Source of the DNA: G963667425 sp963667425 [NCBI: bacterium]
Lineage (GTDB): Bacteria; UBP6; UBA1177
Direction: 5' to 3'
Length of the DNA: 64,000 nt
NCBI GenBank assembly: GCA_963667425.1
Contig: OY763407.1
Location: 2,604,001-2,668,000 of the forward strand
Part shown: in pieces, positions 1-64,000 of the stretch
How positions within the stretch are numbered: position 1 is the stretch's first letter
Layout: each line of letters begins with the position of its first letter
Program-made: the position numbers and the translations under genes
The notes under the pieces: generated by a model
Seen by the model: only the letters and a program-made list of their open reading frames with translations
Told to the model about the DNA's origin: nothing
Database searches by the model: none

Positions 1-1
1 A

Positions 2-211
2 ATTGTTTTAGGTAACATCACAACACTTCTTAATCCTGAGATTTTTGTTGTCGGTGGCGGCGTTTCAAATATTGGAGATGTTTTTATTAAAACTCTTGAA
101 AGAAAGACCAAATCAAACGCTTTTTCCATTAGTGGTCAAACTGTCTCTATCAGGAAAGCTGCTCTTGGTGGCGAGTCTGGTGTTCTTGGTGCTATTGCCA
201 TCATAAAATAA
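2..211 (+). CDS. ROK-family sugar kinase, C-terminal fragment (5' end outside window)
   Basis: Reading from base 2, an open frame of 69 codons runs to TAA at 209-211. It contains the ROK C-terminal signature NPEIFVVGGGVSNIGDVF and ends with the usual ALGGESGVLGAIAI stretch. In this family (glucokinase and N-acetylhexosamine kinases) these segments close the sugar/ATP fold. Only the last roughly one fifth of the protein is here, so the substrate cannot be told. The next gene starts about 140 bp away behind its own promoter, so the two need not be cotranscribed. Confidence 0.85.
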   Translation: MVLGNITTLLNPEIFVVGGGVSNIGDVFIKTLERKTKSNAFSISGQTVSIRKAALGGESGVLGAIAIIK

Positions 212-266
212 CGGCTGAAGCTATTTCCTAAAATAAATAATTACACTTTTTAATCCTCCCTTTTAC

Positions 267-296
267 TTGATTTAGCTTAAATCTTGTGCTTATAAT
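267..296 (+). promoter_or_regulatory. Sigma70-type promoter of the hisC operon
   Basis: TTGATT at 267-272 and a perfect TATAAT at 291-296 are separated by 18 bp, about 50 bp upstream of the hisC start. Both boxes are close to the vegetative consensus. Confidence 0.6.
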
Positions 297-349
297 GGGC
301 CGACGTTAGTGTTTTATTATTAAATTCTATTAGAAAAAGGAGTGAAATC

Positions 350-1465
350 ATGGTCTTAGTAGGAGAACATATCAGAACTATCTCGCCTTATAAACCTGGC
401 AAACCTATTTCTGAAGTTATGAGAGAATACGGACTTTCGAAAGTTGTTAAACTTGCAAGCAACGAAAATCCGCTTGGTCCTAATAAAGTTGTTACTGATG
501 CTATAAAAAGAGCATGTGGCGATTTAAATATATATCCTGACGGGAGTGCATATTATCTTAAGGAAGCTATTGTAAATCATCTTAAGAAATACTCTTTCAC
601 TATGAATCAGATAGTTGTAGGAAACGGTTCAAATGAGATAATAGAGCTTGCTCTCAGAGCTTTTGCTGTGCCAGGTGAAGAGGTTATGCTTTCCGAGCAG
701 GCTTTTGCTATTTATGAAATTGCAGCTCAGGCATGTAATTTAAAACCTGTTATGATTCCTCAGACTAAAGATTTTGTTACAGATATGGATGCTTTTTGCG
801 AAGCTGTTTCAGAAAAAACAAAGCTTGTCTGTTTTGTAAATCCAAACAATCCTACAGGAACTTATTATGATAAAAAGGCTTTTGAAAAGTTTCTCACTAA
901 AGTTTCAAAAGATACAATTCTAGTTCTTGACGAAGCTTACTTTGAGTATGCTGATGCCGAGGATTTTCCTAATTCAATGGATTACATGGATAAGCACCCG
1001 AATATGGTTATATGTCGTACTTTCTCTAAAATTCATGGTATGGCGGGAGTCAGACTTGGTTATGCAGTGACAACTCCTGAACTTGCCGATTATATAAACA
1101 GAGTAAGAGCTCCTTTTAATGTGAATCTTCTTGCGCTTGAAGCCGGAATTGCAGCACTTTCCGACGAATCTAAAGATTATGTTGAAAAAACTCTTAAACT
1201 TAATGCAGAGGGAAAGCGTTTTTTTGAAGAGTCATTTGATAAAATGGGGCTTAGATATCTTCCTTCCCAGACGAACTTTTTTCTTCTCAAAGTGGGAGAG
1301 ACTCCTGATTCAGGGATTAACTGCTATAATTTCCTTTTAAGAAAAGGAGTGGTTGTAAGACCTATGAATGGCTACGGTTTTCCTGAATGGATTAGAGTCA
1401 ACACCGGAACAATGGAAGAAAATAGAATTTTTATTGAAGAACTTAACAGATTTGTAACAGGATAA
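350..1465 (+). CDS. hisC: Histidinol-phosphate aminotransferase
   Basis: A 371-residue fold-type I PLP aminotransferase that converts imidazole acetol phosphate and glutamate to histidinol phosphate. Visible family marks are ASNENPLGP near the N-terminus, NPNNPTGT near residue 165, and the PLP-lysine motif TFSKIHGMAGVRLGYA near residue 227. Length fits HisC (about 350-370). The ATG at 350 follows AAAGGAGTGAAATC, a good ribosome site. It is the first gene of an apparent operon with an MFS transporter and pepF (gaps 26 and 20 bp). No other his genes are near, so a broader aromatic or HisC-like substrate range is possible. Confidence 0.88.
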   Translation: MVLVGEHIRTISPYKPGKPISEVMREYGLSKVVKLASNENPLGPNKVVTDAIKRACGDLNIYPDGSAYYLKEAIVNHLKKYSFTMNQIVVGNGSNEIIELALRAFAVPGEEVMLSEQAFAIYEIAAQACNLKPVMIPQTKDFVTDMDAFCEAVSEKTKLVCFVNPNNPTGTYYDKKAFEKFLTKVSKDTILVLDEAYFEYADAEDFPNSMDYMDKHPNMVICRTFSKIHGMAGVRLGYAVTTPELADYINRVRAPFNVNLLALEAGIAALSDESKDYVEKTLKLNAEGKRFFEESFDKMGLRYLPSQTNFFLLKVGETPDSGINCYNFLLRKGVVVRPMNGYGFPEWIRVNTGTMEENRIFIEELNRFVTG

Positions 1466-1491
1466 TTTATAATAACAAAGAGAGGTTTTGT

Positions 1492-3045
1492 ATGAATTTA
1501 AGTGCTGCATCCACGATTTTTTATTCACTTGTTGGTACTGCTGTTGTCGCTTTTGCGGTTATTGTCTGGAAATATGCCAGAGGTCTAAAAGAATCACCGA
1601 GAGATATGTGGTTCATGTTTGGCTATAAAGTTATAGAATATAGTGCATATGCTGCTATGAACATGACTCTTTCATTGTGGCTTGTTAAGGACTGTGGTTT
1701 TACCGATATAGGGCGAGGCGAAGTAATTATGGCCTGGTCTATGATGCTTTCAATTATGGCTATGATTTCAGGCGCTCTTGTTGATACCATAGGAATAAAG
1801 AAAACTCTTCTTATAAGTATCTTCTTTCTATTTATGTCAAGAATATTTATGGCTTTTATTACCGAGCCGGTTACTGTCTTTGCTCTTGGATTTGTGCCTC
1901 TTGCAATAGGCTTTGCTATTGTGGGTCCTGTTGTTTCTGTCGCAATAAAAAAATATACAACTAAAGAGGGTGCAACGCTTGGATTTGGTCTCTTTTATGT
2001 TGTTATGAATGCCGCCTATGCTGTGGGCGGATGGTTTTTTGATTTTGTAAGAACCAAGTATGCAGCAGTTGATGCTGCAGGCAAAGTTATTAATGAAAAT
2101 GCCGGAACAGTAATTTTGGGACACCATTTTACCACTTATCAGATGTTTTTTGTGTTTGGTGCGCTTGCAACTTTAATTAGTTTCATTTGTGTTCTGATGA
2201 TGCGCTCAGGTGTTGAAGTTACAGATGACGGAAAAATATTAATTAATCCTATTGAGTCAAAAGGCAGTGGTTTAGCTGTTATAGGCCATGCTGCTGTAGA
2301 TGTTGGTAAGAAGATACATAGCTCAGTTTCAGAAAAACATTTCTGGATATTTATGGGTATGATAGGAATTACAGTTTTTGTAAGAACAATCTTTTTTCAT
2401 CTTCATTATACCTTTCCTCCATACGGACTTCGTGTGCTTGGCGAAGGTGCAAAAATAGGTAATGTTTACGGTGTTTTAAATCCGGTTCTTATTATTTTTC
2501 TTGTTCCTCTGGTTGCCGCTTTTACAAAAAAGGTAAATTCATATAAAATGCTTGTTATAGGTTCAATAATTTCATCTCTTTCATGCTTTATGGCAATTGT
2601 TCCTGGAAGCATCTATGCGCCTTTGACAAATTCCGTTTTAGGTGAAATGGTTTTTGTAAACTGGCTTGGTTTAGCAAGTGATATGCCGTCGCTTATAGCT
2701 AATCCTCCGTCGGCGGAATACTGGACGTTAATAGTATTTTTTATTGTATTTACAATTGGTGAATCCATCTGGTCGCCAAGACTTATGCAGTTTACAGCTG
2801 AAATAGCTCCAAAAGGTAAAGAGGGAACATATATTGCACTTTCAGTTCTTCCTTTTTTCCTTGCAAAGTTTATAGTAGGACCAATGTCAGGATGGCTTGT
2901 AGGAAAATATACTCCTCTTGATGCAGGTAAGGTTATGGCAAGTTATCCTGAACATCATATGGTTTGGGTTTGGGTTGGAGCTATGGGTATACTTACCCCT
3001 ATAGGACTTATGATTTTTAGAAAAAGTTTTACAAAACACGGTTAG
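1492..3045 (+). CDS. MFS transporter, 12-14 TM helices
   Basis: A 517-residue polytopic inner-membrane protein. It has an N-terminal extra hydrophobic helix, then two six-helix bundles joined by a polar loop around residues 240-285. The MFS motif-A-like segment SGALVDTIGIKKT lies between TM2 and TM3. The substrate is not evident. It sits between hisC and the oligopeptidase pepF with 20-26 bp gaps, so peptide or amino-acid import is a reasonable inference, and POT-family relatives should be considered. The ATG is preceded by AAGAGAGG. Confidence 0.7.
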   Translation: MNLSAASTIFYSLVGTAVVAFAVIVWKYARGLKESPRDMWFMFGYKVIEYSAYAAMNMTLSLWLVKDCGFTDIGRGEVIMAWSMMLSIMAMISGALVDTIGIKKTLLISIFFLFMSRIFMAFITEPVTVFALGFVPLAIGFAIVGPVVSVAIKKYTTKEGATLGFGLFYVVMNAAYAVGGWFFDFVRTKYAAVDAAGKVINENAGTVILGHHFTTYQMFFVFGALATLISFICVLMMRSGVEVTDDGKILINPIESKGSGLAVIGHAAVDVGKKIHSSVSEKHFWIFMGMIGITVFVRTIFFHLHYTFPPYGLRVLGEGAKIGNVYGVLNPVLIIFLVPLVAAFTKKVNSYKMLVIGSIISSLSCFMAIVPGSIYAPLTNSVLGEMVFVNWLGLASDMPSLIANPPSAEYWTLIVFFIVFTIGESIWSPRLMQFTAEIAPKGKEGTYIALSVLPFFLAKFIVGPMSGWLVGKYTPLDAGKVMASYPEHHMVWVWVGAMGILTPIGLMIFRKSFTKHG

Positions 3046-3065
3046 TAATTTGAGGAGATAATATA

Positions 3066-4877
3066 ATGAAAAGCAGAAAAGAAATGAACTCCAGATTTTT
3101 CTGGAAACCTGAACATCTTTACGCTTCGGAAGAGGCTTTTAATAAAGATTTTGAAAGAGTTGCGGAAATAATTAATGAACTTGAAACATTTTCTGGGAAA
3201 CTTTCTGATAAAGATTCTGCGGAAAAATATCTTAAGATTTATTTTGAAGCTCTTCAAAAGGCTATGGAACTTGATTCTTATGCAGCTAGATGCAAAGATG
3301 TTGATATGGGAGACTCAAAATTTCAGGAACTTCACGGCAAAACTGAGAATATAATTGCAAAATTATCTGCAGCATCATCTTTTGCAGAACCTGAGTTCCT
3401 TGAATGTGACGAAGATTATCTAAAGTCGCTTAAAAATGATGCAAATCTTAAAGACTATAATAGATATTTTGAAGCAATATTGAAAGGAAAGCCTCATACT
3501 CTTTCTTCAAATGAAGAAAGGATAATGGCTACATACTCTTCAATAGGATTAGGGCAATATGAAACCTATTCAACTTTCTCTTCAAGTGATATGCCTTTTC
3601 CTAAAATTACTCTTTCAAATGGAGATGAAATTGAGGTTAATACCCCTAACTATTCAATTCACAGAGGCAGTGACAATCGTGAAGATAGAATAAATATATT
3701 TCAGTCTTACTGGAAAAATTATGCCAAATTCACAAATACATTGGCGAAAACTCTTAATTACCAGATTAAATACTACTCAATAGTATCTGCTCTTAGAAAA
3801 TTTGATACTACACTGGAATCTCAAATGTTTGCAAATGAGCTTCCTAAAGAATTTTTCTATACTTTAAGGGATAACATAAGAGAGATAATTCCTTCTCTTC
3901 ACAACTATCTTGATGTTAAGAAAAAAGTCTTAGGCCTTGATGATCTGGCTTACCATGATGTTTACGCTTCTATGGTAAAATCGGAGACAAAAAAGAAATA
4001 TAACTATAATGAGAGTGTTGATATTATTAATAAAGCTCTTGAAGTTATGCCTGAAGAATATAGAAAAATTGTTGCTGAAGGTATGAATGAAGCAAACGGC
4101 TGGGTTGATGTTTATCCAAATAAAGGCAAAAGAGGCGGCGCTTATATGAGCGGTGAAGCTTATAGCACTCATCCTTATGTTCTTTTGAATCACACTGACG
4201 ACTACAATTCAATGTCAACAATTGCTCACGAGTTTGGTCATGCAATGCACAGCTGGTACTCAAACAAATGTCAGCCTTTTTCAAAATCTCAATATACAAT
4301 ATTTGTTGCCGAGGTTGCATCTATATTTAACGAAATACTTCTTATTAACTACATGATTGATAATACTGAAGATGAAATGGAAAAAATGGAGCTTTTAAAT
4401 CATTTCATTGAAATGCTTAGAGCAACAGTATTCAGACAAATGCACTTTGCAGAATTTGAAGATAATATTTACAAACGTGTCGAGGCAGATGGAACTTTGA
4501 CACCTGATTTCCTTACAGAAAATTATGGTAATCTGCTTAAAGATTATTACGGACATAACAGAAACATAATGAAAATAGATGAAGAATACTGTGTGGAATG
4601 GGCTTTTATTCCTCATTTCTATTACAATTATTATGTTTACCAATATGTTGTAGGATATCTTGGTGCTCTTACGCTTGCAACTAAAGTTTTAGATAAAACT
4701 ATAACATCTGAGCATTATGTTAATAATTTCCTTAAAGCCGGTTCATCAAAACCGCCACTGGAAATTATCAAAGATGCTGGTGCAGACCTTACTTCAAAAG
4801 ATACCTATGAACTTGTTGCAAAGCTTTTCAACAAGAGACTTAAAGAATTCGAAGAGCTTGCTGCAAAGCATAAATAA
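3066..4877 (+). CDS. pepF: Oligoendopeptidase F (M3 metallopeptidase)
   Basis: A 603-residue cytosolic M3B-type zinc peptidase that cuts short oligopeptides. The HExxH zinc site is visible as HEFGHAMHSWYS at about residues 388-399. The third-ligand region around VAEVASIFNE follows about 25 residues later, as usual for M3. The N-terminal half is helical (PepF N-domain). Length matches family members (about 600). No signal peptide is seen. GAGGAGATAATATA upstream gives the ribosome site. It is the last gene of the hisC operon, ended by the hairpin at 4881-4907. Confidence 0.95.
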   Translation: MKSRKEMNSRFFWKPEHLYASEEAFNKDFERVAEIINELETFSGKLSDKDSAEKYLKIYFEALQKAMELDSYAARCKDVDMGDSKFQELHGKTENIIAKLSAASSFAEPEFLECDEDYLKSLKNDANLKDYNRYFEAILKGKPHTLSSNEERIMATYSSIGLGQYETYSTFSSSDMPFPKITLSNGDEIEVNTPNYSIHRGSDNREDRINIFQSYWKNYAKFTNTLAKTLNYQIKYYSIVSALRKFDTTLESQMFANELPKEFFYTLRDNIREIIPSLHNYLDVKKKVLGLDDLAYHDVYASMVKSETKKKYNYNESVDIINKALEVMPEEYRKIVAEGMNEANGWVDVYPNKGKRGGAYMSGEAYSTHPYVLLNHTDDYNSMSTIAHEFGHAMHSWYSNKCQPFSKSQYTIFVAEVASIFNEILLINYMIDNTEDEMEKMELLNHFIEMLRATVFRQMHFAEFEDNIYKRVEADGTLTPDFLTENYGNLLKDYYGHNRNIMKIDEEYCVEWAFIPHFYYNYYVYQYVVGYLGALTLATKVLDKTITSEHYVNNFLKAGSSKPPLEIIKDAGADLTSKDTYELVAKLFNKRLKEFEELAAKHK

Positions 4878-4880
4878 AAA

Positions 4881-4907
4881 AAGGCCGGCTTCATGCCGGC
4901 TTTTTTT
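4881..4907. terminator. Bidirectional intrinsic terminator
   Basis: GCCGGC-TTCAT-GCCGGC stem flanked by an A-run on the left and seven T's on the right. It serves pepF on the plus strand and the SET gene on the minus strand, whose stop codon lies in the T-run. Confidence 0.9.
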
Positions 4908-5310
4908 ATGCAGTTATCGAAATAGCTTCAACAGCCTGTTCATCAAACCAGACATTATCATATTCAATTACGATTTCATCCCCTTTTTTTATATCCTTTT
5001 CGGCTTTACATATAAAAAGTTCTTTTTCGTAATCGAAACTCTTTGAAGCATTAGGTGTACTTGAATGATTAAGGAATGAGGCAAATCCTGAAACGAAACA
5101 GCAGAGTTCTTTTTTTTCATCATAGACATAATAGTAATCTTTAAGCTCAGTTCTTTCGACTGTTTCCCAGTCTTTAAAAACTATTACAGGTGCAGAAAAA
5201 AGTTTGTCGCCTTTTGTGAAACCCCTTTCAGCCACGATACATTTTCCTCTTTTGTCTGTTTTGCAGAGCATTACATTTCCATCAGATTCAATCATCCTGC
5301 CGAAACACAT
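4906..5310 (-). CDS. SET-domain protein (putative protein-lysine methyltransferase)
   Basis: A compact 134-residue protein that is essentially one SET domain. It shows an N-terminal GKCIVAERGFTKGD strand pair, the SET core FLNHSSTPNA (NHS and the pseudoknot Asn), and GDEIVIEYD, which carries the C-terminal active-site Tyr. In the family these bind S-adenosylmethionine and methylate lysine. Post-SET cysteines are absent, as in other short bacterial SET proteins. GGAG sits 8 bp upstream of the ATG at 5310, which fixes the start. The gene stands alone; its upstream region (5341-5407) is highly structured. The target protein is unknown. Confidence 0.8.
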   Translation of the reverse strand: MCFGRMIESDGNVMLCKTDKRGKCIVAERGFTKGDKLFSAPVIVFKDWETVERTELKDYYYVYDEKKELCCFVSGFASFLNHSSTPNASKSFDYEKELFICKAEKDIKKGDEIVIEYDNVWFDEQAVEAISITA

Positions 5311-5340
5311 TTAAGAATCTCCATATATAAAACAATAAAA

Positions 5341-5407
5341 TACCGGAGTAAATTTCTCCGGCTGGTGATAGTACTCTTTTCATTTTAAGAGTCCAGCAGT
5401 TTTTTTG
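5341..5407. other. Two-hairpin structured element between divergent genes
   Basis: Hairpin 1 is CCGGAG-7 nt-CTCCGG (5343-5361). Hairpin 2 is GCTGG (5361-5365) with CCAGC (5393-5397) plus ACTCTT (5373-5378) with AAGAGT (5387-5392), leaving a one-sided 7-nt bulge TGATAGT. Seven T's follow on the plus strand (5400-5406). As plus-strand RNA it looks like a short transcript ending in a terminator. As minus-strand RNA it would form the 5' leader of the SET gene. The two hairpins share the G at 5361. I do not recognise a known riboswitch class. Confidence 0.45.
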
Positions 5408-5433
5408 CTTTTTAGTTTAAATATTTCTTTTTA

Positions 5434-5463
5434 TTGTAGTTTTGCTAAAAAATAGTGTATACT
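5434..5463 (+). promoter_or_regulatory. Promoter of the DUF2804 gene, extended -10
   Basis: TTGTAG at 5434-5439, 18 bp spacer, TATACT at 5458-5463 with TG just upstream. It lies 30 bp before the chosen ATG. Confidence 0.5.
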
Positions 5464-5492
5464 GATTTGTGTGTTTTTTTAAGAGGTTTACA

Positions 5493-6524
5493 ATGTATAC
5501 AAGAGAAATAAAGAATTCACCTGAATCTTTGGTTGAGAATGAAAAAATTAAATTCGGTTGTTATGATTCTATTGTAAAATATCCTGATTTAATAAAAGCC
5601 AATATATATAAAATTCCTATACCATCATTTATAAAAAACATAAAGCTTAAGGAATGGGAAGCATTTCAGGCAGGAAATAGTGACTATTTTATTTTTGGAG
5701 CAGTATATAATGCAAAGCTGGCGTCAATTAATTTCATATCAATTTATGATATAAAAGCTGAGAAGAAATATCATTATTTTAAATACACATCTCCTTTTGC
5801 TCAAAAAATTGGCAGTGGTGTAGGTTCTTCTGAAACTTCATGCAATTCAGGCAAAATGAAAATTGATATAAAAAACAGGCTTAATGATGGTTATCTTATA
5901 GTGGAATCAGAGCTTTATTCAAAAGAGTTTGGGAAAGCATCTCTAAAAATAAAAGCCTTTGACAGCTCAAAGCCGATGGTAGTAGTGCTTCCTTTTTCAG
6001 AGAAAAAAGGAATGTATTCTCATAAAGCTCTTTTAAAAATGGAAGGAAAACTTAATATTGGTGGTAAAGAGATAGTTTTTGATTCCAAGGATTCATTTTT
6101 TATTCTGGATGATCATAAAGGTTTTTATCCAAGAAATATGAAATATGACTGGACAACGGGTGCAGGTTTTATTGAAGGAAAACTTTCAGCTTTTAATTTT
6201 ACTGATAATCAGGTAATTAATAAAGATACTTACAATGAAAACTGTCTTTGGGTTGGCGAAAAATTTTATCCGCTTCCTCCTGTTAAATTTAAAAGAGATG
6301 AAAAAAACTGGTATATCAAAGATGATTCAGGTCAAGTCGATCTGATTTTTACTCCTCGGGAAAATAACGAAATAAAGTTTGACTATATAATAATGAAATC
6401 TGATTATGAAGCTCCATATGGTACATTTAAAGGAACTATAAAAACTTCTGATGGTGAAATTATTCTTGATGATAAACAATTCTTTGGAATGGGAGAAAAA
6501 AAGAGAATTTTCTCTATCGTTTGA
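5493..6524 (+). CDS. DUF2804 family protein
   Basis: A 343-residue protein of the DUF2804 family. The hallmark DHKGFYPRNMKYDWTTG lies in the middle. The remainder is beta-rich with no signal peptide or membrane helix, so it is probably cytosolic. Family function is unknown; members look like lipocalin-type beta-sandwiches related to carotenoid 1,2-hydratase-like folds. The ATG at 5493 behind AAGAGG is preferred over the upstream GTG at 5469, which overlaps the promoter. A flippase-like gene follows 51 bp downstream on the same strand. Confidence 0.75.
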   Translation: MYTREIKNSPESLVENEKIKFGCYDSIVKYPDLIKANIYKIPIPSFIKNIKLKEWEAFQAGNSDYFIFGAVYNAKLASINFISIYDIKAEKKYHYFKYTSPFAQKIGSGVGSSETSCNSGKMKIDIKNRLNDGYLIVESELYSKEFGKASLKIKAFDSSKPMVVVLPFSEKKGMYSHKALLKMEGKLNIGGKEIVFDSKDSFFILDDHKGFYPRNMKYDWTTGAGFIEGKLSAFNFTDNQVINKDTYNENCLWVGEKFYPLPPVKFKRDEKNWYIKDDSGQVDLIFTPRENNEIKFDYIIMKSDYEAPYGTFKGTIKTSDGEIILDDKQFFGMGEKKRIFSIV

Positions 6525-6575
6525 CATTTTGTTCTCTTTAGTTAGAATCGGCATGGATTTTTTTGAGGTTTTTTT

Positions 6576-7535
6576 GTGAAAATTAAACTTATTATAGGTT
6601 TTACTGTAACTGTAATTGCTTTTGTTATTCTATTTTCCAAAGTCGATTTTGAGATGTTTAAACACAGTTTTACTGGTATTGATTATCATTTAATAATTCC
6701 AGCTGTTTTTGTCTATTTTTCAACTCTTTTTATAAGAGGTCTGAGGTGGAAACTTCTTGTTGCAGGTTTTGCAAAAATATCTTTTAAAAGTTCTGCCGGA
6801 ATGGTCGTTTCAGGTTATGCATTAAACAATGTTTTTCCTGCGAGGGCAGGTGATATAACAAGGGCATATGTAACTTCAAAAGAAGGCAAATGTTCTAAAA
6901 CATCGTCTCTAGCCGCCATTTTTGCTGAAAAAGTTTTTGACGGATTTTCAATTGTGACAATACTTTTCTCTCTACTTTTATTTTTCCCTTCTCCTCCAGT
7001 TATTAAATCTATTTCGGTCGTTGCAGGAATTTGTTTTCTAGTTCTTTTTTTCTTTATTATAACAGCATCATTTTCGGACATTCCTTTCAGATTTCTGAAT
7101 TTACTGGAATCAGTATTTCCTGATTTTATGAAACCGCTTTTTGTTCTTGGAAGAAAATTTTTTAATGGAGTTTCTTCGTTAAATGGAATAGGTGCGGTTT
7201 TGCATGTTTTTGTGCTTTCCTTTTCAATATGGTTTCTTGAAGCTATAGTTTACTTTCTTGCGGTGACAGCATCCGGACATACGCTTCCTTTTGATGCGGT
7301 TTTATATGCACTTGTTGCAGTGAATCTTGCTATGCTGATTCCTTCAACTCCAGGAGGCCTTGGTGTTTTTCAATTTGCAGTTGTAAGCACTTTGGGTTTT
7401 TTTGGTATGGAATCTAATTCTGCGCTTGCGATTTCCTTTGTTATACATGCAATTCAGCTTATTCCTGTGACAATAATAGGCTTTATATGGATTAATTTAA
7501 GTCATTTAAAACCCGGAGAATTAAAAAATGGCTGA
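6576..7535 (+). CDS. Lysylphosphatidylglycerol synthase TM-region-like (UPF0104) membrane protein
   Basis: A 319-residue protein with about eight hydrophobic segments. Family marks are FIRGLRWKLL near residue 50, the loop NNVFPARAGDITRAY near residues 90-105, and the late PSTPGGLGVFQF motif. This is the lysylphosphatidylglycerol-synthetase TM domain (AglD/UPF0104), which occurs alone as a putative lipid-carrier transporter. No soluble MprF catalytic domain is present. Start is GTG at 6576 after a weak TGAGG. Its last 8 bases overlap the radical SAM gene, indicating translational coupling. Confidence 0.8.
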   Translation: MKIKLIIGFTVTVIAFVILFSKVDFEMFKHSFTGIDYHLIIPAVFVYFSTLFIRGLRWKLLVAGFAKISFKSSAGMVVSGYALNNVFPARAGDITRAYVTSKEGKCSKTSSLAAIFAEKVFDGFSIVTILFSLLLFFPSPPVIKSISVVAGICFLVLFFFIITASFSDIPFRFLNLLESVFPDFMKPLFVLGRKFFNGVSSLNGIGAVLHVFVLSFSIWFLEAIVYFLAVTASGHTLPFDAVLYALVAVNLAMLIPSTPGGLGVFQFAVVSTLGFFGMESNSALAISFVIHAIQLIPVTIIGFIWINLSHLKPGELKNG

Positions 7536-8463
7536 TTTCAAATATCTTTTTGGTCCTGTTCTCTCAAGAAGACTTGGAATTTCTCTAGGTGTGGATCTTA
7601 TTCCACACAAAACCTGTCCGCTTGATTGTATTTACTGTGAAGCTGGTAAGACAACCAACCATACTTTAAAAAGAGAAGTGTTTTACCCGGTTTCAGAAAT
7701 AATTTCTGAACTGAAAGCCTATCTTTTTTCTTTTCCAAAACTGGATTATATAACTTTTTCAGGTTCAGGTGAACCACTTTTATATTCAGGAATAGGTTCT
7801 GTTATAAAATGGATCAAAGAAAATTATTCTGACTATAAAATTGCACTTATAACTAATTCAATACTTTTAAAGGATGAATCTGTAATAGAAGAGATAATGG
7901 ATGTTGACCTTATTGTTCCGTCTCTTGATGCTGCCGATCAGGAAACATTTAAAAAAATAAACAGACCTGTTGAAGGACTTAATATAGAGGATGTACTTAA
8001 CGGGATGGAACTTTTTTTCAGTAAATATAAAGGTCAGACATGGATGGAAATATTTATTGCAGAAGGAATTAATGATTCTATTTATAGCCTTACAGAAATA
8101 AAAAAATGGATTATAAAATTTCCGCATGAAAAAATTCAGATAAATTCTCTTGATAGACCTGGAACAGATAAGATGCTCAAAAAAGCATCAATGGACACTC
8201 TTTTTAAAGTTAAGGAATTCTTTGGAGAAAAAGCTGAAATAGTTGTAAGAAGAGAAAAAAGAGAAAATCTCAATGTTCTGGATGACAATGCTGAAAAATC
8301 AATTCTAAAAAATATAAAAATAAGATCAATGACACTTAACGATCTTTCTTCAGTAACAGGAATTGAAGAAAAAGAACTTGATAAAATTCTTTCCATTCTT
8401 GAAAGTGAGAAAAAAATTACTGCCGGTCTGATAGATAATATAATATTTTATTCTATTGTCTGA
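7528..8463 (+). CDS. Radical SAM protein (COG0731-like)
   Basis: A 311-residue radical SAM enzyme. The 4Fe-4S motif is CPLDCIYCEAG (Cx3Cx2C) near residues 29-39. It is followed by the GSGEPLL motif (SAM amino-group binding) near residue 78. The N-terminal FGPVLSRRLGISLGVDLIP is typical of the COG0731 group, related to wyosine-synthesis enzymes but found widely in bacteria without known function. The C-terminal 70 residues resemble a small winged-helix domain. There is no SPASM cluster. It overlaps the membrane gene upstream by 8 bp. Confidence 0.82.
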   Translation: MADFKYLFGPVLSRRLGISLGVDLIPHKTCPLDCIYCEAGKTTNHTLKREVFYPVSEIISELKAYLFSFPKLDYITFSGSGEPLLYSGIGSVIKWIKENYSDYKIALITNSILLKDESVIEEIMDVDLIVPSLDAADQETFKKINRPVEGLNIEDVLNGMELFFSKYKGQTWMEIFIAEGINDSIYSLTEIKKWIIKFPHEKIQINSLDRPGTDKMLKKASMDTLFKVKEFFGEKAEIVVRREKRENLNVLDDNAEKSILKNIKIRSMTLNDLSSVTGIEEKELDKILSILESEKKITAGLIDNIIFYSIV

Positions 8464-8735
8464 TAATTCGATTTTTGTATAAAATTTTCATAAAAAAGAT
8501 AAGTTATTAAAATTATTTATTTAGCTGGTTCCTCTTTTAAATATTATAGAACGCAATTCTCTTGTTATAAAAATATTAAATTCCAATCTTATTATTTCCT
8601 CTTATTTACCTTGACAACTGTTTAAATTTCTGTAACATTTTGCCAATGATACTGAACAGCCGAGTTCAATAAACCATGTTAAATGTTCGTTTTTATTGTG
8701 TTAGTAAATCTTGAAATATTTCCACAGGTGAGTTT
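8464..8735. other. AT-rich spacer with the promoter of the FadL-like gene
   Basis: About 270 bp without a supported gene. TTGACA at 8611-8616 and TAACAT at 8633-8638 (16 bp spacer, TG before the -10) form a plausible promoter about 100 bp before the next start. I see no hairpin terminator for the radical SAM gene. Confidence 0.5.
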
Positions 8736-10256
8736 ATGAGAAAAAAAGTAGTATTTTTGCTCCTCTTTTTGTTTTTTTCCTTATCGACCTGTTATGCTTC
8801 GTCGATAAATGAAGTTGTTGGGGCTCCAACTTCGGTAACACCTCAGGGTGCCCGACTTATTGCCACTGGCGGTGATAACGTCTATTATAACCCTTCTCTT
8901 TTAACTGAAGTTGAAAATTCTGTTTCAATAGGTGTTTTTTATCTTTATCAGGGTCTTGATATTTCTCTTATGAAAAGAGATGCTGTTAATGATATTGCAA
9001 TGGAAGCTCTTGATGCCGGTACTGATGGTTCTCCATACAGTCCTGTTCCAACTTCAACGCTTCCTTATCTTCGTGGCAGTTTTGATCCTTCTCAGGGCCA
9101 TGCTTATGCTGCTGTGAATGGAGTGTTTCATCTTATTCCAAAGTGGCTTACAGCCGGGTTTAGCGCTCTTGTGCCTATTGATACTGCAGCAAGCGTGGGC
9201 GGTTATTTTGTTGATGAACGTGAGGCTAATTTCTCCAATTCACTTCATTTTGAAATGTATGAGGATAAAACGACTCTTCCTTCTGTTTCAGTTGCTCTTG
9301 CTTCAAAGCCGACAGATTGGCTTTCTTTAGGTGCTGGTGTGGATTTGGAAATTCTTGGAACGGTTGATGCCAGATCTTTTAGTGCAGATTTTTTTAAGGC
9401 AGATCACAGAATTAATGCTTCTGCAGATATTAATGCTTCTGCGGCGCCTTTCTTTGCTGTTTCTTTAAGACCTGCTGAGCATGCTCTTGTTACTCTCACA
9501 ACTCACATGGAAGCCAAGAACAATGTGCTTGCAAATATTACAATGAAACTTAGAGGCGAATCAAATGCCGCTATTGAAAAGGTTCTGGATATTAATACTC
9601 AAAGTATAAATGCTGGTTATAGACCTCTTACAATAACACTTGGTGCTGCTCTTGAAAAGTATAAGTTTAATGATTTAACTGTTACAGCCGGTTTTTCCCT
9701 TATTTATCAGAGATGGTCGCAGTATAGAAATGGTCATGATGAAAGACCTCAGGATATATGGACATGGAATGCTGATTATGTTGATGAGGATGGTGATAAA
9801 GGTAAGTGGGAATTAAAAACTTATGATCACAGAATCTGGTATGATACTATTAATGTTACTGCCGCTTCAATGTTTGAGTACAAGGATCATAAATGGGGTG
9901 TGGATCTTTCTTTTTATAAATCGCCTGTGCCCGATCAGACTGGAAAAACAAATTATGTTGATAATGATAAGATAATTTTAGGTGGTGGATACAGCAAGGA
10001 TTGGGTTTTTGATACTTTTAAATTTCAGACCGGTGTTTCTGCAATGGTAACTTATCTTATTGAAAGAGAAACAAAGAAGGAACGCTCGGTAGCTGACGGA
10101 GTTTATGATGAATTCCCAAGTACGGCGAAAGATTTTATGACTGGAGAGTCTTATGAGTCAACAGCCGGCTTTCAGACAAATAATCCAGGTTATCCGGGAT
10201 ATACAAGCTCTGGTGTTCTTCTTCAGGGCGGGGTTTGGATTAAGTTTTTTATTTAA
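8736..10256 (+). CDS. FadL/OMPP1-type outer-membrane transport protein
   Basis: A 506-residue protein with a Sec signal peptide (MRKKVVFLLLFLFFSLSTCYA, cleaved before SSI). The mature N-terminus GAPTSVTPQGARLIATGGDNVYYNPSLL resembles the FadL hatch region, where an Asn-Pro-Ala/Ser box is usual. The body is alternating amphipathic strands, and the protein ends in a C-terminal aromatic (FFI), as outer-membrane barrels do. FadL proteins carry hydrophobic molecules across the outer membrane. The gene is followed 17 bp later by a lipoprotein gene, probably in the same transcript. Confidence 0.7.
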   Translation: MRKKVVFLLLFLFFSLSTCYASSINEVVGAPTSVTPQGARLIATGGDNVYYNPSLLTEVENSVSIGVFYLYQGLDISLMKRDAVNDIAMEALDAGTDGSPYSPVPTSTLPYLRGSFDPSQGHAYAAVNGVFHLIPKWLTAGFSALVPIDTAASVGGYFVDEREANFSNSLHFEMYEDKTTLPSVSVALASKPTDWLSLGAGVDLEILGTVDARSFSADFFKADHRINASADINASAAPFFAVSLRPAEHALVTLTTHMEAKNNVLANITMKLRGESNAAIEKVLDINTQSINAGYRPLTITLGAALEKYKFNDLTVTAGFSLIYQRWSQYRNGHDERPQDIWTWNADYVDEDGDKGKWELKTYDHRIWYDTINVTAASMFEYKDHKWGVDLSFYKSPVPDQTGKTNYVDNDKIILGGGYSKDWVFDTFKFQTGVSAMVTYLIERETKKERSVADGVYDEFPSTAKDFMTGESYESTAGFQTNNPGYPGYTSSGVLLQGGVWIKFFI

Positions 10257-10273
10257 AAATGGAGAGATATATC

Positions 10274-11401
10274 ATGTCAAAAGTTTTTATTTTTGTTTTT
10301 CTATTTTTGTTTTTTTCTGCCTGCACAATAGATTATACTGGACCTACGCCTCGAGTTGATGTCCCTGACGATGAGGTTATTGTAACAACTGAACCTGACG
10401 ATGAAGATGAAACACCTGATACAGTTACTGTTCCTGATGAAGAAGAGTCTCCACAGCCGGATGTTAATGATAGTGAAGAACCAGATGAGGATGTTGCTGT
10501 TGTTCCATGTTCAAATGATGGTGAGGTTGTTTATACTGAAGAGGTTTGTGGTTCAACAAACGAAGGTGTAATAAAAACAGTCTGTGAAGATGGTAATTTA
10601 AAGAGAATCTGTACATGTGATCCAGGAGAATATCCGAACTATTGCGGTACATTTGCTCAGAGAATGGTTTTTCATGCAAATACAGTGTTAAATGGAATGG
10701 GTGTTGTTCAGACAAAATCAAGAACACTTTCATATTTTAAGATGATTCATGAACAACAGGGAAGTCATGTCGATATAGTTGCGAAAATGTGCTACGCTTA
10801 TATTACAAGCAATCAGGATAATCTTGCAAAAGTTACTCTTCCGCAGAAATTTACTGATTCTCTTCATACTCTTTACAAATATGCAACAATAACTAAAGAA
10901 GACAATGGAACGTTTACATATCATCAGCCAAAATTCTGGGAAATGAGAGGTGCAACTCTTGAAAATATAGATACTGATACACTTCCTTCCTCAAGCAGTG
11001 ATTCAAGAGTGGAAGACTGGGATGAGGATGGCAATCCAGGTCTTACAACGATGCTTAAGGCTTTCAGTGCAAATGGGGATATGTATATTTTACAGAGAAA
11101 CTGGACAATATTTGATGGTACAATAGATACAAGCAATCCAAATATGCTTACAGAAGGAGTTGTTCAGTGGAATGATGAGCAGGTCAATCTTGGATCAAGC
11201 AGTACAATTCTCAAGCTTGTTTCAACACAAAATGTAATGGTGACTGGTGATTTTAGCAGTGAATCATATTTTCAGGAAACAGATCCTGCGCCGGGATATT
11301 TAAACCCATGGTCACAGCTTAAAATTGATGCAAGCTGGGAATGTAAAGACATCAGACTTCATGCTGATACTCTTTTTGGTGATCCTGCTCTTAGTGAGTA
11401 G
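10274..11401 (+). CDS. Asp-rich stalk lipoprotein, family A (paralogue of the 16.1 kb gene)
   Basis: A 375-residue predicted lipoprotein with lipobox FFSAC, then an acidic stalk of D/E/P repeats to about residue 75. Next comes a small Cys-rich segment (CSNDGE...VCEDG...CTCDPG) and a C-terminal domain beginning at the CGTFAQRMVF region. That domain shares SKMC/AKMC-type and DSRVEDWDxDGxPG motifs with the lipoprotein at 16089-17066. The DSRVEDWDEDGNPG loop may bind calcium. The ATG at 10274 has GGAGAG 9 bp upstream and is preferred over 10259. Function unknown; it sits behind the FadL-like gene. Confidence 0.75.
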   Translation: MSKVFIFVFLFLFFSACTIDYTGPTPRVDVPDDEVIVTTEPDDEDETPDTVTVPDEEESPQPDVNDSEEPDEDVAVVPCSNDGEVVYTEEVCGSTNEGVIKTVCEDGNLKRICTCDPGEYPNYCGTFAQRMVFHANTVLNGMGVVQTKSRTLSYFKMIHEQQGSHVDIVAKMCYAYITSNQDNLAKVTLPQKFTDSLHTLYKYATITKEDNGTFTYHQPKFWEMRGATLENIDTDTLPSSSSDSRVEDWDEDGNPGLTTMLKAFSANGDMYILQRNWTIFDGTIDTSNPNMLTEGVVQWNDEQVNLGSSSTILKLVSTQNVMVTGDFSSESYFQETDPAPGYLNPWSQLKIDASWECKDIRLHADTLFGDPALSE

Positions 11402-11441
11402 TTTTTTCTAAAAATTCTTATTTATCTCTATCTATTCTAAT

Positions 11442-11469
11442 TTGACTAAAATTTCTTATAAGTTATAGT
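11442..11469 (+). promoter_or_regulatory. Promoter of the M29 aminopeptidase gene
   Basis: TTGACT at 11442-11447, 16 bp spacer, TATAGT at 11464-11469, 35 bp before the start codon. Confidence 0.6.
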
Positions 11470-11504
11470 TTAAAAGCTCTTTATTTAATTAAAAAGGAAT
11501 TCAG

Positions 11505-12620
11505 ATGAAAGATTTAAGATTACAGAAGCTTGCAGATCTTCTTGTTAATTATTCTGCAGATGTTCAGGAAGGTGATTTTGTATTTGTAATGTGTGAAGAT
11601 GTTGCTGTTCCATGGATGAAAGAAGTTGTACGTGCTGCTGTAAAAGCTGGCGCACATGTTGAAACTTTAATAACAAATGTTGATGTTGATACTGTAAAAA
11701 TTACTGAATCAACTGAAAAACAGCTCAGAACAAACAATTTTATGATGAAAACCATGCTTGAAAAGGCAGATGTATGGCTGACTGCATGGGGAACATCAAA
11801 TACCAGATCTAAGAGCGGTATTCCGGGAATAAAGATGCAGGCATATGCAAAAGGTGCTGCCGGTTGGAGAAAAATTTATTCTCAAAGAATGGGAAGCGGA
11901 GAGCTCAGATGGTGTGGAACACAATTCCCAACACAGGCTAATGCTCAGGATGCTGGAATGAGCCTTGAAGATTATGAGAAATTTGTTTATTCTGCCGGTC
12001 TTATTGATAAAGATGATCCTGTTTCAGAATGGAAAAAAATAAGTGCGGAACAGGATAAATGGGTTAATTATCTTAATACAAAAAAAGAACTTCATATAAT
12101 TTCCGAAGAGACTGATATTAAAGTCAAAATAGATGGAAGAAAATGGATAAACTGTGACGGTAGAGTCAATTTTCCTGATGGAGAAATTTTTACATCTCCG
12201 GTTGAAAACGAGATTAACGGTGTAATTTCATTTTCATTTCCAGGTATTTATATGGGACAGGAAATAGAAGGAATTAAGCTTGAAGTAAAAGATGGCAAAG
12301 TAGTAAAGGCAACAGCAAAAAAAGGAGAGGAACTTTTAAAATCACTGCTTGAAGTGGATGAAGGTGCCAGCTTTTTTGGAGAAGTGGCAATTGGTACAAA
12401 CTATGGAATAAAGAATTTTACTAAAAATATGCTTTTTGATGAAAAAATCGGGGGTACAGTTCACATGGCTATTGGTGATTCCATGCCTGAAGCTGGTGGA
12501 AAAAACTCTTCATCAATCCATTGGGATATGCTCTGCGATATGAGAAATGAAGGTAAAATATATGCAGATGGCGAACTTTTTTATGAAAATGGAGCATTTG
12601 TAAAAGGAATAATTGACTAA
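11505..12620 (+). CDS. M29 family aminopeptidase
   Basis: A 371-residue cytosolic metallo-aminopeptidase of the thermophilic M29 type (AmpS/PepS/AmpT), which removes N-terminal residues from peptides. The usual dinuclear-metal ligands are visible: Glu in NFPDGEIFTSP (about residue 227), Glu in ASFFGEVAIGTN (about 290), His in GGTVHMAIGDS (about 324), His in SSIHWDM (about 344), then Asp in the same segment. Length is slightly short of the common 400-410. The ribosome site AAAGGAAT precedes the ATG. It is a single gene with its own promoter, ahead of the Fur-controlled operon. Confidence 0.88.
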   Translation: MKDLRLQKLADLLVNYSADVQEGDFVFVMCEDVAVPWMKEVVRAAVKAGAHVETLITNVDVDTVKITESTEKQLRTNNFMMKTMLEKADVWLTAWGTSNTRSKSGIPGIKMQAYAKGAAGWRKIYSQRMGSGELRWCGTQFPTQANAQDAGMSLEDYEKFVYSAGLIDKDDPVSEWKKISAEQDKWVNYLNTKKELHIISEETDIKVKIDGRKWINCDGRVNFPDGEIFTSPVENEINGVISFSFPGIYMGQEIEGIKLEVKDGKVVKATAKKGEELLKSLLEVDEGASFFGEVAIGTNYGIKNFTKNMLFDEKIGGTVHMAIGDSMPEAGGKNSSSIHWDMLCDMRNEGKIYADGELFYENGAFVKGIID

Positions 12621-12664
12621 TTTATAATGTTTTTTTCATAGTTCTTTAAAAAGTGATAAAAAAG

Positions 12665-12704
12665 TTGATTTTTAATTTCTTTTATGATAATAATAATTGT
12701 TATC
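12665..12704 (+). promoter_or_regulatory. Fur box over the promoter of the oxygen/iron operon
   Basis: The 19-mer GATAATAATAATTGTTATC at 12686-12704 matches the classical Fur consensus at 16 of 19 positions by my count. It overlaps a candidate -10 (TAATAA, 12688-12693) that is 17 bp from TTGATT (12665-12670). Binding there would block RNA polymerase. The first gene downstream encodes a Fur-family protein, so autoregulation is the simplest reading. Confidence 0.75.
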
Positions 12705-12722
12705 ATTATTGAAGAGGTGGTG

Positions 12723-13103
12723 ATGTTACTTAAAACGTCGAGACACAGAGAGAAAATAAAAGAGATTCTTGCAGTAGCTAACTATCATCCTACGGTGGAA
12801 GAACTGTATATGGTTTTAAAACCGGAATATCCCAAATTAAGTTTAGCTACTGTTTATAGAAATTTGGAGCAGCTTTGTCAAACTATGGAAATCTGGAAAA
12901 TAGAAATGCCAGGTTCTCCTGCAAGGTATGACGGTAATATGGAAAAACATTTTCATAAAAAATGCGTTTTATGCGGAAGTATTACTGATGTGTTTCCAAA
13001 TACTTCTCTTGATGATGTTATAGCTTCAATGATAGATGATGATGGTTTTGATCTTAAAAGTTATAAAATTGACTTTTTAGGGCTATGTGATAAATGTAAA
13101 TAG
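12723..13103 (+). CDS. Fur/PerR-family metalloregulator
   Basis: A 126-residue regulator with an N-terminal winged helix (PKLSLATVYRNLEQL is the recognition helix) and a C-terminal metal-binding dimer domain. HFHKKCVLCG and LGLCDKC give the two CxxC pairs of the structural zinc site, and HFH plus acidic residues give the sensing site. The company of rubrerythrin and superoxide reductase is typical of PerR regulons in anaerobes, but the box upstream is Fur-like, so Fur versus PerR is left open. ATG at 12723 follows GAGGTGGTG; an in-frame upstream start at 12684 would lie inside the operator and is rejected. Confidence 0.88.
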   Translation: MLLKTSRHREKIKEILAVANYHPTVEELYMVLKPEYPKLSLATVYRNLEQLCQTMEIWKIEMPGSPARYDGNMEKHFHKKCVLCGSITDVFPNTSLDDVIASMIDDDGFDLKSYKIDFLGLCDKCK

Positions 13104-13136
13104 TATGTATTTTTACTTTTTTTTCAGGAGGTTGTG

Positions 13137-13709
13137 ATGACACTTAAAGGAACAAGGACAGAAAAACATCTTCTTATGGCTTTTGCTGGAGAATCTCAGG
13201 CAAGAAATCGTTATACCTATTTTGCTTCAAAAGCAAAGAAGGAAGGTCTTGAGAAAATTGCAAAAATTTTTGAAGAGACAGCAAATCAGGAAAAAGAACA
13301 TGCAGAGAGATTTTTTAAATTTCTTGAAGGTGGTATGCTTGAAATTTCAGCAACTTTTCCTGCAGGTGTTATCGGTACAACCCTTGAAAATCTAAAAGCT
13401 TCAGCTGATGGTGAACATGAAGAACATGCTGATCTTTATCCGATGTTTGCTGATGTTGCAGAAGAAGAAGGATTCAACGCTGTTGCTGCTGTTTTTAGAG
13501 CTGTATGTGTAGCTGAAAAACATCATGAAGATCGTTATCGCTATTATGTAGAGCAGCTGGAAAAGGGAGAGATGTTTAAAAAAGAAGAGAAAACCGTATG
13601 GCGTTGTCTTAACTGCGGTTATATTTACGAAGGTGAGGATGCACCTAAAGCATGTCCTGCATGTGCTCATCCTCAGGCTTATTTTGAAATTCTCAATCAG
13701 GGCTGGTAA
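13137..13709 (+). CDS. rbr: Rubrerythrin (NADH peroxidase-type, C-terminal rubredoxin domain)
   Basis: A 190-residue non-haem diiron protein that reduces hydrogen peroxide. It has a four-helix ferritin-like domain with ExxH pairs ([35 protein letters not shown]). The rubredoxin-like C-terminus has [10 protein letters not shown] and [11 protein letters not shown], placing Fe(SCys)4. AGGAGG lies 5 bp before the ATG at 13137. A GTG one codon earlier is possible. It lies 33 bp after the regulator and is the second gene of the operon. Confidence 0.96.
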
Positions 13710-13734
13710 TTTTATTTAAAAGGAGGGAACTGTT

Positions 13735-14115
13735 ATGAGAGAAAGACTTGAAGTTTACAAATGTGAGAAATGCGGTAATATCGTGGAAGTTCTTCACGGT
13801 GGGCCAGGAGCACTTGAATGTTGTGGAGCACCTATGAAAAAGTTTGAAGAAAAAAATGCTGATTCCACAACAGAAAAACATGTTCCTATAATTGAGAAAA
13901 CTGATAATGGTGTAAGAGTTTATGTCGGTTCAACTGAACATCCAATGACTGAAGCTCACTATATAGAATGGATTGAAGTTATAAATGGTGACTACATTCA
14001 GAGAAAATATCTTAAACCTGGAGATAAACCTGAGGCATTCTTTTATGTTCCGTATAGCGATAAACTTGTTGCAAGAGAATATTGTAATGTCCATGGATTA
14101 TGGAAAGACAAATAA
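13735..14115 (+). CDS. dfx: Desulfoferrodoxin (2Fe superoxide reductase)
   Basis: A 126-residue two-centre superoxide reductase. Centre I is the N-terminal desulforedoxin domain with YKCEKCG and LECCGAPM (four Cys). Centre II has His ligands in [21 protein letters not shown] and the final Cys/His of [11 protein letters not shown]. It reduces superoxide to peroxide without making oxygen, feeding rubrerythrin. A strong AAGGAGGGAA ribosome site is present. It lies 25 bp after rbr. Confidence 0.97.
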
Positions 14116-14131
14116 ATAAGGAGATGGTGAA

Positions 14132-14647
14132 ATGTTAACTCAGAAAATGGAAAAAGGTCTTGTGGCTCAAATGAATTATGAAATTTATTCTGCATTCATT
14201 TATAAAGCTATGGCCGCCTATCTTGACAGTGTTGACCTTTCCGGTATGGCGAACTGGATGAAAGTTCAGTACGAAGAAGAGATGTTTCATGCAGAAAAAA
14301 TGTATACATTCATTGTTGAGAGAGAAGGAAGAGCTGTTTATACGGCATTTCCTGAACTACCAGTTGAATGGGATTCTATAAAGGCTGTTTTTGAAGGAGC
14401 TCTTGAGCATGAAAGAACAGTTACTGCAAGGATAAATGATCTTATGACACTTGCTCTTGAAGAAAAAGATCATGCCACACATTCATTCCTTAACTGGTTT
14501 GTTAATGAACAGGTTGAGGAAGAAGCAAACGTTATAACTATTTTAAAGCAGCTTAAACTGATGGGAGATTCTGGGCATGGTATTTATATGCTGGATAAAG
14601 ATCTTTCAACAAGGATTTTTGTTGCACCTGTAGATACTGCGAATTAA
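14132..14647 (+). CDS. ftnA: Bacterial non-haem ferritin
   Basis: A 171-residue FtnA-type ferritin that oxidises and stores iron. Ferroxidase ligands are visible: MNYEIYSAFIY (Glu17 region), YEEEMFHAEKM (the ExxH pair), EHERTVT, and NEQVEEEANV. Length is normal (165-175). Ribosome site AAGGAGATGG. Its place after two peroxide and superoxide scavengers fits iron withholding during oxygen exposure. Confidence 0.95.
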   Translation: MLTQKMEKGLVAQMNYEIYSAFIYKAMAAYLDSVDLSGMANWMKVQYEEEMFHAEKMYTFIVEREGRAVYTAFPELPVEWDSIKAVFEGALEHERTVTARINDLMTLALEEKDHATHSFLNWFVNEQVEEEANVITILKQLKLMGDSGHGIYMLDKDLSTRIFVAPVDTAN

Positions 14648-14664
14648 TATTGGGGAGATAAAAA

Positions 14665-15867
14665 ATGGATCTTAAAGCGGTTAAGGTTTCAGAACATGTT
14701 TACTGGGTTGGAGCAGTAGACTGGAATGTTAGAAATTTTCATGGATATACTACTTCTCAGGGTACGACATATAATGCATATCTTATTGTAGCAGACAAAA
14801 TAACTCTTGTTGATACAGTAAAACATGGTTTCGAGGAAGAGCTTTTAGCCAGAGTTTCTTCTGTTGTAGATCCTTCGAAAATAGACTACTTTGTTTCTAA
14901 CCATGCTGAACCTGACCATTCAGGCTCTATTTCATTTATGGCTGAAAAAATAAAGCCAAAAAAAATATTTGCCAGTAAAATGGGTAAAAAAACATTAGAG
15001 GCATATTTTGATTTTCCTGTTGAGATTACTTCAGTAAACAACCTTGAAATCATAGATTTTGGTGGAGTTCATCTTAAATTTATTGAAACAAGAATGCTTC
15101 ATTGGCCTGACAGCATGTTCTCTTATCTTGAAGAGGATAAAATACTCTTTTCTCAGGATGCTTTCGGTATGCATCTGGCTTGTGCTGAACGGTTTGATGA
15201 TCAGTTTACGTGGCCTTTTCTTGCAAAGCTGGCTTCAGATTACTATGCAAATATAATAACTCCCTATAGTCAGAATGTTCAGAAAATAATTTCTGCATTT
15301 AAAGAAATGAAACTTGAACTTAATATGGTTCTTCCTGATCATGGCCCTATCTGGAGAGACATGGAGCGTTTTGGAAAGATGATTGATCTCTATATGAATT
15401 GGGCCGATAGAAAAATGAAGAAAAAAGCTGTTATTGTTTTTGCTACAATGTGGCATAGTACTGAAATTATGTCAAAAACTATTGAAGATGAGTTGTCCCA
15501 GAGAGGTTTTGAAGTAATTACATTTAATACTGAAATAGCCGGTAGAAGTGATATCGCTTCTGAAATGATAGATGCATCTGCTTTGATTGTTGGTTCTCCT
15601 ACACTTAATAACAACCTTTTTCCATCTATATCAGATGCTCTTATATATTTAAAAGGTCTTAAGTTTAAAACACCTGTTGCAGCAGCATTCGGCAGTTATG
15701 GCTGGAGTGGTGAATCTGTTCCTCAAATTGCTGAAATGCTTAAATCATCGGGCTGTGATGTTGTAGAAACTGTTGGTGCAAAATATAAACCGACAGTAGA
15801 GATATTACATGACTGTAGAGTTCTTGCCGAGAAAGTGGCAGATGCTGTGGATAATTATTTTAATTAA
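14665..15867 (+). CDS. fprA: Flavodiiron protein (oxygen/NO reductase)
   Basis: A 400-residue A-type flavoprotein. The metallo-beta-lactamase-like diiron domain shows the HAEPDHSGS motif (HxExDH) at about residues 80-88, a later His in RMLHWPDSM, and Asp in FSQDAFG. The flavodoxin domain starts near residue 253 ([14 protein letters not shown]) and binds FMN. These enzymes reduce oxygen to water, or NO to N2O, with electrons from rubredoxin, which is the next gene. GGGGAGATAAAA precedes the ATG. Confidence 0.96.
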
Positions 15868-15878
15868 TGGAGAAAATC

Positions 15879-16037
15879 ATGGAAAAGTACGTATGTGATG
15901 TTTGCGGTTATGTTTACGATCCTGAATTTGGTGATCCTGATAATGATATAAAACCTGGAACTTCTTTTGATGATCTTCCTGATGACTGGGTATGCCCTCT
16001 TTGTGGCGCAGGAAAGGAAAGTTTTACAGAAGAATAG
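15879..16037 (+). CDS. rub: Rubredoxin
   Basis: A 52-residue protein with the two rubredoxin knuckles [10 protein letters not shown] (residues 6-15) and [11 protein letters not shown] (39-49), and the conserved [14 protein letters not shown] segment. It binds one Fe(SCys)4 and donates electrons to the flavodiiron protein or rubrerythrin. It starts 11 bp after fprA, with GGAG 6 bp upstream of the ATG. It is the last gene of the six-gene operon, ended by the hairpin at 16064-16090. Confidence 0.97.
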
Positions 16038-16063
16038 TTTCTTTTAATCAGAGACAAAATAAA

Positions 16064-16090
16064 AAGAGCGGTCTTATGACCGCTTTTTTT
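16064..16090. terminator. Bidirectional terminator after rubredoxin
   Basis: AGCGGTC-TTAT-GACCGCT stem, A-run on the left and T-run on the right. It ends the oxygen/iron operon and, from the other strand, the lipoprotein gene whose stop codon overlaps the T-run. Confidence 0.9.
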
Positions 16091-17066
16091 ATTCTCCAAA
16101 AAGTTCTGCTCTATGTTCGATTACATATTTGCAATCTGCATCATCACTTAATTTTATATTAATGAAATAACTTCTTTCAGCATCATCTCCAGGGGTTGTT
16201 GGTGAACCGTCTTTGAACAGAGAATAATCTGTTTTCATAACTTTCTGCCATTCAAACCATTCACAGAGGCCTTCAATTCGATCAGAAGAGACAACTTCTC
16301 CTCTTAATATAGTGAAAACTTTCTGAACGATAGAAACATCGGCATTAACCCCGATACCTTCAACTTTTATCATAATTCCAGGGACTCCATCATTATCCCA
16401 GTCTTCAACTCTTGAATCATCTGCTTTCACAGGAAGATCATCATCTTCTTTCTCAAGAGTGCATGAACGAATTTCTGTAGATTTTTCCTGAAAGAAAGAT
16501 ATTTTTCCATTTTCATTATGAGAAAGAAAAGCTTTTTTATATATTACAGGAAGTGCTTCAACAAAAGAATCAGGAATATATAAATTCATGAAATCTTCTT
16601 TTTCGTTGCCAAGAGACATATGACACATTTTTGATTCTATTTCTATTTGGTCATCATGCTGAGTTTGTTTCACAAGCAGATACATGTCAACCCATGCAGC
16701 AACATTTCCAAGGATAGGCGCATCTGTATATCCGTCAAAAACAGTTTTTTGAGCCCATGTTCCTGTAAGATCAGGAAATTCCGGCTCAATATTTTCTTCA
16801 TCCTGAATTTCTGTTACTTCATTATCTTCATCTTTAAAAATATTTTTATCTACTTCTTCATAATTTGTGTCAGCTGATTCATCTGTGGAATTGTTTAATT
16901 CAGGATTTGAATCATTAAATTCATCATCTGTTTCTTCTATTGTTTCTTTAACATCATCTTCTGTTGTGCCGTTACCTAGGTGAAGAGTACATGAAATCAT
17001 GAATACGAACATCATAGAATAAAATTCAAGTGTTTTCTTTTTCCAGAATATATATGCATTTCTCAT
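16089..17066 (-). CDS. Asp/Glu-rich stalk lipoprotein, family A paralogue
   Basis: A 325-residue predicted lipoprotein (lipobox FMISC at about residues 22-26) with an acidic, low-complexity stalk to about residue 95. A domain starting TGTWAQKTVFDGY follows, homologous to the C-terminal domain of the 10274-11401 protein: both have a GTxAQ opening, a K-M-C motif after about 40 residues, and DSRVEDWDxDGxPG. Asn-His-Cys-rich inserts of the first copy are missing here. Function unknown. The first ATG is weakly supported; ATG-ATG at codons 18-19 is an alternative start. It is convergent with the rubredoxin operon. Confidence 0.72.
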   Translation of the reverse strand: MRNAYIFWKKKTLEFYSMMFVFMISCTLHLGNGTTEDDVKETIEETDDEFNDSNPELNNSTDESADTNYEEVDKNIFKDEDNEVTEIQDEENIEPEFPDLTGTWAQKTVFDGYTDAPILGNVAAWVDMYLLVKQTQHDDQIEIESKMCHMSLGNEKEDFMNLYIPDSFVEALPVIYKKAFLSHNENGKISFFQEKSTEIRSCTLEKEDDDLPVKADDSRVEDWDNDGVPGIMIKVEGIGVNADVSIVQKVFTILRGEVVSSDRIEGLCEWFEWQKVMKTDYSLFKDGSPTTPGDDAERSYFINIKLSDDADCKYVIEHRAELFGE

Positions 17067-17147
17067 TAAGGAACCATAAAAAGTTAAACTTTTATTACTT
17101 TACACTTCATAAAATTTTTATCAAGAAGATTTCTGAAAACAAGTTAC

Positions 17148-17176
17148 TTGACATTTGAAAGTATTCCGTTTATTAG
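17148..17176 (+). promoter_or_regulatory. Promoter of the GNAT gene
   Basis: TTGACA at 17148-17153, 17 bp spacer, TATTAG at 17171-17176, 27 bp before the start codon. A GATAAT further on is a second choice of -10. Confidence 0.5.
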
Positions 17177-17203
17177 ATAATGATGTTTTTGTGGAGAAAG
17201 TCT

Positions 17204-17728
17204 ATGCATACAAAGAATAAAAAATTAGAAAACTATACTATAAAAATAAAGCCTATGATAATAGATGATCTTGCTCCGGCTTTTCATCTTGGTGAAAAAC
17301 TGTTTACATTAAAAACGCTTCCAAATTTATATAGAATATGGGATGAATATGAAATAATAGATTTTTATAATTCCAGTTCTGAATATTGTCTAAGTGCTTT
17401 TGCAGATGAAAAACTGGTAGGCTTTTTACTTGGAACAGTAATTGAAAAAACAAAAAGAAAAAAATACGGATACCTTGTCTGGACTGGTGTTGATAAAGAT
17501 TTTGTCGGGCGCGGTATTGCGTCAATGCTTTTTGAAGAGTTTAGAAAGATGATGGTTGATGAAGGGGTATCTTCAATAGTGATTGATACTCAGGCTGATA
17601 ATTATAATGCGCTTAATTTCTTTTCAGGCAAAGGATTTAAAGATCCAAGGCAGCATGTTTACATGACTTTGGAGCTTACAGAAAGTAATGCCTCTTTGCA
17701 TAATAATCATAAAAAAGAGAAACATTGA
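17204..17728 (+). CDS. GNAT-family N-acetyltransferase
   Basis: A 174-residue acetyl-CoA-dependent acetyltransferase. The N-terminal IKIKPMIIDDLAPAF is the usual GNAT opening. The acetyl-CoA pyrophosphate loop DKDFVGRGIASMLFEEF (V/Q-x-x-G-x-G/A) lies near residues 102-118, and NYNALNFFSGKGF forms the C-terminal alpha4-beta7 turn. The arrangement resembles RimI-like ribosomal or small-molecule acetylases; substrate unknown. ATG at 17204 has GGAG 7 bp upstream. The tail is Asn/His/Lys rich. Confidence 0.85.
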   Translation: MHTKNKKLENYTIKIKPMIIDDLAPAFHLGEKLFTLKTLPNLYRIWDEYEIIDFYNSSSEYCLSAFADEKLVGFLLGTVIEKTKRKKYGYLVWTGVDKDFVGRGIASMLFEEFRKMMVDEGVSSIVIDTQADNYNALNFFSGKGFKDPRQHVYMTLELTESNASLHNNHKKEKH

Positions 17729-17755
17729 TCATTCTGATTTCAATTGTAAATTCTT

Positions 17756-17784
17756 TTGACAACTTTTTTGCTATAGTGTATAAA
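17756..17784 (+). promoter_or_regulatory. Strong sigma70 promoter of the small lipoprotein gene
   Basis: Perfect TTGACA at 17756-17761, 17 bp spacer, TATAAA at 17779-17784. GGAGG follows at 17814-17818. Confidence 0.7.
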
Positions 17785-17827
17785 GCGGAGTTGTTAATTT
17801 TAAACTAAATTTTGGAGGATGCTTTTT

Positions 17828-18241
17828 ATGTTTAGAAAATTTACCTTGATTTATTTCCTGTTACTGCCGATTCTTGTTATTTCCTGTGATGATGGCGGTT
17901 CTGCAGGATATTGTGATGAAGAAAAATCAGAAGTAAAGTCAAAAGAAGGTTCTCCATATACAAAAATGCATGTTGAAGATGAGATAATTGCTGATAAATG
18001 GATTTATGAAGGCGGAGCATGCTATCTTTTTATTGAGAACGATAATCCTGCTATTGGAAACTGTCAATATTTTAAAGACTGTGAATATTCAAAACAGCAG
18101 ACTCTTTCTGAAATAGGTTCTCCTGATAATGATTATGAAGATAATACATGGAATTATTCAAGCAAGAGGCTTGTTGTGACTTTTAAGAAATCAATAACAT
18201 CAACATTCTGCTGTGAAAGAACAAAGAAAACTGTAAATTAA
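17828..18241 (+). CDS. Small Cys-containing lipoprotein, unknown function
   Basis: A 137-residue predicted lipoprotein: signal peptide MFRKFTLIYFLLLPILVISC with the lipidated Cys at residue 20, then DDGGSAGYCDEEKS. The mature part has several Cys (GGACYLF, GNCQYFKDCEYS, and a terminal STFCCERTKK). A disulphide-bonded periplasmic or surface domain is likely. I recognise no family. ATG at 17828 lies 9 bp after GGAGG; the ATG at 17819 is too close to it. It is monocistronic with a strong promoter. Confidence 0.7.
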   Translation: MFRKFTLIYFLLLPILVISCDDGGSAGYCDEEKSEVKSKEGSPYTKMHVEDEIIADKWIYEGGACYLFIENDNPAIGNCQYFKDCEYSKQQTLSEIGSPDNDYEDNTWNYSSKRLVVTFKKSITSTFCCERTKKTVN

Positions 18242-18265
18242 TTTGTAAATCAGAAAAAAATCAGT

Positions 18266-18655
18266 TCAGTTGTTTTTCTTCTCACGCATCATTTTCTGTT
18301 CTTCAAGAAGATGTAAAAGTAATTCTTTTACTGTAAAATCAAGATTATGTTCAGTTGTAGTTGCAAAAATGGGACGATCCAGATTCGTATTTTTAAAAGA
18401 AGATAATATTTCATGAACTCTGGAAAATTCAATCCCTGAAATAAGCATAATTCTAGGCAGTTTCTCTCTGTCTAAAGGCTTGTCTGAAAAATTAAAGGCA
18501 TCTCTAACTTTCATTTCAAGCATTTTTTCAGAACACAGAACAAACTTATCAATATCAAATTCAATCAGGAAGGGTCTTAAAATTTCAATTTCTGATTCCG
18601 CAAAACCTGAGAGAAAAACTGATTTTTCACCAGGTAAAACCTTATTTGAATTCAT
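18266..18655 (-). CDS. DUF3783-like protein
   Basis: A 129-residue cytosolic protein. The C-terminal RPIFATTTEHNLDFTVKELL segment followed by a Lys/Glu-rich helix (HLLEEQKMMREKKN) matches the DUF3783 pattern. The first half (PRIMLISGIEFSRVHEILSSF) looks like an alpha/beta sensor-type fold. Function unknown. It starts one base after the stop of the kelch lipoprotein gene, so it is the last gene of a leftward operon that begins at 22066. Confidence 0.6.
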   Translation of the reverse strand: MNSNKVLPGEKSVFLSGFAESEIEILRPFLIEFDIDKFVLCSEKMLEMKVRDAFNFSDKPLDREKLPRIMLISGIEFSRVHEILSSFKNTNLDRPIFATTTEHNLDFTVKELLLHLLEEQKMMREKKNN

Positions 18656-18656
18656 T

Positions 18657-20279
18657 TTATTCTATTGATTCAATGTTAAAAATTTCAACTCTTGCTGAAG
18701 GGGTAAGACCAAGAGATGGCGTGCCGCCAATTACAAATAAAAATCCATTCTTATCAAGTACTGATGATGAAAAAACCCTTGAATCTTCCATATTTATAGA
18801 TGTCTTATTTGCTGAACTCTGAGCTAAAGTTACTCTTTGAATTGTGCTTGAACCCTGCATAGTGGCAAAGTCCGGCACACCGCCAACAACAACTGCCATG
18901 TCAGATCTTTCATAGTAAAACATTTCAGGAAAAGCTACAGAAAGAGGTATTTCTTTCTTATAAAGTGTCTTTGCTGATATATTGTATCCGTAAAGACTTG
19001 ATATTTGTTCAAAAGAACTTAATGAAGAATCATATTTAAGTCCTCCGGCTGTATAAACTGTACCGTTGGATTTAAAGCTTCCGGCAAAGAAAAGATTCGG
19101 CAGAAGGATAGAACCTGAATAACCCCATGAAGTCGTTGATGTAGGTGTGACTTTCTCTGCAAACTCTGTTGATCCGTCACCTTTGCCACCTATTGAAAAA
19201 ATTGTACCGGCTATATCTGCCTCTTCCATTATAGGCATAATACTTGGGTCTCTGTCGGAAGAACTTCCATAAAGTTCTGCTCCTGAATATGAGAATGGAG
19301 ATGTCTGGAATTTTATGCCATAGACATTTTGAGAAAGTTCACCGTTTATTACGCCACCGTTTGCGTAAAGAGTAATACTGCCGGATGTGGGCTCAGTCCA
19401 TTTATAACTCTGAAATGGTGCAAAAGGATTACCTGATACGGTTATAACTTCAGTTTTGTTTGATACAACAGTGCCATAACCATTTTTAGCAACATTTATT
19501 TTAGGATATGACGGAGTATATCTCTCCATATTCTGAACAGATGATTCCATTTCAAAAGGCAGACTGGGGATGGAGTTAACAGAAAAGTTTGCTTTTGAAA
19601 TGTTACTTACACCGCCTGCAATTAAAACTGAACCGTCAGGAAGCAGTTTTGCTGTGTGAAAACCTCTTGCTATGGAAAGATCAGCTAAACGGGAGACTGT
19701 TCCTGTTTCAGGATCTATTATTTCTACAAGTTTGCTTGCTTCGCAGGCATAACTGCTACAAGTTGAAAATCCTCCTGCCACGAGAAATCTTCCATCATTA
19801 AGTTTGGTTACAGTCTGACCAAATCTTCCTGTAGAAAGATTTACAGGAAAACATGCAGTTTTATATATCGGATAAAGTATGACATCAAGAGAAGTCGTTT
19901 CTCCTTCAGTGAAACTTACATTTGTTGCCTCACCCATCCATGCAGGTTCACTATTGTTTCCTTTTGTATAAGCGTAAAATTTAACAGTTGCGTTTTTCAG
20001 ATTTCCAAGATCGGAAACTGTCATTTTGCCCGAAATTTTACTAAAACTTTGAGTTTTTACTGTTTTGCCGGTGGAATCAAGTATCTTTACATGAAAAAAT
20101 TCAGCATCACTTAGTGTTTTGCTTGTAAGAATTTCTTCTTTGCAGTCTCCTGCGGCGTATAGTGTTATTCCGTCAGACACATCTATGCCGCAACCACTTT
20201 CACCGCAACTTTCAGAATCACAGGAAAGCAATATAAAAAAAGCTGTTAAAAATAAAAAAAGCCTCTTAAAATAAACCAT
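18657..20279 (-). CDS. Kelch-type beta-propeller lipoprotein
   Basis: A 540-residue predicted lipoprotein (lipobox ILLSC, Cys 20, then DSESCGESGCG). Residues about 35-150 form a beta-sandwich-like domain with VKILDSTGKTVKTQ. The rest shows kelch blades such as LNDGRFLVAGGFS, LPDGSVLIAGGVS, GTIFSIGGKGDG, GTVYTAGGLKYD, MAVVVGGVPD and GFLFVIGGTPS. The propeller probably binds a protein or glycan at the cell surface. GAGG is upstream of the ATG. It lies 9 bp after the DUF799 gene in the operon. Confidence 0.78.
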   Translation of the reverse strand: MVYFKRLFLFLTAFFILLSCDSESCGESGCGIDVSDGITLYAAGDCKEEILTSKTLSDAEFFHVKILDSTGKTVKTQSFSKISGKMTVSDLGNLKNATVKFYAYTKGNNSEPAWMGEATNVSFTEGETTSLDVILYPIYKTACFPVNLSTGRFGQTVTKLNDGRFLVAGGFSTCSSYACEASKLVEIIDPETGTVSRLADLSIARGFHTAKLLPDGSVLIAGGVSNISKANFSVNSIPSLPFEMESSVQNMERYTPSYPKINVAKNGYGTVVSNKTEVITVSGNPFAPFQSYKWTEPTSGSITLYANGGVINGELSQNVYGIKFQTSPFSYSGAELYGSSSDRDPSIMPIMEEADIAGTIFSIGGKGDGSTEFAEKVTPTSTTSWGYSGSILLPNLFFAGSFKSNGTVYTAGGLKYDSSLSSFEQISSLYGYNISAKTLYKKEIPLSVAFPEMFYYERSDMAVVVGGVPDFATMQGSSTIQRVTLAQSSANKTSINMEDSRVFSSSVLDKNGFLFVIGGTPSLGLTPSARVEIFNIESIE

Positions 20280-20288
20280 TTCAAACCT

Positions 20289-20903
20289 CTAATTTTTTTT
20301 CTCTTTCTCTTTTTTCTTTATATGAAAAACATTTCTTTCAAGTTTAGCGGCAGCATTATAGATGCACTGCTGAGCTATAGGACCATATTCCTGAACAGCT
20401 GCATGTGCAATAGCATTTACAACTCCGCCAAGACTGAAATCTGCGCCACTGTCACTTTGAGCTGTTTCCGTTGTCTCAAAGATAGGCATATTTGTTTTTG
20501 GATCGATAAGTTTGAACTCCATAGTTACAGTAACGGTTGAAACAACTCCATAAAATTTGGTTGACCAGTCGGTTATTGTTACATACATAACAGCGTCCGC
20601 ATTTGTATATTCAGCAATTTGCTCAGGAGTCATGGCATTTACCATTCCTGCTTCGTGAAATCCCTTTTCTTCATTGAAAAGTTCAAACATTACAGTTGGA
20701 GAAACCACATTGTAGCCTCTGTCAAAAAAAGCTCTGTAAACCATAGGGTATGCAACATTTTCAGCATTCATATCATTAGTTTCATTAAAAACCGGTAAAA
20801 TAACAATTTTTCTTGGATGATGTTCCACAGGTTTTGCTGGTGTACAGGAAACAGCTATCATTAAAACTATAAACAATGGAAACAAATATTTAAATACTTT
20901 CAT
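20289..20903 (-). CDS. DUF799 (GNA1162-type) lipoprotein
   Basis: A 204-residue lipoprotein (lipobox IAVSC) of the DUF799/GNA1162 family. It shows RKIVILPVFNETNDM, an NADAVMYVTITDW core and the C-terminal helix AVQEYGPIAQQCIYNAA. The fold is the CsgG-like nucleotide-binding-type alpha/beta domain, thought to belong to an outer-membrane-associated complex. It follows the DUF4810 gene by 2 bp, the order normal for this pair. The CsgG-family third partner usually found with them is absent. Confidence 0.85.
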   Translation of the reverse strand: MKVFKYLFPLFIVLMIAVSCTPAKPVEHHPRKIVILPVFNETNDMNAENVAYPMVYRAFFDRGYNVVSPTVMFELFNEEKGFHEAGMVNAMTPEQIAEYTNADAVMYVTITDWSTKFYGVVSTVTVTMEFKLIDPKTNMPIFETTETAQSDSGADFSLGGVVNAIAHAAVQEYGPIAQQCIYNAAAKLERNVFHIKKKEKEKKN

Positions 20904-20905
20904 AA

Positions 20906-21268
20906 TTATTCCCCCTGTTTTTCATTAACATTGTTAATACCGAATCTTTCTTTTAGAAAATCCATGTAATGCTTTATTAACGGATCACCATATAGTTCAT
21001 ATTCTTTTTCAAGAAATTCTATTCCACCTGGAACATCTCCATTTTTTACATGCATAATACCTATTGAAGCATACACTCCAGGAAGATAAAAACCTGTTGC
21101 AGCTGATTGTTTAAAATCACTTTCAGCAGCATCATAATGTTCACCGCTTAAATAATTTCTAAGCCCTGAATCATAATGTTTTTTAGCCTGTTCCAAAGTA
21201 GGTGCACAAGACTGTAAAAAAAGCATAAAAACAAGAAGCAATAAAGAATAGAATGGTTTCCTAATCAT
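20906..21268 (-). CDS. DUF4810 lipoprotein
   Basis: A 120-residue lipoprotein with lipobox FLQSC at about residue 21, then a TPR-like helical domain (AKKHYDSGLRNYLSGEHYDAAE, and FLEKEYELYGDPLIKHYMDFL at the end), matching DUF4810. Partner of DUF799. The ATG at 21268 lies after AAAGGAGAG and overlaps the end of the upstream gene by 8 bp; the in-frame ATG at 21286 would swallow the ribosome site, so it is rejected. Confidence 0.8.
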   Translation of the reverse strand: MIRKPFYSLLLLVFMLFLQSCAPTLEQAKKHYDSGLRNYLSGEHYDAAESDFKQSAATGFYLPGVYASIGIMHVKNGDVPGGIEFLEKEYELYGDPLIKHYMDFLKERFGINNVNEKQGE

Positions 21269-21578
21269 TTTTTCTCTCCTTTTCAAACTTTACCAAAGCG
21301 TTTTTTATGCTCTGGACATATTTGTCTTTGTGAAAAAAAGATGCCCGTTTAATAATGTTTTCTACTCGTTCATCTTTTTCCATCCATTTCTGCCATTTGA
21401 AAAAATTGTCTTCTATAATATCAACATATTCAGGTCCACTGCTTTTCAGAAGATACAAGTTGTTTTCGCTTATTCTTGTGCCTTCTCCTGCCAGCAGAAG
21501 TCCATTTTCATCAAACACAGGAGATGCTATAACCTGATCTATACGGAGGAGATTGGTATATACTTTTATGTTACCCAA
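21261..21578 (-). CDS. Small stand-alone domain resembling the N-terminus of HD-GYP proteins
   Basis: A 105-residue protein. LRIDQVIASPVFDENGLLLAGEGTRISENNLYLLKSSGPEYVDII has the pattern of the small N-terminal module seen before HD-GYP phosphodiesterase domains (opening 'acts on old setting, new setting' beta motif). No HD-GYP domain follows. The C-terminal 50 residues are charged helix. The start is TTG at 21578, 10 bp after GGAGAGG. It overlaps the phosphoesterase gene by 13 bp. Function unknown; a regulatory or scaffold role is a guess. Confidence 0.55.
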   Translation of the reverse strand: MGNIKVYTNLLRIDQVIASPVFDENGLLLAGEGTRISENNLYLLKSSGPEYVDIIEDNFFKWQKWMEKDERVENIIKRASFFHKDKYVQSIKNALVKFEKERKND

Positions 21579-22066
21579 CTTAACTTAACCTCTCCAGTTT
21601 CAACATCATATATTGAAATATTTGTAACCTTTGAATCTTCAATGTTCACAACTGCATAGCTCATATATCCTGCAAGACCTATTTTACCGAAAGATCCCGG
21701 ATTAAGATATATGACATCATTTATAACATTTATGCATGGCGTATGTGTATGACCATAAATTACAAGATCAGGAATGAACGATTCTATATACATTCGATTT
21801 TCATTAATAATTCTGTGAGGTGCCGTCAAATTATGAACCATAAATATTTTAACCCCTTCAACAGTTGTTCTCACTCTTTCAGGAAAGTTAAAAAACGAAA
21901 AACAGTCAGTGTTTCCCTGAACAATATAATAATTCTTAAAAAGCAGAGCCGCATTTACAATATTATGACCTCCAACGTCACCTGCATGAAATAAAATATC
22001 TCCGCCAATATCTTCAAGATCTTTAGGAAGACTTCCATGTGTGTCAGAAATCACAAGAACTTTCAA
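21566..22066 (-). CDS. YfcE/MJ0936-type metallophosphoesterase
   Basis: A 166-residue calcineurin-like phosphoesterase. All five metal-binding blocks are visible: SDTHGS (7-12), HAGDVGG (about 27), QGNTDC (about 50), VHNLTAP (about 78) and YGHTHTP (about 104). Family members hydrolyse phosphodiesters with two metals. The start codon is TTG at 22066, with GGAGAG upstream. It is the first gene of a leftward operon continuing to 18266. Confidence 0.9.
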   Translation of the reverse strand: MKVLVISDTHGSLPKDLEDIGGDILFHAGDVGGHNIVNAALLFKNYYIVQGNTDCFSFFNFPERVRTTVEGVKIFMVHNLTAPHRIINENRMYIESFIPDLVIYGHTHTPCINVINDVIYLNPGSFGKIGLAGYMSYAVVNIEDSKVTNISIYDVETGEVKLSWVT

Positions 22067-22132
22067 AACTCAACTCTCCGCTGCAAAATTGTATTTCAAA
22101 TAAAATATCATTTTTTTCAACTAAATCAACTA

Positions 22133-22903
22133 TTACCATGAAAAAAGGTTTTTTCTGTTTATTTCACCTCCCACATAGGTTAGAAGTGAATAAATATTGT
22201 CAGTTTCATTAGAAAGCCTGGCAGTATTTATTTCTCTTGAAAAATTACCATAAGAAAAGTGTTTAAAACAGAAAAGACGTTTTCTTTTATTAGTAAAAGA
22301 GAGATTGGAACCATAAATCTCTTTAATTTCATTATAAAAAGCTTCAAAAAGTCCTTTTTTTCTTAAATTGGAACAACCTACAAGCCACAAATCAGAATCT
22401 GAAAGATAATGAATATCAGCAATAATGCGAGCCATAAAACGTTGTGACTCGTAAAGGATTGAAGAAATTCCTTTAAGCTCTTTTAAATCACCTGTAGAAG
22501 GGGTATGAATTGGAGTTTTATTTAAAACAAGCACTTCTTTGTCAAAATCAGAAACAAGATTATGTTGAGCAAAAAAATTCCTCATAATCTTTCCTGATTT
22601 GCCTATAAGATATCTGGAGTTTTCTTCTTTCTGTTCTTCCATTCCGGGATTATCTGCAACAACAATATATTTAATGTTTTCAATATAAAGTTTTTCTATA
22701 TCTCTATTAAAAACAACATAGTTATCAACCACATAATCTCTGTTTGACTCTGATATAAAGTCCGTAATAGCTTTTTTTACAGATAAATCCTCATTCCAGT
22801 TTTGACAAGCTGATTTATAATCAGTTTTAATCTGTTCAAAAGCTTTCTTTTTTGTTGTATAAAGATTCGCAGCGTTTTCTACAGAAGGCAAAACATTCCT
22901 CAT
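22133..22903 (-). CDS. Uracil-DNA glycosylase-superfamily protein
   Basis: About 256 residues. VVADNPGMEEQKEENSRYLIGKSGKIM fits UDG motif 1 (GxxPGxxExxx followed by GxSGK); the segment NKTPIHTP is an Asn-containing strand; FKHFSYGNFSREI is in the place of the HPS-type motif 2. The family removes uracil or related lesions. Divergent: the canonical 4Fe-4S cysteines of family 4/5 are missing. The start at 22903 (ATG AGG AAT) is chosen because the longer ORF to 22954 starts with a hydrophobic run without a ribosome site, and a TATAAT lies between the two. Confidence 0.6.
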   Translation of the reverse strand: MRNVLPSVENAANLYTTKKKAFEQIKTDYKSACQNWNEDLSVKKAITDFISESNRDYVVDNYVVFNRDIEKLYIENIKYIVVADNPGMEEQKEENSRYLIGKSGKIMRNFFAQHNLVSDFDKEVLVLNKTPIHTPSTGDLKELKGISSILYESQRFMARIIADIHYLSDSDLWLVGCSNLRKKGLFEAFYNEIKEIYGSNLSFTNKRKRLFCFKHFSYGNFSREINTARLSNETDNIYSLLTYVGGEINRKNLFSW

Positions 22904-23013
22904 AAAAAAATCTTTACGATTATATCCGATGAAACAGGAAAGTAAAAAAATCATTTAAAAAGAATAAAAAAACGAACAAAAAAGAGGGATTATATTTTTT
23001 TAGAAATAAAAAA

Positions 23014-23100
23014 CTAACAGATAGATCTTCCGGCACAGTACTGACAATCATTGTTTGAAGTAGTTGTTTCTGTAGTTGTTTTTATTATTTCAGGTTTCAT
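23014..23100 (-). CDS. 28-residue Thr-rich, Cys-tailed peptide
   Basis: A short ORF ATG(23100)-TAG(23014) encoding a Thr-rich leader-like half (MKPEIIKTTTETTTSNND) and a Cys tail CQYCAGRSIC. GAGG lies 5 bp before the ATG. A near-consensus promoter (TTGACA 23156-23161, TAAACT 23134-23139, spacing 16) lies just upstream. No hydrophobic signal is seen, so it is cytosolic unless exported by a dedicated system. CxxC plus a terminal Cys could bind metal or be a modification substrate. No maturase or exporter is adjacent. It matches no family I know; expression is inferred only from the promoter and ribosome site. Confidence 0.5.
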   Translation of the reverse strand: MKPEIIKTTTETTTSNNDCQYCAGRSIC

Positions 23101-23133
23101 AATGAACCTCATTAAAAGTTAATAACACAATAG

Positions 23134-23161
23134 AGTTTAGCACTATAGTTCATAATGTCAA
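23134..23161 (-). promoter_or_regulatory. Promoter of the 28-residue peptide gene
   Basis: On the minus strand TTGACA (23161-23156), 16 bp spacer, TAAACT (23139-23134), 34 bp before the ATG. Confidence 0.6.
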
Positions 23162-23220
23162 TATATAATTTGATGAATTTAATATCTTTTTCATTGTTAT
23201 CTCATAAATGTTTGCCGGTA

Positions 23221-23247
23221 AACGACGCCCATAGGGGCGTCGCTACA
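23221..23247. repeat. REP-like palindrome, copy 1
   Basis: Exact 27-bp match to the copy at 24873-24899. The core is GACGCCC-ATAG-GGGCGTC, an 8-bp GC stem when the flanking C and G are included, in AT-rich surroundings. It lies exactly 7 bp beyond the stop codon of the 23255-24847 gene, with no T-run after it. Confidence 0.9.
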
Positions 23248-23254
23248 CAATAAT

Positions 23255-24847
23255 TTATTTGCATTCATGTTCGCCTGTTTTTATGTTTTTCGGGCACGCA
23301 GGATTTGGAGTGTAGTCATCATAAGGGCAGATTTCAGGGTGCAGGTCGCAGTAACACTCCATATCTCTTAAATGTAGTTCAGGGTTGCCGGGTAACTGCC
23401 ATGCTATGTAGTGTCCATCAAACTCTGCGTATGCTCCAAAAGCCCTGTCTCCATCTGCCGGGCAGTAACTCTTTTCCTGATCTATCCTATACATGCAGAC
23501 TATATTATTCTGTCTGTCTCTGTTACCATCAGGCCATATTATATTTTCATAAACTATGTAGTTCCCTTTGACTTGAGCGATAACTACATCATAAGTATCA
23601 GTGTAAGATTTAGTTACAGTAAACTTTTTATATTCCCACGGCTCTTTGGATGTATCTAACCTCATAAATCCATCTGTCATCTCTACCAGTGAAAAGTATA
23701 TTAGATTTTTATTTTCTGTATCCATCCATGACTGTCTTATCTTTTCCATTTTCCCATCAATGGTTCTGTTAATAAGTTTGCATTCATCAAGTGACTTGGG
23801 TTCTTTGTCAAGTTCGCAGATGTATCCTTTAAACCCATCAGCGTAAAATACAAGCCTGCCATCAACTATGTTTGGGTCGTTTGCTATTCCTTCGCCTAAG
23901 TTTATCCAGTTCCATGCTATGTTTTCATAGTTTGCAGTTCCATCATGCTCTTTAACTGCTGCATATTTCATATAGATTGAAGAGCCGTCTCTCTCTTCTA
24001 TGTTTGCAAATGCCCATTTATCTGTTATTACCGGTGTATATGCTACAAATCTTACTGTTTCCGGATAGATTGCTCTGTAAGTTCCATTGGAGTAGTAGGT
24101 TATTAAATGTTTTACTGTATCTTTTATTTTTATGTATGTTAAAAATTTTCCTTTGTTATATGCAAGCATATCTCCACTAGTCAGACTTTTAACACTGTAT
24201 TTTTTTGTTGTAACATCATATTCAAATGCTTTCACGCTGTTTACATGTTTTGTAAAAGTGCTTTGAACATGATGCATTGGAAAACCTATCTTTCCATCCT
24301 GAAAGTTAAAACTTTTCATTGTATAGTACCCTGTGTTCCAGCCGTAAGGATTAATTGCATTTAAAGCAATGTCACATTTCATAACTGTTGGAGAGTCTGT
24401 TCCTTCTCCTTTGTAGGTTGGAATTAAATTATTCAGATCACATGGATAGTTGCAGCAGTCATATTCAGGATAGTTTTTGCAGAAATATTCATTATCCTCT
24501 TTCCAGAGATTGCTTAGGCATTGCGGATCGCTTGCAGTTGGCGCATCACATCCTTCACGGCAGAAGTGAAGGTTCCCTTTGTCATCTTTAAATGGAAGTA
24601 AAGAATAGTCTATCACCTTAGCGCAGATGTCATCTGTATCAGGTTGCTCATCTTCATCCTGCACTGTGTCAATATCTGTGATGTCTTCATCTTTTGATGC
24701 ATCTTCATCAGACTTTTCAGTGTCAATGTCTGTAATAATATCAGCATCAGTGATAATATCTCCGTCTGTTTTTGCTTTATCTTTGTCACAGCTAGTTATT
24801 GAAAAAACAAATAATGTTAAAAAGCTTAAAAGAATTATTCTTTTCAT
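23255..24847 (-). CDS. Asp-stalk lipoprotein with Cys-rich segment and propeller-like body
   Basis: A 530-residue predicted lipoprotein. Lipobox ITSC at Cys 20, then an acidic stalk (DGDIITDADIITDIDTEKSD and similar) to about residue 75. A Cys-rich block (CREGCDAPTA, CKNYPEYDCCNYPC) follows, then about 350 residues of repeated short beta-strands (NKGKFLTYIK, VDGRLVFYADG, VKGNYIVYEN, FDGHYIAWQLPG) like a beta-propeller. It ends with another Cys cluster (CYCDLHPEICPYDD ... CPKN ... ECK). Function unknown. It starts about 25 bp after the second palindrome, downstream of the protease gene, so the two may share a transcript. Confidence 0.75.
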   Translation of the reverse strand: MKRIILLSFLTLFVFSITSCDKDKAKTDGDIITDADIITDIDTEKSDEDASKDEDITDIDTVQDEDEQPDTDDICAKVIDYSLLPFKDDKGNLHFCREGCDAPTASDPQCLSNLWKEDNEYFCKNYPEYDCCNYPCDLNNLIPTYKGEGTDSPTVMKCDIALNAINPYGWNTGYYTMKSFNFQDGKIGFPMHHVQSTFTKHVNSVKAFEYDVTTKKYSVKSLTSGDMLAYNKGKFLTYIKIKDTVKHLITYYSNGTYRAIYPETVRFVAYTPVITDKWAFANIEERDGSSIYMKYAAVKEHDGTANYENIAWNWINLGEGIANDPNIVDGRLVFYADGFKGYICELDKEPKSLDECKLINRTIDGKMEKIRQSWMDTENKNLIYFSLVEMTDGFMRLDTSKEPWEYKKFTVTKSYTDTYDVVIAQVKGNYIVYENIIWPDGNRDRQNNIVCMYRIDQEKSYCPADGDRAFGAYAEFDGHYIAWQLPGNPELHLRDMECYCDLHPEICPYDDYTPNPACPKNIKTGEHECK

Positions 24848-24872
24848 TTGTAATCCCTCAAACGGCGTAGCA

Positions 24873-24899
24873 AACGACGCCCATAGGGGCGTCGCTACA
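24873..24899. repeat. REP-like palindrome, copy 2
   Basis: Exact 27-bp copy of 23221-23247. It lies 7 bp beyond the stop codon of the 24907-29799 protease gene, the same spacing as copy 1, and between the protease gene and the next gene of the pair. Confidence 0.9.
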
Positions 24900-24906
24900 G
24901 GTTAAT

Positions 24907-27900
24907 TTACTTTGATTCATGGAGTTTGCCTGAGAATACCTGATATATTACTCCATTGTAGTAGTATGCTTCTCTCATGTAGTTCTTTTCTCCGCTCATT
25001 TTCTTAAGGCTTAATGAGCCGTTACTGTTTACTGCTTTGTACTGTCCGTTCTTGCAGCCCATGTATACTTCGCCTCCGCTTACTGTAAGCTCAGGGTCAT
25101 TGCATTCTTTCTTTTCTTCATCTTTCTTTACCGGATTGAGTATATCACTTATGTCGTAAAGTGCCAGCTTTCCTGTTTTGAATAGCTTGTCATGATAGAT
25201 GTAAATATAGTTTCCACCTGTTTCTATATCTTTTACCGGATAGTCTACACTTATGGTTTTTACTTTTTTGGGGTTTTCCAGAGTGCTTATGTCCCATATT
25301 GTAACTTTTTTGTTTTCTCCGGCTATTAAATAGCTTCCGTGTATTCTTATGTTGTCACAGTCTTTGGTTGAAAGGGCGTTCTTTCCGCTGAGGCTTCCAT
25401 CACTTTCTATTTTGAGGATTTCTATTTTGTTGCCTCCTGCTCCATAGAGGTAGTTGTCTTTTACTGCTATGTTGTTGATGTTCCCTAACCAGTGGAGTTT
25501 TTCTTTGCTGAGGTCTCCGTCTTCTTCTATTGTTATTTCTCTTATTCCGCTGAGTCCTCCAAGGTAGAGATGGTTGTTCCAGCCTGCTACTGTCTTTTTA
25601 TAGTCAAAGTATGTGTGGCTGTCATAGTTGTATTTTGAGAGTTTTGTGCACTCTCCTTCTTTAAGGATTCCGGGATATATTTTGCTTCCTGTGTCGTATA
25701 TGCAGTAATTTTCTTCGTAGACTATGCTGCTTGTCCATCCTTCAACTGCTGTTTCTGCTGTTGTTATTTCTCCGTTTGTAAGGTTTACTTCTGTTCTTAG
25801 CGCATTGCCTTCACTGTTTATCTGTTTGCTGAAGAGTATGGCTTTTTCTGCTGTGGCCGAGATAAAGAGGTTGAATATTCCGTCTTCAGGGAGTGAATCT
25901 GTGATTTGGTTAAATCCTGTTTCTTCTGTGTACTGCCATAGATCTGTTTTAGGTGCTATGCCGTACTTTTCAGAAGTATAGTTTCCGCCTCCTGCTATGT
26001 AGAGCGCTCCATTTACTACGCTGTAGTTTATTCTATCTCTTATTGCCGGTGCATTTGAACTGCTTACTTTTTCAAACTGATTTTCTGATGAGAGTTTGTA
26101 GAGTTCCATTACACTTGAGCCGTTTCCAAGTAGGTAGAGGCTTTCATTTATGTTTATAAGGGTCGGGTTGGTTACTGTCGGGAGCGCTGCTGCATAGTAG
26201 AGTTTGGCTGTATTTATTACTGCCTTACTTGCTGCGCTTACGCTGTTTGTTCCCACAGATTGCTGGATTATCATATCTGAACCCATGTAGTAGAGATTTG
26301 TTCCATCTGTAACATATGCTTTGTCTGCATAGGTTGCTGAGTATGGCTGAACCGAACCTGCTGAAACTACTGCCATTAGCTGCCAGTCACTTCTTTTAGT
26401 CCCTTCATTTATCCACATGTATAAGTAGTTGTCTGTTGCTCTGCTGAATTTATAAAGATCATTCCCCATTGTCATTACTGTGCCTTCAGGCTCCATTCTT
26501 ACTGTTTCTATTGAAACTGTATCCTGTAATGGCTGATATTTCCAAATGTTTATAAGGTCTCTGTTTATAAAGTCTTTAGCTCCGCAGAATGGGCAGACAT
26601 CTTTATCAAGACCGTAATCAGGATATGGATAGAGATATTTAAAGAAAAAGCGTGCGCTGGCTAATCCTTCTTTAATACCGTATCCTATTGCATTATATGA
26701 GGCTGATGATCTGTTTGCTCTGGCATAAGTGTGTAGATTGTAAAAATAGGCAGGTCTGACAGCATCTCCTATAAGATACGAGAAGTTATATTGACCTCTA
26801 TATCCTGCTGATGTTGTGTAGTAAAAGAATGGTTCCGGTTTTTCATTTCCTTCAATTCTCTTATAATTTACTATGTTTGTATTGTAAAGTCTTTCATTTT
26901 CACATCTTACATCTTCTTTCCAGTTCCATTTAATAGTTTCTCTGTTGTCCTCTTTTAAAGGAGGTTCAGCATTACTGTATGTTTCTCCTGTGTTGTCACA
27001 AGTTTTAGATGTTGATATCTCTTTCCATGATTCAATTCCAGTTTGTCTCATAGGGTACGGGTCGCTGCCGTGGCTGTATCCATAGTTTTGTGCAAAGAGC
27101 GGAATAAATGTATCCATATTATCAGGATATCTGTTTGTGCAGTATCCTGGTCTGCCCCAGTAATCAAGTATTGAATCATCAGCCCAACAAAAACGGTTAT
27201 TTATTTCTGTTGCTTTACTCTCTTTTGAGATTGTTGTTGCATTGTTAATTTTTATATACTGGTTTATATAAAAATCTCCCCAGCAGATTTCCATGCTGCT
27301 TGTTGTATTGCAATCTTTAACTCCTGCAAACTGATTTACAGTGCTTTGATTATTTTTTACATATTTGTAATCAGGGTCACATTTATCTCCTATTCCATCA
27401 AGATCGTGATCAGGCTGCCACATATACTTTTTATTCAATGAGAAAAATGGAAAGTTGTCATTACTTACAAAATAACCATGATCATAAGTATACTGATTAT
27501 AAATAGCTCCACCATCCATAGGATTTGTACAGATTTTGCCTTTCTCATTTTCAGGCTGACATTCTCCGCTTATAAGTTCATCTGCAAGTGAGGCTTCTTC
27601 ATAGGGGTTGTAAACTAGCGGGCAGTTATCGCACGCATCCCCTATCTTATCTGAGTCTGAATTTATCTGATCTGAATTTGGTGTAGTCGGACAGTTGTCA
27701 AAACTATCTCGTATTCCATCTTCATCACTATCTGTTTCATCATAATAGGTGTTTATGCTGAGTGAAGGGTCTCCATAAATGTTGTAGGCAAAACCATTCC
27801 TATAGTCCGGCCATAGCTCAACTATTGCATCATACCATGAAAACCCTACTGAATCATTTTTTATAAGAAGATTTCTAAGATATATCGTGGCTGTATCATT

Positions 27901-29799
27901 TACACGAGTTCCTGAAATTCGTGTTGCCGCAACAGTGGTTATAGTACCTGTTAAAATGTAGTTATAGGCAAGGTTATCACTTCTCTCAGGCCATGCGTTA
28001 TTACAGCTTGCTTGAAATCCCATCATTAAAAATCTCTCTCTGTTATTAAAATACTGTTGTGTTTGTGATGTTGTAAGAACATGCATAGCAATAGTTGGGT
28101 TGTTTGCAACACCATGTGTATGCCAGAAAAAAACTCCAGGATCATGATTTAATACAACGTCTCTGACAGAGTCTTCTGTACAATCCTGATCTATATAGTT
28201 AAACAATGGATCAAAAGATGTTTCATCTTCTGGCGCTTGCTGTATACATAAACAATATTTTCCATCATTATCTTCTTTAACTTCTCCTTTACATTTTCTG
28301 GAATTAGGAATATCATAATCTCCACGACACCATTTTTCAGGATCGTTTCTTCTTTGCACCTCATAGGGAGTGTTGTTATAAACACGATAATACCATGGTT
28401 CTGTACTGGTATTTCTATTTGCTGTATAACCGTTGTTTATTAAAACTTCGTTTACTACATTTTCACCTGCACCATGACCTGACCAGTCATCTCCAAGCAT
28501 TGGCATTGCCATAAAGATGTTTTTTCTGTATTCTGCACTCTCTTTTACTGTGTTTTCATATATTATAGCTCTTCTAAACAATGAATCCAGATTGTCAAAA
28601 TTATCATCATAGAAAGGGAATCTGCCAGCTAAAAGATCTGGAAACCTATCAATGCTTTTTGTGTCATCTGTTCCTGAAGGACCTCCTGGACCTACTCCAT
28701 AATTTCCATCTCCATTTGTATCCCAGTCTGAAGTCAATTCTGCATAATAATAATCTGTAGGATAAAATCTGTTGATATCTGTTTCATCTGTTCCATAATC
28801 AGAATCATTTGTATACCGATAGAGCCACGTTTTTTTCATTGGAACATCTCCTGATTCAGGATCAGGATTTCCTACTAGAAGAAGATACTCAATGGGTAAT
28901 GTAAGATAATTTTCTTGTAACCATTTTCGGATATTCTCAGCTGCGGTATCTCCAGTCCCTCCGCCCCAACCATTACTCATGGTTGTACTATCATTTATCA
29001 TTTTATTCTGAGTTACTACAAAAACGTTAAAACCTCGCTCTTTTTTAGACTCTATAAAGCGTCTGATATTTTTTGATTTTTCATAAATATGATTAGTTGT
29101 GAGTATAACGTAATTTTTAGGTAAATCATTTTTAATGGTTGAATAAGGAATTAAACTATTATTCTGATTAACTAGAGAAATGTTATTTATGTTTACAGCT
29201 TTTGAAGAGATATCAAAAAGCATTTTTTTTCCCAGATTTGATATAGGAATTTTTACAACTGTTCCCTGCTGAGAACCATATTCCAGTGTGAGTATGGCTG
29301 ATTCAATTTTTTTAAGTTTTTTTGTAACAGGATTATATTTGTATGGATATATTTCAACTGTTGCTATGTTTACTGTTCGCTGTTTGCCTATAAAGAGTTC
29401 TCCTTTGTAATTTGCAGGATAAAAATTGTCAGAAGAGTATATTTCCATGTTTTTACCGTCAACTATTGTTGCATCTGCCGGATAACTTTCTCCAGACATC
29501 GGATCAGGCACAATTGGCTCAACTTCCCATTCCTCTGCAAGTTCAGTTTCATTTAAATCTGATATATATGCTGTAGCTGTAGATTTATCCACACCATCAG
29601 GTAAAATAAAGGTTGCCAAATAGGGTCTGGGAATAGCAGGATTCCCCGGTAAATCTCTCATCAAAAATGAATCAAATTTGGCAAATCCGCCTTCATTTGA
29701 AACTGAGACTTCTTTTAAAGGTAGATTCGTAGTAAAACTTCCTGCATACAATAAACTGAATGCAAAAAGAAAACATGAAAAAAGCCATAGTCTTTTCAT
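24907..29799 (-). CDS. Large secreted C25 (gingipain-type) cysteine protease with TSP3 and propeller domains
   Basis: A 1630-residue secreted protein. Signal peptide MKRLWLFSCFLFAFSLLYAG, a propeptide-like beta region, then a C25 catalytic domain: NYVILTTNHIYEKSKNIRRF opens it, WHTHG (His about 562) and GFQASCNNAW (Cys about 599) form the dyad. Thrombospondin type 3 repeats (SDEDGIRDSFDNCP, SDKIGDACDNCP) near 690-720 should bind calcium. A Cys/Tyr-rich region follows, and from about 1120 kelch/LVIVD-like strands form a C-terminal beta-propeller. No T9SS C-terminal domain is seen, so the export route beyond Sec is unknown. GGAG precedes the ATG; the promoter is at 29860-29888. The product is likely surface-bound or released, for protein breakdown. 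Confidence 0.88.
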   Translation of the reverse strand: MKRLWLFSCFLFAFSLLYAGSFTTNLPLKEVSVSNEGGFAKFDSFLMRDLPGNPAIPRPYLATFILPDGVDKSTATAYISDLNETELAEEWEVEPIVPDPMSGESYPADATIVDGKNMEIYSSDNFYPANYKGELFIGKQRTVNIATVEIYPYKYNPVTKKLKKIESAILTLEYGSQQGTVVKIPISNLGKKMLFDISSKAVNINNISLVNQNNSLIPYSTIKNDLPKNYVILTTNHIYEKSKNIRRFIESKKERGFNVFVVTQNKMINDSTTMSNGWGGGTGDTAAENIRKWLQENYLTLPIEYLLLVGNPDPESGDVPMKKTWLYRYTNDSDYGTDETDINRFYPTDYYYAELTSDWDTNGDGNYGVGPGGPSGTDDTKSIDRFPDLLAGRFPFYDDNFDNLDSLFRRAIIYENTVKESAEYRKNIFMAMPMLGDDWSGHGAGENVVNEVLINNGYTANRNTSTEPWYYRVYNNTPYEVQRRNDPEKWCRGDYDIPNSRKCKGEVKEDNDGKYCLCIQQAPEDETSFDPLFNYIDQDCTEDSVRDVVLNHDPGVFFWHTHGVANNPTIAMHVLTTSQTQQYFNNRERFLMMGFQASCNNAWPERSDNLAYNYILTGTITTVAATRISGTRVNDTATIYLRNLLIKNDSVGFSWYDAIVELWPDYRNGFAYNIYGDPSLSINTYYDETDSDEDGIRDSFDNCPTTPNSDQINSDSDKIGDACDNCPLVYNPYEEASLADELISGECQPENEKGKICTNPMDGGAIYNQYTYDHGYFVSNDNFPFFSLNKKYMWQPDHDLDGIGDKCDPDYKYVKNNQSTVNQFAGVKDCNTTSSMEICWGDFYINQYIKINNATTISKESKATEINNRFCWADDSILDYWGRPGYCTNRYPDNMDTFIPLFAQNYGYSHGSDPYPMRQTGIESWKEISTSKTCDNTGETYSNAEPPLKEDNRETIKWNWKEDVRCENERLYNTNIVNYKRIEGNEKPEPFFYYTTSAGYRGQYNFSYLIGDAVRPAYFYNLHTYARANRSSASYNAIGYGIKEGLASARFFFKYLYPYPDYGLDKDVCPFCGAKDFINRDLINIWKYQPLQDTVSIETVRMEPEGTVMTMGNDLYKFSRATDNYLYMWINEGTKRSDWQLMAVVSAGSVQPYSATYADKAYVTDGTNLYYMGSDMIIQQSVGTNSVSAASKAVINTAKLYYAAALPTVTNPTLININESLYLLGNGSSVMELYKLSSENQFEKVSSSNAPAIRDRINYSVVNGALYIAGGGNYTSEKYGIAPKTDLWQYTEETGFNQITDSLPEDGIFNLFISATAEKAILFSKQINSEGNALRTEVNLTNGEITTAETAVEGWTSSIVYEENYCIYDTGSKIYPGILKEGECTKLSKYNYDSHTYFDYKKTVAGWNNHLYLGGLSGIREITIEEDGDLSKEKLHWLGNINNIAVKDNYLYGAGGNKIEILKIESDGSLSGKNALSTKDCDNIRIHGSYLIAGENKKVTIWDISTLENPKKVKTISVDYPVKDIETGGNYIYIYHDKLFKTGKLALYDISDILNPVKKDEEKKECNDPELTVSGGEVYMGCKNGQYKAVNSNGSLSLKKMSGEKNYMREAYYYNGVIYQVFSGKLHESK

Positions 29800-29859
29800 A
29801 ACAATTTCTCCAAAAATTTATTAATAAAATAAACGGGCTTTAAATAAGTCACTTTGAAT

Positions 29860-29888
29860 TTATTACCGCTGTAATTTACAAATGTCAA
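29860..29888 (-). promoter_or_regulatory. Promoter of the C25 protease gene
   Basis: Minus strand TTGACA (29888-29883), 17 bp spacer, TAATAA (29865-29860), about 60 bp before the ATG. Confidence 0.65.
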
Positions 29889-30178
29889 GGAATCAAAGTC
29901 TTTGTTTTTTGATTGGTTTCAGAGGTTAACATTTCTTTTTTCTGACTTTTTTAAACACTGGAAAATTTATTTTCCTTGTGTATCAACGTTTAGAGAAAAT
30001 CTATCATGCCAAATTTTACACTTTTTTAAACATCGGACATTTTGACTTTTTTTTATAAAATTTTTATTGCTACCTGAAAGAAATTTTTATAGTGCCTTTG
30101 ATATTTCAACTTTCTCACATAAATTTGTAACGGTTTTTTATTTCTGTATAATTACTAGAATTTTATTATGAGGCTGAT
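29889..30178. other. AT-rich divergent intergenic region with a direct repeat
   Basis: Part of a 379-bp gene-free stretch. The 13-mer ACTTTTTTAAACA occurs at 29945-29957 and 30020-30032, 75 bp apart. A perfect inverted repeat GGAAAA-TTTA-TTTTCC lies at 29960-29975. These could be regulator sites. The promoter of the next gene is TTGTAA (30125-30130), 16 bp, TATAAT (30147-30152) with TG before the -10. Confidence 0.45.
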
Positions 30179-31390
30179 ATGAAAAAAATATGTGTTCTCG
30201 GACTTGGATATATAGGGCTTCCAACTGCAAGTATTCTTGCCACGAAAGGATATTCCGTTCTTGGTGTTGATGTCAGTAGTGATGTTGTTGAAACTATTAA
30301 CAGAGGAAAAGTACATATTGTTGAGCCTGATCTTGATATTCTTGTAAGGTCTGCTGTTAATTCCGGTAATTTAAGGGCTTCGCTTGAACCTGAGGAATCT
30401 GATATTTTTTTTATTTGTGTGCCAACTCCATTTAAGGAAGGTTATAAACCGGATCTCATTTATGTCGAAAAAGCTGCTGAAAGTATAAGAGATTATGTTA
30501 GGAAAGGTAATCTTGTTGTTCTTGAATCAACTTCCCCTGTCGGTACAACCAGAAATCTTGTTGCTGAGATATTGAAAGAGAGTGGTCTTAATATCGGCGA
30601 GGAGCTTTTTATTGCTCATGCTCCTGAAAGAGTTTTACCCGGACATATTTTAAGAGAAACTATAGAAAATGACCGTATAATTGGTGGGATTAACAGAAAA
30701 TCTGCAGAAGTCTGTCGTGATTTTTATGAAACTTTTGTAAAAGGCGAAATTTTTCTTACAAATTCTGATACGGCAGAGCTTGCCAAGCTTGTTGAAAATT
30801 CATACAGAGATGTTAATATTGCTTTTGCAAATGAACTTGCCGAAATTTGTGATGGGCTTGGTATTAATGTATGGGAGCTGATAACGCTTGCTAACCGGCA
30901 TCCGCGTGTAAATATTCTTTCTCCTGGACCTGGTGTCGGAGGGCATTGTCTTGCTGTTGATCCGTGGTTTATTGTTGATTCAGTTCCTGAAACGGCAAAG
31001 ATTATAAAGGCTGCAAGAGAGATTAATGAACATAGACCTTTTTCAATAATAGATAAGGTTAAAAAGCACAGTGAAAAGTTCAAACACCCTGTTATTGGCT
31101 GTCTTGGAATAAGTTACAAACCTGATATAGATGATATTCGTGAATCTCCTGCTCTTACAATTGTAAAAGAACTTATGAATCTTTCATCTGCCGAAATTCT
31201 TGTTAATGATCCTTATATGAAAAAGAATATGACTGAAATGACTAATACTTCTCTTGATATTCTTCTTGCAAAGAGTGATATTGTTGTTCTTCTGGTAAAT
31301 CATAAGGAATATAAATCTATTGATAAGACTCTTCTTTCAGAAAAAATAGTTATTGATACGAGAGGGCTTTTTTCATTCAATTATAAATAG
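30179..31390 (+). CDS. wecC: UDP-N-acetyl-D-mannosamine dehydrogenase-like nucleotide-sugar dehydrogenase
   Basis: A 403-residue NAD-dependent enzyme that oxidises C6 of a UDP-sugar to the uronate in two steps. Rossmann motif VLGLGYIGLP (5-14), the family signature APERVLPGHILRE (about 150), and the catalytic Cys in GVGGHCLAVDPWF (about residue 256). The UDP-binding C-terminal domain opens GCLGISYKPDIDDIRESPA. The VLPG signature and length favour the WecC (UDP-ManNAc) branch over UDP-glucose dehydrogenases. No other sugar genes are adjacent, but the heparinase/oxidoreductase pair 8 kb away may use its product. GAGG is upstream of the ATG. Confidence 0.88.
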   Translation: MKKICVLGLGYIGLPTASILATKGYSVLGVDVSSDVVETINRGKVHIVEPDLDILVRSAVNSGNLRASLEPEESDIFFICVPTPFKEGYKPDLIYVEKAAESIRDYVRKGNLVVLESTSPVGTTRNLVAEILKESGLNIGEELFIAHAPERVLPGHILRETIENDRIIGGINRKSAEVCRDFYETFVKGEIFLTNSDTAELAKLVENSYRDVNIAFANELAEICDGLGINVWELITLANRHPRVNILSPGPGVGGHCLAVDPWFIVDSVPETAKIIKAAREINEHRPFSIIDKVKKHSEKFKHPVIGCLGISYKPDIDDIRESPALTIVKELMNLSSAEILVNDPYMKKNMTEMTNTSLDILLAKSDIVVLLVNHKEYKSIDKTLLSEKIVIDTRGLFSFNYK

Positions 31391-31397
31391 TTGTTTT

Positions 31398-34232
31398 TTA
31401 GTTTGTATCGGAATTTCTGATAAAGAAATCTTTTCTATACTCCGTAGGTGTTTTTCCATTTATTTTTTTAAAAATTATATTGAAAGATGATTTTGATTTA
31501 AAGCCGCAGTTGTATGCAATAATAAGTATACTTTCATTTCTGTTTTCAGGTTTTTCTAATTCTTTTTTTACTTCATTGGCTCTGTAAGTATTTACAAATG
31601 TATAAAAATTCTGATTAAATTCGCTATTTATTACTTGTGAAAGATGATGTGGTGAAATGTTAATTTTTTCAGCCAGTATTTTTACTGATAGAGATTCATC
31701 AAGAAATGGTTTTTCTTTTTCCATAAAATTTATAAGTTGGTTTGCATACGCTACAGATAACTGATTGTCAATGGTGCTTGTTTTATACTTTTCCTTTAGT
31801 TCGTCTTTTAGTTCTGTAAGTTCTTCAACAGTAGCATTTAATTCCTGAGCTTTTTCAAGAACAAGAATTTCAAGAAGTTTCTTTTGCTTATTGATTTTTT
31901 TTAATCTTAGTTTAAAAATTATCCAGATTATTAAAACAAGTATTAATATGAAACAAACACGGAACCATATTGTCTGATAAAAAAAAGGTTTACGTTTAAA
32001 TGAAAAAGAAGCACCTTTATTGTTCCATACATTGTCATTGTTGGCTGCTTTAACTTTAAATGTAAAGTTACCATAAGGAAGATTGTTATAATATGCAACA
32101 CGTCTTGAACCAGCATTGATCCATTCTTTATCTACACCTTCAAGTTTGTATTTAAAATTAACTTTTTCAGGAACAGAAAAACTGAGGGCGGTGTATTCTA
32201 TTTCCATATTTTTTGTAGAAGCTTCCAGTTCTTTTGTACTGGCAGGTAATATTTCTTTACCATCTGCAGTAATTTTTTCTATCAAAACAGGAGGAACGGT
32301 TGTGTTAAGGTAATCTTTATCAGGTAATACGGAAACAATTCCTTTTATTGTTGGAAACAGAAGTTCTCCTGTTGAAAGTTTTAGCGCTGAGGGATGGAAG
32401 CCTCCGTTGCATTCACGGGATTTCATTCCATCCAAGGTGTCATAAGAAATTGATTGTATAAATTTTGTTTTTTCTTTTGCAAAATCAAGAATTTTTGTTT
32501 TTTTTACCTTAAAGATACCTTTGTTGCTGCTCATCCATAGGTAACCACTTGAATCTTCTAATATAGAAAATACTTTATTATCAAAAAGACCTTCTTTTTC
32601 AGAGAGTGAAGTAAATTTTCCTTCTTTATATAAATTTAATCCTCCTCCTTTAGTTCCTATCCATAAATTCTGATCTTTATCTTCATAAATTGACAGAACA
32701 GTTGAATTTGATAATCCATCTTTTTCTGTAAAAATAGTAAACTTTTTTCCATCAAATGATATCAGTCCTCCTTTTTTTCCTGAAGCTCCTATCCAGATAG
32801 TCTTTTTTTGATCTAAAATCATTGTTCTTATTATTCTTCCATCAAGTTCTTTGGATCCATATTGTTTAATATTGTTGTCTTTTACTGAGACTAGAGCATG
32901 GTTATATGTTCCTAGCCATAACATACCATCTTCAGTTTTGATAACAGAGCTGATATCTCCTCCAGATAAAATTTCCGGTACAGCTATTGTTTGGAAATGA
33001 TCTCCGTTTAAGATACTTAATCCGCTTTGTTTTTTTTCTGCATCAGAACTTGCTATAATATTGCCGTTTTTATCTTCATATATGGTATTTATGATGTTGC
33101 TTGCCAATCCATCGAAAGTAGTAAAATTACGTATGAATTTTCCATTCTGGAACAAAAATATCCCTTTATTTCTTGTTCCTGCCCAGACATTTTTTTTGCT
33201 GTCTTCAAAAAGCACTATGGGAGGAAATAGTGTTAGCATTTTGTTGGCAGTATGGTTTGAAAACTTTGTAACTCTAAGTTGAACAACCCCTTCTTTCCAT
33301 GTCCCTGCCCAAAGATTGTTTTCTCTATCTAACATTAAAGTCGTTATGTTAAGATCTGGGAGGTGTTCATTAATATCTTCATTTTTAAATATTTCATCAT
33401 TTTTAATAAAATTGATTCCGCCACCAAAAGTTCCAATGATTATTGTTCCATAAGCATCTTCAACTATTGAAGATACCCAGTTGTTTGATAGACCTGTTTT
33501 CTCGTTGTAATGCACAATTGTATTTTTTTTAAAAAGGGTTATGCCTCCCGTTTGCGTTCCAATCCAAAGATTTTGTTCTTTGTCTTCAAAAATGGTTCTT
33601 ATAATATTACCGGATAGTCCTTCTTTTTTGGTGTAGAGCTTGCATTTACCTTTATTAAAAAGACATAGCCCTTTAGATGTGCCAATCCAGAATTGTCCCT
33701 TGCTGTCTTCAAGAAAAGCTAGAATTGTGTCATCGATGAAACCTGATGCTGTTGATAAAGTTGTAATTTTATTTCCTTCTATTCTCTTAACTCCGTTACC
33801 ATAAGTGCCTATCCATATTCTGCCCTGTGAATCTTCATAAAATGTTCTTATTAGTTCAGAATTTTTATTATTATCATTATCAATGATTTTTTTTGTAAAA
33901 GTTCTGTCTTTATACTTTAAAATATTATTTCCCCCAATCCATACATTGCCGGAAGAATCTTGAAAGAGGGCTCTTGTAGAATCAAAAGATATTTTTTGAT
34001 TGGATTTATTGTTAAACAGGGTAAATTTAACCCCATCAAAACGAGCAATACCTTCAGCTGTTCCAAGCCATATATAACCATCTCTATCCTGAATTACCGA
34101 AAAAACAGTATTTTGAGGAAGTCCGTCATTTATTTGCCAGTTTTTAACTACAGAATATTTGTTTTCATCGCTAAAAACTTTTCCATTTAATAAAAGTGGC
34201 AGAAAAAATAAAAAAAATAAGAATAGCTTCAT
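31398..34232 (-). CDS. Membrane-spanning propeller sensor with AraC-type DNA-binding domain
   Basis: A 944-residue one-component regulator. Signal peptide, then about 13 two-component-regulator-propeller repeats (YIWLGTAEGIARFDG, RIWIGTYGNGVKRIEG, NLWIGTQTGGITLF and others) forming two seven-bladed propellers, residues about 25-620. Next is a Y_Y_Y domain ending VAYYNNLPYGNFTFKVKA. One TM helix (VCFILILVLIIWIIF, about 775) and a coiled coil follow. The C-terminal AraC helix-turn-helix pair is SVKILAEKINISPHHLSQVI and the ILIIAYNCGFKSKSSFNIIF helix. No histidine kinase or receiver is present. The periplasmic part probably senses an oligosaccharide or other ligand and the cytoplasmic part acts on DNA directly. 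It is convergent with wecC, with a 7-bp gap. Confidence 0.88.
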   Translation of the reverse strand: MKLFLFFLFFLPLLLNGKVFSDENKYSVVKNWQINDGLPQNTVFSVIQDRDGYIWLGTAEGIARFDGVKFTLFNNKSNQKISFDSTRALFQDSSGNVWIGGNNILKYKDRTFTKKIIDNDNNKNSELIRTFYEDSQGRIWIGTYGNGVKRIEGNKITTLSTASGFIDDTILAFLEDSKGQFWIGTSKGLCLFNKGKCKLYTKKEGLSGNIIRTIFEDKEQNLWIGTQTGGITLFKKNTIVHYNEKTGLSNNWVSSIVEDAYGTIIIGTFGGGINFIKNDEIFKNEDINEHLPDLNITTLMLDRENNLWAGTWKEGVVQLRVTKFSNHTANKMLTLFPPIVLFEDSKKNVWAGTRNKGIFLFQNGKFIRNFTTFDGLASNIINTIYEDKNGNIIASSDAEKKQSGLSILNGDHFQTIAVPEILSGGDISSVIKTEDGMLWLGTYNHALVSVKDNNIKQYGSKELDGRIIRTMILDQKKTIWIGASGKKGGLISFDGKKFTIFTEKDGLSNSTVLSIYEDKDQNLWIGTKGGGLNLYKEGKFTSLSEKEGLFDNKVFSILEDSSGYLWMSSNKGIFKVKKTKILDFAKEKTKFIQSISYDTLDGMKSRECNGGFHPSALKLSTGELLFPTIKGIVSVLPDKDYLNTTVPPVLIEKITADGKEILPASTKELEASTKNMEIEYTALSFSVPEKVNFKYKLEGVDKEWINAGSRRVAYYNNLPYGNFTFKVKAANNDNVWNNKGASFSFKRKPFFYQTIWFRVCFILILVLIIWIIFKLRLKKINKQKKLLEILVLEKAQELNATVEELTELKDELKEKYKTSTIDNQLSVAYANQLINFMEKEKPFLDESLSVKILAEKINISPHHLSQVINSEFNQNFYTFVNTYRANEVKKELEKPENRNESILIIAYNCGFKSKSSFNIIFKKINGKTPTEYRKDFFIRNSDTN

Positions 34233-34331
34233 GATATTATGTAATTATGCTTAATAAAAAATAAGCTACAAAGATATTTTGTAATATGAGTTATAAATAT
34301 CAAGTTTTTTTGATTTAAAAGAAAAAAGAGA

Positions 34332-35906
34332 TCATCTTACGCTGAAATCATCAAAAGATGCGTTTAAAGAATCATCTTGAAGTGACCAGATAGAAAAAGT
34401 AAGCACGTCATTTTCTGTGCAGAAATTGTCAAGGTTCCCAAAAGAAACTCTATATGTTGTAAAAATTGTTTTGTTAAATGCTGTATATGAGTTGTCTTTA
34501 GAGCTGTCGGCAGCAGAATCATAGTTGAATGTTGATGATGATGAATCTAATACATAAAATCTTCTGCCATTCTTTCCCGCCAACTCAAAAAGAACAGTTC
34601 CGTAGCCTTTTATTTTAAATGTCATTTCATATGGCAGTGATTCAGAACATCTGAAATAGTTTTTCAGTATCCATCTGGTTTGACTGCCTGAATAAATAAC
34701 CGAAAGATTAGATGTTACATCATAGGGATAAGACCCTCCATTTGAAGCATCAACATAAGATGATGTAATCCAGCCTCTGAAATGATATCCTGGTCTTACA
34801 ACATCATAATGACCTTCCATTGATACATCTTGAAAGTCACCATTAAGAATGGTTTCAGGTTCTTCAGAAAGAACTGTATTTTGTGTACATGGCGATGGGG
34901 GTTTTGATAGTTTAAAATCAACTGCGCCATTTTCTGTATCAAATCCATCTGTTAGACGACTTATGGAAAGGTAATTTTGATCCAGATCTGTTATGGCTTC
35001 AGCATTTTCACACAATGTATAAGTTCCGTCAAGATATTCTGGGTTTACAAAACTACCGGAAGGCAGTTTTACACCATTAAGACATGCTCCATAACTAACT
35101 GCATCTAAAATAACAGCTTTATTATTTTCAACATAAGCCAGAGCAATTGCTCCGGCACCGTGATCTTGATCTTTTAAAATATCATTGAAGATTTTTCTGT
35201 TATTACAGGAAAACTTATTAATTTGTGCTGTGTCCCAACCTTTATGAATTAAAATGTATTTCCCTGCTTCAAGAGTTTCACTCATTACATCTGTAGTTGA
35301 CACAGTTGAACCTGTATTAAGATCTACTTTCTGAAAAACTAATGAATCTGTAACCGTATCCCATGTCGAATAATATAATTTGATTTTATCAAGAGAAACT
35401 GTTTTGGTACCTTTATTATAAATCTCAATAAATTGTTTTTTTTCAGGGGAAGAACCATAATTTTCATAATCTATTTCATTTATTACAAGAGGATATTGCT
35501 GTTTTATTTCTTCATCATCGCTAACAGAAGTGTTATCGTTATCTGTATTTTCATGATCTAAATCACTCATATTAAAATCATTGTCACTATTTTCAATATC
35601 TTCTGTTTCTGTGTCTGTTATCATAACATGATCTTCATCTGTTTCCTGGAAATCATTAGTATCATTCGAATCTGTATCTGATGAGATGTTATCAGTTTCC
35701 AAATCATTAGATATAATATCATTATCCTTTATTATATCCTGATCATGTGGATCTGTATCGGAAATAACTTCTTCATCTGTAGTTGAATTATAAAACTCAT
35801 CTGTTATGGATTCGTCATCATAGAAAATGTCTTCATCGTCCGCAGGAAGACAGGAGATTGTAAAAAATAGAAAACTAAAAGAAATGAGAAATGAATTTAA
35901 TTTCAT
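34332..35906 (-). CDS. Asp-stalk lipoprotein with lamin-tail domain
   Basis: A 524-residue predicted lipoprotein: lipobox FTISC at Cys 19, then about 120 residues of Asp/Ser/Thr/Asn stalk (DTDSNDTNDFQETDED and similar). A lamin-tail (LTD) domain follows: LVINEIDYENYGSSPEKKQF, IEIYNKGTKTVSLDKIKLY, ILIHKG. The C-terminal 180 residues look like a carbohydrate-binding-type jelly roll (NGDFQDVSMEGHYDV ... ASFDDFSVR). A surface adhesin or binding protein is inferred. Start ATG with GGAGG 6 bp upstream. Confidence 0.78.
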   Translation of the reverse strand: MKLNSFLISFSFLFFTISCLPADDEDIFYDDESITDEFYNSTTDEEVISDTDPHDQDIIKDNDIISNDLETDNISSDTDSNDTNDFQETDEDHVMITDTETEDIENSDNDFNMSDLDHENTDNDNTSVSDDEEIKQQYPLVINEIDYENYGSSPEKKQFIEIYNKGTKTVSLDKIKLYYSTWDTVTDSLVFQKVDLNTGSTVSTTDVMSETLEAGKYILIHKGWDTAQINKFSCNNRKIFNDILKDQDHGAGAIALAYVENNKAVILDAVSYGACLNGVKLPSGSFVNPEYLDGTYTLCENAEAITDLDQNYLSISRLTDGFDTENGAVDFKLSKPPSPCTQNTVLSEEPETILNGDFQDVSMEGHYDVVRPGYHFRGWITSSYVDASNGGSYPYDVTSNLSVIYSGSQTRWILKNYFRCSESLPYEMTFKIKGYGTVLFELAGKNGRRFYVLDSSSSTFNYDSAADSSKDNSYTAFNKTIFTTYRVSFGNLDNFCTENDVLTFSIWSLQDDSLNASFDDFSVR

Positions 35907-36231
35907 AGAATACCTCCAAAAAACTGTTAACTTGCATTTACAATAATACTGTAAGAAATTATATGTTGTTTTCGCCTTTCTTTGTAAAGAAGAGCTTTTT
36001 TTGAATAATATTAAAAAAGTTAAGAAGATTAAAAGAATGAAATATGTCAGGAAAGAAGTATGTTATTTAAATTATAGGTTGATTTAAGAGTTTTTCCTGT
36101 TTTTTATTATAAAGAAATACTTTTTTGGCTTATATAAAGCAAGAAAAATGTTCTGCTTTATCAACAGTGTCGAAAGAATTTTTATATTAACAATAATTAA
36201 ACTGTAATTTATTTAATAGGAGTAAATGCAG
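35907..36231. other. AT-rich divergent spacer between two lipoprotein genes
   Basis: About 325 bp. On the minus strand an ATATAATTT stretch near 35960 may be the -10 of the leftward gene, and a strong GGAGG precedes it. No repeats or small genes are seen; the region must hold both promoters. Confidence 0.4.
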
Positions 36232-38859
36232 ATGTTTAAGATGTTTAAGATTTTTAATTTATTTGTCTTTTTGTCTTTGTTTTTTTTAATTTCATGTGTT
36301 AGTGATGAAAAGGAGGAAACGGATAATGATTTTTATCCAGATGAAAAAAGTGATATTACAGTGGATGAAGATACAGATAATGCAGATGATTATGATAATA
36401 TTTCTGAAGATGCAGATAATGTTGATGATAGTGATGATATTCCGGACGATGGGCTTGATGAATCATTTATAACTCCAAACAGAGGTCTTGCTTTTAAGAT
36501 GATATCAATGATTTCTTCAGACATTGGAGATATTAAAACTCCTGAAACAATAAAAGCTGAACTTCTTGTTAATGGTACATCTGAAATTTTAGATGGAGAA
36601 GGTTCTCACATAATGGCAGGATTAACTAAATTATATATCGTGTTAGCAGGAAAAGAAGTTCCAGATAAAATAAAATATGAAGCAAGAATTGTAATTCCAA
36701 TTGAAAATCTTGAATCTCTTACTAATGCCGGTTTTCATTCTTTTGATCAGGATGGAGATTTTTACAGAATAGATGTAATCAAACAGTGGAAAAAAAATGA
36801 TGACATTATTAAATGTCCGATACAGATTAATGAATCTCCTTTGAAAAAAGATCAGTTCTATGCAGTAACCGAGGGAATGAAATGGATTGGCGAAGAAAAA
36901 ATGAGTATGATGATAAATGCAAGAATGGAAAATGATCCTAAAAAAATTGCTGAAGATATGGGAACACTTTTTTATTATCAGACATGTAGTTGTTTTACTG
37001 TTGTGGAAGGTGAGGAAACTGCAAGAGAATGTACTTTTGAAGATGTAGGTGAAACACCTCCTGAATGTGTACAGAACAGTGATTGTTATGATAACAGCAA
37101 TGGTAAAACTGCTTGTGACCTTCACAGAGAGAGTGAAACTTTTCTTACTTGCATAGAGCCTATTGAAGTTAATAGTTGTACAGATGATTCTGATTGTATT
37201 AATAATACAAATGGAAAGATATCCTGTGATATGGCATCAGAAAGTTCAACATTTAATAGTTGTGTAAAACCTAACGAAATATGTCGTAATATAAGTTTTG
37301 AAACTCTTGAATGGAGAGGGTTGAATGCTCATAATGGATATACCTACATAGCAAAAATAGATCCTAATTTAGGAGAAGATCAGGAAGTTGAGCTTGGTAA
37401 AATTATCCCTGACTATCTCTATTTTGAGTTTTATGGTGATGATTATTCTTTTCCGGTAACTTTTGATCTTGGTGATTCGGAGCATGATAATTATGATTTA
37501 ACGAAAGAGGCAATTATTGTAAGAGAAAATGAAACAGATTCATATTACGGAAGGACATACTTTCAAAGTGAAGGAACTTTGAAGCTGGAAAAAGTTCAGT
37601 TAAACTATGGAAAAACAGAAATGACAGAGCATTCCAAAGGTGAAATAATAAATCTTAAACTTGTAGAAATGGATAATGATGAAGCACCACTTTGTTTAAG
37701 AGTAAATGGATCATGGGATACCACTGTTGCTCCAGTGTGCGGTAATGGTAAAATTGAAGAATATGAAGACTGTGATGATGGAAATGAATGGGATTCTGAT
37801 GGTTGTTCTTCTGTTTGTAAAATTGAGGATAATTACAATTGTATTAATGAACCATCGAATTGTTCACAAAGTACAGATCCATGTTCAACTGTTAATTGTT
37901 CAGGACATGGAACATGCAATGTTGTTGATGGCAGTCCGGTTTGTAGTTGTGAAGAAAATTATGGAAATAGTGATACAGATAAAACTGTATGCCTGCTTCT
38001 TGGTAATACTTGTGAAGCTCCAATGGTGACAGTAAATGTGTCAGGAAAATATATGTTTAATACTTCTATTACTGGATATACTAACAATTTTGCTCCTTCT
38101 GAAACTTGTTCAACTGCATATGAAAATTCAAGTTTAGATTATGTTTTTAAGCTGGAACTTGATAGAAAATCTTCCGTTGTTATAGATATTTCTGCCTTTG
38201 TATCATCAAGTCCGGCAGATACAGTTTTATATATTTCCGACACATGTGGGACATCAACAATAGCATGTAATGATGATAAGGAAACAACCAATTATCTGAG
38301 TAAAATAGAGAAAACTCTTGAGACAGGAATTTATTATATTGTATTAGATACATTTTATGGCGATTCCGGTTCCTTTACAGTTGATGTGGAAATAAATGAT
38401 CCTGAACCTGTTTCCAATTGTACAAAATTTTCCTTAAAACCTATTCAGGTAAATACATTTTCAGATGGCACAGTTCTGTATTTTACACAATTGATGTCAA
38501 ATATCGGAGATGCTGCAACAGATGAACTGACAATGGAATTTTATGGTGCTTCTTATGTTGATGGTTTTACTTCTGATTTAGCCAGTGCTGTTAACAGCAA
38601 CTATCAGACATGTGAAGAATGTCTTCTTCTGACAGCGGATAATGGCAATGTTTTTTATTATCCCACTTCAGGAACTTTGATGCTGGAACAAATAATTCCT
38701 GAAGGAAGTATGTCAAAAGCATCAAAAGGTAAAATAATATCTCTTCGAATGGATAAAGTTGATATTGACTGGGGAACTATGGAAAGTACTGTTATAACAG
38801 GTGATAATGCGGAATGTGTGGAACTTGAAACCCAATTTGAATGGAATACAACTCTTTAA
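36232..38859 (+). CDS. Large Asp-stalk lipoprotein with DUF4215 and EGF-like modules
   Basis: An 875-residue predicted lipoprotein: lipobox FLISC, acidic stalk to about residue 80, then an unrecognised globular domain. Two Cys modules of the form CxxDSDCxNxxNGKxxC come next. A domain with GTLKLEKVQ...SKGEIINLKL appears twice, at about 365-490 and 735-870 (second copy GTLMLEQII...SKGKIISLRM), so this domain is duplicated. Between the copies are a DUF4215 Cys repeat (CGNGKIEEYEDCDDGN, WDSDGCSSVC), an EGF-like module (CSGHGTCNV, CSCEENYG) and a pre-peptidase-like beta domain. The start at 36232 is 9 bp after GGAG; the ATG at 36226 is too close. Function unknown; surface display likely. Confidence 0.78.
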   Translation: MFKMFKIFNLFVFLSLFFLISCVSDEKEETDNDFYPDEKSDITVDEDTDNADDYDNISEDADNVDDSDDIPDDGLDESFITPNRGLAFKMISMISSDIGDIKTPETIKAELLVNGTSEILDGEGSHIMAGLTKLYIVLAGKEVPDKIKYEARIVIPIENLESLTNAGFHSFDQDGDFYRIDVIKQWKKNDDIIKCPIQINESPLKKDQFYAVTEGMKWIGEEKMSMMINARMENDPKKIAEDMGTLFYYQTCSCFTVVEGEETARECTFEDVGETPPECVQNSDCYDNSNGKTACDLHRESETFLTCIEPIEVNSCTDDSDCINNTNGKISCDMASESSTFNSCVKPNEICRNISFETLEWRGLNAHNGYTYIAKIDPNLGEDQEVELGKIIPDYLYFEFYGDDYSFPVTFDLGDSEHDNYDLTKEAIIVRENETDSYYGRTYFQSEGTLKLEKVQLNYGKTEMTEHSKGEIINLKLVEMDNDEAPLCLRVNGSWDTTVAPVCGNGKIEEYEDCDDGNEWDSDGCSSVCKIEDNYNCINEPSNCSQSTDPCSTVNCSGHGTCNVVDGSPVCSCEENYGNSDTDKTVCLLLGNTCEAPMVTVNVSGKYMFNTSITGYTNNFAPSETCSTAYENSSLDYVFKLELDRKSSVVIDISAFVSSSPADTVLYISDTCGTSTIACNDDKETTNYLSKIEKTLETGIYYIVLDTFYGDSGSFTVDVEINDPEPVSNCTKFSLKPIQVNTFSDGTVLYFTQLMSNIGDAATDELTMEFYGASYVDGFTSDLASAVNSNYQTCEECLLLTADNGNVFYYPTSGTLMLEQIIPEGSMSKASKGKIISLRMDKVDIDWGTMESTVITGDNAECVELETQFEWNTTL

Positions 38860-38976
38860 AACTATGTATTAGTTTGTAATCAGCTTATCAATATCCGAAT
38901 AAATATCTTTATTTGAATTTAATCTTAACAATGTGATGATGTTTCTATCATTCTAAGTGGAATAGATCTTTTAGTT

Positions 38977-40539
38977 TTAAATGAAGCGTATTATATTGCT
39001 AAGGGATATTTTATCTTTAAACGTACCTTTTATAGTGGATCTATATGCAGGCCACGGAGTGTTGAAACCATTATATATCTCAGTTTTTTCAAGAATCATT
39101 TCTCCTGAAGAAGATTCAAGTTCAAATGTTGATGAAATGATTTTCTTCTCAGAAATGATAGGTGTGTCAACAGGATTGAAGTAAAAATAAATTTCATAAC
39201 TGTGTTTTCCTGCGGTTTTTAATGTATCTTTGATATGAAATGATTCTTCTTCAAGTTCAAAGATTCTTTCATGATAAACATTTTTCCATGAAATAAGCCA
39301 GCCTGAAACTCTTCCTGCATAGCCTGTAAGAGGGTAGTTTTCTCCTCTTGATGCAATTCTGAAGCTTTTCCACATTTCGTGCTGATCGTTATTATCAACT
39401 GAAATAGTATTGTGTGCTTTGGAGCTTCTTAAAAATGATCTTTCAGAGTTGTTTTCGTAATCTTTACATCCACTGTCGTAAAAAAGTTTTCTGCCTCTGT
39501 CATAAAGTTCAAAAGAGAGCGCTGACGAATGTGCATGACCGGGCTGAAATGGTGGAAATCCACCACCATCAATATATATTGTTCTTTTAAAATCGGAAAG
39601 AACTGCAAAATTGGATTTTTGAAAGACTTTTGTTTTTGGTTTCATCCACTCAATTTCCAGACCAAGCGATTTGCCCATGAAGAGAAGTTCTGATGGATAG
39701 TAGGTTATATTGTCTCCGGCATCATTAAACAGCGGAATTTTATCTGAGCTGGTAAATGCATTTATAAAAGAGAGCATTCTGCTGGCAATAGGTTTGTATT
39801 TGTCACCTGCTTTTATATTGATGATATCGAGTATCATTGAAGTTGTTATGAGTGTATACATAAAAGAACGTTCAAAATGTCCGCCATCTTCAAAAACTTG
39901 TTCTTTAAGTGCTATATCAAGTTTTTCATCGACTTCCTTTCTGATTTTATTAAGTTCATCACTTCCTTCAATAAATGAAAGTCCAAACTTAAGGGCAAGA
40001 AGATTTGTTAATAGATGATTGCCGTCAATATCATATTCAAGGTTTGCATAAACTCTTGATATGTCTTTAAATATTATTTTTTCAATAATGGCATCTTTAA
40101 AAGAGTATATCAGCAGAAATTTTATTAATGAAAAAATTCTGATTGAAGCAGGATATGGGTGATTAAAAATTTTATGTTCGGAAGAACTTGATGCATCAAA
40201 CCAGTCTTTTATCATATAAAGAGCTGTTTCTTTATCCATTTCCTGTTGAAGAACAAATTCAAGATAGTGAAGGTTAAAAAGCCAAAGCTGATCAGGCCCT
40301 TCCTCCCAGGATTTAAAAGCAGATCTTTTACCTGCAAATCTAAAGAAAAGACCGCTCTGTTCCTTTTGGAATGTTTTTTTTGTAAACGGAAATTTTGTTT
40401 CAGCGATAATTGGTTTAAATATCCATGAACAGACAAGCGGTTTTTTATTTATCTTAAAAATTCTTTTTTTAATGAGATTTTTGATTTGTGACTTTTTTAA
40501 TTTAGATATTACTTTAAAGAAACGGATAATATTTTTCAT
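38977..40539 (-). CDS. Heparinase II/III-like protein
   Basis: A 520-residue protein with an (alpha/alpha) toroid N-terminal part and a heparinase II/III-like beta-sheet C-terminal part. IYIDGGGFPPFQPGHAHSSALSF near residues 320-340 and KLFYDSGCKDYENN carry the usual His and Tyr/Asp positions, and KAHNTISVDNNDQHEMW is the conserved Asn-Thr segment. Family members cleave uronate-containing polysaccharides, and in exopolysaccharide loci they often accompany a bidomain oxidoreductase, as here, 15 bp upstream. No signal peptide is obvious. ATG at 40539 is preferred to the TTG at 40542. Confidence 0.82.
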   Translation of the reverse strand: MKNIIRFFKVISKLKKSQIKNLIKKRIFKINKKPLVCSWIFKPIIAETKFPFTKKTFQKEQSGLFFRFAGKRSAFKSWEEGPDQLWLFNLHYLEFVLQQEMDKETALYMIKDWFDASSSSEHKIFNHPYPASIRIFSLIKFLLIYSFKDAIIEKIIFKDISRVYANLEYDIDGNHLLTNLLALKFGLSFIEGSDELNKIRKEVDEKLDIALKEQVFEDGGHFERSFMYTLITTSMILDIINIKAGDKYKPIASRMLSFINAFTSSDKIPLFNDAGDNITYYPSELLFMGKSLGLEIEWMKPKTKVFQKSNFAVLSDFKRTIYIDGGGFPPFQPGHAHSSALSFELYDRGRKLFYDSGCKDYENNSERSFLRSSKAHNTISVDNNDQHEMWKSFRIASRGENYPLTGYAGRVSGWLISWKNVYHERIFELEEESFHIKDTLKTAGKHSYEIYFYFNPVDTPIISEKKIISSTFELESSSGEMILEKTEIYNGFNTPWPAYRSTIKGTFKDKISLSNIIRFI

Positions 40540-40554
40540 CAAAAATTCCGTTGT

Positions 40555-42738
40555 TTATCTATCGGTTTTTATTATATCAGGAGTCGAAAGAGAATCAATT
40601 TTTATGGATTTTCTTTCCAGTATCGCTTTTTCCACTGCAAAGGTTGAAAGAGTTGTATTCAGTATTGAATCAAGAGTGATTGCAGGTTTTTGTGTTTTTA
40701 CTGCTTCTGCAAATGCTGAAATTTCCTCTTTAAATCCTTTTTCCTGTTTCAGGAAACGCTTTTTAGTTCTTTTTTTATCAAAAAGCTCAATATCACAAAA
40801 GTTATTAACATTAATCATTGTTTTGCCGCATACTATTTCTATTTTTTCCTTTTGAACAAGATCATTTCCCATTGCATGATATGTAATTCTTCCAATATTG
40901 CCATTGTCATATTCAAGCAGAATTTCAATATTATCATCGGTTCTATATGTCGACAAATCTTTTCCAAGCCCTAAGCCTGAAACAGATTTTACATTTCCAT
41001 TCGCAAACTTTGAAATTAGATCAACAAAATGACAAACTTCACCTTTAATTCTTCCTCCTCCAATTTCAGGATCATGAATCCATGAATCATCAGGAATTTT
41101 GCCGGAATTGACAGAATAGCTGATCATGCAGGGCATGTTTTCAGGTATGAGATTAGAAACATAATCGGAAACTGGCGAAAAACGTCTGTTAAAACCGATA
41201 TGCAGAATAGCACCACTCTCTTCGGCACATTTCTTTATTTCATACAAATCTTTTAATTCAAGAGCAAGAGGCTTTTCAGTAAAAACATGAATCCCTTTTT
41301 TAAGAGATTTTATTATCTGCTCAGCATGAAGATTATGCCTTGTCGTTATCACAACCGCATCAAGTTCAGCCTCATCAAACATAGAATTAACATCGCTGTA
41401 AACACATGCAATTTTAAATTTCTCCGCCATCGACCTTCCGCTGTAACCGCCTGCACTTACAATAGCACTTAAGTAAAAATCATTATTCTGGGCAAAATGT
41501 GGAATAAGGACTGACCTTGCAAAATTTCCTGCACCGATAAACCCAAGTTTTATTTTTCCTGAAGGTGCTTTTCCTTTTTTTATCACAATACCTTTTTTAG
41601 TTTCTATTTCGCTGTTTTCCTTATTTCTTTTATAGGAAAGCAGAACAGCAATATAACGTTCCTTTCCATTTTCAATCATATCATAGGCACTTACTGCATC
41701 TTCAATATCAAAATTATGTGTCTTTAAAAGCTCGGTTTTAATTGAGCCATTAGAAAGCATAAGGAGAATTTGTTCCATATTTCTTCCTTCAGTCCAGCGG
41801 ACATAAGGAAAAGGATAATCAATTCCACCTTCTTCATAAGTCGGGTCGTAACGACCAGGGCCGTAAGATGTAGCCATAAGAAATTCAAGCTCTTTTTTAT
41901 AGTAGATGTCTCTTGGAATTTCCATCTGAGTGAGGCCGACCATAACAACGCGACCCTTGTTTTTAACAACCTCACCTGCAGTAATTACTGGAGCATTAGT
42001 TTTAGCTGCAGCAGTAATAATAACGCTGTCTGCACCATAACCAGAAGTGAATTCAAGTACTGCATCTTCAAAACTGGAAGAAAGTGCGATATCAGCACCA
42101 TTTTTAATAGCAAGCTCAGCCATTAGTGGATTAGGATCAAAACCAATAACACGGCATCCTGCCGCCTTAAGAATCATTACTGTTATCTGACCCAAAAGAC
42201 CAAGACCCAGAACAGCAACAGTTTCGCCGAGCCTGGAATCAGCTCTTCTTACACCCTGCATAGCAATTGAAGCAACAGTTGTAAAAGCGGCATCTTCAAA
42301 AGAGACATTATCAGGGATTTTATTTACAAGGTTTTCAGGAACAGCATCATATTCAGCATGATTTGCATAACCTGCGCCAGCAACAGCAACTCTGTCTCCA
42401 ATACGAAAACGGGAAACACCTTTTCCAATTGATACAACTATGCCTGCTGCTGAGTAACCGAGAGGAATTGGGGTGTCAAGCTTGCTTAAAACCTTTTTAG
42501 CAGTTGTAAGGAAACCATCATTACGGGCCTTTCTTATAACTTGACGAACCAAATCAGGCCTTTCTGCCGCTTTTCCGAGCATCGATTTTCTGGAAAAGGA
42601 TACAAGCATCTTTTCCGTACCTGCTGAAATAAGTGAATTAATGATTTTAACGACAACAAACCCATCTGAAGGTTGAGGAACAGGCACTTCTGCAATTTCC
42701 ATTTTGCCTGATTTAAAAGATTGAATTATCTGCTTCAT
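40555..42738 (-). CDS. Bidomain oxidoreductase: MDR dehydrogenase fused to Gfo/Idh/MocA dehydrogenase
   Basis: A 727-residue fusion. Residues 1-350 form a medium-chain (zinc-type) alcohol-dehydrogenase fold: IPLGYSAAGIVVSIG, GDRVAVAGAGYANHAEY, and the Rossmann motif VLGLGLLGQ (about 175-183). The structural-zinc cysteines are missing. Residues 385-727 form a Gfo/Idh/MocA domain: LGFIGAGNFARSV, the HVFTEKPLAL active-site segment with its Lys, and GGGRIKGEVCHFVDLI. This fusion is found in exopolysaccharide and O-antigen loci, usually with heparinase-like genes; the reaction on the sugar nucleotide is not settled. The downstream gene is the heparinase-like one. Confidence 0.9.
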   Translation of the reverse strand: MKQIIQSFKSGKMEIAEVPVPQPSDGFVVVKIINSLISAGTEKMLVSFSRKSMLGKAAERPDLVRQVIRKARNDGFLTTAKKVLSKLDTPIPLGYSAAGIVVSIGKGVSRFRIGDRVAVAGAGYANHAEYDAVPENLVNKIPDNVSFEDAAFTTVASIAMQGVRRADSRLGETVAVLGLGLLGQITVMILKAAGCRVIGFDPNPLMAELAIKNGADIALSSSFEDAVLEFTSGYGADSVIITAAAKTNAPVITAGEVVKNKGRVVMVGLTQMEIPRDIYYKKELEFLMATSYGPGRYDPTYEEGGIDYPFPYVRWTEGRNMEQILLMLSNGSIKTELLKTHNFDIEDAVSAYDMIENGKERYIAVLLSYKRNKENSEIETKKGIVIKKGKAPSGKIKLGFIGAGNFARSVLIPHFAQNNDFYLSAIVSAGGYSGRSMAEKFKIACVYSDVNSMFDEAELDAVVITTRHNLHAEQIIKSLKKGIHVFTEKPLALELKDLYEIKKCAEESGAILHIGFNRRFSPVSDYVSNLIPENMPCMISYSVNSGKIPDDSWIHDPEIGGGRIKGEVCHFVDLISKFANGNVKSVSGLGLGKDLSTYRTDDNIEILLEYDNGNIGRITYHAMGNDLVQKEKIEIVCGKTMINVNNFCDIELFDKKRTKKRFLKQEKGFKEEISAFAEAVKTQKPAITLDSILNTTLSTFAVEKAILERKSIKIDSLSTPDIIKTDR

Positions 42739-42898
42739 TATAACCCCGTCTCGTTAAAGAAGTGAAATTATATACTTTTAAGTACTATCTTGCCAGTAAA
42801 AAATGTGGTTTACTTATTGAGAATATTTTTTGGAATAAGGAAGATTTATTTTAATGTATATTCAAAGTAGGATTTTGAAGAATTTTCTTTATTAAAGT

Positions 42899-42927
42899 AA
42901 AAAAAAGGAGAGCTTAAAGCTCTCCTT
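42899..42927 (-). terminator. Terminator of the thrS-rplT-tRNA-Pro transcript
   Basis: AAGGAGAGCT-TAA-AGCTCTCCTT hairpin (42905-42927), followed on the minus strand by an eight-U run (complement of 42899-42906). It lies 27 bp beyond tRNA-Pro. Confidence 0.85.
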
Positions 42928-42953
42928 AAATAATTTGGAAATACAATTTATTT

Positions 42954-43031
42954 TGGTCGGGGCGACTGGATTTGAACCAGCGACCACTTGAACCCCATTC
43001 AAGTACGCTACCCAGGCTGCGCTACGCCCCG
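42954..43031 (-). tRNA. tRNA-Pro(GGG)
   Basis: A 78-nt cloverleaf on the minus strand. Acceptor CGGGGCG pairs with CGCCCCG, anticodon stem CTTGA/TCAAG with loop ATGGGGT (GGG anticodon), T-arm GCTGG-TTCAAAT-CCAGT, CCA encoded. It lies 13 bp after the IHF-like gene and 27 bp before a terminator. Confidence 0.96.
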
Positions 43032-43044
43032 ATTTGTGAGAAAA

Positions 43045-43335
43045 TTATTTTCTACTGCTATTTAAACGTTCTTTAAGAACCTGACTGTGATGAAATGTTG
43101 CTACCTTTCTTTTTTCGATAGTCATCGTATCTCCAGTCTGAGGGTTTCTTCCTTTACGTTCTTTTTTCTCTTTAACAAGAAATTTGCCAAAACCTGAAAT
43201 GTGTATTTCGTTATCTCTTGAAAGACCTGTCTTGAGTTCTTCAAAGAACATATCTACAAGCTGAGAAGCACGCTTCTTATCAACTTTCATATGTTCGTAT
43301 ACAAGTTCTGACAGTTCTATCTTTGTTATACTCAT
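43045..43335 (-). CDS. HU/IHF-family DNA-binding protein (IHF-alpha-like)
   Basis: A 96-residue DNA-bending protein. The helical dimer arm is TKIELSELVYEHMKVDKKRASQ. The SGFGKFLVKEKKERKGRNPQTGD core holds the GRNPxTG DNA arm with intercalating Pro. The VATFHHSQVLKERL tail is family-typical. Context (after rplT) matches the place of ihfA in proteobacteria, so IHF-alpha is the likely assignment, although HU cannot be excluded. AGAGG precedes the ATG. Confidence 0.88.
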   Translation of the reverse strand: MSITKIELSELVYEHMKVDKKRASQLVDMFFEELKTGLSRDNEIHISGFGKFLVKEKKERKGRNPQTGDTMTIEKRKVATFHHSQVLKERLNSSRK

Positions 43336-43350
43336 TCTGGCACCTCTCCG

Positions 43351-43698
43351 TTAAACAGCCATAACCTCTTCAACAATTTTATTGAAAGCAGCAGGCTCTT
43401 CCATTGCAAGGTGAGCAAGTACTTTTCTATCAAGACTTATATTAGCTTTTGCAAGCTTATTTATAAATACTGAATATGATAATCCATGTTCTCTTACAGC
43501 AGCATTAATTCTGGTAATCCAGAGTGAACGGAATTCTCTTTTTTTCTGTTTTCTGTGTGCAAAAGCAAATGCCCATCCTCTTTCTACAGTTTCTTTTGCT
43601 ACTCTGTAGGTTTTAGATCTTGACTGATAATTTCCTTTGGCTGCATTAAGAATAGTTTTTCTTCTTCTATTTGCCTTAAATCCTCTTTTTACTCTCAT
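43351..43698 (-). CDS. rplT: 50S ribosomal protein bL20
   Basis: 115 residues. [22 protein letters not shown] and the RTYRVAKE-like [27 protein letters not shown] helix are diagnostic, and the C-terminal globular domain [15 protein letters not shown] is intact. It binds 23S rRNA early in 50S assembly and represses its own operon in some bacteria. It lies 15 bp after rpmI. Confidence 0.98.
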
Positions 43699-43713
43699 TG
43701 CTATATCTCCTCT

Positions 43714-43914
43714 CTAGCTTGAATAAGGAAGTAACTTCCTAAGCTGATCATTGTGGCTTGCATCTACAATACCACTTTTTCTAAGGTTTCTTTTTGTTTT
43801 TCTGGTTTTTTTGGTAAGAATATGGCTTTTAAATGCATGCCACATTTTAGTCTTGCCTGAACCAGTCTTTTTAAAGCGTTTTGCAGCGGCTCTATTGGTT
43901 TTCATTTTAGGCAT
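43714..43914 (-). CDS. rpmI: 50S ribosomal protein bL35
   Basis: 66 residues with the diagnostic [20 protein letters not shown] start and a Lys/Arg-rich tail. It is preceded by a GGAG-type site and lies 18 bp after infC in the conserved infC-rpmI-rplT order. Confidence 0.97.
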
Positions 43915-43932
43915 AACTTTTGCTCCTTTCCC

Positions 43933-44457
43933 TTAATTCTTGGGAGTTAACATCATTGACATTTTTTTATTTTTTACTGTTCTATCTAAATCTACATTGA
44001 GGTTTTCCTTACCACCAAGTTCCTCAACTATTTTGTCAAGATTTTCAAGTGCTTTGTCAACAAACATTACTTCACGGCCTCTGAAAAAAACTGTGAATTT
44101 TACGTTGTTGCCTACTTCAAGAAATTTGGCGGCCTGTCTTACCTTTGTCATTAAATCGTGTTCGTCTGTATTTGGCCTTATTTTTAGTTCTTTTATTTCT
44201 ATTACGGCCTGCTTTTTCTTTGAATCTTTAGCTTTCTTTTTAAGCTTGTAAAGATGCTTGCCGTAGTCCATAATTTTACAGACAACAGGATCAGTGTTTG
44301 GAGAAACACAGACCAGATCTAGTTCGTACTCTTCTGCAATTCTTAAAGCTTCACTTTTTGAAATTACTCCGAGCTGATCTCCATTCGGGGCAATAACTCT
44401 CATTTTGACGGCTTTTATAGCACGATTAACTGGCGCATTGTCTGTCGTCGGCTTCAT
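43933..44457 (-). CDS. infC: Translation initiation factor IF-3
   Basis: 174 residues. N-domain with MRVIAPNGDQLGVISKSEALRIA, a Lys-rich linker (KLKKKAKDSKKKQ), and C-domain with KELKIRPNTDEHDL and FRGREVMF. It prevents 70S association and checks the start codon. Unlike E. coli (AUU), the frame starts at ATG, which overlaps the thrS stop by one base (TAATG). Translation is therefore coupled to thrS. Confidence 0.97.
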   Translation of the reverse strand: MKPTTDNAPVNRAIKAVKMRVIAPNGDQLGVISKSEALRIAEEYELDLVCVSPNTDPVVCKIMDYGKHLYKLKKKAKDSKKKQAVIEIKELKIRPNTDEHDLMTKVRQAAKFLEVGNNVKFTVFFRGREVMFVDKALENLDKIVEELGGKENLNVDLDRTVKNKKMSMMLTPKN

Positions 44458-46370
44458 TAAAAATAAACTCCTCCACGATTTTCATTATTAATTTCTTCTA
44501 TAAAAGCGGACAGTTCCATAGTTTTCTGCTCTCCGCCTCTTACTCTTACTGTTATTTCCTTAAGCTCAATCTCATTATCTCCAATTACAATTATGTATGG
44601 AGTCTTATTTACAATCCACTCTCTCACTTTGTAACCGGTTTTTTCATTCCTGTCATCAAGTTGTGTGCGGATATTAATCTTTCTTAGTGCCGAGTCAAGC
44701 TTTTTTGCTGTCTCGATATGTTTTTCAGATACAGGTATGATTGCTACCTGGTCTGGAGATAACCACAAAGGCAGTGCTCCTTTATAGTGTTCAATAAGAA
44801 CACCGAAGAATCTTTCAAGAGATCCCATAAGTGCACGATGAATCATTATTGGTCTCTGTTCGCTACCATCTGTTGCAGTATATTCAAGATTAAACCTTTC
44901 AGGAAGGTTAAAATCGAGCTGTATCGTTGAAAGCTGCCATGCTCTGCCAATTGAATCTTTTACTGCGATGTCTATTTTAGGACCATAAAACGCACCGTCA
45001 CCTTCATTTATTGAGTAACTAAGTCCTGATTTGTCAAGAGCTTCTTTAAGTGCAGCTTCTGCTTTATCCCAGATTTCCTGTGTACCAACTGATTTTTCAG
45101 GCTGAGTACTTAAAAAAACATTGAAATCCTCAAAACCGAAACTTCTTAATATATGAAGTGAAAAATCAAGTGTTTCTGACACTTCATCAGCCATCTGATC
45201 TATGCGGCAGAAAAGATGTGCATCATCCTGAGTAAATCCTCTTACTCTAAGTAATCCATGAAGTGTTCCAGATTTTTCATATCTGTAAACTGTTCCAAGT
45301 TCCGCCCATTTAAATGGGAAATCACGATAACTTCTTTTCTGTGATTTATAAAGCATAACATGGAAAGGGCAGTTCATTGGTTTTGCGTAGTAGTTTTCGC
45401 CATCTATGTCCATAGGGCTGTACATTCCATCTTTATAAAAAGAGAGATGACCGCTTGTTTCCCAAAGATTTGAGCGCCCTATGTGCGGTGTGTAAACTAT
45501 TTCGTAACCATATTTATAATGTTCTCTTTTCCAGAAATTCTCAATAACGGTTCTGATTCTTCCACCTTTTGGTGTCCAGAGTACTAATCCTGGTCCGACC
45601 TGTTCGCTGAAAGTATAGAGATTAAGCTCTTTTCCGAGTTTTCTATGATCTCTTTCCTTTGCTTCTTCAAGCATCTGAATATAATCTTTCAGTTCTTTTT
45701 GTGATGAAAAAGCTGTTCCGTATATTCTCTGAAGCATTTTATTTTTTTCATCACCACGCCAGTATGCGCCTGCAACAGAAAAAAGCTTGAATGCTTTTGC
45801 AAAGGATGTATCAGGAACGTGAGGTCCGCGACAGAGATCGGTGAAATCTCCATGCTTATATAAAGTTATTGTTCCGTCTTCAAGTTCATTTATTATTTCA
45901 ACTTTGTACTTCTCACCAAGTTCATTGAATTTTTTCAGAGCATTTTCTTTTGAAATTTCTATTCTTTCAAATTTATATTTTGATGCCACTATCTTTTTCA
46001 TTTCTTCTTCAATGAGAGCAAGATCTTCATCTGTAAATCTGTGATTTGAATCGAAGTCATAATAAAAACCGTTGTCAATTGCCGGACCTATTGTTACAAG
46101 TGTACCGGGGAACAGTTTTGTTACAGCGTCAGCCATGATATGTGATGCTGAATGGCGAATTATTTCAAGACCTTCTTCACTTTTTACTGTTATCACATTG
46201 AGATTTCCTTCTTCAACTGAAGAAAAAAGATCTTTCAGGTTTCCGTTGACAGAAACTGCGATTGCATTTTTTGCAAGACCGGAACCTATTTCTCTTGAGA
46301 TAAAATCGTAAAAACTTTCTCCTTCAGAAGCCGTTTTGATACTTCCGTCAGGTAAAATAAGGTTAAGCAT
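44457..46370 (-). CDS. thrS: Threonyl-tRNA synthetase
   Basis: 637 residues, full length. TGS domain (MLNLILPDGSIKTASEG), second additional/editing domain with HSASHIMADAV and the HGDFTDLCRGPH motif, and class II core (MNCPFHVMLYK with a zinc Cys, FRWAELG-like FKWAELGTVYRYE, LMGSLERF). The anticodon domain begins LSPDQVAIIPVSEKH. The start is ATG at 46370 after GAGGG; the TTG at 46382 is rejected. tRNA-Val ends only 28 bp upstream with no promoter between, so thrS is probably made from the tRNA promoter. Confidence 0.98.
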   Translation of the reverse strand: MLNLILPDGSIKTASEGESFYDFISREIGSGLAKNAIAVSVNGNLKDLFSSVEEGNLNVITVKSEEGLEIIRHSASHIMADAVTKLFPGTLVTIGPAIDNGFYYDFDSNHRFTDEDLALIEEEMKKIVASKYKFERIEISKENALKKFNELGEKYKVEIINELEDGTITLYKHGDFTDLCRGPHVPDTSFAKAFKLFSVAGAYWRGDEKNKMLQRIYGTAFSSQKELKDYIQMLEEAKERDHRKLGKELNLYTFSEQVGPGLVLWTPKGGRIRTVIENFWKREHYKYGYEIVYTPHIGRSNLWETSGHLSFYKDGMYSPMDIDGENYYAKPMNCPFHVMLYKSQKRSYRDFPFKWAELGTVYRYEKSGTLHGLLRVRGFTQDDAHLFCRIDQMADEVSETLDFSLHILRSFGFEDFNVFLSTQPEKSVGTQEIWDKAEAALKEALDKSGLSYSINEGDGAFYGPKIDIAVKDSIGRAWQLSTIQLDFNLPERFNLEYTATDGSEQRPIMIHRALMGSLERFFGVLIEHYKGALPLWLSPDQVAIIPVSEKHIETAKKLDSALRKINIRTQLDDRNEKTGYKVREWIVNKTPYIIVIGDNEIELKEITVRVRGGEQKTMELSAFIEEINNENRGGVYF

Positions 46371-46398
46371 TGAAACCCTCAATAATAAACAAAAAAGA

Positions 46399-46473
46399 TG
46401 GTAGGCCCGAGTGGTTTCGAACCACTGACCCCTGCCACGTCAAGGCAGTGCTCTCCCGCTGAGCTACGAGCCC
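46399..46473 (-). tRNA. tRNA-Val(GAC)
   Basis: A 75-nt minus-strand cloverleaf. Acceptor GGGCTCG/CGGGCCT (pair 1-72 is G-U), D-arm GCTC/GAGC, anticodon stem CTGCC/GGCAG with loop TTGACGT (GAC), T-arm AGTGG-TTCGAAA-CCACT, CCA encoded. It lies directly in front of thrS. Confidence 0.96.
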
Positions 46474-46496
46474 TCCTGAAAATTCAAGCAGTGGCA

Positions 46497-46524
46497 GTTA
46501 TAGCATAAAGCTTGTGAAAGTCAA
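46497..46524 (-). promoter_or_regulatory. Promoter of tRNA-Val and probably the whole thrS operon
   Basis: Minus strand TTGACT (46524-46519), 16 bp spacer, TATAAC (46502-46497), about 24 bp before the tRNA 5' end. No other promoter is visible before thrS. Confidence 0.75.
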
Positions 46525-46639
46525 TATTTTTTTAGGAAAATCAATGCGAAAGAGCATTTCTGATTTATCTAAGTCAAATAAGAACTAAAGAATTTCAATT
46601 AGAATAAATCTGGCGGAATATCTTCTTTGAAGGCTGGTT

Positions 46640-47473
46640 TTATTTTTTATTTTTTCCCTTTTTTGCAATGGGGGCAAGCATCTCTTTAGGTATAACTGCT
46701 TCAGTTACAGGTTGTTTTACGCTGTAAATTAACATTGCAAGCCCTACAAGAACAAAAGGAATACTGAGCCACTGTCCCATTGTCAGTCCTGTTGAAAGAG
46801 TCTGATATTCTTTTACAAATTCTATCAGGAATCTAAATGTGAAATATCCCATTAAAAATATTGATGTTAGAATCCCTCTTGTCCCTTTTTTTGTTTTCTT
46901 ATCAACAATTAAAAGAATTGCAAGTATGAGAAATCCTCCAAAAGCTTCATATAACTGAGATGGATGTCTGAAATTGTTGTCGTATCTAAGGAATTTTACT
47001 GCCCATGGAACATCTGTTATTCTGCCTACAATTTCACTGTTCATGAAGTTTCCTATTCTTACGAATGCTGCACCTACTGATGCGGCAAGAACGATTGCAT
47101 CGGCAACTCTAAAAAAATGTATTTTTCTTGTTTTTGAAAAATACACTGCGGCAAGTATTAATCCTATTGTTGCACCGTGACTTGCAAGTCCGCCTTTCCA
47201 GACTGCAATTAATTCAAACGGATGAGTAAGATAAAAAAATGCATCTTCATAAAAGAAACAGTGACCGAGTCTTGCTCCTATAACAGTGGCAAGTGTTCCT
47301 ATTAATAAAAATTTCTCGGATACTTTTTCAGGATAACCTTCTTTTTCGAGATGTTTCTGGAATAACTTATAACCAATGAGAATTGTCATTGCGAAAAGTA
47401 GACCGTAATATCTTACCGGTCTGCCGAATATGTGAAAAATATCAGGATCTATGTTCCAGATGAATCCATGCAT
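46640..47473 (-). CDS. lgt: Prolipoprotein diacylglyceryl transferase
   Basis: A 277-residue inner-membrane enzyme that transfers diacylglycerol from phosphatidylglycerol to the lipobox Cys. Several TM helices. The Lgt signature is visible in GGLASHGATIGLI and in VRIGNFMNSEIVGRITDVPWAV, followed by RHPSQLYEAFGGF. The many lipoproteins in this window depend on it. It is the last gene of a four-gene leftward operon; TAGGAG precedes the start and overlaps the end of the upstream gene. Confidence 0.96.
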   Translation of the reverse strand: MHGFIWNIDPDIFHIFGRPVRYYGLLFAMTILIGYKLFQKHLEKEGYPEKVSEKFLLIGTLATVIGARLGHCFFYEDAFFYLTHPFELIAVWKGGLASHGATIGLILAAVYFSKTRKIHFFRVADAIVLAASVGAAFVRIGNFMNSEIVGRITDVPWAVKFLRYDNNFRHPSQLYEAFGGFLILAILLIVDKKTKKGTRGILTSIFLMGYFTFRFLIEFVKEYQTLSTGLTMGQWLSIPFVLVGLAMLIYSVKQPVTEAVIPKEMLAPIAKKGKNKK

Positions 47474-47483
47474 GTCTACGCTC

Positions 47484-48467
47484 CTAGTTAAGTGGTTCTA
47501 TAACGAAATAAAAAGTGCCTTCAAAAAGAGTTTTAAGTGTTCCTGTTGGTCTTTTTGAATAGGGCTTTATAATATATTTGGAAAGCATTCCAACTTCAAA
47601 ATCAAGATTTTTAAGAGACTTTTGTATTATTCCTTTGCCTTCGTATGTAAATATTATGTCAAGTGGAGAATCTTTTGAGATGAGTCCAGGCTGTATTCTT
47701 CCAACCCAGTGATCTTCTTTTGTTGAAATGTTGTAAAGAGAGCCTTCTTCGCCCAGTTTTCTCATATATACGTCTGCTGAAAATGTTATGATTGCATTTC
47801 CCTGATCGTCAATAAGACCATCTGCAAGTTCTTTTATCGTAAATTGAAGATCATTTCCTACTGATGCTGAATAAATTTTATTCTTGTACTGAATATAATC
47901 TTTAAGGTCTTCATTTTCCGACAGAGATACTGCGACAACATCATTTTGATGCTCAACTTCCATATATATTTCAATATCCTGCCCCTGCAGACATTTTGCC
48001 TCATAGTTCTGAAGCGTTACGGTTGTTGTTTCATTGCTGTATACGGTTTTATCTCTGAACTGTTCGTCACATATATTTGCTGAAACGTCAACTGTGTCCG
48101 TCTGAGTTCCTATTGGAGTTTCTGCTGTAACTGTTGCTGTTATTGTTATATCATCTCCTGATATCAGCTGCATCATCTGATCAAGATTTATTACTGCATC
48201 AACTGTATAACTGTCTCCAAATTCTGCCGGAACCTTACCGCTGTCCTTTACAATGTTCACTACAGAATCTTTTGTCTGTTCAGCTATTACTTCATCGACA
48301 TTATTCATGGTTTCATCCATATCTATGTCATAAGTTGCAGGATTTTCACTGTTTACGTCTTCAGGATACTTGACTGTAAGATCTATCAGAAACATTTCTG
48401 AACACGCCCACATTGAAATTAAAGCAAGCGCCAGCAAAATCATTTTTAAAGCGTTTGTTTTTTTCAT
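47484..48467 (-). CDS. Lipoprotein of unknown function
   Basis: A 327-residue predicted lipoprotein (lipobox SMWAC at Cys 22). The mature protein is beta-rich, with an SGDDITITATVTAETPIGTQTDTVDVSANI-type strand region (about 95-150) and no recognised domain. Acidic overall but without the long DxD stalk of other lipoproteins here. It lies between prfB and lgt with 2- and 10-bp gaps; the ribosome site GGAG overlaps the prfB stop region, so translation is coupled. A role in envelope function is suggested only by lgt and the PPIase in the same operon. Confidence 0.6.
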   Translation of the reverse strand: MKKTNALKMILLALALISMWACSEMFLIDLTVKYPEDVNSENPATYDIDMDETMNNVDEVIAEQTKDSVVNIVKDSGKVPAEFGDSYTVDAVINLDQMMQLISGDDITITATVTAETPIGTQTDTVDVSANICDEQFRDKTVYSNETTTVTLQNYEAKCLQGQDIEIYMEVEHQNDVVAVSLSENEDLKDYIQYKNKIYSASVGNDLQFTIKELADGLIDDQGNAIITFSADVYMRKLGEEGSLYNISTKEDHWVGRIQPGLISKDSPLDIIFTYEGKGIIQKSLKNLDFEVGMLSKYIIKPYSKRPTGTLKTLFEGTFYFVIEPLN

Positions 48468-48469
48468 TT

Positions 48470-49576
48470 TTATTCTCCTGAAAGTAAATAAGCTTCCATA
48501 AATTCGTCAAGAATATCTTCTCCGTCAAGGACTGCTTCAGCATTTCCTTTTTCAAAATCTGTTCTGTGATCTTTCACCATTTTATATGGATGAAGAACAT
48601 ATGAACGGATCTGACTTCCGAAGTTTATTCCCATTTTTCCCTTTTCCTGTTCAACAATGTTTTCATTCTTTTTCTCAAGCTCCATTTCATAAAGTTTGGA
48701 TTTAAGAATTTTCATTGCTGTAGCCTTGTTTTTATGCTGACTTCTTTCTTTCTGACATGTAACTATTATTCCTGATGGGATATGTGTTATTCTTATTGCC
48801 GAGTCAGTTGTGTTTACATGCTGCCCACCGGCACCTGATGCTCTGTATGTATCTATTTTCAGATCTTTTTCTTCTATTTCAATATCTATGGAATCATCTA
48901 TTTCAGGTGTTATGAAAACTGATGCAAAACTGGTGTGTCTTCTTTTATTTGCATCAAAAGGAGATATTCTTACAAGTCTGTGCACACCATTTTCAGCTTT
49001 TAGGTAACCGTAAGCATAATCTCCCGATATTATCATTGTTACGCTTTTTATTGCGGCAGCATCATCTCCGGTAACCTTATCTATTATTTCTATTTCAAAT
49101 TTATGCCTTTCAGCCCATCTGGTGTACATTCTCATAAGCATTACAGCCCAATCCTGAGATTCTCTTCCACCTGCACCTGAGTTTATATAGACAATGGCGT
49201 TGTTTGCATCCATTTTTCCGCCGAGCATTTTCTGGAATTCAAGCTTTCTTATAAGTTCTTCAATTGAATCTGAAATGGTCTCAGCTTCATCTTCCGCATT
49301 CTCACCTTCACTCATAAGTTCGCATAAAATAGTCAGCTCATCAAACTTGGTATCAAAAGAATTAAACAGCTCAAGACTATTCTCAAGAAGACGTTTTTTT
49401 TTGTTAAGCTCTCCTGTTTTTTCCGTATCAGACCACAATGCAGGATCCTCAAGTTTCTTTTCCACTTCCGAGAGTTCTCTTTTTTTTTCGTTGATTCCAA
49501 GTGCATTTTGAAGTATTTCGTGCTTTTCAGAATATTCTTTATGTTTTATCTGTAGTTCTTTTAAGCTTAACGCCAT
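48470..49576 (-). CDS. prfB: Peptide chain release factor 2, no programmed frameshift
   Basis: A 368-residue RF2 that reads UGA and UAA. The SPF recognition tripeptide is in ISPFDANKRRHTSF and the catalytic GGQ in GAGGQHVNTTDSA. The N-terminal helical region is one continuous frame: around codon 25, where most RF2 genes have a CUU-UGA-C slip site, the reading here is GCACTTGGAATC with no in-frame stop. GGAG lies 6 bp before the ATG. The gene is second in the operon, 2 bp after the PPIase gene. Confidence 0.96.
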   Translation of the reverse strand: MALSLKELQIKHKEYSEKHEILQNALGINEKKRELSEVEKKLEDPALWSDTEKTGELNKKKRLLENSLELFNSFDTKFDELTILCELMSEGENAEDEAETISDSIEELIRKLEFQKMLGGKMDANNAIVYINSGAGGRESQDWAVMLMRMYTRWAERHKFEIEIIDKVTGDDAAAIKSVTMIISGDYAYGYLKAENGVHRLVRISPFDANKRRHTSFASVFITPEIDDSIDIEIEEKDLKIDTYRASGAGGQHVNTTDSAIRITHIPSGIIVTCQKERSQHKNKATAMKILKSKLYEMELEKKNENIVEQEKGKMGINFGSQIRSYVLHPYKMVKDHRTDFEKGNAEAVLDGEDILDEFMEAYLLSGE

Positions 49577-49578
49577 AT

Positions 49579-50409
49579 TTACTCCCAGTTCAATTTGTCC
49601 AAATTTACCTTGGCTCCGTAATTTTTAACAACTTCCTGCTGATAAAGATTCCACTTATCTTCTCCTGAATCTTTTATAAGTTTTTCAACCATCAGCGGGT
49701 ATGCTTTTTTGAAATCAAGATATCTTTTATATGCAAAACCTGTTATTTCCAGTATTACAAAATATTTTTCACTATCTTCTACAGGACCTATAACTTCTCC
49801 AAGTTTAGCTTTAACAACAAGATCTTTCCATGCCGGATCCATAATATCCGCACTAAAAAGTCCCCAGTCTCCATTTGTAGCTGCCAGATTCTTATCATCG
49901 GAATATCTTGCCGAAAGAAGCCCCAGAGAGTTTTCTCCGGTTTTTGTCATTTTAATTATTTTTTTTGCAAGAGATTTTTTTCTAACCCTTATTGCTGAAA
50001 TCCTGTAGAGCTTGTCTCTTTTAAACTGTTCCTGATTTTCCATATAGTAGTTTTTCAGGGTGTTTTCATCTATGCCGTATATTTCCGACATTAAATTCTT
50101 TTTCATATATTCAAGAATAAGTTTCTTTTTGAAATTTTCTATCCGATTTGTGTTTTCTGCAAGATATTCAATTCCCTCTCTGATTCCTTTTTCATATAAA
50201 ACTTCATCAGATATAGTCGAGTACAGAAACTTTTTTCTCATTGACGATGAATCTGAAAATCCATTGTCATTAATCCATTTGTAATATTTTTCCTTAAACT
50301 CCTGAACGGTTACCATTTCATCTTTAAATGTAAATACAGCATCATTCTCGTATTTACTGCATCCTGTAAAAAAGAGGATAAAAAAGATAAAAATTGTTAA
50401 GTACTTCAT
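49579..50409 (-). CDS. Parvulin-type peptidyl-prolyl isomerase lipoprotein
   Basis: A 276-residue predicted lipoprotein (lipobox FFTGC at Cys 17). A SurA/PrsA-like N-terminal helical chaperone region (EFKEKYYKWINDN) and a parvulin domain: LYRISAIRVRKK, SARYSDDKNLAATNGDWGLF, and LGEVIGPVEDSEKYFVILEI. It should help fold exported proteins in the periplasm, which fits the lipoprotein-heavy genome and the lgt gene downstream. It is the first gene of the operon; its promoter is at 50427-50454. Confidence 0.85.
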   Translation of the reverse strand: MKYLTIFIFFILFFTGCSKYENDAVFTFKDEMVTVQEFKEKYYKWINDNGFSDSSSMRKKFLYSTISDEVLYEKGIREGIEYLAENTNRIENFKKKLILEYMKKNLMSEIYGIDENTLKNYYMENQEQFKRDKLYRISAIRVRKKSLAKKIIKMTKTGENSLGLLSARYSDDKNLAATNGDWGLFSADIMDPAWKDLVVKAKLGEVIGPVEDSEKYFVILEITGFAYKRYLDFKKAYPLMVEKLIKDSGEDKWNLYQQEVVKNYGAKVNLDKLNWE

Positions 50410-50426
50410 ACAAAACCTCCGTTTGG

Positions 50427-50454
50427 ATGATAACTTTTTTCATGTTTATGTCAA
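50427..50454 (-). promoter_or_regulatory. Promoter of the PPIase-prfB-lipoprotein-lgt operon
   Basis: Minus strand TTGACA (50454-50449), 16 bp spacer, TATCAT (50432-50427), with GGAGG just before the ATG. Confidence 0.65.
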
Positions 50455-50521
50455 ATTTGGTTTTAAAAGCGATTAAAAAGAAATGTGCTTTAATTGATAG
50501 AATGTTTATTTGAAGTAATTG

Positions 50522-50549
50522 TTGATTTTTTTATATCCTGTTCTATCAT
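50522..50549 (+). promoter_or_regulatory. Promoter of nfnAB
   Basis: TTGATT (50522-50527), 16 bp spacer, TATCAT (50544-50549), about 44 bp before the start codon. It diverges from the PPIase promoter. Confidence 0.5.
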
Positions 50550-50592
50550 AGAATCGTAAAAAAGCCGCTATGGCATTAATTAGGGGGAAAAA

Positions 50593-51453
50593 ATGTACGT
50601 TCGTAACGAAATACTAAAGAAAGAGCAGCTGGCTCCTTCCATTTTTCGTTTTGTTTTAAGAGAGCCTGTAATTGCAAATCATAGAAAACCAGGGCAGTTT
50701 GTAATTGTAAGAACTTCGGAAGAGGGAGAAAGAGTTCCGCTTACCATAGTTGATTCAAACAAAAGTGAGGGAAGCATTACTCTTATTGTTCAGGCAGTTG
50801 GAAGCACAACACAGGAGATGAGTAATTTTGAAGTAGGGCAGGGATTTCATGATGTGGCAGGTCCTTTGGGAAATCCTGTGGAAATAGAAAAATTCGGTAC
50901 AGTTTTATGTATCGCAGGTGGTCTTGGAATTGCCCCTTTATATCCTATTATGAAAGCTCTCAAGAAAAGGGGAAACAAAATTGTAACAATTTTAGGTGCA
51001 AGAAACAAGGACCTTATAATTCTTAGGGATGAAGCTGAATCTATAAGTGACAGAATGATAATAACTACAGATGACGGTTCCGAGGGAATGAAAGGTCTTG
51101 TAACTGAAGCGGCAGAGCTTGTAATAACAAATGAAAAAATAAACAAAGCTGTTATTATAGGGCCTCCCATAATGATGAAATTTTCTGTGGACGTAACAAA
51201 AAAGCATGGAGTGCCTTCAATTGTAAGTTTAAATCCTATAATGGTTGACGGTACAGGAATGTGCGGAGGATGCAGAGTCACTGTCGGAGGCGAAACAAAG
51301 TTCGCCTGTGTCGATGGTCCTGAATTTGATGGTGATCTGGTCGACTTTAACGAACTTCTTCAGCGTAGTGGAATGTATAGGGAAAAAGAGAAGGAAGCTT
51401 CTCTTAAAAAAAATCATGTTTGCAGACTAAGCAATGTAACTGGGGAAAAATAG
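50593..51453 (+). CDS. nfnA: NADH-dependent ferredoxin:NADP oxidoreductase, small subunit (NfnA)
   Basis: A 286-residue flavoprotein subunit. FAD-binding domain (KPGQFVIVRTSEEGERVPLTI), NAD-binding domain (CIAGGLGIAPLYPIMKAL), and a C-terminal 2Fe-2S motif GTGMCGGCRVTVGGE with a further Cys in FACVDGPEFD. Nfn couples NADH, ferredoxin and NADP by electron bifurcation in anaerobes. Dihydroorotate-dehydrogenase electron-transfer subunits are close relatives, but the large subunit right downstream settles the call. A GGGGG site precedes the ATG. Confidence 0.9.
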   Translation: MYVRNEILKKEQLAPSIFRFVLREPVIANHRKPGQFVIVRTSEEGERVPLTIVDSNKSEGSITLIVQAVGSTTQEMSNFEVGQGFHDVAGPLGNPVEIEKFGTVLCIAGGLGIAPLYPIMKALKKRGNKIVTILGARNKDLIILRDEAESISDRMIITTDDGSEGMKGLVTEAAELVITNEKINKAVIIGPPIMMKFSVDVTKKHGVPSIVSLNPIMVDGTGMCGGCRVTVGGETKFACVDGPEFDGDLVDFNELLQRSGMYREKEKEASLKKNHVCRLSNVTGEK

Positions 51454-51455
51454 TT

Positions 51456-52868
51456 ATGGATAAAAAAGAGAGACTTGAAATTCCAAGGCAGAAAATGCCG
51501 GAACAGGATCCGAAAGAAAGAATTGAGAATATGAAGGAAGTTCCTTACGGTTACACTGAAGAAATGGCGGTAACTGAAGCTAAAAGATGTATTCAGTGCG
51601 GAAAAAACGCTCCATGTATAAAAAATTGTCCGGTATCGATAGATATTCCCTCTGTAATGGCTTTTGTTGCAGAAGGAGATTTTGAAAATGCCTATAAAAA
51701 AATAAAAGAAAACAACCTTCTCCCGGGAATTTGCGGCAGAGTATGTCCTCAACAGGAACAGTGTCAGAGCGAATGCACTGTAGGCAAACTGAAAAAAAAT
51801 AAAGAATGTGCAGTAGGAATTGGAAATATAGAACGTTTTCTTGCAGATTGGGCAAGAACAAACAATAAGGAAATCATAGTTCCGGCAGAAAAAAAGAATG
51901 GCTGGAAAGTTGCTGTCATAGGAAGTGGTCCGGCCGGACTTACAGTTGCCGGTGAACTTGCAAGAAAAGGAACAGAAGTTCATGTCTTTGAAGCACTTCA
52001 CACACCTGGAGGCGTTTTGGTATATGGAATTCCTGAATTCAGACTTCCTCAGGAAATAATAGATAGTGAAATCGCCAATTTAAAAGCACTTGGAGTAAAA
52101 ATTCATTGCAACAGAATCGTAGGACAGTCAATAACAATGCACGAAATGCTTGACGAGTATGATTCAATATTTATAGGAAGCGGAGCAGGACTTCCTATAT
52201 TTATGAATATTCCGGGTGAAAATTCTCTAGGTGTTTATTCCGCCAACGAATATCTTACAAGAATCAACCTTATGAAAGCCTATAAAAAACAAAGCCAGAC
52301 TCCTATCTATACACCCGAATCTCTTGCCGTTATCGGCGGCGGAAACGTTGCGATGGACTCTGCAAGAACAGCTTTAAGATTAGGCGTTTCTGATGTAAAA
52401 CTTGTTTACAGAAGAAGTGAAGCTGAAATGCCTGCAAGAGCTGAAGAAAGAGAACATGCAAAAGAAGAAGGGGTGAAATTTGATCTTCTTACAGATATAA
52501 AGGAAATCCTTAAAGATGAAAAAGGCTGGGTCACAGGCATAAAAGTTGTAGACATGGAACTCGGTGAACCTGATGAGTACGGAAGACGTAAACCTGTTGA
52601 AATAAAAGGTTCTGACAGAATCATAGATGTCAAGTCCGTTATAATTGCAATAGGGAATCGACCGAATCCTCTTGTAAAAAAGAGTTTCCCTGAAATCGAG
52701 ACAAATGAAAAAGCAGGAATAAAAACCGATCCTGAAACACTTGAAACATCAATAAAAGGTGTTTTTGCCGGTGGTGATATTGTTCTTGGAGCTGCAACAG
52801 TAATTAAGGCTATGGAACACGGCAAAAGAGCTGCAAAATATATTGATGAATACCTGCATTCTCTTTAA
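51456..52868 (+). CDS. nfnB: NADH-dependent ferredoxin:NADP oxidoreductase, large subunit (NfnB; GltA-like)
   Basis: A 470-residue subunit. Two 4Fe-4S clusters near the N-terminus (RCIQCGKNAPCIKNCPVSIDI and GICGRVCPQQEQCQSECTV), then an FAD domain (VAVIGSGPAGLTVAGELA) and an NADPH domain (LAVIGGGNVAMDSARTALRLG). It ends with the VFAGGDIVLGAATVIKAMEHGKRAA FAD signature. The ATG at 51456 overlaps nothing and lies 2 bp after the nfnA stop; an in-frame ATG at 51420 inside nfnA is rejected. Same fold as the glutamate synthase small subunit; no large gltB is near. Confidence 0.92.
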   Translation: MDKKERLEIPRQKMPEQDPKERIENMKEVPYGYTEEMAVTEAKRCIQCGKNAPCIKNCPVSIDIPSVMAFVAEGDFENAYKKIKENNLLPGICGRVCPQQEQCQSECTVGKLKKNKECAVGIGNIERFLADWARTNNKEIIVPAEKKNGWKVAVIGSGPAGLTVAGELARKGTEVHVFEALHTPGGVLVYGIPEFRLPQEIIDSEIANLKALGVKIHCNRIVGQSITMHEMLDEYDSIFIGSGAGLPIFMNIPGENSLGVYSANEYLTRINLMKAYKKQSQTPIYTPESLAVIGGGNVAMDSARTALRLGVSDVKLVYRRSEAEMPARAEEREHAKEEGVKFDLLTDIKEILKDEKGWVTGIKVVDMELGEPDEYGRRKPVEIKGSDRIIDVKSVIIAIGNRPNPLVKKSFPEIETNEKAGIKTDPETLETSIKGVFAGGDIVLGAATVIKAMEHGKRAAKYIDEYLHSL

Positions 52869-52894
52869 AACACTCTTTCTTTCAAAAAAGCAGA

Positions 52895-53022
52895 TACCTT
52901 TTGCATTGCAAAAGGGTACTTAAGCGGATCCTGAGCATACCTTTTGTATTTTCAAGTCGGCAAAAAAAGTTCCTGAGACTACCTTTTGTACTGCAAAAGA
53001 TGGCTTAAAGTTTATCAGATTC
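52895..53022. repeat. Three degenerate ~42-bp tandem repeats with hairpins
   Basis: TACCTTTTG occurs at 52895, 52938 and 52980 (steps of 43 and 42 bp). Units 1 and 3 continue into CAAAAG and can fold (CCTTTTGCATTGCAAAAGG in unit 1). Units 2 and 3 are each preceded by CCTGAG. The tract lies in the 280-bp gap between nfnB and the GH57-like gene, upstream of that gene's promoter. Confidence 0.6.
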
Positions 53023-53094
53023 TCTTCCTTTCAGACTAAAGCTTAATTAAAGAAAAGACATTTCTACTTTGCACCTGCGTTTAACCTTCTATCT

Positions 53095-53122
53095 TTGACA
53101 AATTTTATCTTCCTGATATAGT
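53095..53122 (+). promoter_or_regulatory. Promoter of the GH57-like gene
   Basis: TTGACA (53095-53100), 16 bp spacer, TATAGT (53117-53122), 26 bp before the ATG. Confidence 0.65.
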
Positions 53123-53148
53123 TCACTATATTTAAATGGAGGTTTTCT

Positions 53149-56100
53149 ATGAAAAATATAATCATTTTTCTTGCCGTTATTTTTATGGCTTCTTCTGCGA
53201 TATATGCAGATACTGTTTGTGCAACACATATTTATCATAATCATATGCCTAACTTCTGGCCTTACTTTGATGTGACGAGCTACGATTCAATTCCTAACGG
53301 TTCTCCTGTCAGATACACTTACGATGGTCAGGTTGTTAATCTCAAAAATTCGCCGCCTTCAAATTATACATTTTATCTTCCAGGTGGGGGAGCAATGCCT
53401 CATGATGATCTGGTTTCGTATTATTCTCATCATGCCAAAGTCGGTGCATACTGTGACTGGCCTGCGGAAACAGCCGATTATAACTACAATGATAAAGGAC
53501 ATCATCAGTCACAAACTCATGTTACAATGTCAGGTTCTGTAGTTACAAATGTTGAAAGTTTTGTTGAGCTTCAAAATCTTGATGCTTTCAAAGACAGGAC
53601 AAACTGGGGTGCCAAGTGGCGAAATACTCATTACAATACAAAAACGACAAACGGTTTTCCTGCTCTTGATCTTATACATTTTACCGGTCATCATTCAATG
53701 GGACCTCTCGTTGGTAATGATTATCTTTTAAAAGATATGATATATCACGGCACAGTTCTTTCAAGAGATTACTTTTTAGGAAGCAACTATAAATCATCAA
53801 AAGGTTTTTTTCCTACGGAGCTTGGTTTTTCTGAAAGAATTATCCCCGTACTTGCAAAACTAGGTGTTGAGTGGAGCGTTATAGGCAACGTCCATTTCTC
53901 AAGAGCTCTTACAGACTATCCATACTTAAATAAACCTGGAACCGACTGCATGATTTCTCCTCCCAACAGGGCTGATATGAGAAACGTTGATAGTTACAAC
54001 GGAAGCTGGGTTTCAAGACAGATGTTCAATGAGCAGCAGGTTACGCAGAACAAGTTTCCATTTGCATCAATTCCTCACTATGTAAGATATATTAACCCTT
54101 CAACAGGTGAAGAATCCAAAATTGCAGGAATTCCTGTAGAGCAGGCCGCTTCATGGGAAGAAGGTTATCAGGGTTCAAAATCTCCTGTTGATGTTACATG
54201 GCTTCACAATTACGATTCTCTTACAAAAGGGAGAACGCAGTATCATGTTATTGCTCACGACGGAGATAATTCTCAGGGTGCGGCAGGCGATGGCGGAACA
54301 TGGAAAGTTAGCGGAGACTATATTTATAATCAGACAGGAGTTACAGGAAAAGGAGTTCAGGAATATCTTAAAGATCATCCGATACCTGAAAATGACATAG
54401 TTCATGTTCAGGACGGCTCATGGATAGATACCAGAGATTCATCAAGCGATCCGACATGGTATCACTGGCATATCCCGTTTGGTATATGGAAAGGGCAGTT
54501 CAGTGCATTCAATAGTGCAACAGGAAAAAATCTTGCTCCAAAAAAGAATATAAATGGGGAAGAGGAGGGGATGACAGTCTCATTTGAATACGGCTATCAC
54601 TATCTTGAAAGAAATTTCGCACTTCTTCAGGCTGCTGAAAACTATGCAAAGACAGCAGAGCAAATCTGGCTTGATGAACATCCGGATTACTGGCATCCGA
54701 CAGCAGCTCTTGATCTTGAAATAACAGGGAAAAACAACACAGGAAATCAGCTTAATCCGTACCTGATGTCATTTCCGATTAAAGGCGAATCAAATCCTGC
54801 CGAACTTGCATGGTATTTTCTTATAGCATCCATCGATTCAGGCTTCGGCTACTATGATGAAAACGTTGATGACGGAGTAAAACCCACAATATCTTTTAAC
54901 CAGTCACTCTATTTTTCAGTTCCTTATGTTGAAAGCAACATAGCAAAAGATAAAACCGGACCTTCAGTCTGGTGGCCGCAAAGATATCCATACAATCCGG
55001 GAAGTGCAAACAAAAGCAAAGCAGAAGGCTGGACACTTCATTATTATGACAACAACTTTGCAATATATACATACGCTTATGACGTTTCAGAAATTTCAGA
55101 CATAAGAGTGAGAATAAGAAAACACAAAGCAAAAACAGCTGATCCACTGGACAGAACATATCAGGTTTATGACCCTGAAACCCTTGCCTCAAAAGGAGTT
55201 CCTCAGATAACACCAGCGAATGTCGGTGAATGGACCAACTATCCGATGGAAGAAAGAGACCTCAGCCCTGATATAAACGGCGTAGACTGGCAGACATCAG
55301 GAAAACAGATGATGGCAATAGTTCCTGCACAGAAAATAGGAAATCTTTATTACAGCTACATTTCAGATTACAAAGATGAACTCGTTGATTACTACATAGA
55401 AGCTGTGGATAAAAAAGGAAACGTTACCAGAAGCCAGATACAGCAGGTTTATGTAGGGACAGGAATCTATAAAAATGATAACGGTACAGTAATTGAAGAC
55501 GCATCAGGAGACATTCAGGGAACATATCCTTTCCTCGAACACAAAACAACAGAACCGGATGACTCGGATAATGATAATTTTGATGTTGATGAAGATTTCC
55601 AGACAGACAGTGAAACCCCTGACGAAGATATAGATATAGTTCCTGAAATAAAAAGCTTTAAAGCTCACTACTACCATGAAGGCTGGACGACTGTAAATAT
55701 TCATTTCTGCCTTGAAAACTGTGACAATCCTTCAAACTGGACAGAAGCCCAGGGAAAAACAATGACAAGTGAAGGTAATAACTGGTTCGTATATGAAAAT
55801 GATAACTGGAACGGCTACGTGGAATTTGTTTTTAATGACGGAAACGGAACATGGGACAACAACAATGGTAAAAACTATTCGACAACGCTTCAGGAATTCT
55901 GGGTAAAAAACGGTGAAATAAGCCGAACGAAAGGATTCAGAGCACACTACTACCGTGAAGACTGGGAAAATGTAAATTTTCACTTCTGCCTTAACGGATG
56001 TGACGACCCCTCAAACTGGACAGAAGTTCCGGGTAAACCCATGACAAATGAAGGAAAAAACTGGTTCCTATATGAAAATGATGAATGGAACGGCTACATC

Positions 56101-56346
56101 GAATTTGTTCTTAACAACGGAAACAGCGTGTGGGACAACAACAACAGTCAGAATTATTCGACAACACTTCAGGAATTCTGGATAAAAAACAGCACCGTAA
56201 CAGCTACAGACCCTGATGAAACATCTGATGATGATGAAATTTCAGACAGCGAAAACAATAATGATTATGAAGTTTCATACGATGAAGATGTTATTACAGA
56301 TAACGATTCAAAATCCTCAGGCTGCGGATGCAGTATAATTTTCTGA
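53149..56346 (+). CDS. Secreted GH57-like glycoside hydrolase with two CBM25-like starch-binding modules
   Basis: A 1065-residue secreted enzyme. Signal peptide to about residue 20; a GH57-type N-terminus with THIYHNHMPNFWPYF; a likely nucleophile segment GFFPTELGFSERIIPVLAKLG (about 222-242); and a later acid/base segment IAHDGDNSQG (about 365). A beta domain follows near 620-790, then an Asp-rich linker. Two tandem modules of about 90 residues follow: HYYHEGWTTVNIHFCLENC...FNDGNGTWDNNNGKNYS and HYYREDWENVNFHFCLNGC...WDNNNSQNYS, matching CBM25. It ends in an acidic tail and SSGCGCSIIF. Alpha-glucan (starch or glycogen) breakdown is inferred. Confidence 0.78.
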   Translation: MKNIIIFLAVIFMASSAIYADTVCATHIYHNHMPNFWPYFDVTSYDSIPNGSPVRYTYDGQVVNLKNSPPSNYTFYLPGGGAMPHDDLVSYYSHHAKVGAYCDWPAETADYNYNDKGHHQSQTHVTMSGSVVTNVESFVELQNLDAFKDRTNWGAKWRNTHYNTKTTNGFPALDLIHFTGHHSMGPLVGNDYLLKDMIYHGTVLSRDYFLGSNYKSSKGFFPTELGFSERIIPVLAKLGVEWSVIGNVHFSRALTDYPYLNKPGTDCMISPPNRADMRNVDSYNGSWVSRQMFNEQQVTQNKFPFASIPHYVRYINPSTGEESKIAGIPVEQAASWEEGYQGSKSPVDVTWLHNYDSLTKGRTQYHVIAHDGDNSQGAAGDGGTWKVSGDYIYNQTGVTGKGVQEYLKDHPIPENDIVHVQDGSWIDTRDSSSDPTWYHWHIPFGIWKGQFSAFNSATGKNLAPKKNINGEEEGMTVSFEYGYHYLERNFALLQAAENYAKTAEQIWLDEHPDYWHPTAALDLEITGKNNTGNQLNPYLMSFPIKGESNPAELAWYFLIASIDSGFGYYDENVDDGVKPTISFNQSLYFSVPYVESNIAKDKTGPSVWWPQRYPYNPGSANKSKAEGWTLHYYDNNFAIYTYAYDVSEISDIRVRIRKHKAKTADPLDRTYQVYDPETLASKGVPQITPANVGEWTNYPMEERDLSPDINGVDWQTSGKQMMAIVPAQKIGNLYYSYISDYKDELVDYYIEAVDKKGNVTRSQIQQVYVGTGIYKNDNGTVIEDASGDIQGTYPFLEHKTTEPDDSDNDNFDVDEDFQTDSETPDEDIDIVPEIKSFKAHYYHEGWTTVNIHFCLENCDNPSNWTEAQGKTMTSEGNNWFVYENDNWNGYVEFVFNDGNGTWDNNNGKNYSTTLQEFWVKNGEISRTKGFRAHYYREDWENVNFHFCLNGCDDPSNWTEVPGKPMTNEGKNWFLYENDEWNGYIEFVLNNGNSVWDNNNSQNYSTTLQEFWIKNSTVTATDPDETSDDDEISDSENNNDYEVSYDEDVITDNDSKSSGCGCSIIF

Positions 56347-56843
56347 TAAAATAGTTTTTTCAGCCAGCGAACTTTTAAATCCCCATCATCTTCAATGATA
56401 AAATAGCCGAAGATTACTAAGGTTTTCAAGGATGGCAAAAAAGTTATATCCTAAATAAACTTAGATTCTATTTTTATACTTATCATAATGATGTAAAAGA
56501 GGTCTATTCATTATTAAAATCTTTTTTTGAAGACAAAAAAGGACTTGCAATTGATAAAAGAATGGAAAATGAATTAAAGTTGGAATAAATTATAATATAG
56601 AAGTTTTCAAATTTAAGTTATAGCACAAAAAATCAAGCAATCTAATTTTGATACTTGTTAAGAAGTATATAGCGTTTATAAGGGATATGAATATTTGAAG
56701 TCAAAGAAAGACCTATACAATAATTCTATTTAAAATTCAAGCATAATCACACAACCAATTCCACACACCTTCAAATTAAAAATGCTTTATTTTTATTTCT
56801 ATGTATAATTACGACATATATAAATTTTTGCGGAGGCACTCTT
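56347..56843. other. Gene-free stretch with a remnant reading frame and one promoter
   Basis: About 500 bp. It holds a 55-codon open frame without a start (56421-56588). TG-TATAAT at 56802-56809 is an extended -10 promoter about 35 bp before the sugar porter, with a weak -35. There are no repeats and no tRNA. Confidence 0.5.
56421..56588 (+). pseudogene. Possible C-terminal remnant of an aminotransferase-V-like gene
   Basis: Open frame from 56421 to TAA at 56586-56588, bounded upstream by TAA at 56418-56420 and with no usable start. The translation holds a KLRFYFYTYHNDVKEVYSLL stretch and a charged tail ending ENELKLE. The 'hydrophobic strand, YxTxxDV, amphipathic helix' order is like the very end of class V aminotransferases, but this is weak. 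It could also be noncoding. Confidence 0.25.
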
Positions 56844-58241
56844 ATGGTTGAGTCTGGTAATTACAGGGTCAGTTATGTTGTTTTCATTAGCTCGGTTGCT
56901 GCTATTGGCGGTTTCCTTTTCGGGTTTGATAGTGCGGTTATTAATGGTACTGTTTCGGCTATTGCAAAGGTTTTCGGGTCGGGTTCTGTCGGGTCTGGTT
57001 TTTCTGTTGCTTCGATGCTTCTTGGTTGTGCTTTTGGTGCTTTGAATGCTGGCAATTGGGCTGATAGGGTTGGGCGTAGACCTGTTATGAAGGTGGCTGC
57101 GCTTGCTTTTATTGTTAGTGCGTGGGGTTCTGGTGTTGCTGATTCTGCTTCATTTTTTATTGTGTTCAGGTTACTTGGCGGTCTGGCTGTCGGGGCTGCT
57201 AGTGTTATTGCTCCGACTTATATTTCCGAGGTTGCTCCTGCAAGAGTGAGGGGCAGGCTTGCTTCGCTTCAGCAGATGGCTATTGTTATTGGTATTTTTA
57301 CTGCTTTTATTTCAAATTATCTGATTGCTTCTGCTTCGGGTGGTGCTTCTCATTCTTTTCTTTTGGGATTTGATGCGTGGAAGTGGATGTTCTGGGCTGA
57401 GATTATTCCGGCTTTTCTTTATTTTATTTTTTCTTTTGTTGTTCCTGAGTCTCCTCGTTATCTGGTTGCTGCTGGTAAGATGGATTCTGCTTTTTCTGTT
57501 TTAAAGCTTTTGTGGAAGGATGAGAAGATTTGCAGTGATGAGGTTGATGCTATTGCAAAGACTGTGAAGGCTGACAGGCGGCCGAAGTTTTTTGATATTA
57601 TTCATAATGGCAGGCTTCTTCCTATTGTGTGGGTTGGTATTGTTTTGAGTTTTTTTCAGCAGCTTGTGGGGATTAATGTTGTTTTTTATTATGGTTCTGT
57701 TTTGTGGGAGTCTGCCGGTTTTTCAGAGAGTGATGCTTTGATTATTAATGTTATCAGCGGTCTTGTGAATATTGTTTCTACGGTTTTTGCTATTTTGCTT
57801 ATTGACAGGCTGGGGCGCAGGCCGCTTCTTATTGCGGGTTCGATTGGTATGGCTGTTACTTTGGGTGTTATGGCTGTTGTTTTTTCTCTTGCTGATGCTG
57901 GTGCGGCGGGGCAGCTGGTGCTTTCTCCTGTGAGTGGGAAGATTGCTCTTGTTGCGGCTAATCTTTATGTTTTCTGTTTTGGTATTTCATGGGGTCCTGT
58001 TGTCTGGGTTCTGCTTGGTGAGATGTTTAATAATAAGATTCGTGGTGCGGCTATTTCTGTTGCGGCTGGTGCTCAGTGGGTGGCTAATTTTGCTGTGACT
58101 ATGACTTTTCCGATTATTCTGGGTTCGATTGGGCTTTTTGGCGCTTATGGTATTTATTCTCTGTTTGCTGTTTTATCTTTTGTTTTTGTTTTCAGGTTTG
58201 TAAGGGAGACTAAGGGTAAGACGCTTGAGGAGATGAGTTAG
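56844..58241 (+). CDS. MFS sugar porter (GLUT/XylE type)
   Basis: A 465-residue inner-membrane transporter with 12 TM helices. Sugar-porter signatures: IGGFLFGFDSAVINGTVS (TM1), NWADRVGRRPVM (motif A), PTYISEVAPARVRGRL, PESPRYLVAAGK after TM6, QQLVGINVVFYYG in TM7, LLIDRLGRRPLL, and the C-terminal RETKGKTLEEM. Likely imports monosaccharides by proton symport. It lies downstream of the GH57-CBM25 enzyme, which would supply its sugar. Third codon positions are almost all T (GGT, GCT, GTT), unlike the A-rich third positions of the neighbouring GH57 gene. CGGAGG precedes the ATG. Confidence 0.93.
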   Translation: MVESGNYRVSYVVFISSVAAIGGFLFGFDSAVINGTVSAIAKVFGSGSVGSGFSVASMLLGCAFGALNAGNWADRVGRRPVMKVAALAFIVSAWGSGVADSASFFIVFRLLGGLAVGAASVIAPTYISEVAPARVRGRLASLQQMAIVIGIFTAFISNYLIASASGGASHSFLLGFDAWKWMFWAEIIPAFLYFIFSFVVPESPRYLVAAGKMDSAFSVLKLLWKDEKICSDEVDAIAKTVKADRRPKFFDIIHNGRLLPIVWVGIVLSFFQQLVGINVVFYYGSVLWESAGFSESDALIINVISGLVNIVSTVFAILLIDRLGRRPLLIAGSIGMAVTLGVMAVVFSLADAGAAGQLVLSPVSGKIALVAANLYVFCFGISWGPVVWVLLGEMFNNKIRGAAISVAAGAQWVANFAVTMTFPIILGSIGLFGAYGIYSLFAVLSFVFVFRFVRETKGKTLEEMS

Positions 58242-58262
58242 ATTTAATTTATTTTATTGTAG

Positions 58263-60479
58263 TTATAGGCAGAACACAGAGTCTCCACATTCTTCAAGCT
58301 GGTCAAGTGTACAGAAATTCATGTTTTCCTGTTTTAACACTTTAATTCCATTTCCAAAAAGATATATGTAGTTGTCATCAAGATAAATATGTGTTAATGG
58401 AGATATTTTAACGGCATAATAACCTAGATAATGAATATCTGAAGAGTTGTCATTTATATTAAATAGCTGAAGTCCTTTACTGCTTGCAATAAATAGAGTG
58501 TTATTTTTTTTCCATATACCTGAAAAAGCATCTTTATAAAATGAAGAAAAATGATAGGTTCCACCTCCTGTTGTGTCATTTATTATTTCTGAGGAAAATG
58601 AAGATCCCATTCCAGAAAATGTTATAAAGGCATATTTTTCATCAATAAACATTTCGTTTATATTACCATATAAATTATTCGCATATCTGAGATTTAATGC
58701 TGTATTGGTAAATTTAACTATATAAAACCTTTCTCCAGCGACATAAATAGTGTCGTCTTTTACTTTTAACTGATTTGAACTGTCTGCCGCATAATTTTCA
58801 TTGTATAGATTGAGTTCTGTAATGATGTTAATGTTGTCTGGATTTGAAATGTCAGCCATTTTGACGCCAAAATTTGTTTCTTTGCTAAAAATATCGTTAG
58901 GATTGTCTTTTCCGTTTCCATATGTGAAAAATAATTTGTTATTTGATATTGCAAGATCAACAACGTATGAGTTTTCTATATTAAATTCTTTTAAAGGTTT
59001 TATGTCATATGGATTGCTTACATCAAATGTTTTTATGTAATTATATTCTGTTGTGTAATTAAAGAGTACGTATAAAACTTTTGTTTCTTTATTTAAAGCC
59101 AGTGCTGTTGATTGTTTCCAATCTGAATTGACGGCATTTATAAATCTAGGCGCATTTGGATCCGATATATCATAAATGGAAAAGGATTTATCTTCTTCTA
59201 TTAAGTAAGCAAGATTGTTATCTATTGTGTAGTCAAGAACTTGCGAAATGGTATATACTAAAGGTTTTAATTCTGTTAATTCATTTGTTTCTAAAATTTT
59301 TGTTGAGTTGATACTTCCTTTATATGCATAAAATAGTCTGTTATCTTTTCTTGCTATTCCTTCAAAAGATGTTGATATTGGAACTGCTCCAATAAGTGTT
59401 ATGTTTTCAGGATCTTTTACATTATAGACTTTGTTGCCTGAAACAAGATAATCTCCTCCAAATCTTAACTCGGATATTGAATGATCAAGAAGTATCGAAT
59501 CTTTTTCAATAATATTTTCAGGGTTTGTTATATCAAAGGATTTTAAATAATATTGAGTGTTTTCATCTAACCCGCTCATGTGGTGTGTGTTCCAGGTTTC
59601 TCCAATATATAAGTAGTTGTCATAAAGGGTTATGGCTCCGCCACTTTGTTCAATATTGAGGGTTAATTCTTTTATGTCGTTGCCATCACTTACATCTAGA
59701 AGAATCAATCTTTCATCTGTTTCTATAAGTGCATATTTATCTTTTATAAAAAATTTATATCCATACATATGGTATGAGCCTAGTTTTGTAGGTGATGAAA
59801 GGTTTGATATATCAAATATTGTAAATTCAGGCCCTGTTGATGATTCATTATCACTTTTAATCATGTATAAATAGTTGTCTTTAATATATAGATCATGGAA
59901 ATATACAAGATCTGTATCTTCACAATGTACTTTTGCATATTCTTCTAATGTGAGGTATTCTGAAATGTTATAAATATATAAGGTTTGTTCTTCCCAATTG
60001 TTCGCAAAAAGTTTGTCCCCTTGAAGTTTTACAGGAGTTCCTTTTATTTCAATAGATTTTATCGATTCTAATGTTTCGTCTTCTTTGATTTTATAAATGT
60101 CTATTCTGTAAGACGCTTCCGGAAAAGAAAATAAGTACTCGTCTTTTATAAAGATGTCGCCTATAGTACCATTGATGGATCCTATTGGTTGTTCGGCAGT
60201 CAAAAGGGTGTTGCATTGTTCAGTATCAAAAGGTTCTGTGTTGTTGATGTCATCATCGGTTAAATGGTTTTCATCTATATCTGTTGTTTCTTGATCTAAA
60301 TCAGGATTATCAGCAGTATCTGTATCATTAATAGTGTCAGTATCTATGGTATCTAGGTCGTTTGTTGCTTCTTCATAATCACTGTCTTTTAATGTGTTTG
60401 AAGAATTGTTGTTCGAAGAATCACAGCTTGGCAATATTAATAATATTATTAATATTGTAGTAAAGATAAAATTATTCAT
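58263..60479 (-). CDS. Asp-stalk lipoprotein with LVIVD-type propeller
   Basis: A 738-residue predicted lipoprotein: lipobox ILPSC, stalk rich in Asp/Thr/Asn (LDTIDTDTINDTDTADNPDL and on) to about residue 80. Then about 600 residues of repeats such as KDEYLFSFPEASYRIDIYKI, KDNYLYMIKSDNE, KDKYALIETDERLILLDVSD and YDNYLYIGET. These are the LVIVD-like 'DxYLY...DIS...P' pattern of a beta-propeller. It resembles the C-terminal part of the C25 protease, which may share ancestry. A Cys pair closes the protein (CTLDQLEECGDSVFC). AGGAGG precedes the ATG. Surface binding function inferred only. Confidence 0.78.
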   Translation of the reverse strand: MNNFIFTTILIILLILPSCDSSNNNSSNTLKDSDYEEATNDLDTIDTDTINDTDTADNPDLDQETTDIDENHLTDDDINNTEPFDTEQCNTLLTAEQPIGSINGTIGDIFIKDEYLFSFPEASYRIDIYKIKEDETLESIKSIEIKGTPVKLQGDKLFANNWEEQTLYIYNISEYLTLEEYAKVHCEDTDLVYFHDLYIKDNYLYMIKSDNESSTGPEFTIFDISNLSSPTKLGSYHMYGYKFFIKDKYALIETDERLILLDVSDGNDIKELTLNIEQSGGAITLYDNYLYIGETWNTHHMSGLDENTQYYLKSFDITNPENIIEKDSILLDHSISELRFGGDYLVSGNKVYNVKDPENITLIGAVPISTSFEGIARKDNRLFYAYKGSINSTKILETNELTELKPLVYTISQVLDYTIDNNLAYLIEEDKSFSIYDISDPNAPRFINAVNSDWKQSTALALNKETKVLYVLFNYTTEYNYIKTFDVSNPYDIKPLKEFNIENSYVVDLAISNNKLFFTYGNGKDNPNDIFSKETNFGVKMADISNPDNINIITELNLYNENYAADSSNQLKVKDDTIYVAGERFYIVKFTNTALNLRYANNLYGNINEMFIDEKYAFITFSGMGSSFSSEIINDTTGGGTYHFSSFYKDAFSGIWKKNNTLFIASSKGLQLFNINDNSSDIHYLGYYAVKISPLTHIYLDDNYIYLFGNGIKVLKQENMNFCTLDQLEECGDSVFCL

Positions 60480-60502
60480 TATGTCCTCCTAAGGTTTTTT
60501 TT

Positions 60503-60531
60503 ATACTATGCTCTTAATATTTATTTGTCAA
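60503..60531 (-). promoter_or_regulatory. Promoter of the LVIVD lipoprotein gene
   Basis: Minus strand TTGACA (60531-60526), 17 bp spacer, TAGTAT (60508-60503), followed by AGGAGG near the ATG. Confidence 0.7.
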
Positions 60532-60595
60532 AAAAATATTTATAAAATACTTTTCTTTACTATATGATAGTATTTTTCTTAGATTTTTTTAGTTC

Positions 60596-60615
60596 TTAAT
60601 TGCGGATGCAGCGGG
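60596..60615 (-). pseudogene. Severed 3' end of the DUF1566 lipoprotein gene
   Basis: Reading the minus strand across the deleted IS gives ...LFYARCIRN and TAA at 60598-60596, the usual Arg-Cys-Ile/Val-Arg end of DUF1566 proteins. Bases 60612-60615 (CGGG) are the target-site duplicate. Confidence 0.85.
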
Positions 60616-60682
60616 TGTTCTAGCCCCATAATTGACTGTACAAAAGAAACAGTTAAACTTTCCCAATAAAAGAGGAGGAAAG

Positions 60683-61006
60683 ATGGTGCAGCGGAAACGT
60701 TACAGTGCGGAAGAAAAGTTTCTGATACTGAAAGAAGCGGAAGAGCACGGTGTTGTAAAAACATGTGAAAGACACGGAGTGGATCCTACGACCTATTATG
60801 TGTGGAAAGAGAAGTACGAAGCTGAAGGGATAGCAGGATTACTTCCCATGAAAGCCGGAAGAATCGCTGAAGTTAAAGATATAAAAGGACTTGAGAAGGA
60901 AAATCGTATACTTAAGAAACTGCTTGCTGAGAAAGAAGTACTGATTGCGGCACAGCTTGAACTGATAAAAAAAAAGAGTTCACATCCGAAGAAAAGAGGG
61001 AGTTAG
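60683..61006 (+). CDS. IS3-family transposase OrfA
   Basis: 107 residues. An N-terminal helix-turn-helix (RYSAEEKFLILKEAEEHGVV, CERHGVDPTTYYVWKEKY) binds the terminal repeats, and a C-terminal leucine-zipper-like coiled coil (LEKENRILKKLLAEKEVLIAA) dimerises. ATG at 60683 after GAGGAGG; an in-frame ATG at 60632 lies within the element's end and is rejected. The run of nine A's at 60967-60975 is followed by G, giving an A-AAA-AAG slip site in the right register. A -1 slip there gives OrfAB. Confidence 0.92.
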   Translation: MVQRKRYSAEEKFLILKEAEEHGVVKTCERHGVDPTTYYVWKEKYEAEGIAGLLPMKAGRIAEVKDIKGLEKENRILKKLLAEKEVLIAAQLELIKKKSSHPKKRGS

Positions 61007-61902
61007 TGAATAAATACAGTTTTAAAAGAGGCAGAAAAGCAATGTGCAGTAAGCTTGATATCCCGCTATCCACATATAATTACAGGAATAAAGAAGGTAA
61101 AGCAGGCAGAAAACCGTCACTGTTTTCAATAAACTGTGAAGGGAACAGGATTCTTAACGAAGAAGTGGTTTCAAAAATAGAAAGCATAATAAATCATCAG
61201 TTTGCAGATTATGGCTATATAAAGATCTGCCACATACTGAGAAACAGATATGGAATAATAATCAACCGCAAGAAAGTATACCGTCTTATGAAAGAAGCGG
61301 GTTATCTTCAGAAACGCATCAGAGAAAAAGCAGAGAATCGTCAAAGAGTTGGAAGCTGGAAAGTAAACGTCAGCCGTCCGTTTGAAAAGATAGAGATAGA
61401 CATAAAGTACATATATGTAAAAGGCGAGCAGAGACACTATTATATGCTTAACCTGATAGACTGTTACAGCTGGAAACTGCTGTCATACAGATTATCAGGA
61501 AGTATAAGGAAAGAAGATGTGATAGATATGCTGAGAAAAGTGATTATACTTTACGGAAATCCCAGAGATATAATGCTTAGGAGCGATAACGGAAGCCAGT
61601 TTATATCAAAAGATATGGCGGACTTTATAGAAAAGACAATAAATATGAAACATGAGTTCTGTCACGTCAGAACGCCGCAGGAAAATGGATACGTGGAATG
61701 TTTTCACAGCATACTGCAGAGATTTATAGTAAAAAGAGAGGGTTTTGAAAGTTTCAGTGAGCTGGACAAAGTGATAAGAGCCTGGACAGAGTTTTATAAC
61801 GAGGAGAGGCCTCATAAGGGATGCGGTTACAGAACACCGTCAGATGTTATGAGCAGATATTATGAAAAAACTGGAAAAAATATTGGGAAAGTTACTGCTT
61901 GA
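61006..61902 (+). CDS. IS3-family transposase OrfB (DDE integrase)
   Basis: 298 residues from GTG at 61006, overlapping the orfA stop (TAGTG). The catalytic triad is visible: Asp in EKIEIDIKYIYV, Asp in MLRSDNGSQFIS, and Glu in QENGYVECFHSIL, with the RPHKGCGYRTPSDVM tail. The N-terminal HTH_21 domain (HQFADYGYIKICHILRNRYG) is present. Probably translated mostly as an OrfAB fusion: upstream of the GTG the frame is open back to the slip site and reads EFTSEEKRELV. Confidence 0.93.
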   Translation: MNKYSFKRGRKAMCSKLDIPLSTYNYRNKEGKAGRKPSLFSINCEGNRILNEEVVSKIESIINHQFADYGYIKICHILRNRYGIIINRKKVYRLMKEAGYLQKRIREKAENRQRVGSWKVNVSRPFEKIEIDIKYIYVKGEQRHYYMLNLIDCYSWKLLSYRLSGSIRKEDVIDMLRKVIILYGNPRDIMLRSDNGSQFISKDMADFIEKTINMKHEFCHVRTPQENGYVECFHSILQRFIVKREGFESFSELDKVIRAWTEFYNEERPHKGCGYRTPSDVMSRYYEKTGKNIGKVTA

Positions 61903-61916
61903 TTTCTGTATAGTTT

Positions 61917-62477
61917 TTAGGGGGCTATAGCACGGGCATAGAAGAGGTTTGTTTTGTCGTAGCTGTCTACTGATGCCAGATAGAAATAAACTGTCCAGAT
62001 GTCTTGTGATGGATTGTCTGAATCGCTTGTTGCTGTCCAGAGTGTTCCCTGATCTCCTGTTTTTGAGTATTTTGATGAGTTGTATTCGCATCCGTAGCAG
62101 ATGTCATCATCGTGGCATGATGTGCTTGAAAGGCAGCTGTCTGTGACTGCGCATGTTCCACCTGATATTGTTGTAGGGCATTCCTTTATGAGTGTTCTGA
62201 GTTCTGATATTGTTGGAAGCTGCCAGTCTGTGTATCCTCCTTCGGTGAGGTTTTTACAGTAGGTTATGGCTGCGTCCCATGTGATTTCTTCACTTCTTTC
62301 CGACCATATGTAGTTTGTTGCTTTGTCTATACATGGTGTTTTGCCGTTCCAGACGGTGTCTTGTGTGCATTCTGTGGTTATTGTTTCTGTTGTTGTGTTG
62401 TCGTCTTCTTCACCGCCGCATCCGATAATGATTATTGCTGTCAGTGCAATTATCAGGGTGATGATGCTGTTTTTCAT
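61917..62477 (-). pseudogene. DUF1566 lipoprotein gene, 3' end replaced by the IS
   Basis: A 186-residue frame: lipobox IIIGC at Cys 20, Thr-rich stalk, then a DUF1566 (Lcl C-terminal-type) domain: TNYIWSERSEEITWDAAITYCKNL, GYTDWQLPTISELRTLI, and a terminal FYAR. The natural end CIRN-stop lies beyond the IS at 60596-60607; the present end AIAP-stop is read from IS sequence (stop at 61917-61919). Only the last four residues are changed, so the product may still fold. The lost Cys may have been disulphide-bonded. Promoter at 62507-62535. Confidence 0.85.
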
Positions 62478-62506
62478 GTTTCTCTCCTTTTCGAATTGTT
62501 TGAATG

Positions 62507-62535
62507 AGTATCCTCTGTGTCTGATTTTTTGTCAA
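62507..62535 (-). promoter_or_regulatory. Promoter of the DUF1566 lipoprotein gene
   Basis: Minus strand TTGACA (62535-62530), 17 bp spacer, GATACT (62512-62507), followed by AAAGGAGAG and the ATG. Confidence 0.65.
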
Positions 62536-62551
62536 TAAAAAGGAGGTTTTG

Positions 62552-62797
62552 TTAGTATCTTTTGTCTACGTGTCCACGTGTCACTATGTAGAATATTATT
62601 GTTACGATTAGCATTTCAACGAGGAAGTACCAGTGGTCGTGCAGACTGGAATTTTCTTTTAGGTCTAGTTCTTGAAGTTTTATAAGAGAAAATAATAATA
62701 TGAAGGGTGTTGTTATTGCTATCCAGCCTTCGATTGATACTGGTATCCATATTCTTCTAGTTTTTCCTATGAACCATATTTTTTTTTCTTTTTCCAT
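62552..62797 (-). CDS. Small two-TM membrane protein
   Basis: 81 residues with two hydrophobic segments (GWIAITTPFILLFSLI and YFLVEMLIVTIIFYIV) and a short polar loop between. Both termini are charged. No family recognised. It is 9 bp after the YciI-like gene, as the last gene of a leftward group that starts outside the window. Confidence 0.6.
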   Translation of the reverse strand: MEKEKKIWFIGKTRRIWIPVSIEGWIAITTPFILLFSLIKLQELDLKENSSLHDHWYFLVEMLIVTIIFYIVTRGHVDKRY

Positions 62798-62806
62798 TCT
62801 TTTCTC

Positions 62807-63097
62807 TTAGTTTTTTTTAAGAAAGTTCAGGTTTTCACTGGTCATGCTTACTGTGAGGTCAATTATTTCATAGTCTGCCGCATTGTTTTTGCTGAATGGG
62901 TCTTCTGTGAGGATTTTTTCAAGTTCTGTTTTGCTTTCGAGGTTTGATATTATTACTCCGCCTGTTCTGGGGGTTCTTCTTCCTGATATTATGAAGTTTC
63001 CTTTTCTGTATTGTTCTTTGAGATATTCTATGTGTGCCGGGAGTAGTTTGTCTATTACTTCAAGGTTTACTTTGTAGTTGACGAGTGTTATGAACAT
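62807..63097 (-). CDS. YciI-like (YCII) protein
   Basis: 96 residues, dimeric alpha/beta ferredoxin-like fold. VNLEVIDKLLPAHIEYLKEQYRKG provides the conserved His in PAHIEYL and SGRRTPRTGGVIIS the next strand; the Asp in EDPFSKNNAADYEI is also typical. YCII proteins are putative enzymes with a His-Asp active pair; function generally unknown. The ATG directly follows the stop of the CAT-like gene. Confidence 0.82.
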   Translation of the reverse strand: MFITLVNYKVNLEVIDKLLPAHIEYLKEQYRKGNFIISGRRTPRTGGVIISNLESKTELEKILTEDPFSKNNAADYEIIDLTVSMTSENLNFLKKN

Positions 63098-63745
63098 TTA
63101 TTTTCTCCTGTAGTTTTCCGCATTGTTTGCTTCTTTCTGAAATGTTTCAAAGAATTCTGCCGCATCTATTCCGTCTGCGAGTGAGTGGTGGAATTGTATT
63201 CCGTAGGGCAGCATTGTTTTTCCGTTTTCAGTTTTATATTTTCCCCAGACGAATCTTGGTACGGAGTCGTTTCTTAGTGATGTGAGCGGGTTTGTTATTG
63301 ATGTGAAGTTTATCCAGGGGAGTGCGCTTATGTAGGCGACGTCCTGTCTGGTTCCTGCTACGTGCAGCGATGGATTCTGCTCACATTTTTCTATTGCTTT
63401 TTTAAGGTTTTCACTGAATTTCTCAAAATCGGGATCGTATTTGCAGAATGTGTTTGAGTAGAGTCTGCTTCCTTTGGGAAGGTGGGTTGCTGCTGAATGG
63501 ATTGTGTCGTATTCTGTTATCTGGTCGTTTTCTATTCTCCATTTGAGTGCTGGAATAGCGTTTACTGCTTTTAGTGTTGAGTATAGTATGATTGCATGGA
63601 GCGATATTTTATTTTCTTTTGAGATTTTGAGTGCGTTTGTTATGTCTGCTGCAATTGTTATTGAGTATGTGGGGAGTTCAAGGTTTCTGAAGAAGAGGTA
63701 GTGTTCTTTTCTCTCCCATGTTTCAATGTTGATTATTTTTTTCAT
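63098..63745 (-). CDS. CatA-like O-acetyltransferase
   Basis: 215 residues of the chloramphenicol acetyltransferase type-A fold. RKEHYLFFRNLELPTYSITI opens it, LPWINFTSITNP is the acetyl-CoA/substrate segment, and GIQFHHSLADGIDAAEF has the catalytic HHxxxDG box. Bona fide resistance enzymes are close in length, but similar proteins of unknown acceptor are common in anaerobes. There is no mobile element or resistance context here other than the IS 1.1 kb away, so a drug-resistance call is not made. It is 12 bp after the truncated CBM25-type gene. Confidence 0.78.
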   Translation of the reverse strand: MKKIINIETWERKEHYLFFRNLELPTYSITIAADITNALKISKENKISLHAIILYSTLKAVNAIPALKWRIENDQITEYDTIHSAATHLPKGSRLYSNTFCKYDPDFEKFSENLKKAIEKCEQNPSLHVAGTRQDVAYISALPWINFTSITNPLTSLRNDSVPRFVWGKYKTENGKTMLPYGIQFHHSLADGIDAAEFFETFQKEANNAENYRRK

Positions 63746-63757
63746 GATTTTTTGATT

Positions 63758-64000
63758 TTAATCCGGTACTGATGCAAAGCTTTTATATATTTTTCCGTCT
63801 TTTACCCAGAATTCGGTGTAGCCTGTTTCGTAGTTTTGCATTATATCATCGCTTGGGTTGTCCCAGCAGAGTTTCGGTTCGTTTGTCTCTTCATCTATGC
63901 AGTTTCCTGATATTGTTCCTTCGTTGAATACGAATTTTACATATCCGTTCCATTCTGCTGTGTGTGTGTAGACGAACCAGTTTTCTAATGAGTCGGCTTC
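63758..64000 (-). CDS. C-terminal fragment of a CBM25-like protein (5' end outside window)
   Basis: 80 codons to TAA at 63758-63760. NWFVYTHTAEWNGYVKFVFNE, LCWDN, and EFWVKDGKI line up with the starch-binding modules of the GH57-like enzyme (NWFVYENDNWNGYVEFVFND ... TWDNN ... EFWVKNGEI). Cys residues are inserted within the loop. The catalytic part, if any, lies beyond 64000. It leads the group with the CAT-like, YciI-like and small membrane genes. Confidence 0.75.
   Translation of the reverse strand, partial: EADSLENWFVYTHTAEWNGYVKFVFNEGTISGNCIDEETNEPKLCWDNPSDDIMQNYETGYTEFWVKDGKIYKSFASVPD

What the first reader, a model, noticed from the sequence alone, without database searches (positions are those of the whole stretch)
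23014..23161. Orphan 28-residue Thr-rich peptide ending CQYCAGRSIC with its own promoter
The sequence shows TTGACA-16-TAAACT, GAGG and ATG spaced as for a real gene, in a 350-bp gap. A Thr-rich half followed by a Cys-dense tail is the shape of precursor or metal-binding peptides. I see no maturase or exporter near. This is my best candidate for something undescribed. Function is inference only.
Basis: partly seen in the sequence, partly recalled or inferred. Interest (0 to 1): 0.62.

Follow-up and report, generated by a model that had tools for sequence, protein, structure and literature searches.

The report
Conserved cysteine-tailed peptide with radical-SAM partner
A tiny 28-residue gene in an uncultured bacterium proves to be a conserved peptide whose relatives occur together with an enzyme of the kind that chemically reshapes peptides and with an unusual leucine-rich-repeat lipoprotein, so it is most likely the raw material of an undescribed modified peptide.

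Summary
The small gene is real. The 28-aa peptide (23014-23100, minus) has relatives in 6 of 28 whole genomes of the nearest phylum: window peptide alone, E 1.4e-6 to 7.1e-4, next hit 0.19. All seven end exactly in CQYCxG[KR]x[IV]C-stop. Among four close relatives dN/dS is 0-0.21. A promoter-like site recurs at nearly the same distance from the start.

A full-length radical SAM/SPASM enzyme with an N-terminal RRE-like domain is in exactly the same 6 of 28 genomes: directly upstream of the peptide in 4, on another contig in 2. A lipoprotein of leucine-rich repeats lies next to the peptide in all 6, and its full-length form is in none of the other 22.

Neither partner is in this 64-kb window, and the window's own genome is not held, so the partners here are inferred. 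Best reading: precursor of a radical-SAM RiPP (thioether peptide or small cofactor), not found described in five literature searches. Its product, chemistry and the lipoprotein's role are unknown.

The parts
23014..23100 (-). Peptide gene, 28 codons plus stop: MKPEIIKTTTETTTSNNDCQYCAGRSIC
   Evidence: ORF; relatives in 6 of 28 phylum genomes; alignment A1 with invariant P, I, CQYC, G, C-terminal C
23047..23100 (-). Leader-like N-terminal part (18 residues, MKPEIIKTTTETTTSNND), proposed to be bound by an RRE domain
   Evidence: Only P and I invariant, the rest variable and K/T/P/S-rich; leader role is inference
23017..23046 (-). Core-like C-terminal part CQYCAGRSIC, proposed site of modification
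   Evidence: All seven family members end in CQYCxG[KR]x[IV]C directly before the stop
23107..23110 (-). GAGG ribosome-binding-like site, six bases before the ATG at 23100
   Evidence: Sequence; GAGG, GGAG or GGAGG type sites in the last 16 nt before the start in all seven members
23134..23161 (-). Promoter-like TTGACA-16-TAAACT with TG before the second hexamer
   Evidence: same position (33-37 nt before the start) in the window, G022 and G017-G020

Best explanation
The gene encodes the precursor of a ribosomally made, radical-SAM-modified peptide (RiPP or RiPP-derived cofactor). Shown by comparison: an ancient peptide family under purifying selection, with a fixed C-terminal CQYCxG[KR]x[IV]C, its own promoter-like site, and exact co-occurrence with one radical SAM/SPASM enzyme carrying an N-terminal RRE-like domain and with one LRR lipoprotein. 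Inferred: the RRE-like domain grips the N-terminal part (around KPxI); the radical SAM centre (CxxxCxxC) with two auxiliary Fe-S clusters in the SPASM domain links or rearranges the Cys-rich tail, most likely making thioether cross-links from one or more of the three cysteines, or less likely a compact PQQ/mycofactocin-like product; the product then acts at or outside the membrane with the LRR lipoprotein. In this organism the enzyme and lipoprotein must be encoded elsewhere in the chromosome, as the enzyme is in G022.
For: Window peptide alone finds 6 of 28 phylum genomes at E 1.4e-6 to 7.1e-4, next hit 0.19; a profile built from these seven finds the same six (E 1.4e-14 or better, partly by construction) and nothing else better than 0.02. 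All seven tails match CQYC.G[KR].[IV]C at the stop. dN/dS 0-0.21 in the 6 pairs of G017-G020; G018/G019 differ by 9 synonymous and 0 nonsynonymous changes. Enzyme: full-length matches (query 1-9 to 415-425 of 425) in exactly those 6 genomes; the 11 other genomes with a match align only from residue 79 or later. It is directly upstream on the same strand in G017, G018, G019, G020. Pfam Radical_SAM and SPASM above cut-off; 3 + 7 invariant cysteines in CxxxCxxC and CX12GX4C/CX2CX5CX2C/C positions. RRE-like: N-terminal profile hits TfuB1 at E 2.8e-4; full profile aligns with 5v1q from residue 7 on, E 5.6e-13. LRR lipoprotein: adjacent in all 6, full-length (E 2.1e-92 or better) only there; lipobox-like invariant GC. 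No gene other than the peptide is shared between the window's locus (five neighbours tested) and the eight relatives' loci, so the match is not mere synteny.
Against: Neither enzyme nor lipoprotein is in the window and the window's genome is not held, so the link is unproven in this organism; the peptide could be a relic. The six genomes are not independent: G017-G020 are one clade, and the label needs only about 3 changes on the ThrRS tree. Pfam PqqD never reaches its cut-off (best E 0.0047; 4 of 6 segments at E up to 1). Genomes are MAGs, so absences (e.g. in G023) may be gaps. In G015 peptide and enzyme lie on short contigs (4.9 and 4.0 kb), so their being apart is unsure there. No dedicated protease or exporter was recognised, but the flanks were not scanned systematically.
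Confidence: 0.78

Rival explanations
1. Small redox or metal-binding peptide that acts unmodified: CxxC plus a C-terminal Cys binds a metal or does thiol chemistry.
For: CQYC and a third Cys fixed in 7 of 7; 3 of the 6 relatives-with-context or window cases have no enzyme beside the peptide (window, G022, G015).
Against: Exact co-occurrence with, and in four genomes adjacency to, an RRE-like radical SAM/SPASM enzyme; invariant Q, Y and G and a fixed C-terminus are more than a metal site needs (inference).
Confidence: 0.1
2. Leader peptide (attenuator or uORF) controlling the downstream gene 22133-22954, for example by threonine supply because of TTTETTT.
For: Thr-rich run; the gene lies downstream on the same strand.
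Against: The Thr run is not conserved. Relatives of the downstream gene occur in 10 of 11 genomes, none of which has the peptide, and the gene has no tblastn hit in the loci around the six relatives' peptides. The one terminator-like site in 22000-24500 is elsewhere (23979-23998).
Confidence: 0.04
3. The peptide in this window is a stranded remnant of the system, moved or left behind after loss of its partners.
For: Partners absent within 23 kb on one side and 41 kb on the other; whole system absent from G023 and the 17-genome clade; two 50-nt palindromic repeats flank the neighbouring gene.
Against: All family-invariant residues, start, GAGG and promoter-like site are intact in the window copy. 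G022 keeps a conserved peptide with the enzyme on another contig.
Confidence: 0.1
4. Chance ORF.
For: It is short, and the promoter alone is within chance.
Against: Conserved in 6 of 28 genomes with purifying selection.
Confidence: 0.01

Closest known systems
Sactipeptide/ranthipeptide systems (SkfB, AlbA, PapB, SCIFF maturases)
   Same: Short Cys-containing precursor plus radical SAM/SPASM enzyme; best solved relative of the enzyme is SkfB, E 3.3e-30 over profile 104-369; two- or three-gene systems of this kind are common (PMC9062424, section 4 read).
   Different: No NCBIfam model shown reaches its cut-off: AlbA 75 of 850 bits, PapB 55 of 340 for the L105 copy (only the best 25 of 63 families are shown). 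Precursor tail CQYCxG[KR]x[IV]C has no Pfam or NCBIfam match. LRR lipoprotein partner and dispersed genes.
Mycofactocin and PQQ (MftC, PqqE with MftA/PqqA)
   Same: Short precursor, RRE/PqqD-type recognition, SPASM enzyme; mycofactocin maturase model aligns along the whole catalytic part (112-413, E 1.1e-29), PqqE 6c8v at E 5.6e-25. A fixed C-terminal residue recalls mycofactocin precursors (recalled).
   Different: Bits 104 against a cut-off of 265 for mycofactocin and 99 of 381 for PqqE (L105 copy). The tail is Cys-rich, not Val-Tyr or Glu-Tyr (recalled); no cofactor-pathway genes were recognised nearby (not searched systematically).
RRE domains (TfuB1 of lasso peptides; SuiB)
   Same: N-terminal 54-70 residues of the enzyme resemble TfuB1, E 2.8e-4, and the profile aligns with 5v1q (SuiB by recall) from residue 7 on.
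   Different: Below Pfam's PqqD cut-off; fold not modelled.

Membership tests
Radical-SAM RiPP system (general kind) | Short genetically encoded precursor | tested here: met
   28-31 aa ORFs in 7 genomes, conserved, dN/dS 0-0.21 among four
Radical-SAM RiPP system (general kind) | Cognate radical SAM/SPASM enzyme, linked or co-occurring | tested here: met
   6 of 6 genomes with peptide, 0 of 22 without; adjacent in 4. Not testable for the window's own genome
Radical-SAM RiPP system (general kind) | RRE domain for leader binding | tested here: inconclusive
   TfuB1 E 2.8e-4 but Pfam PqqD below cut-off; no structure model
Radical-SAM RiPP system (general kind) | A modified peptide product | not testable with these tools
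   Needs mass spectrometry
Sactipeptide/ranthipeptide | Cys thioether to an alpha or beta/gamma carbon | not testable with these tools
   Three fixed Cys are compatible; chemistry unknown
Sactipeptide/ranthipeptide | Maturase scoring as a named equivalog (AlbA, SkfB, StsB, PapB) | tested here: not met
   All far below curated cut-offs in the lists shown
Mycofactocin/PQQ | Maturase scoring as MftC or PqqE | tested here: not met
   98-104 bits against 265; 94-99 against 381 (three enzymes)
Mycofactocin/PQQ | Precursor ending in Val-Tyr or holding Glu-x3-Tyr (recalled) | tested here: not met
   Tail is CQYCxG[KR]x[IV]C in 7 of 7
Amino-acid attenuator leader peptide | Conserved run of the regulating residue before a terminator of a fixed downstream gene | tested here: not met
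   Thr run not conserved; downstream gene not shared; no terminator-like site in the interval

The most novel reading that the evidence does not exclude
A radical-SAM-modified signal or effector peptide with a dedicated partner: the LRR lipoprotein, conserved beside the peptide even where the enzyme is not (G022; probably G015), is the receptor, carrier or immunity protein for the mature CQYC peptide. It would be a bacterial modified-peptide/LRR pair, ancestral in an uncultured phylum and lost as a unit in its 17-genome clade.
Probability: 0.2. Interest if true: 0.8.

Novelty: new variant of a known kind. Interest (0 to 1): 0.6.

Why it matters
It turns an unannotated 28-codon ORF into a testable three-gene system. 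Such genes are easily missed, and here precursor and enzyme can sit apart on the chromosome, so searches that look only beside a maturase would miss it. An LRR lipoprotein as a constant neighbour of a radical-SAM precursor was not found in the one literature search I made for that pairing, and it offers a concrete partner for the product. The phylum appears to be known only from assembled environmental genomes, as far as the titles seen tell.

Tried and rejected
Relatives of the downstream gene by pattern scan: 60 pattern matches, none confirmed. It was then found in 10 of 11 genomes by whole-genome search. My first look for small ORFs upstream of it read the wrong strand for the three minus-strand hits (L081, L085, L089), so I do not use it; absence of the peptide from those genomes rests.

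Other phyla, with the family profile: 0 of 398, 0 of 392, 0 of 395 at E up to 0.001. These three calls held no positive control. In a mixed set of 23 genomes including G022 as control, G022 was found, and one other hit at E 0.0033 (G441). That hit lies out of frame inside a longer open frame, ends after CQYCL and lacks the tail; I read it as chance. Viral contigs: 51 pattern matches, none confirmed.

Fourth partner: the Asp-rich lipoprotein beside the enzyme in G017-G019 has full or near-full matches only in those three genomes. Not part of the system.

The radical SAM gene in the window (7528-8463) as maturase: no SPASM, no PqqD match, no tblastn similarity of use to the family enzyme. Another radical SAM gene 7.6 kb from the G022 peptide (L103:109-1065) matches the query enzyme only in its core.

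Literature: searches (1 paper; 0; the word UBP6; the 15 of 351 listed concern the deubiquitinase or proteasome, not the phylum; 11; CQYC anywhere: 223 papers, 10 listed, none on such a peptide by title). Seen: passages of PMC7470986; passages and section 4 of PMC9062424; the rest as listings only.

Full report
THE OBSERVATION. The start that fits GAGG and the relatives is 23100, giving 28 aa. The promoter alone is within chance.

WHERE THE WINDOW COMES FROM. No genome is held for it. Its threonyl-tRNA synthetase is 65-69% identical to most of the genomes in a 28-genome phylum group that contains a record titled 'bacterium UBP6_UBA1196' and several ruminant-gut MAGs; three members of the group (G012-G014) are only about 52% identical and one, G016, gave no hit. 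In a tree of this enzyme the window branches among them with moderate support (88/66).

CONSERVATION. The window peptide alone finds six of these 28 genomes at E 1.4e-6 (G022), 4.1e-5, 5.3e-5, 1.2e-4, 1.4e-4 and 7.1e-4 (G015), E-values being per genome; the next hit is 0.19. A profile of the seven finds the same six at 1.4e-14 or better, partly by construction, and nothing else better than 0.02. Invariant: P, I, CQYC, G and the C-terminal C. Seven of seven end CQYC.G[KR].[IV]C at the stop. Among the four close genomes dN/dS is 0, 0.15, 0.15, 0.17, 0.21, 0.21; G018 and G019 differ by nine synonymous and no nonsynonymous changes. The other three members are too divergent for such a test.

PROMOTER. 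The best promoter-like match lies 35-37 nt before the start in G017-G020 (TTGACT-17-TATACT; 0-4 of 500 shuffles as good), 35 nt in G022 (117 of 500), 33 nt in the window (53 of 500) and 24 nt in G015 (1 of 500). In G017-G020 it lies between enzyme and peptide, so the peptide probably has its own transcript.

THE ENZYME. In G017, G018, G019 and G020 the gene directly upstream on the same strand encodes a radical SAM/SPASM protein. Searched in the 28 genomes it has full-length matches in exactly the six peptide genomes: G019, G020, G017, G018 at E 1e-228 or better, G022 at 8.1e-84 and G015 at 2.8e-62. Eleven further genomes have a best match that covers only the radical SAM part (from residue 79 or later). 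In G022 the enzyme is on another contig, the peptide being 20 kb or more from either end of its own; in G015 both contigs are short, so the distance is unknown. All three CxxxCxxC and seven SPASM cysteines are invariant. The first 70 residues resemble RRE domains: TfuB1 at E 2.8e-4; Pfam PqqD only below cut-off, 4 of 6 segments, best 0.0047. Closest solved enzymes are SkfB (3.3e-30), PqqE (5.6e-25) and 5v1q (5.6e-13, aligned from residue 7 on; SuiB by recall). No NCBIfam model among the 25 shown per enzyme reaches its cut-off (59-63 families matched).

THE LRR LIPOPROTEIN. In all six relatives the gene on the peptide's other side encodes a lipoprotein-like LRR protein. Five are convergent, ending 3-8 bp from the peptide's stop, and in G015 it is on the same strand with the peptide frame starting at its stop codon. 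Its full-length form (E 2.1e-92 or better) is in those six genomes only; 27 of 28 genomes have some LRR match, the next best at 1.1e-20 and partial. Invariant cysteines: 24 (lipobox), 45, 90, 210, 233. It stays beside the peptide even in G022, where the enzyme does not.

THE WINDOW. No trace of enzyme or LRR gene in the 64 kb (best E 0.63 and 2.2). None of five window neighbours tested has a hit in the eight relatives' loci. The peptide is the only shared element, which speaks for function rather than inherited gene order. On the tree the peptide group needs about three changes, as by one old origin and losses in G023 and in the 17-genome clade; the enzyme and the LRR protein share this pattern. 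Because G017-G020 are one clade, the 6/28 match is worth fewer independent events than it looks.

HOW IT PROBABLY WORKS. Shown: conserved family, partner enzyme and lipoprotein, own promoter-like site. Inferred: N-terminal RRE-like domain binds the KPxI leader; the radical SAM/SPASM centre modifies the CQYC...C tail, most likely as thioethers; the product meets the LRR lipoprotein outside the cytoplasm. A PQQ/mycofactocin-like cofactor remains possible. I recognised no dedicated exporter or leader peptidase, but the flanks were read by eye and only chosen proteins were scanned; an S26-like peptidase gene lies about 7 kb from the G022 peptide.

RANGE. Not found in 1,185 genomes of three other phylum groups (no control in those calls) nor in viral contigs. 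Two of 23 genomes matched in a mixed set: the control and one hit read as chance.

NOVELTY. Radical-SAM RiPP systems with few genes are a known kind (PMC9062424, section 4; PMC7470986, passages). This precursor family, its enzyme subfamily and the LRR partner match no model shown, and five literature searches gave no description. I call it a new variant of a known kind.

Noticed in passing
window 23220-23269 and 24872-24921: Two 50-nt direct repeats (88% identical), each with the near-perfect palindrome CGACGCCCATAGGGGCGTCG, on either side of the lipoprotein gene 23255-24847. No exact match to the longer pattern in 201 fetched loci. Looks like a REP-type element.
   Followed up: partly
window 6576-8463: Flippase-like membrane protein gene followed by a radical SAM protein without SPASM match. 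Unrelated to the peptide as far as tested.
   Followed up: partly
window 22133-22954: Weak uracil-DNA-glycosylase-like gene (Pfam UDG E 0.022, below cut-off), conserved in 10 of 11 genomes searched, beside a metallophosphoesterase gene.
   Followed up: partly
L150:3343-3684: Small secreted-looking protein with YANQAD-type repeats just downstream of the G022 radical SAM enzyme.
   Followed up: no
window 61006-61902 and 63098-63745: IS3-type transposase above its NCBIfam cut-off, and a CatA-like acetyltransferase below cut-off.
   Followed up: no
L107:6230-7561, L106:8878-10236: Asp-rich lipoprotein gene divergent from the enzyme gene in G017-G019 only.
   Followed up: yes
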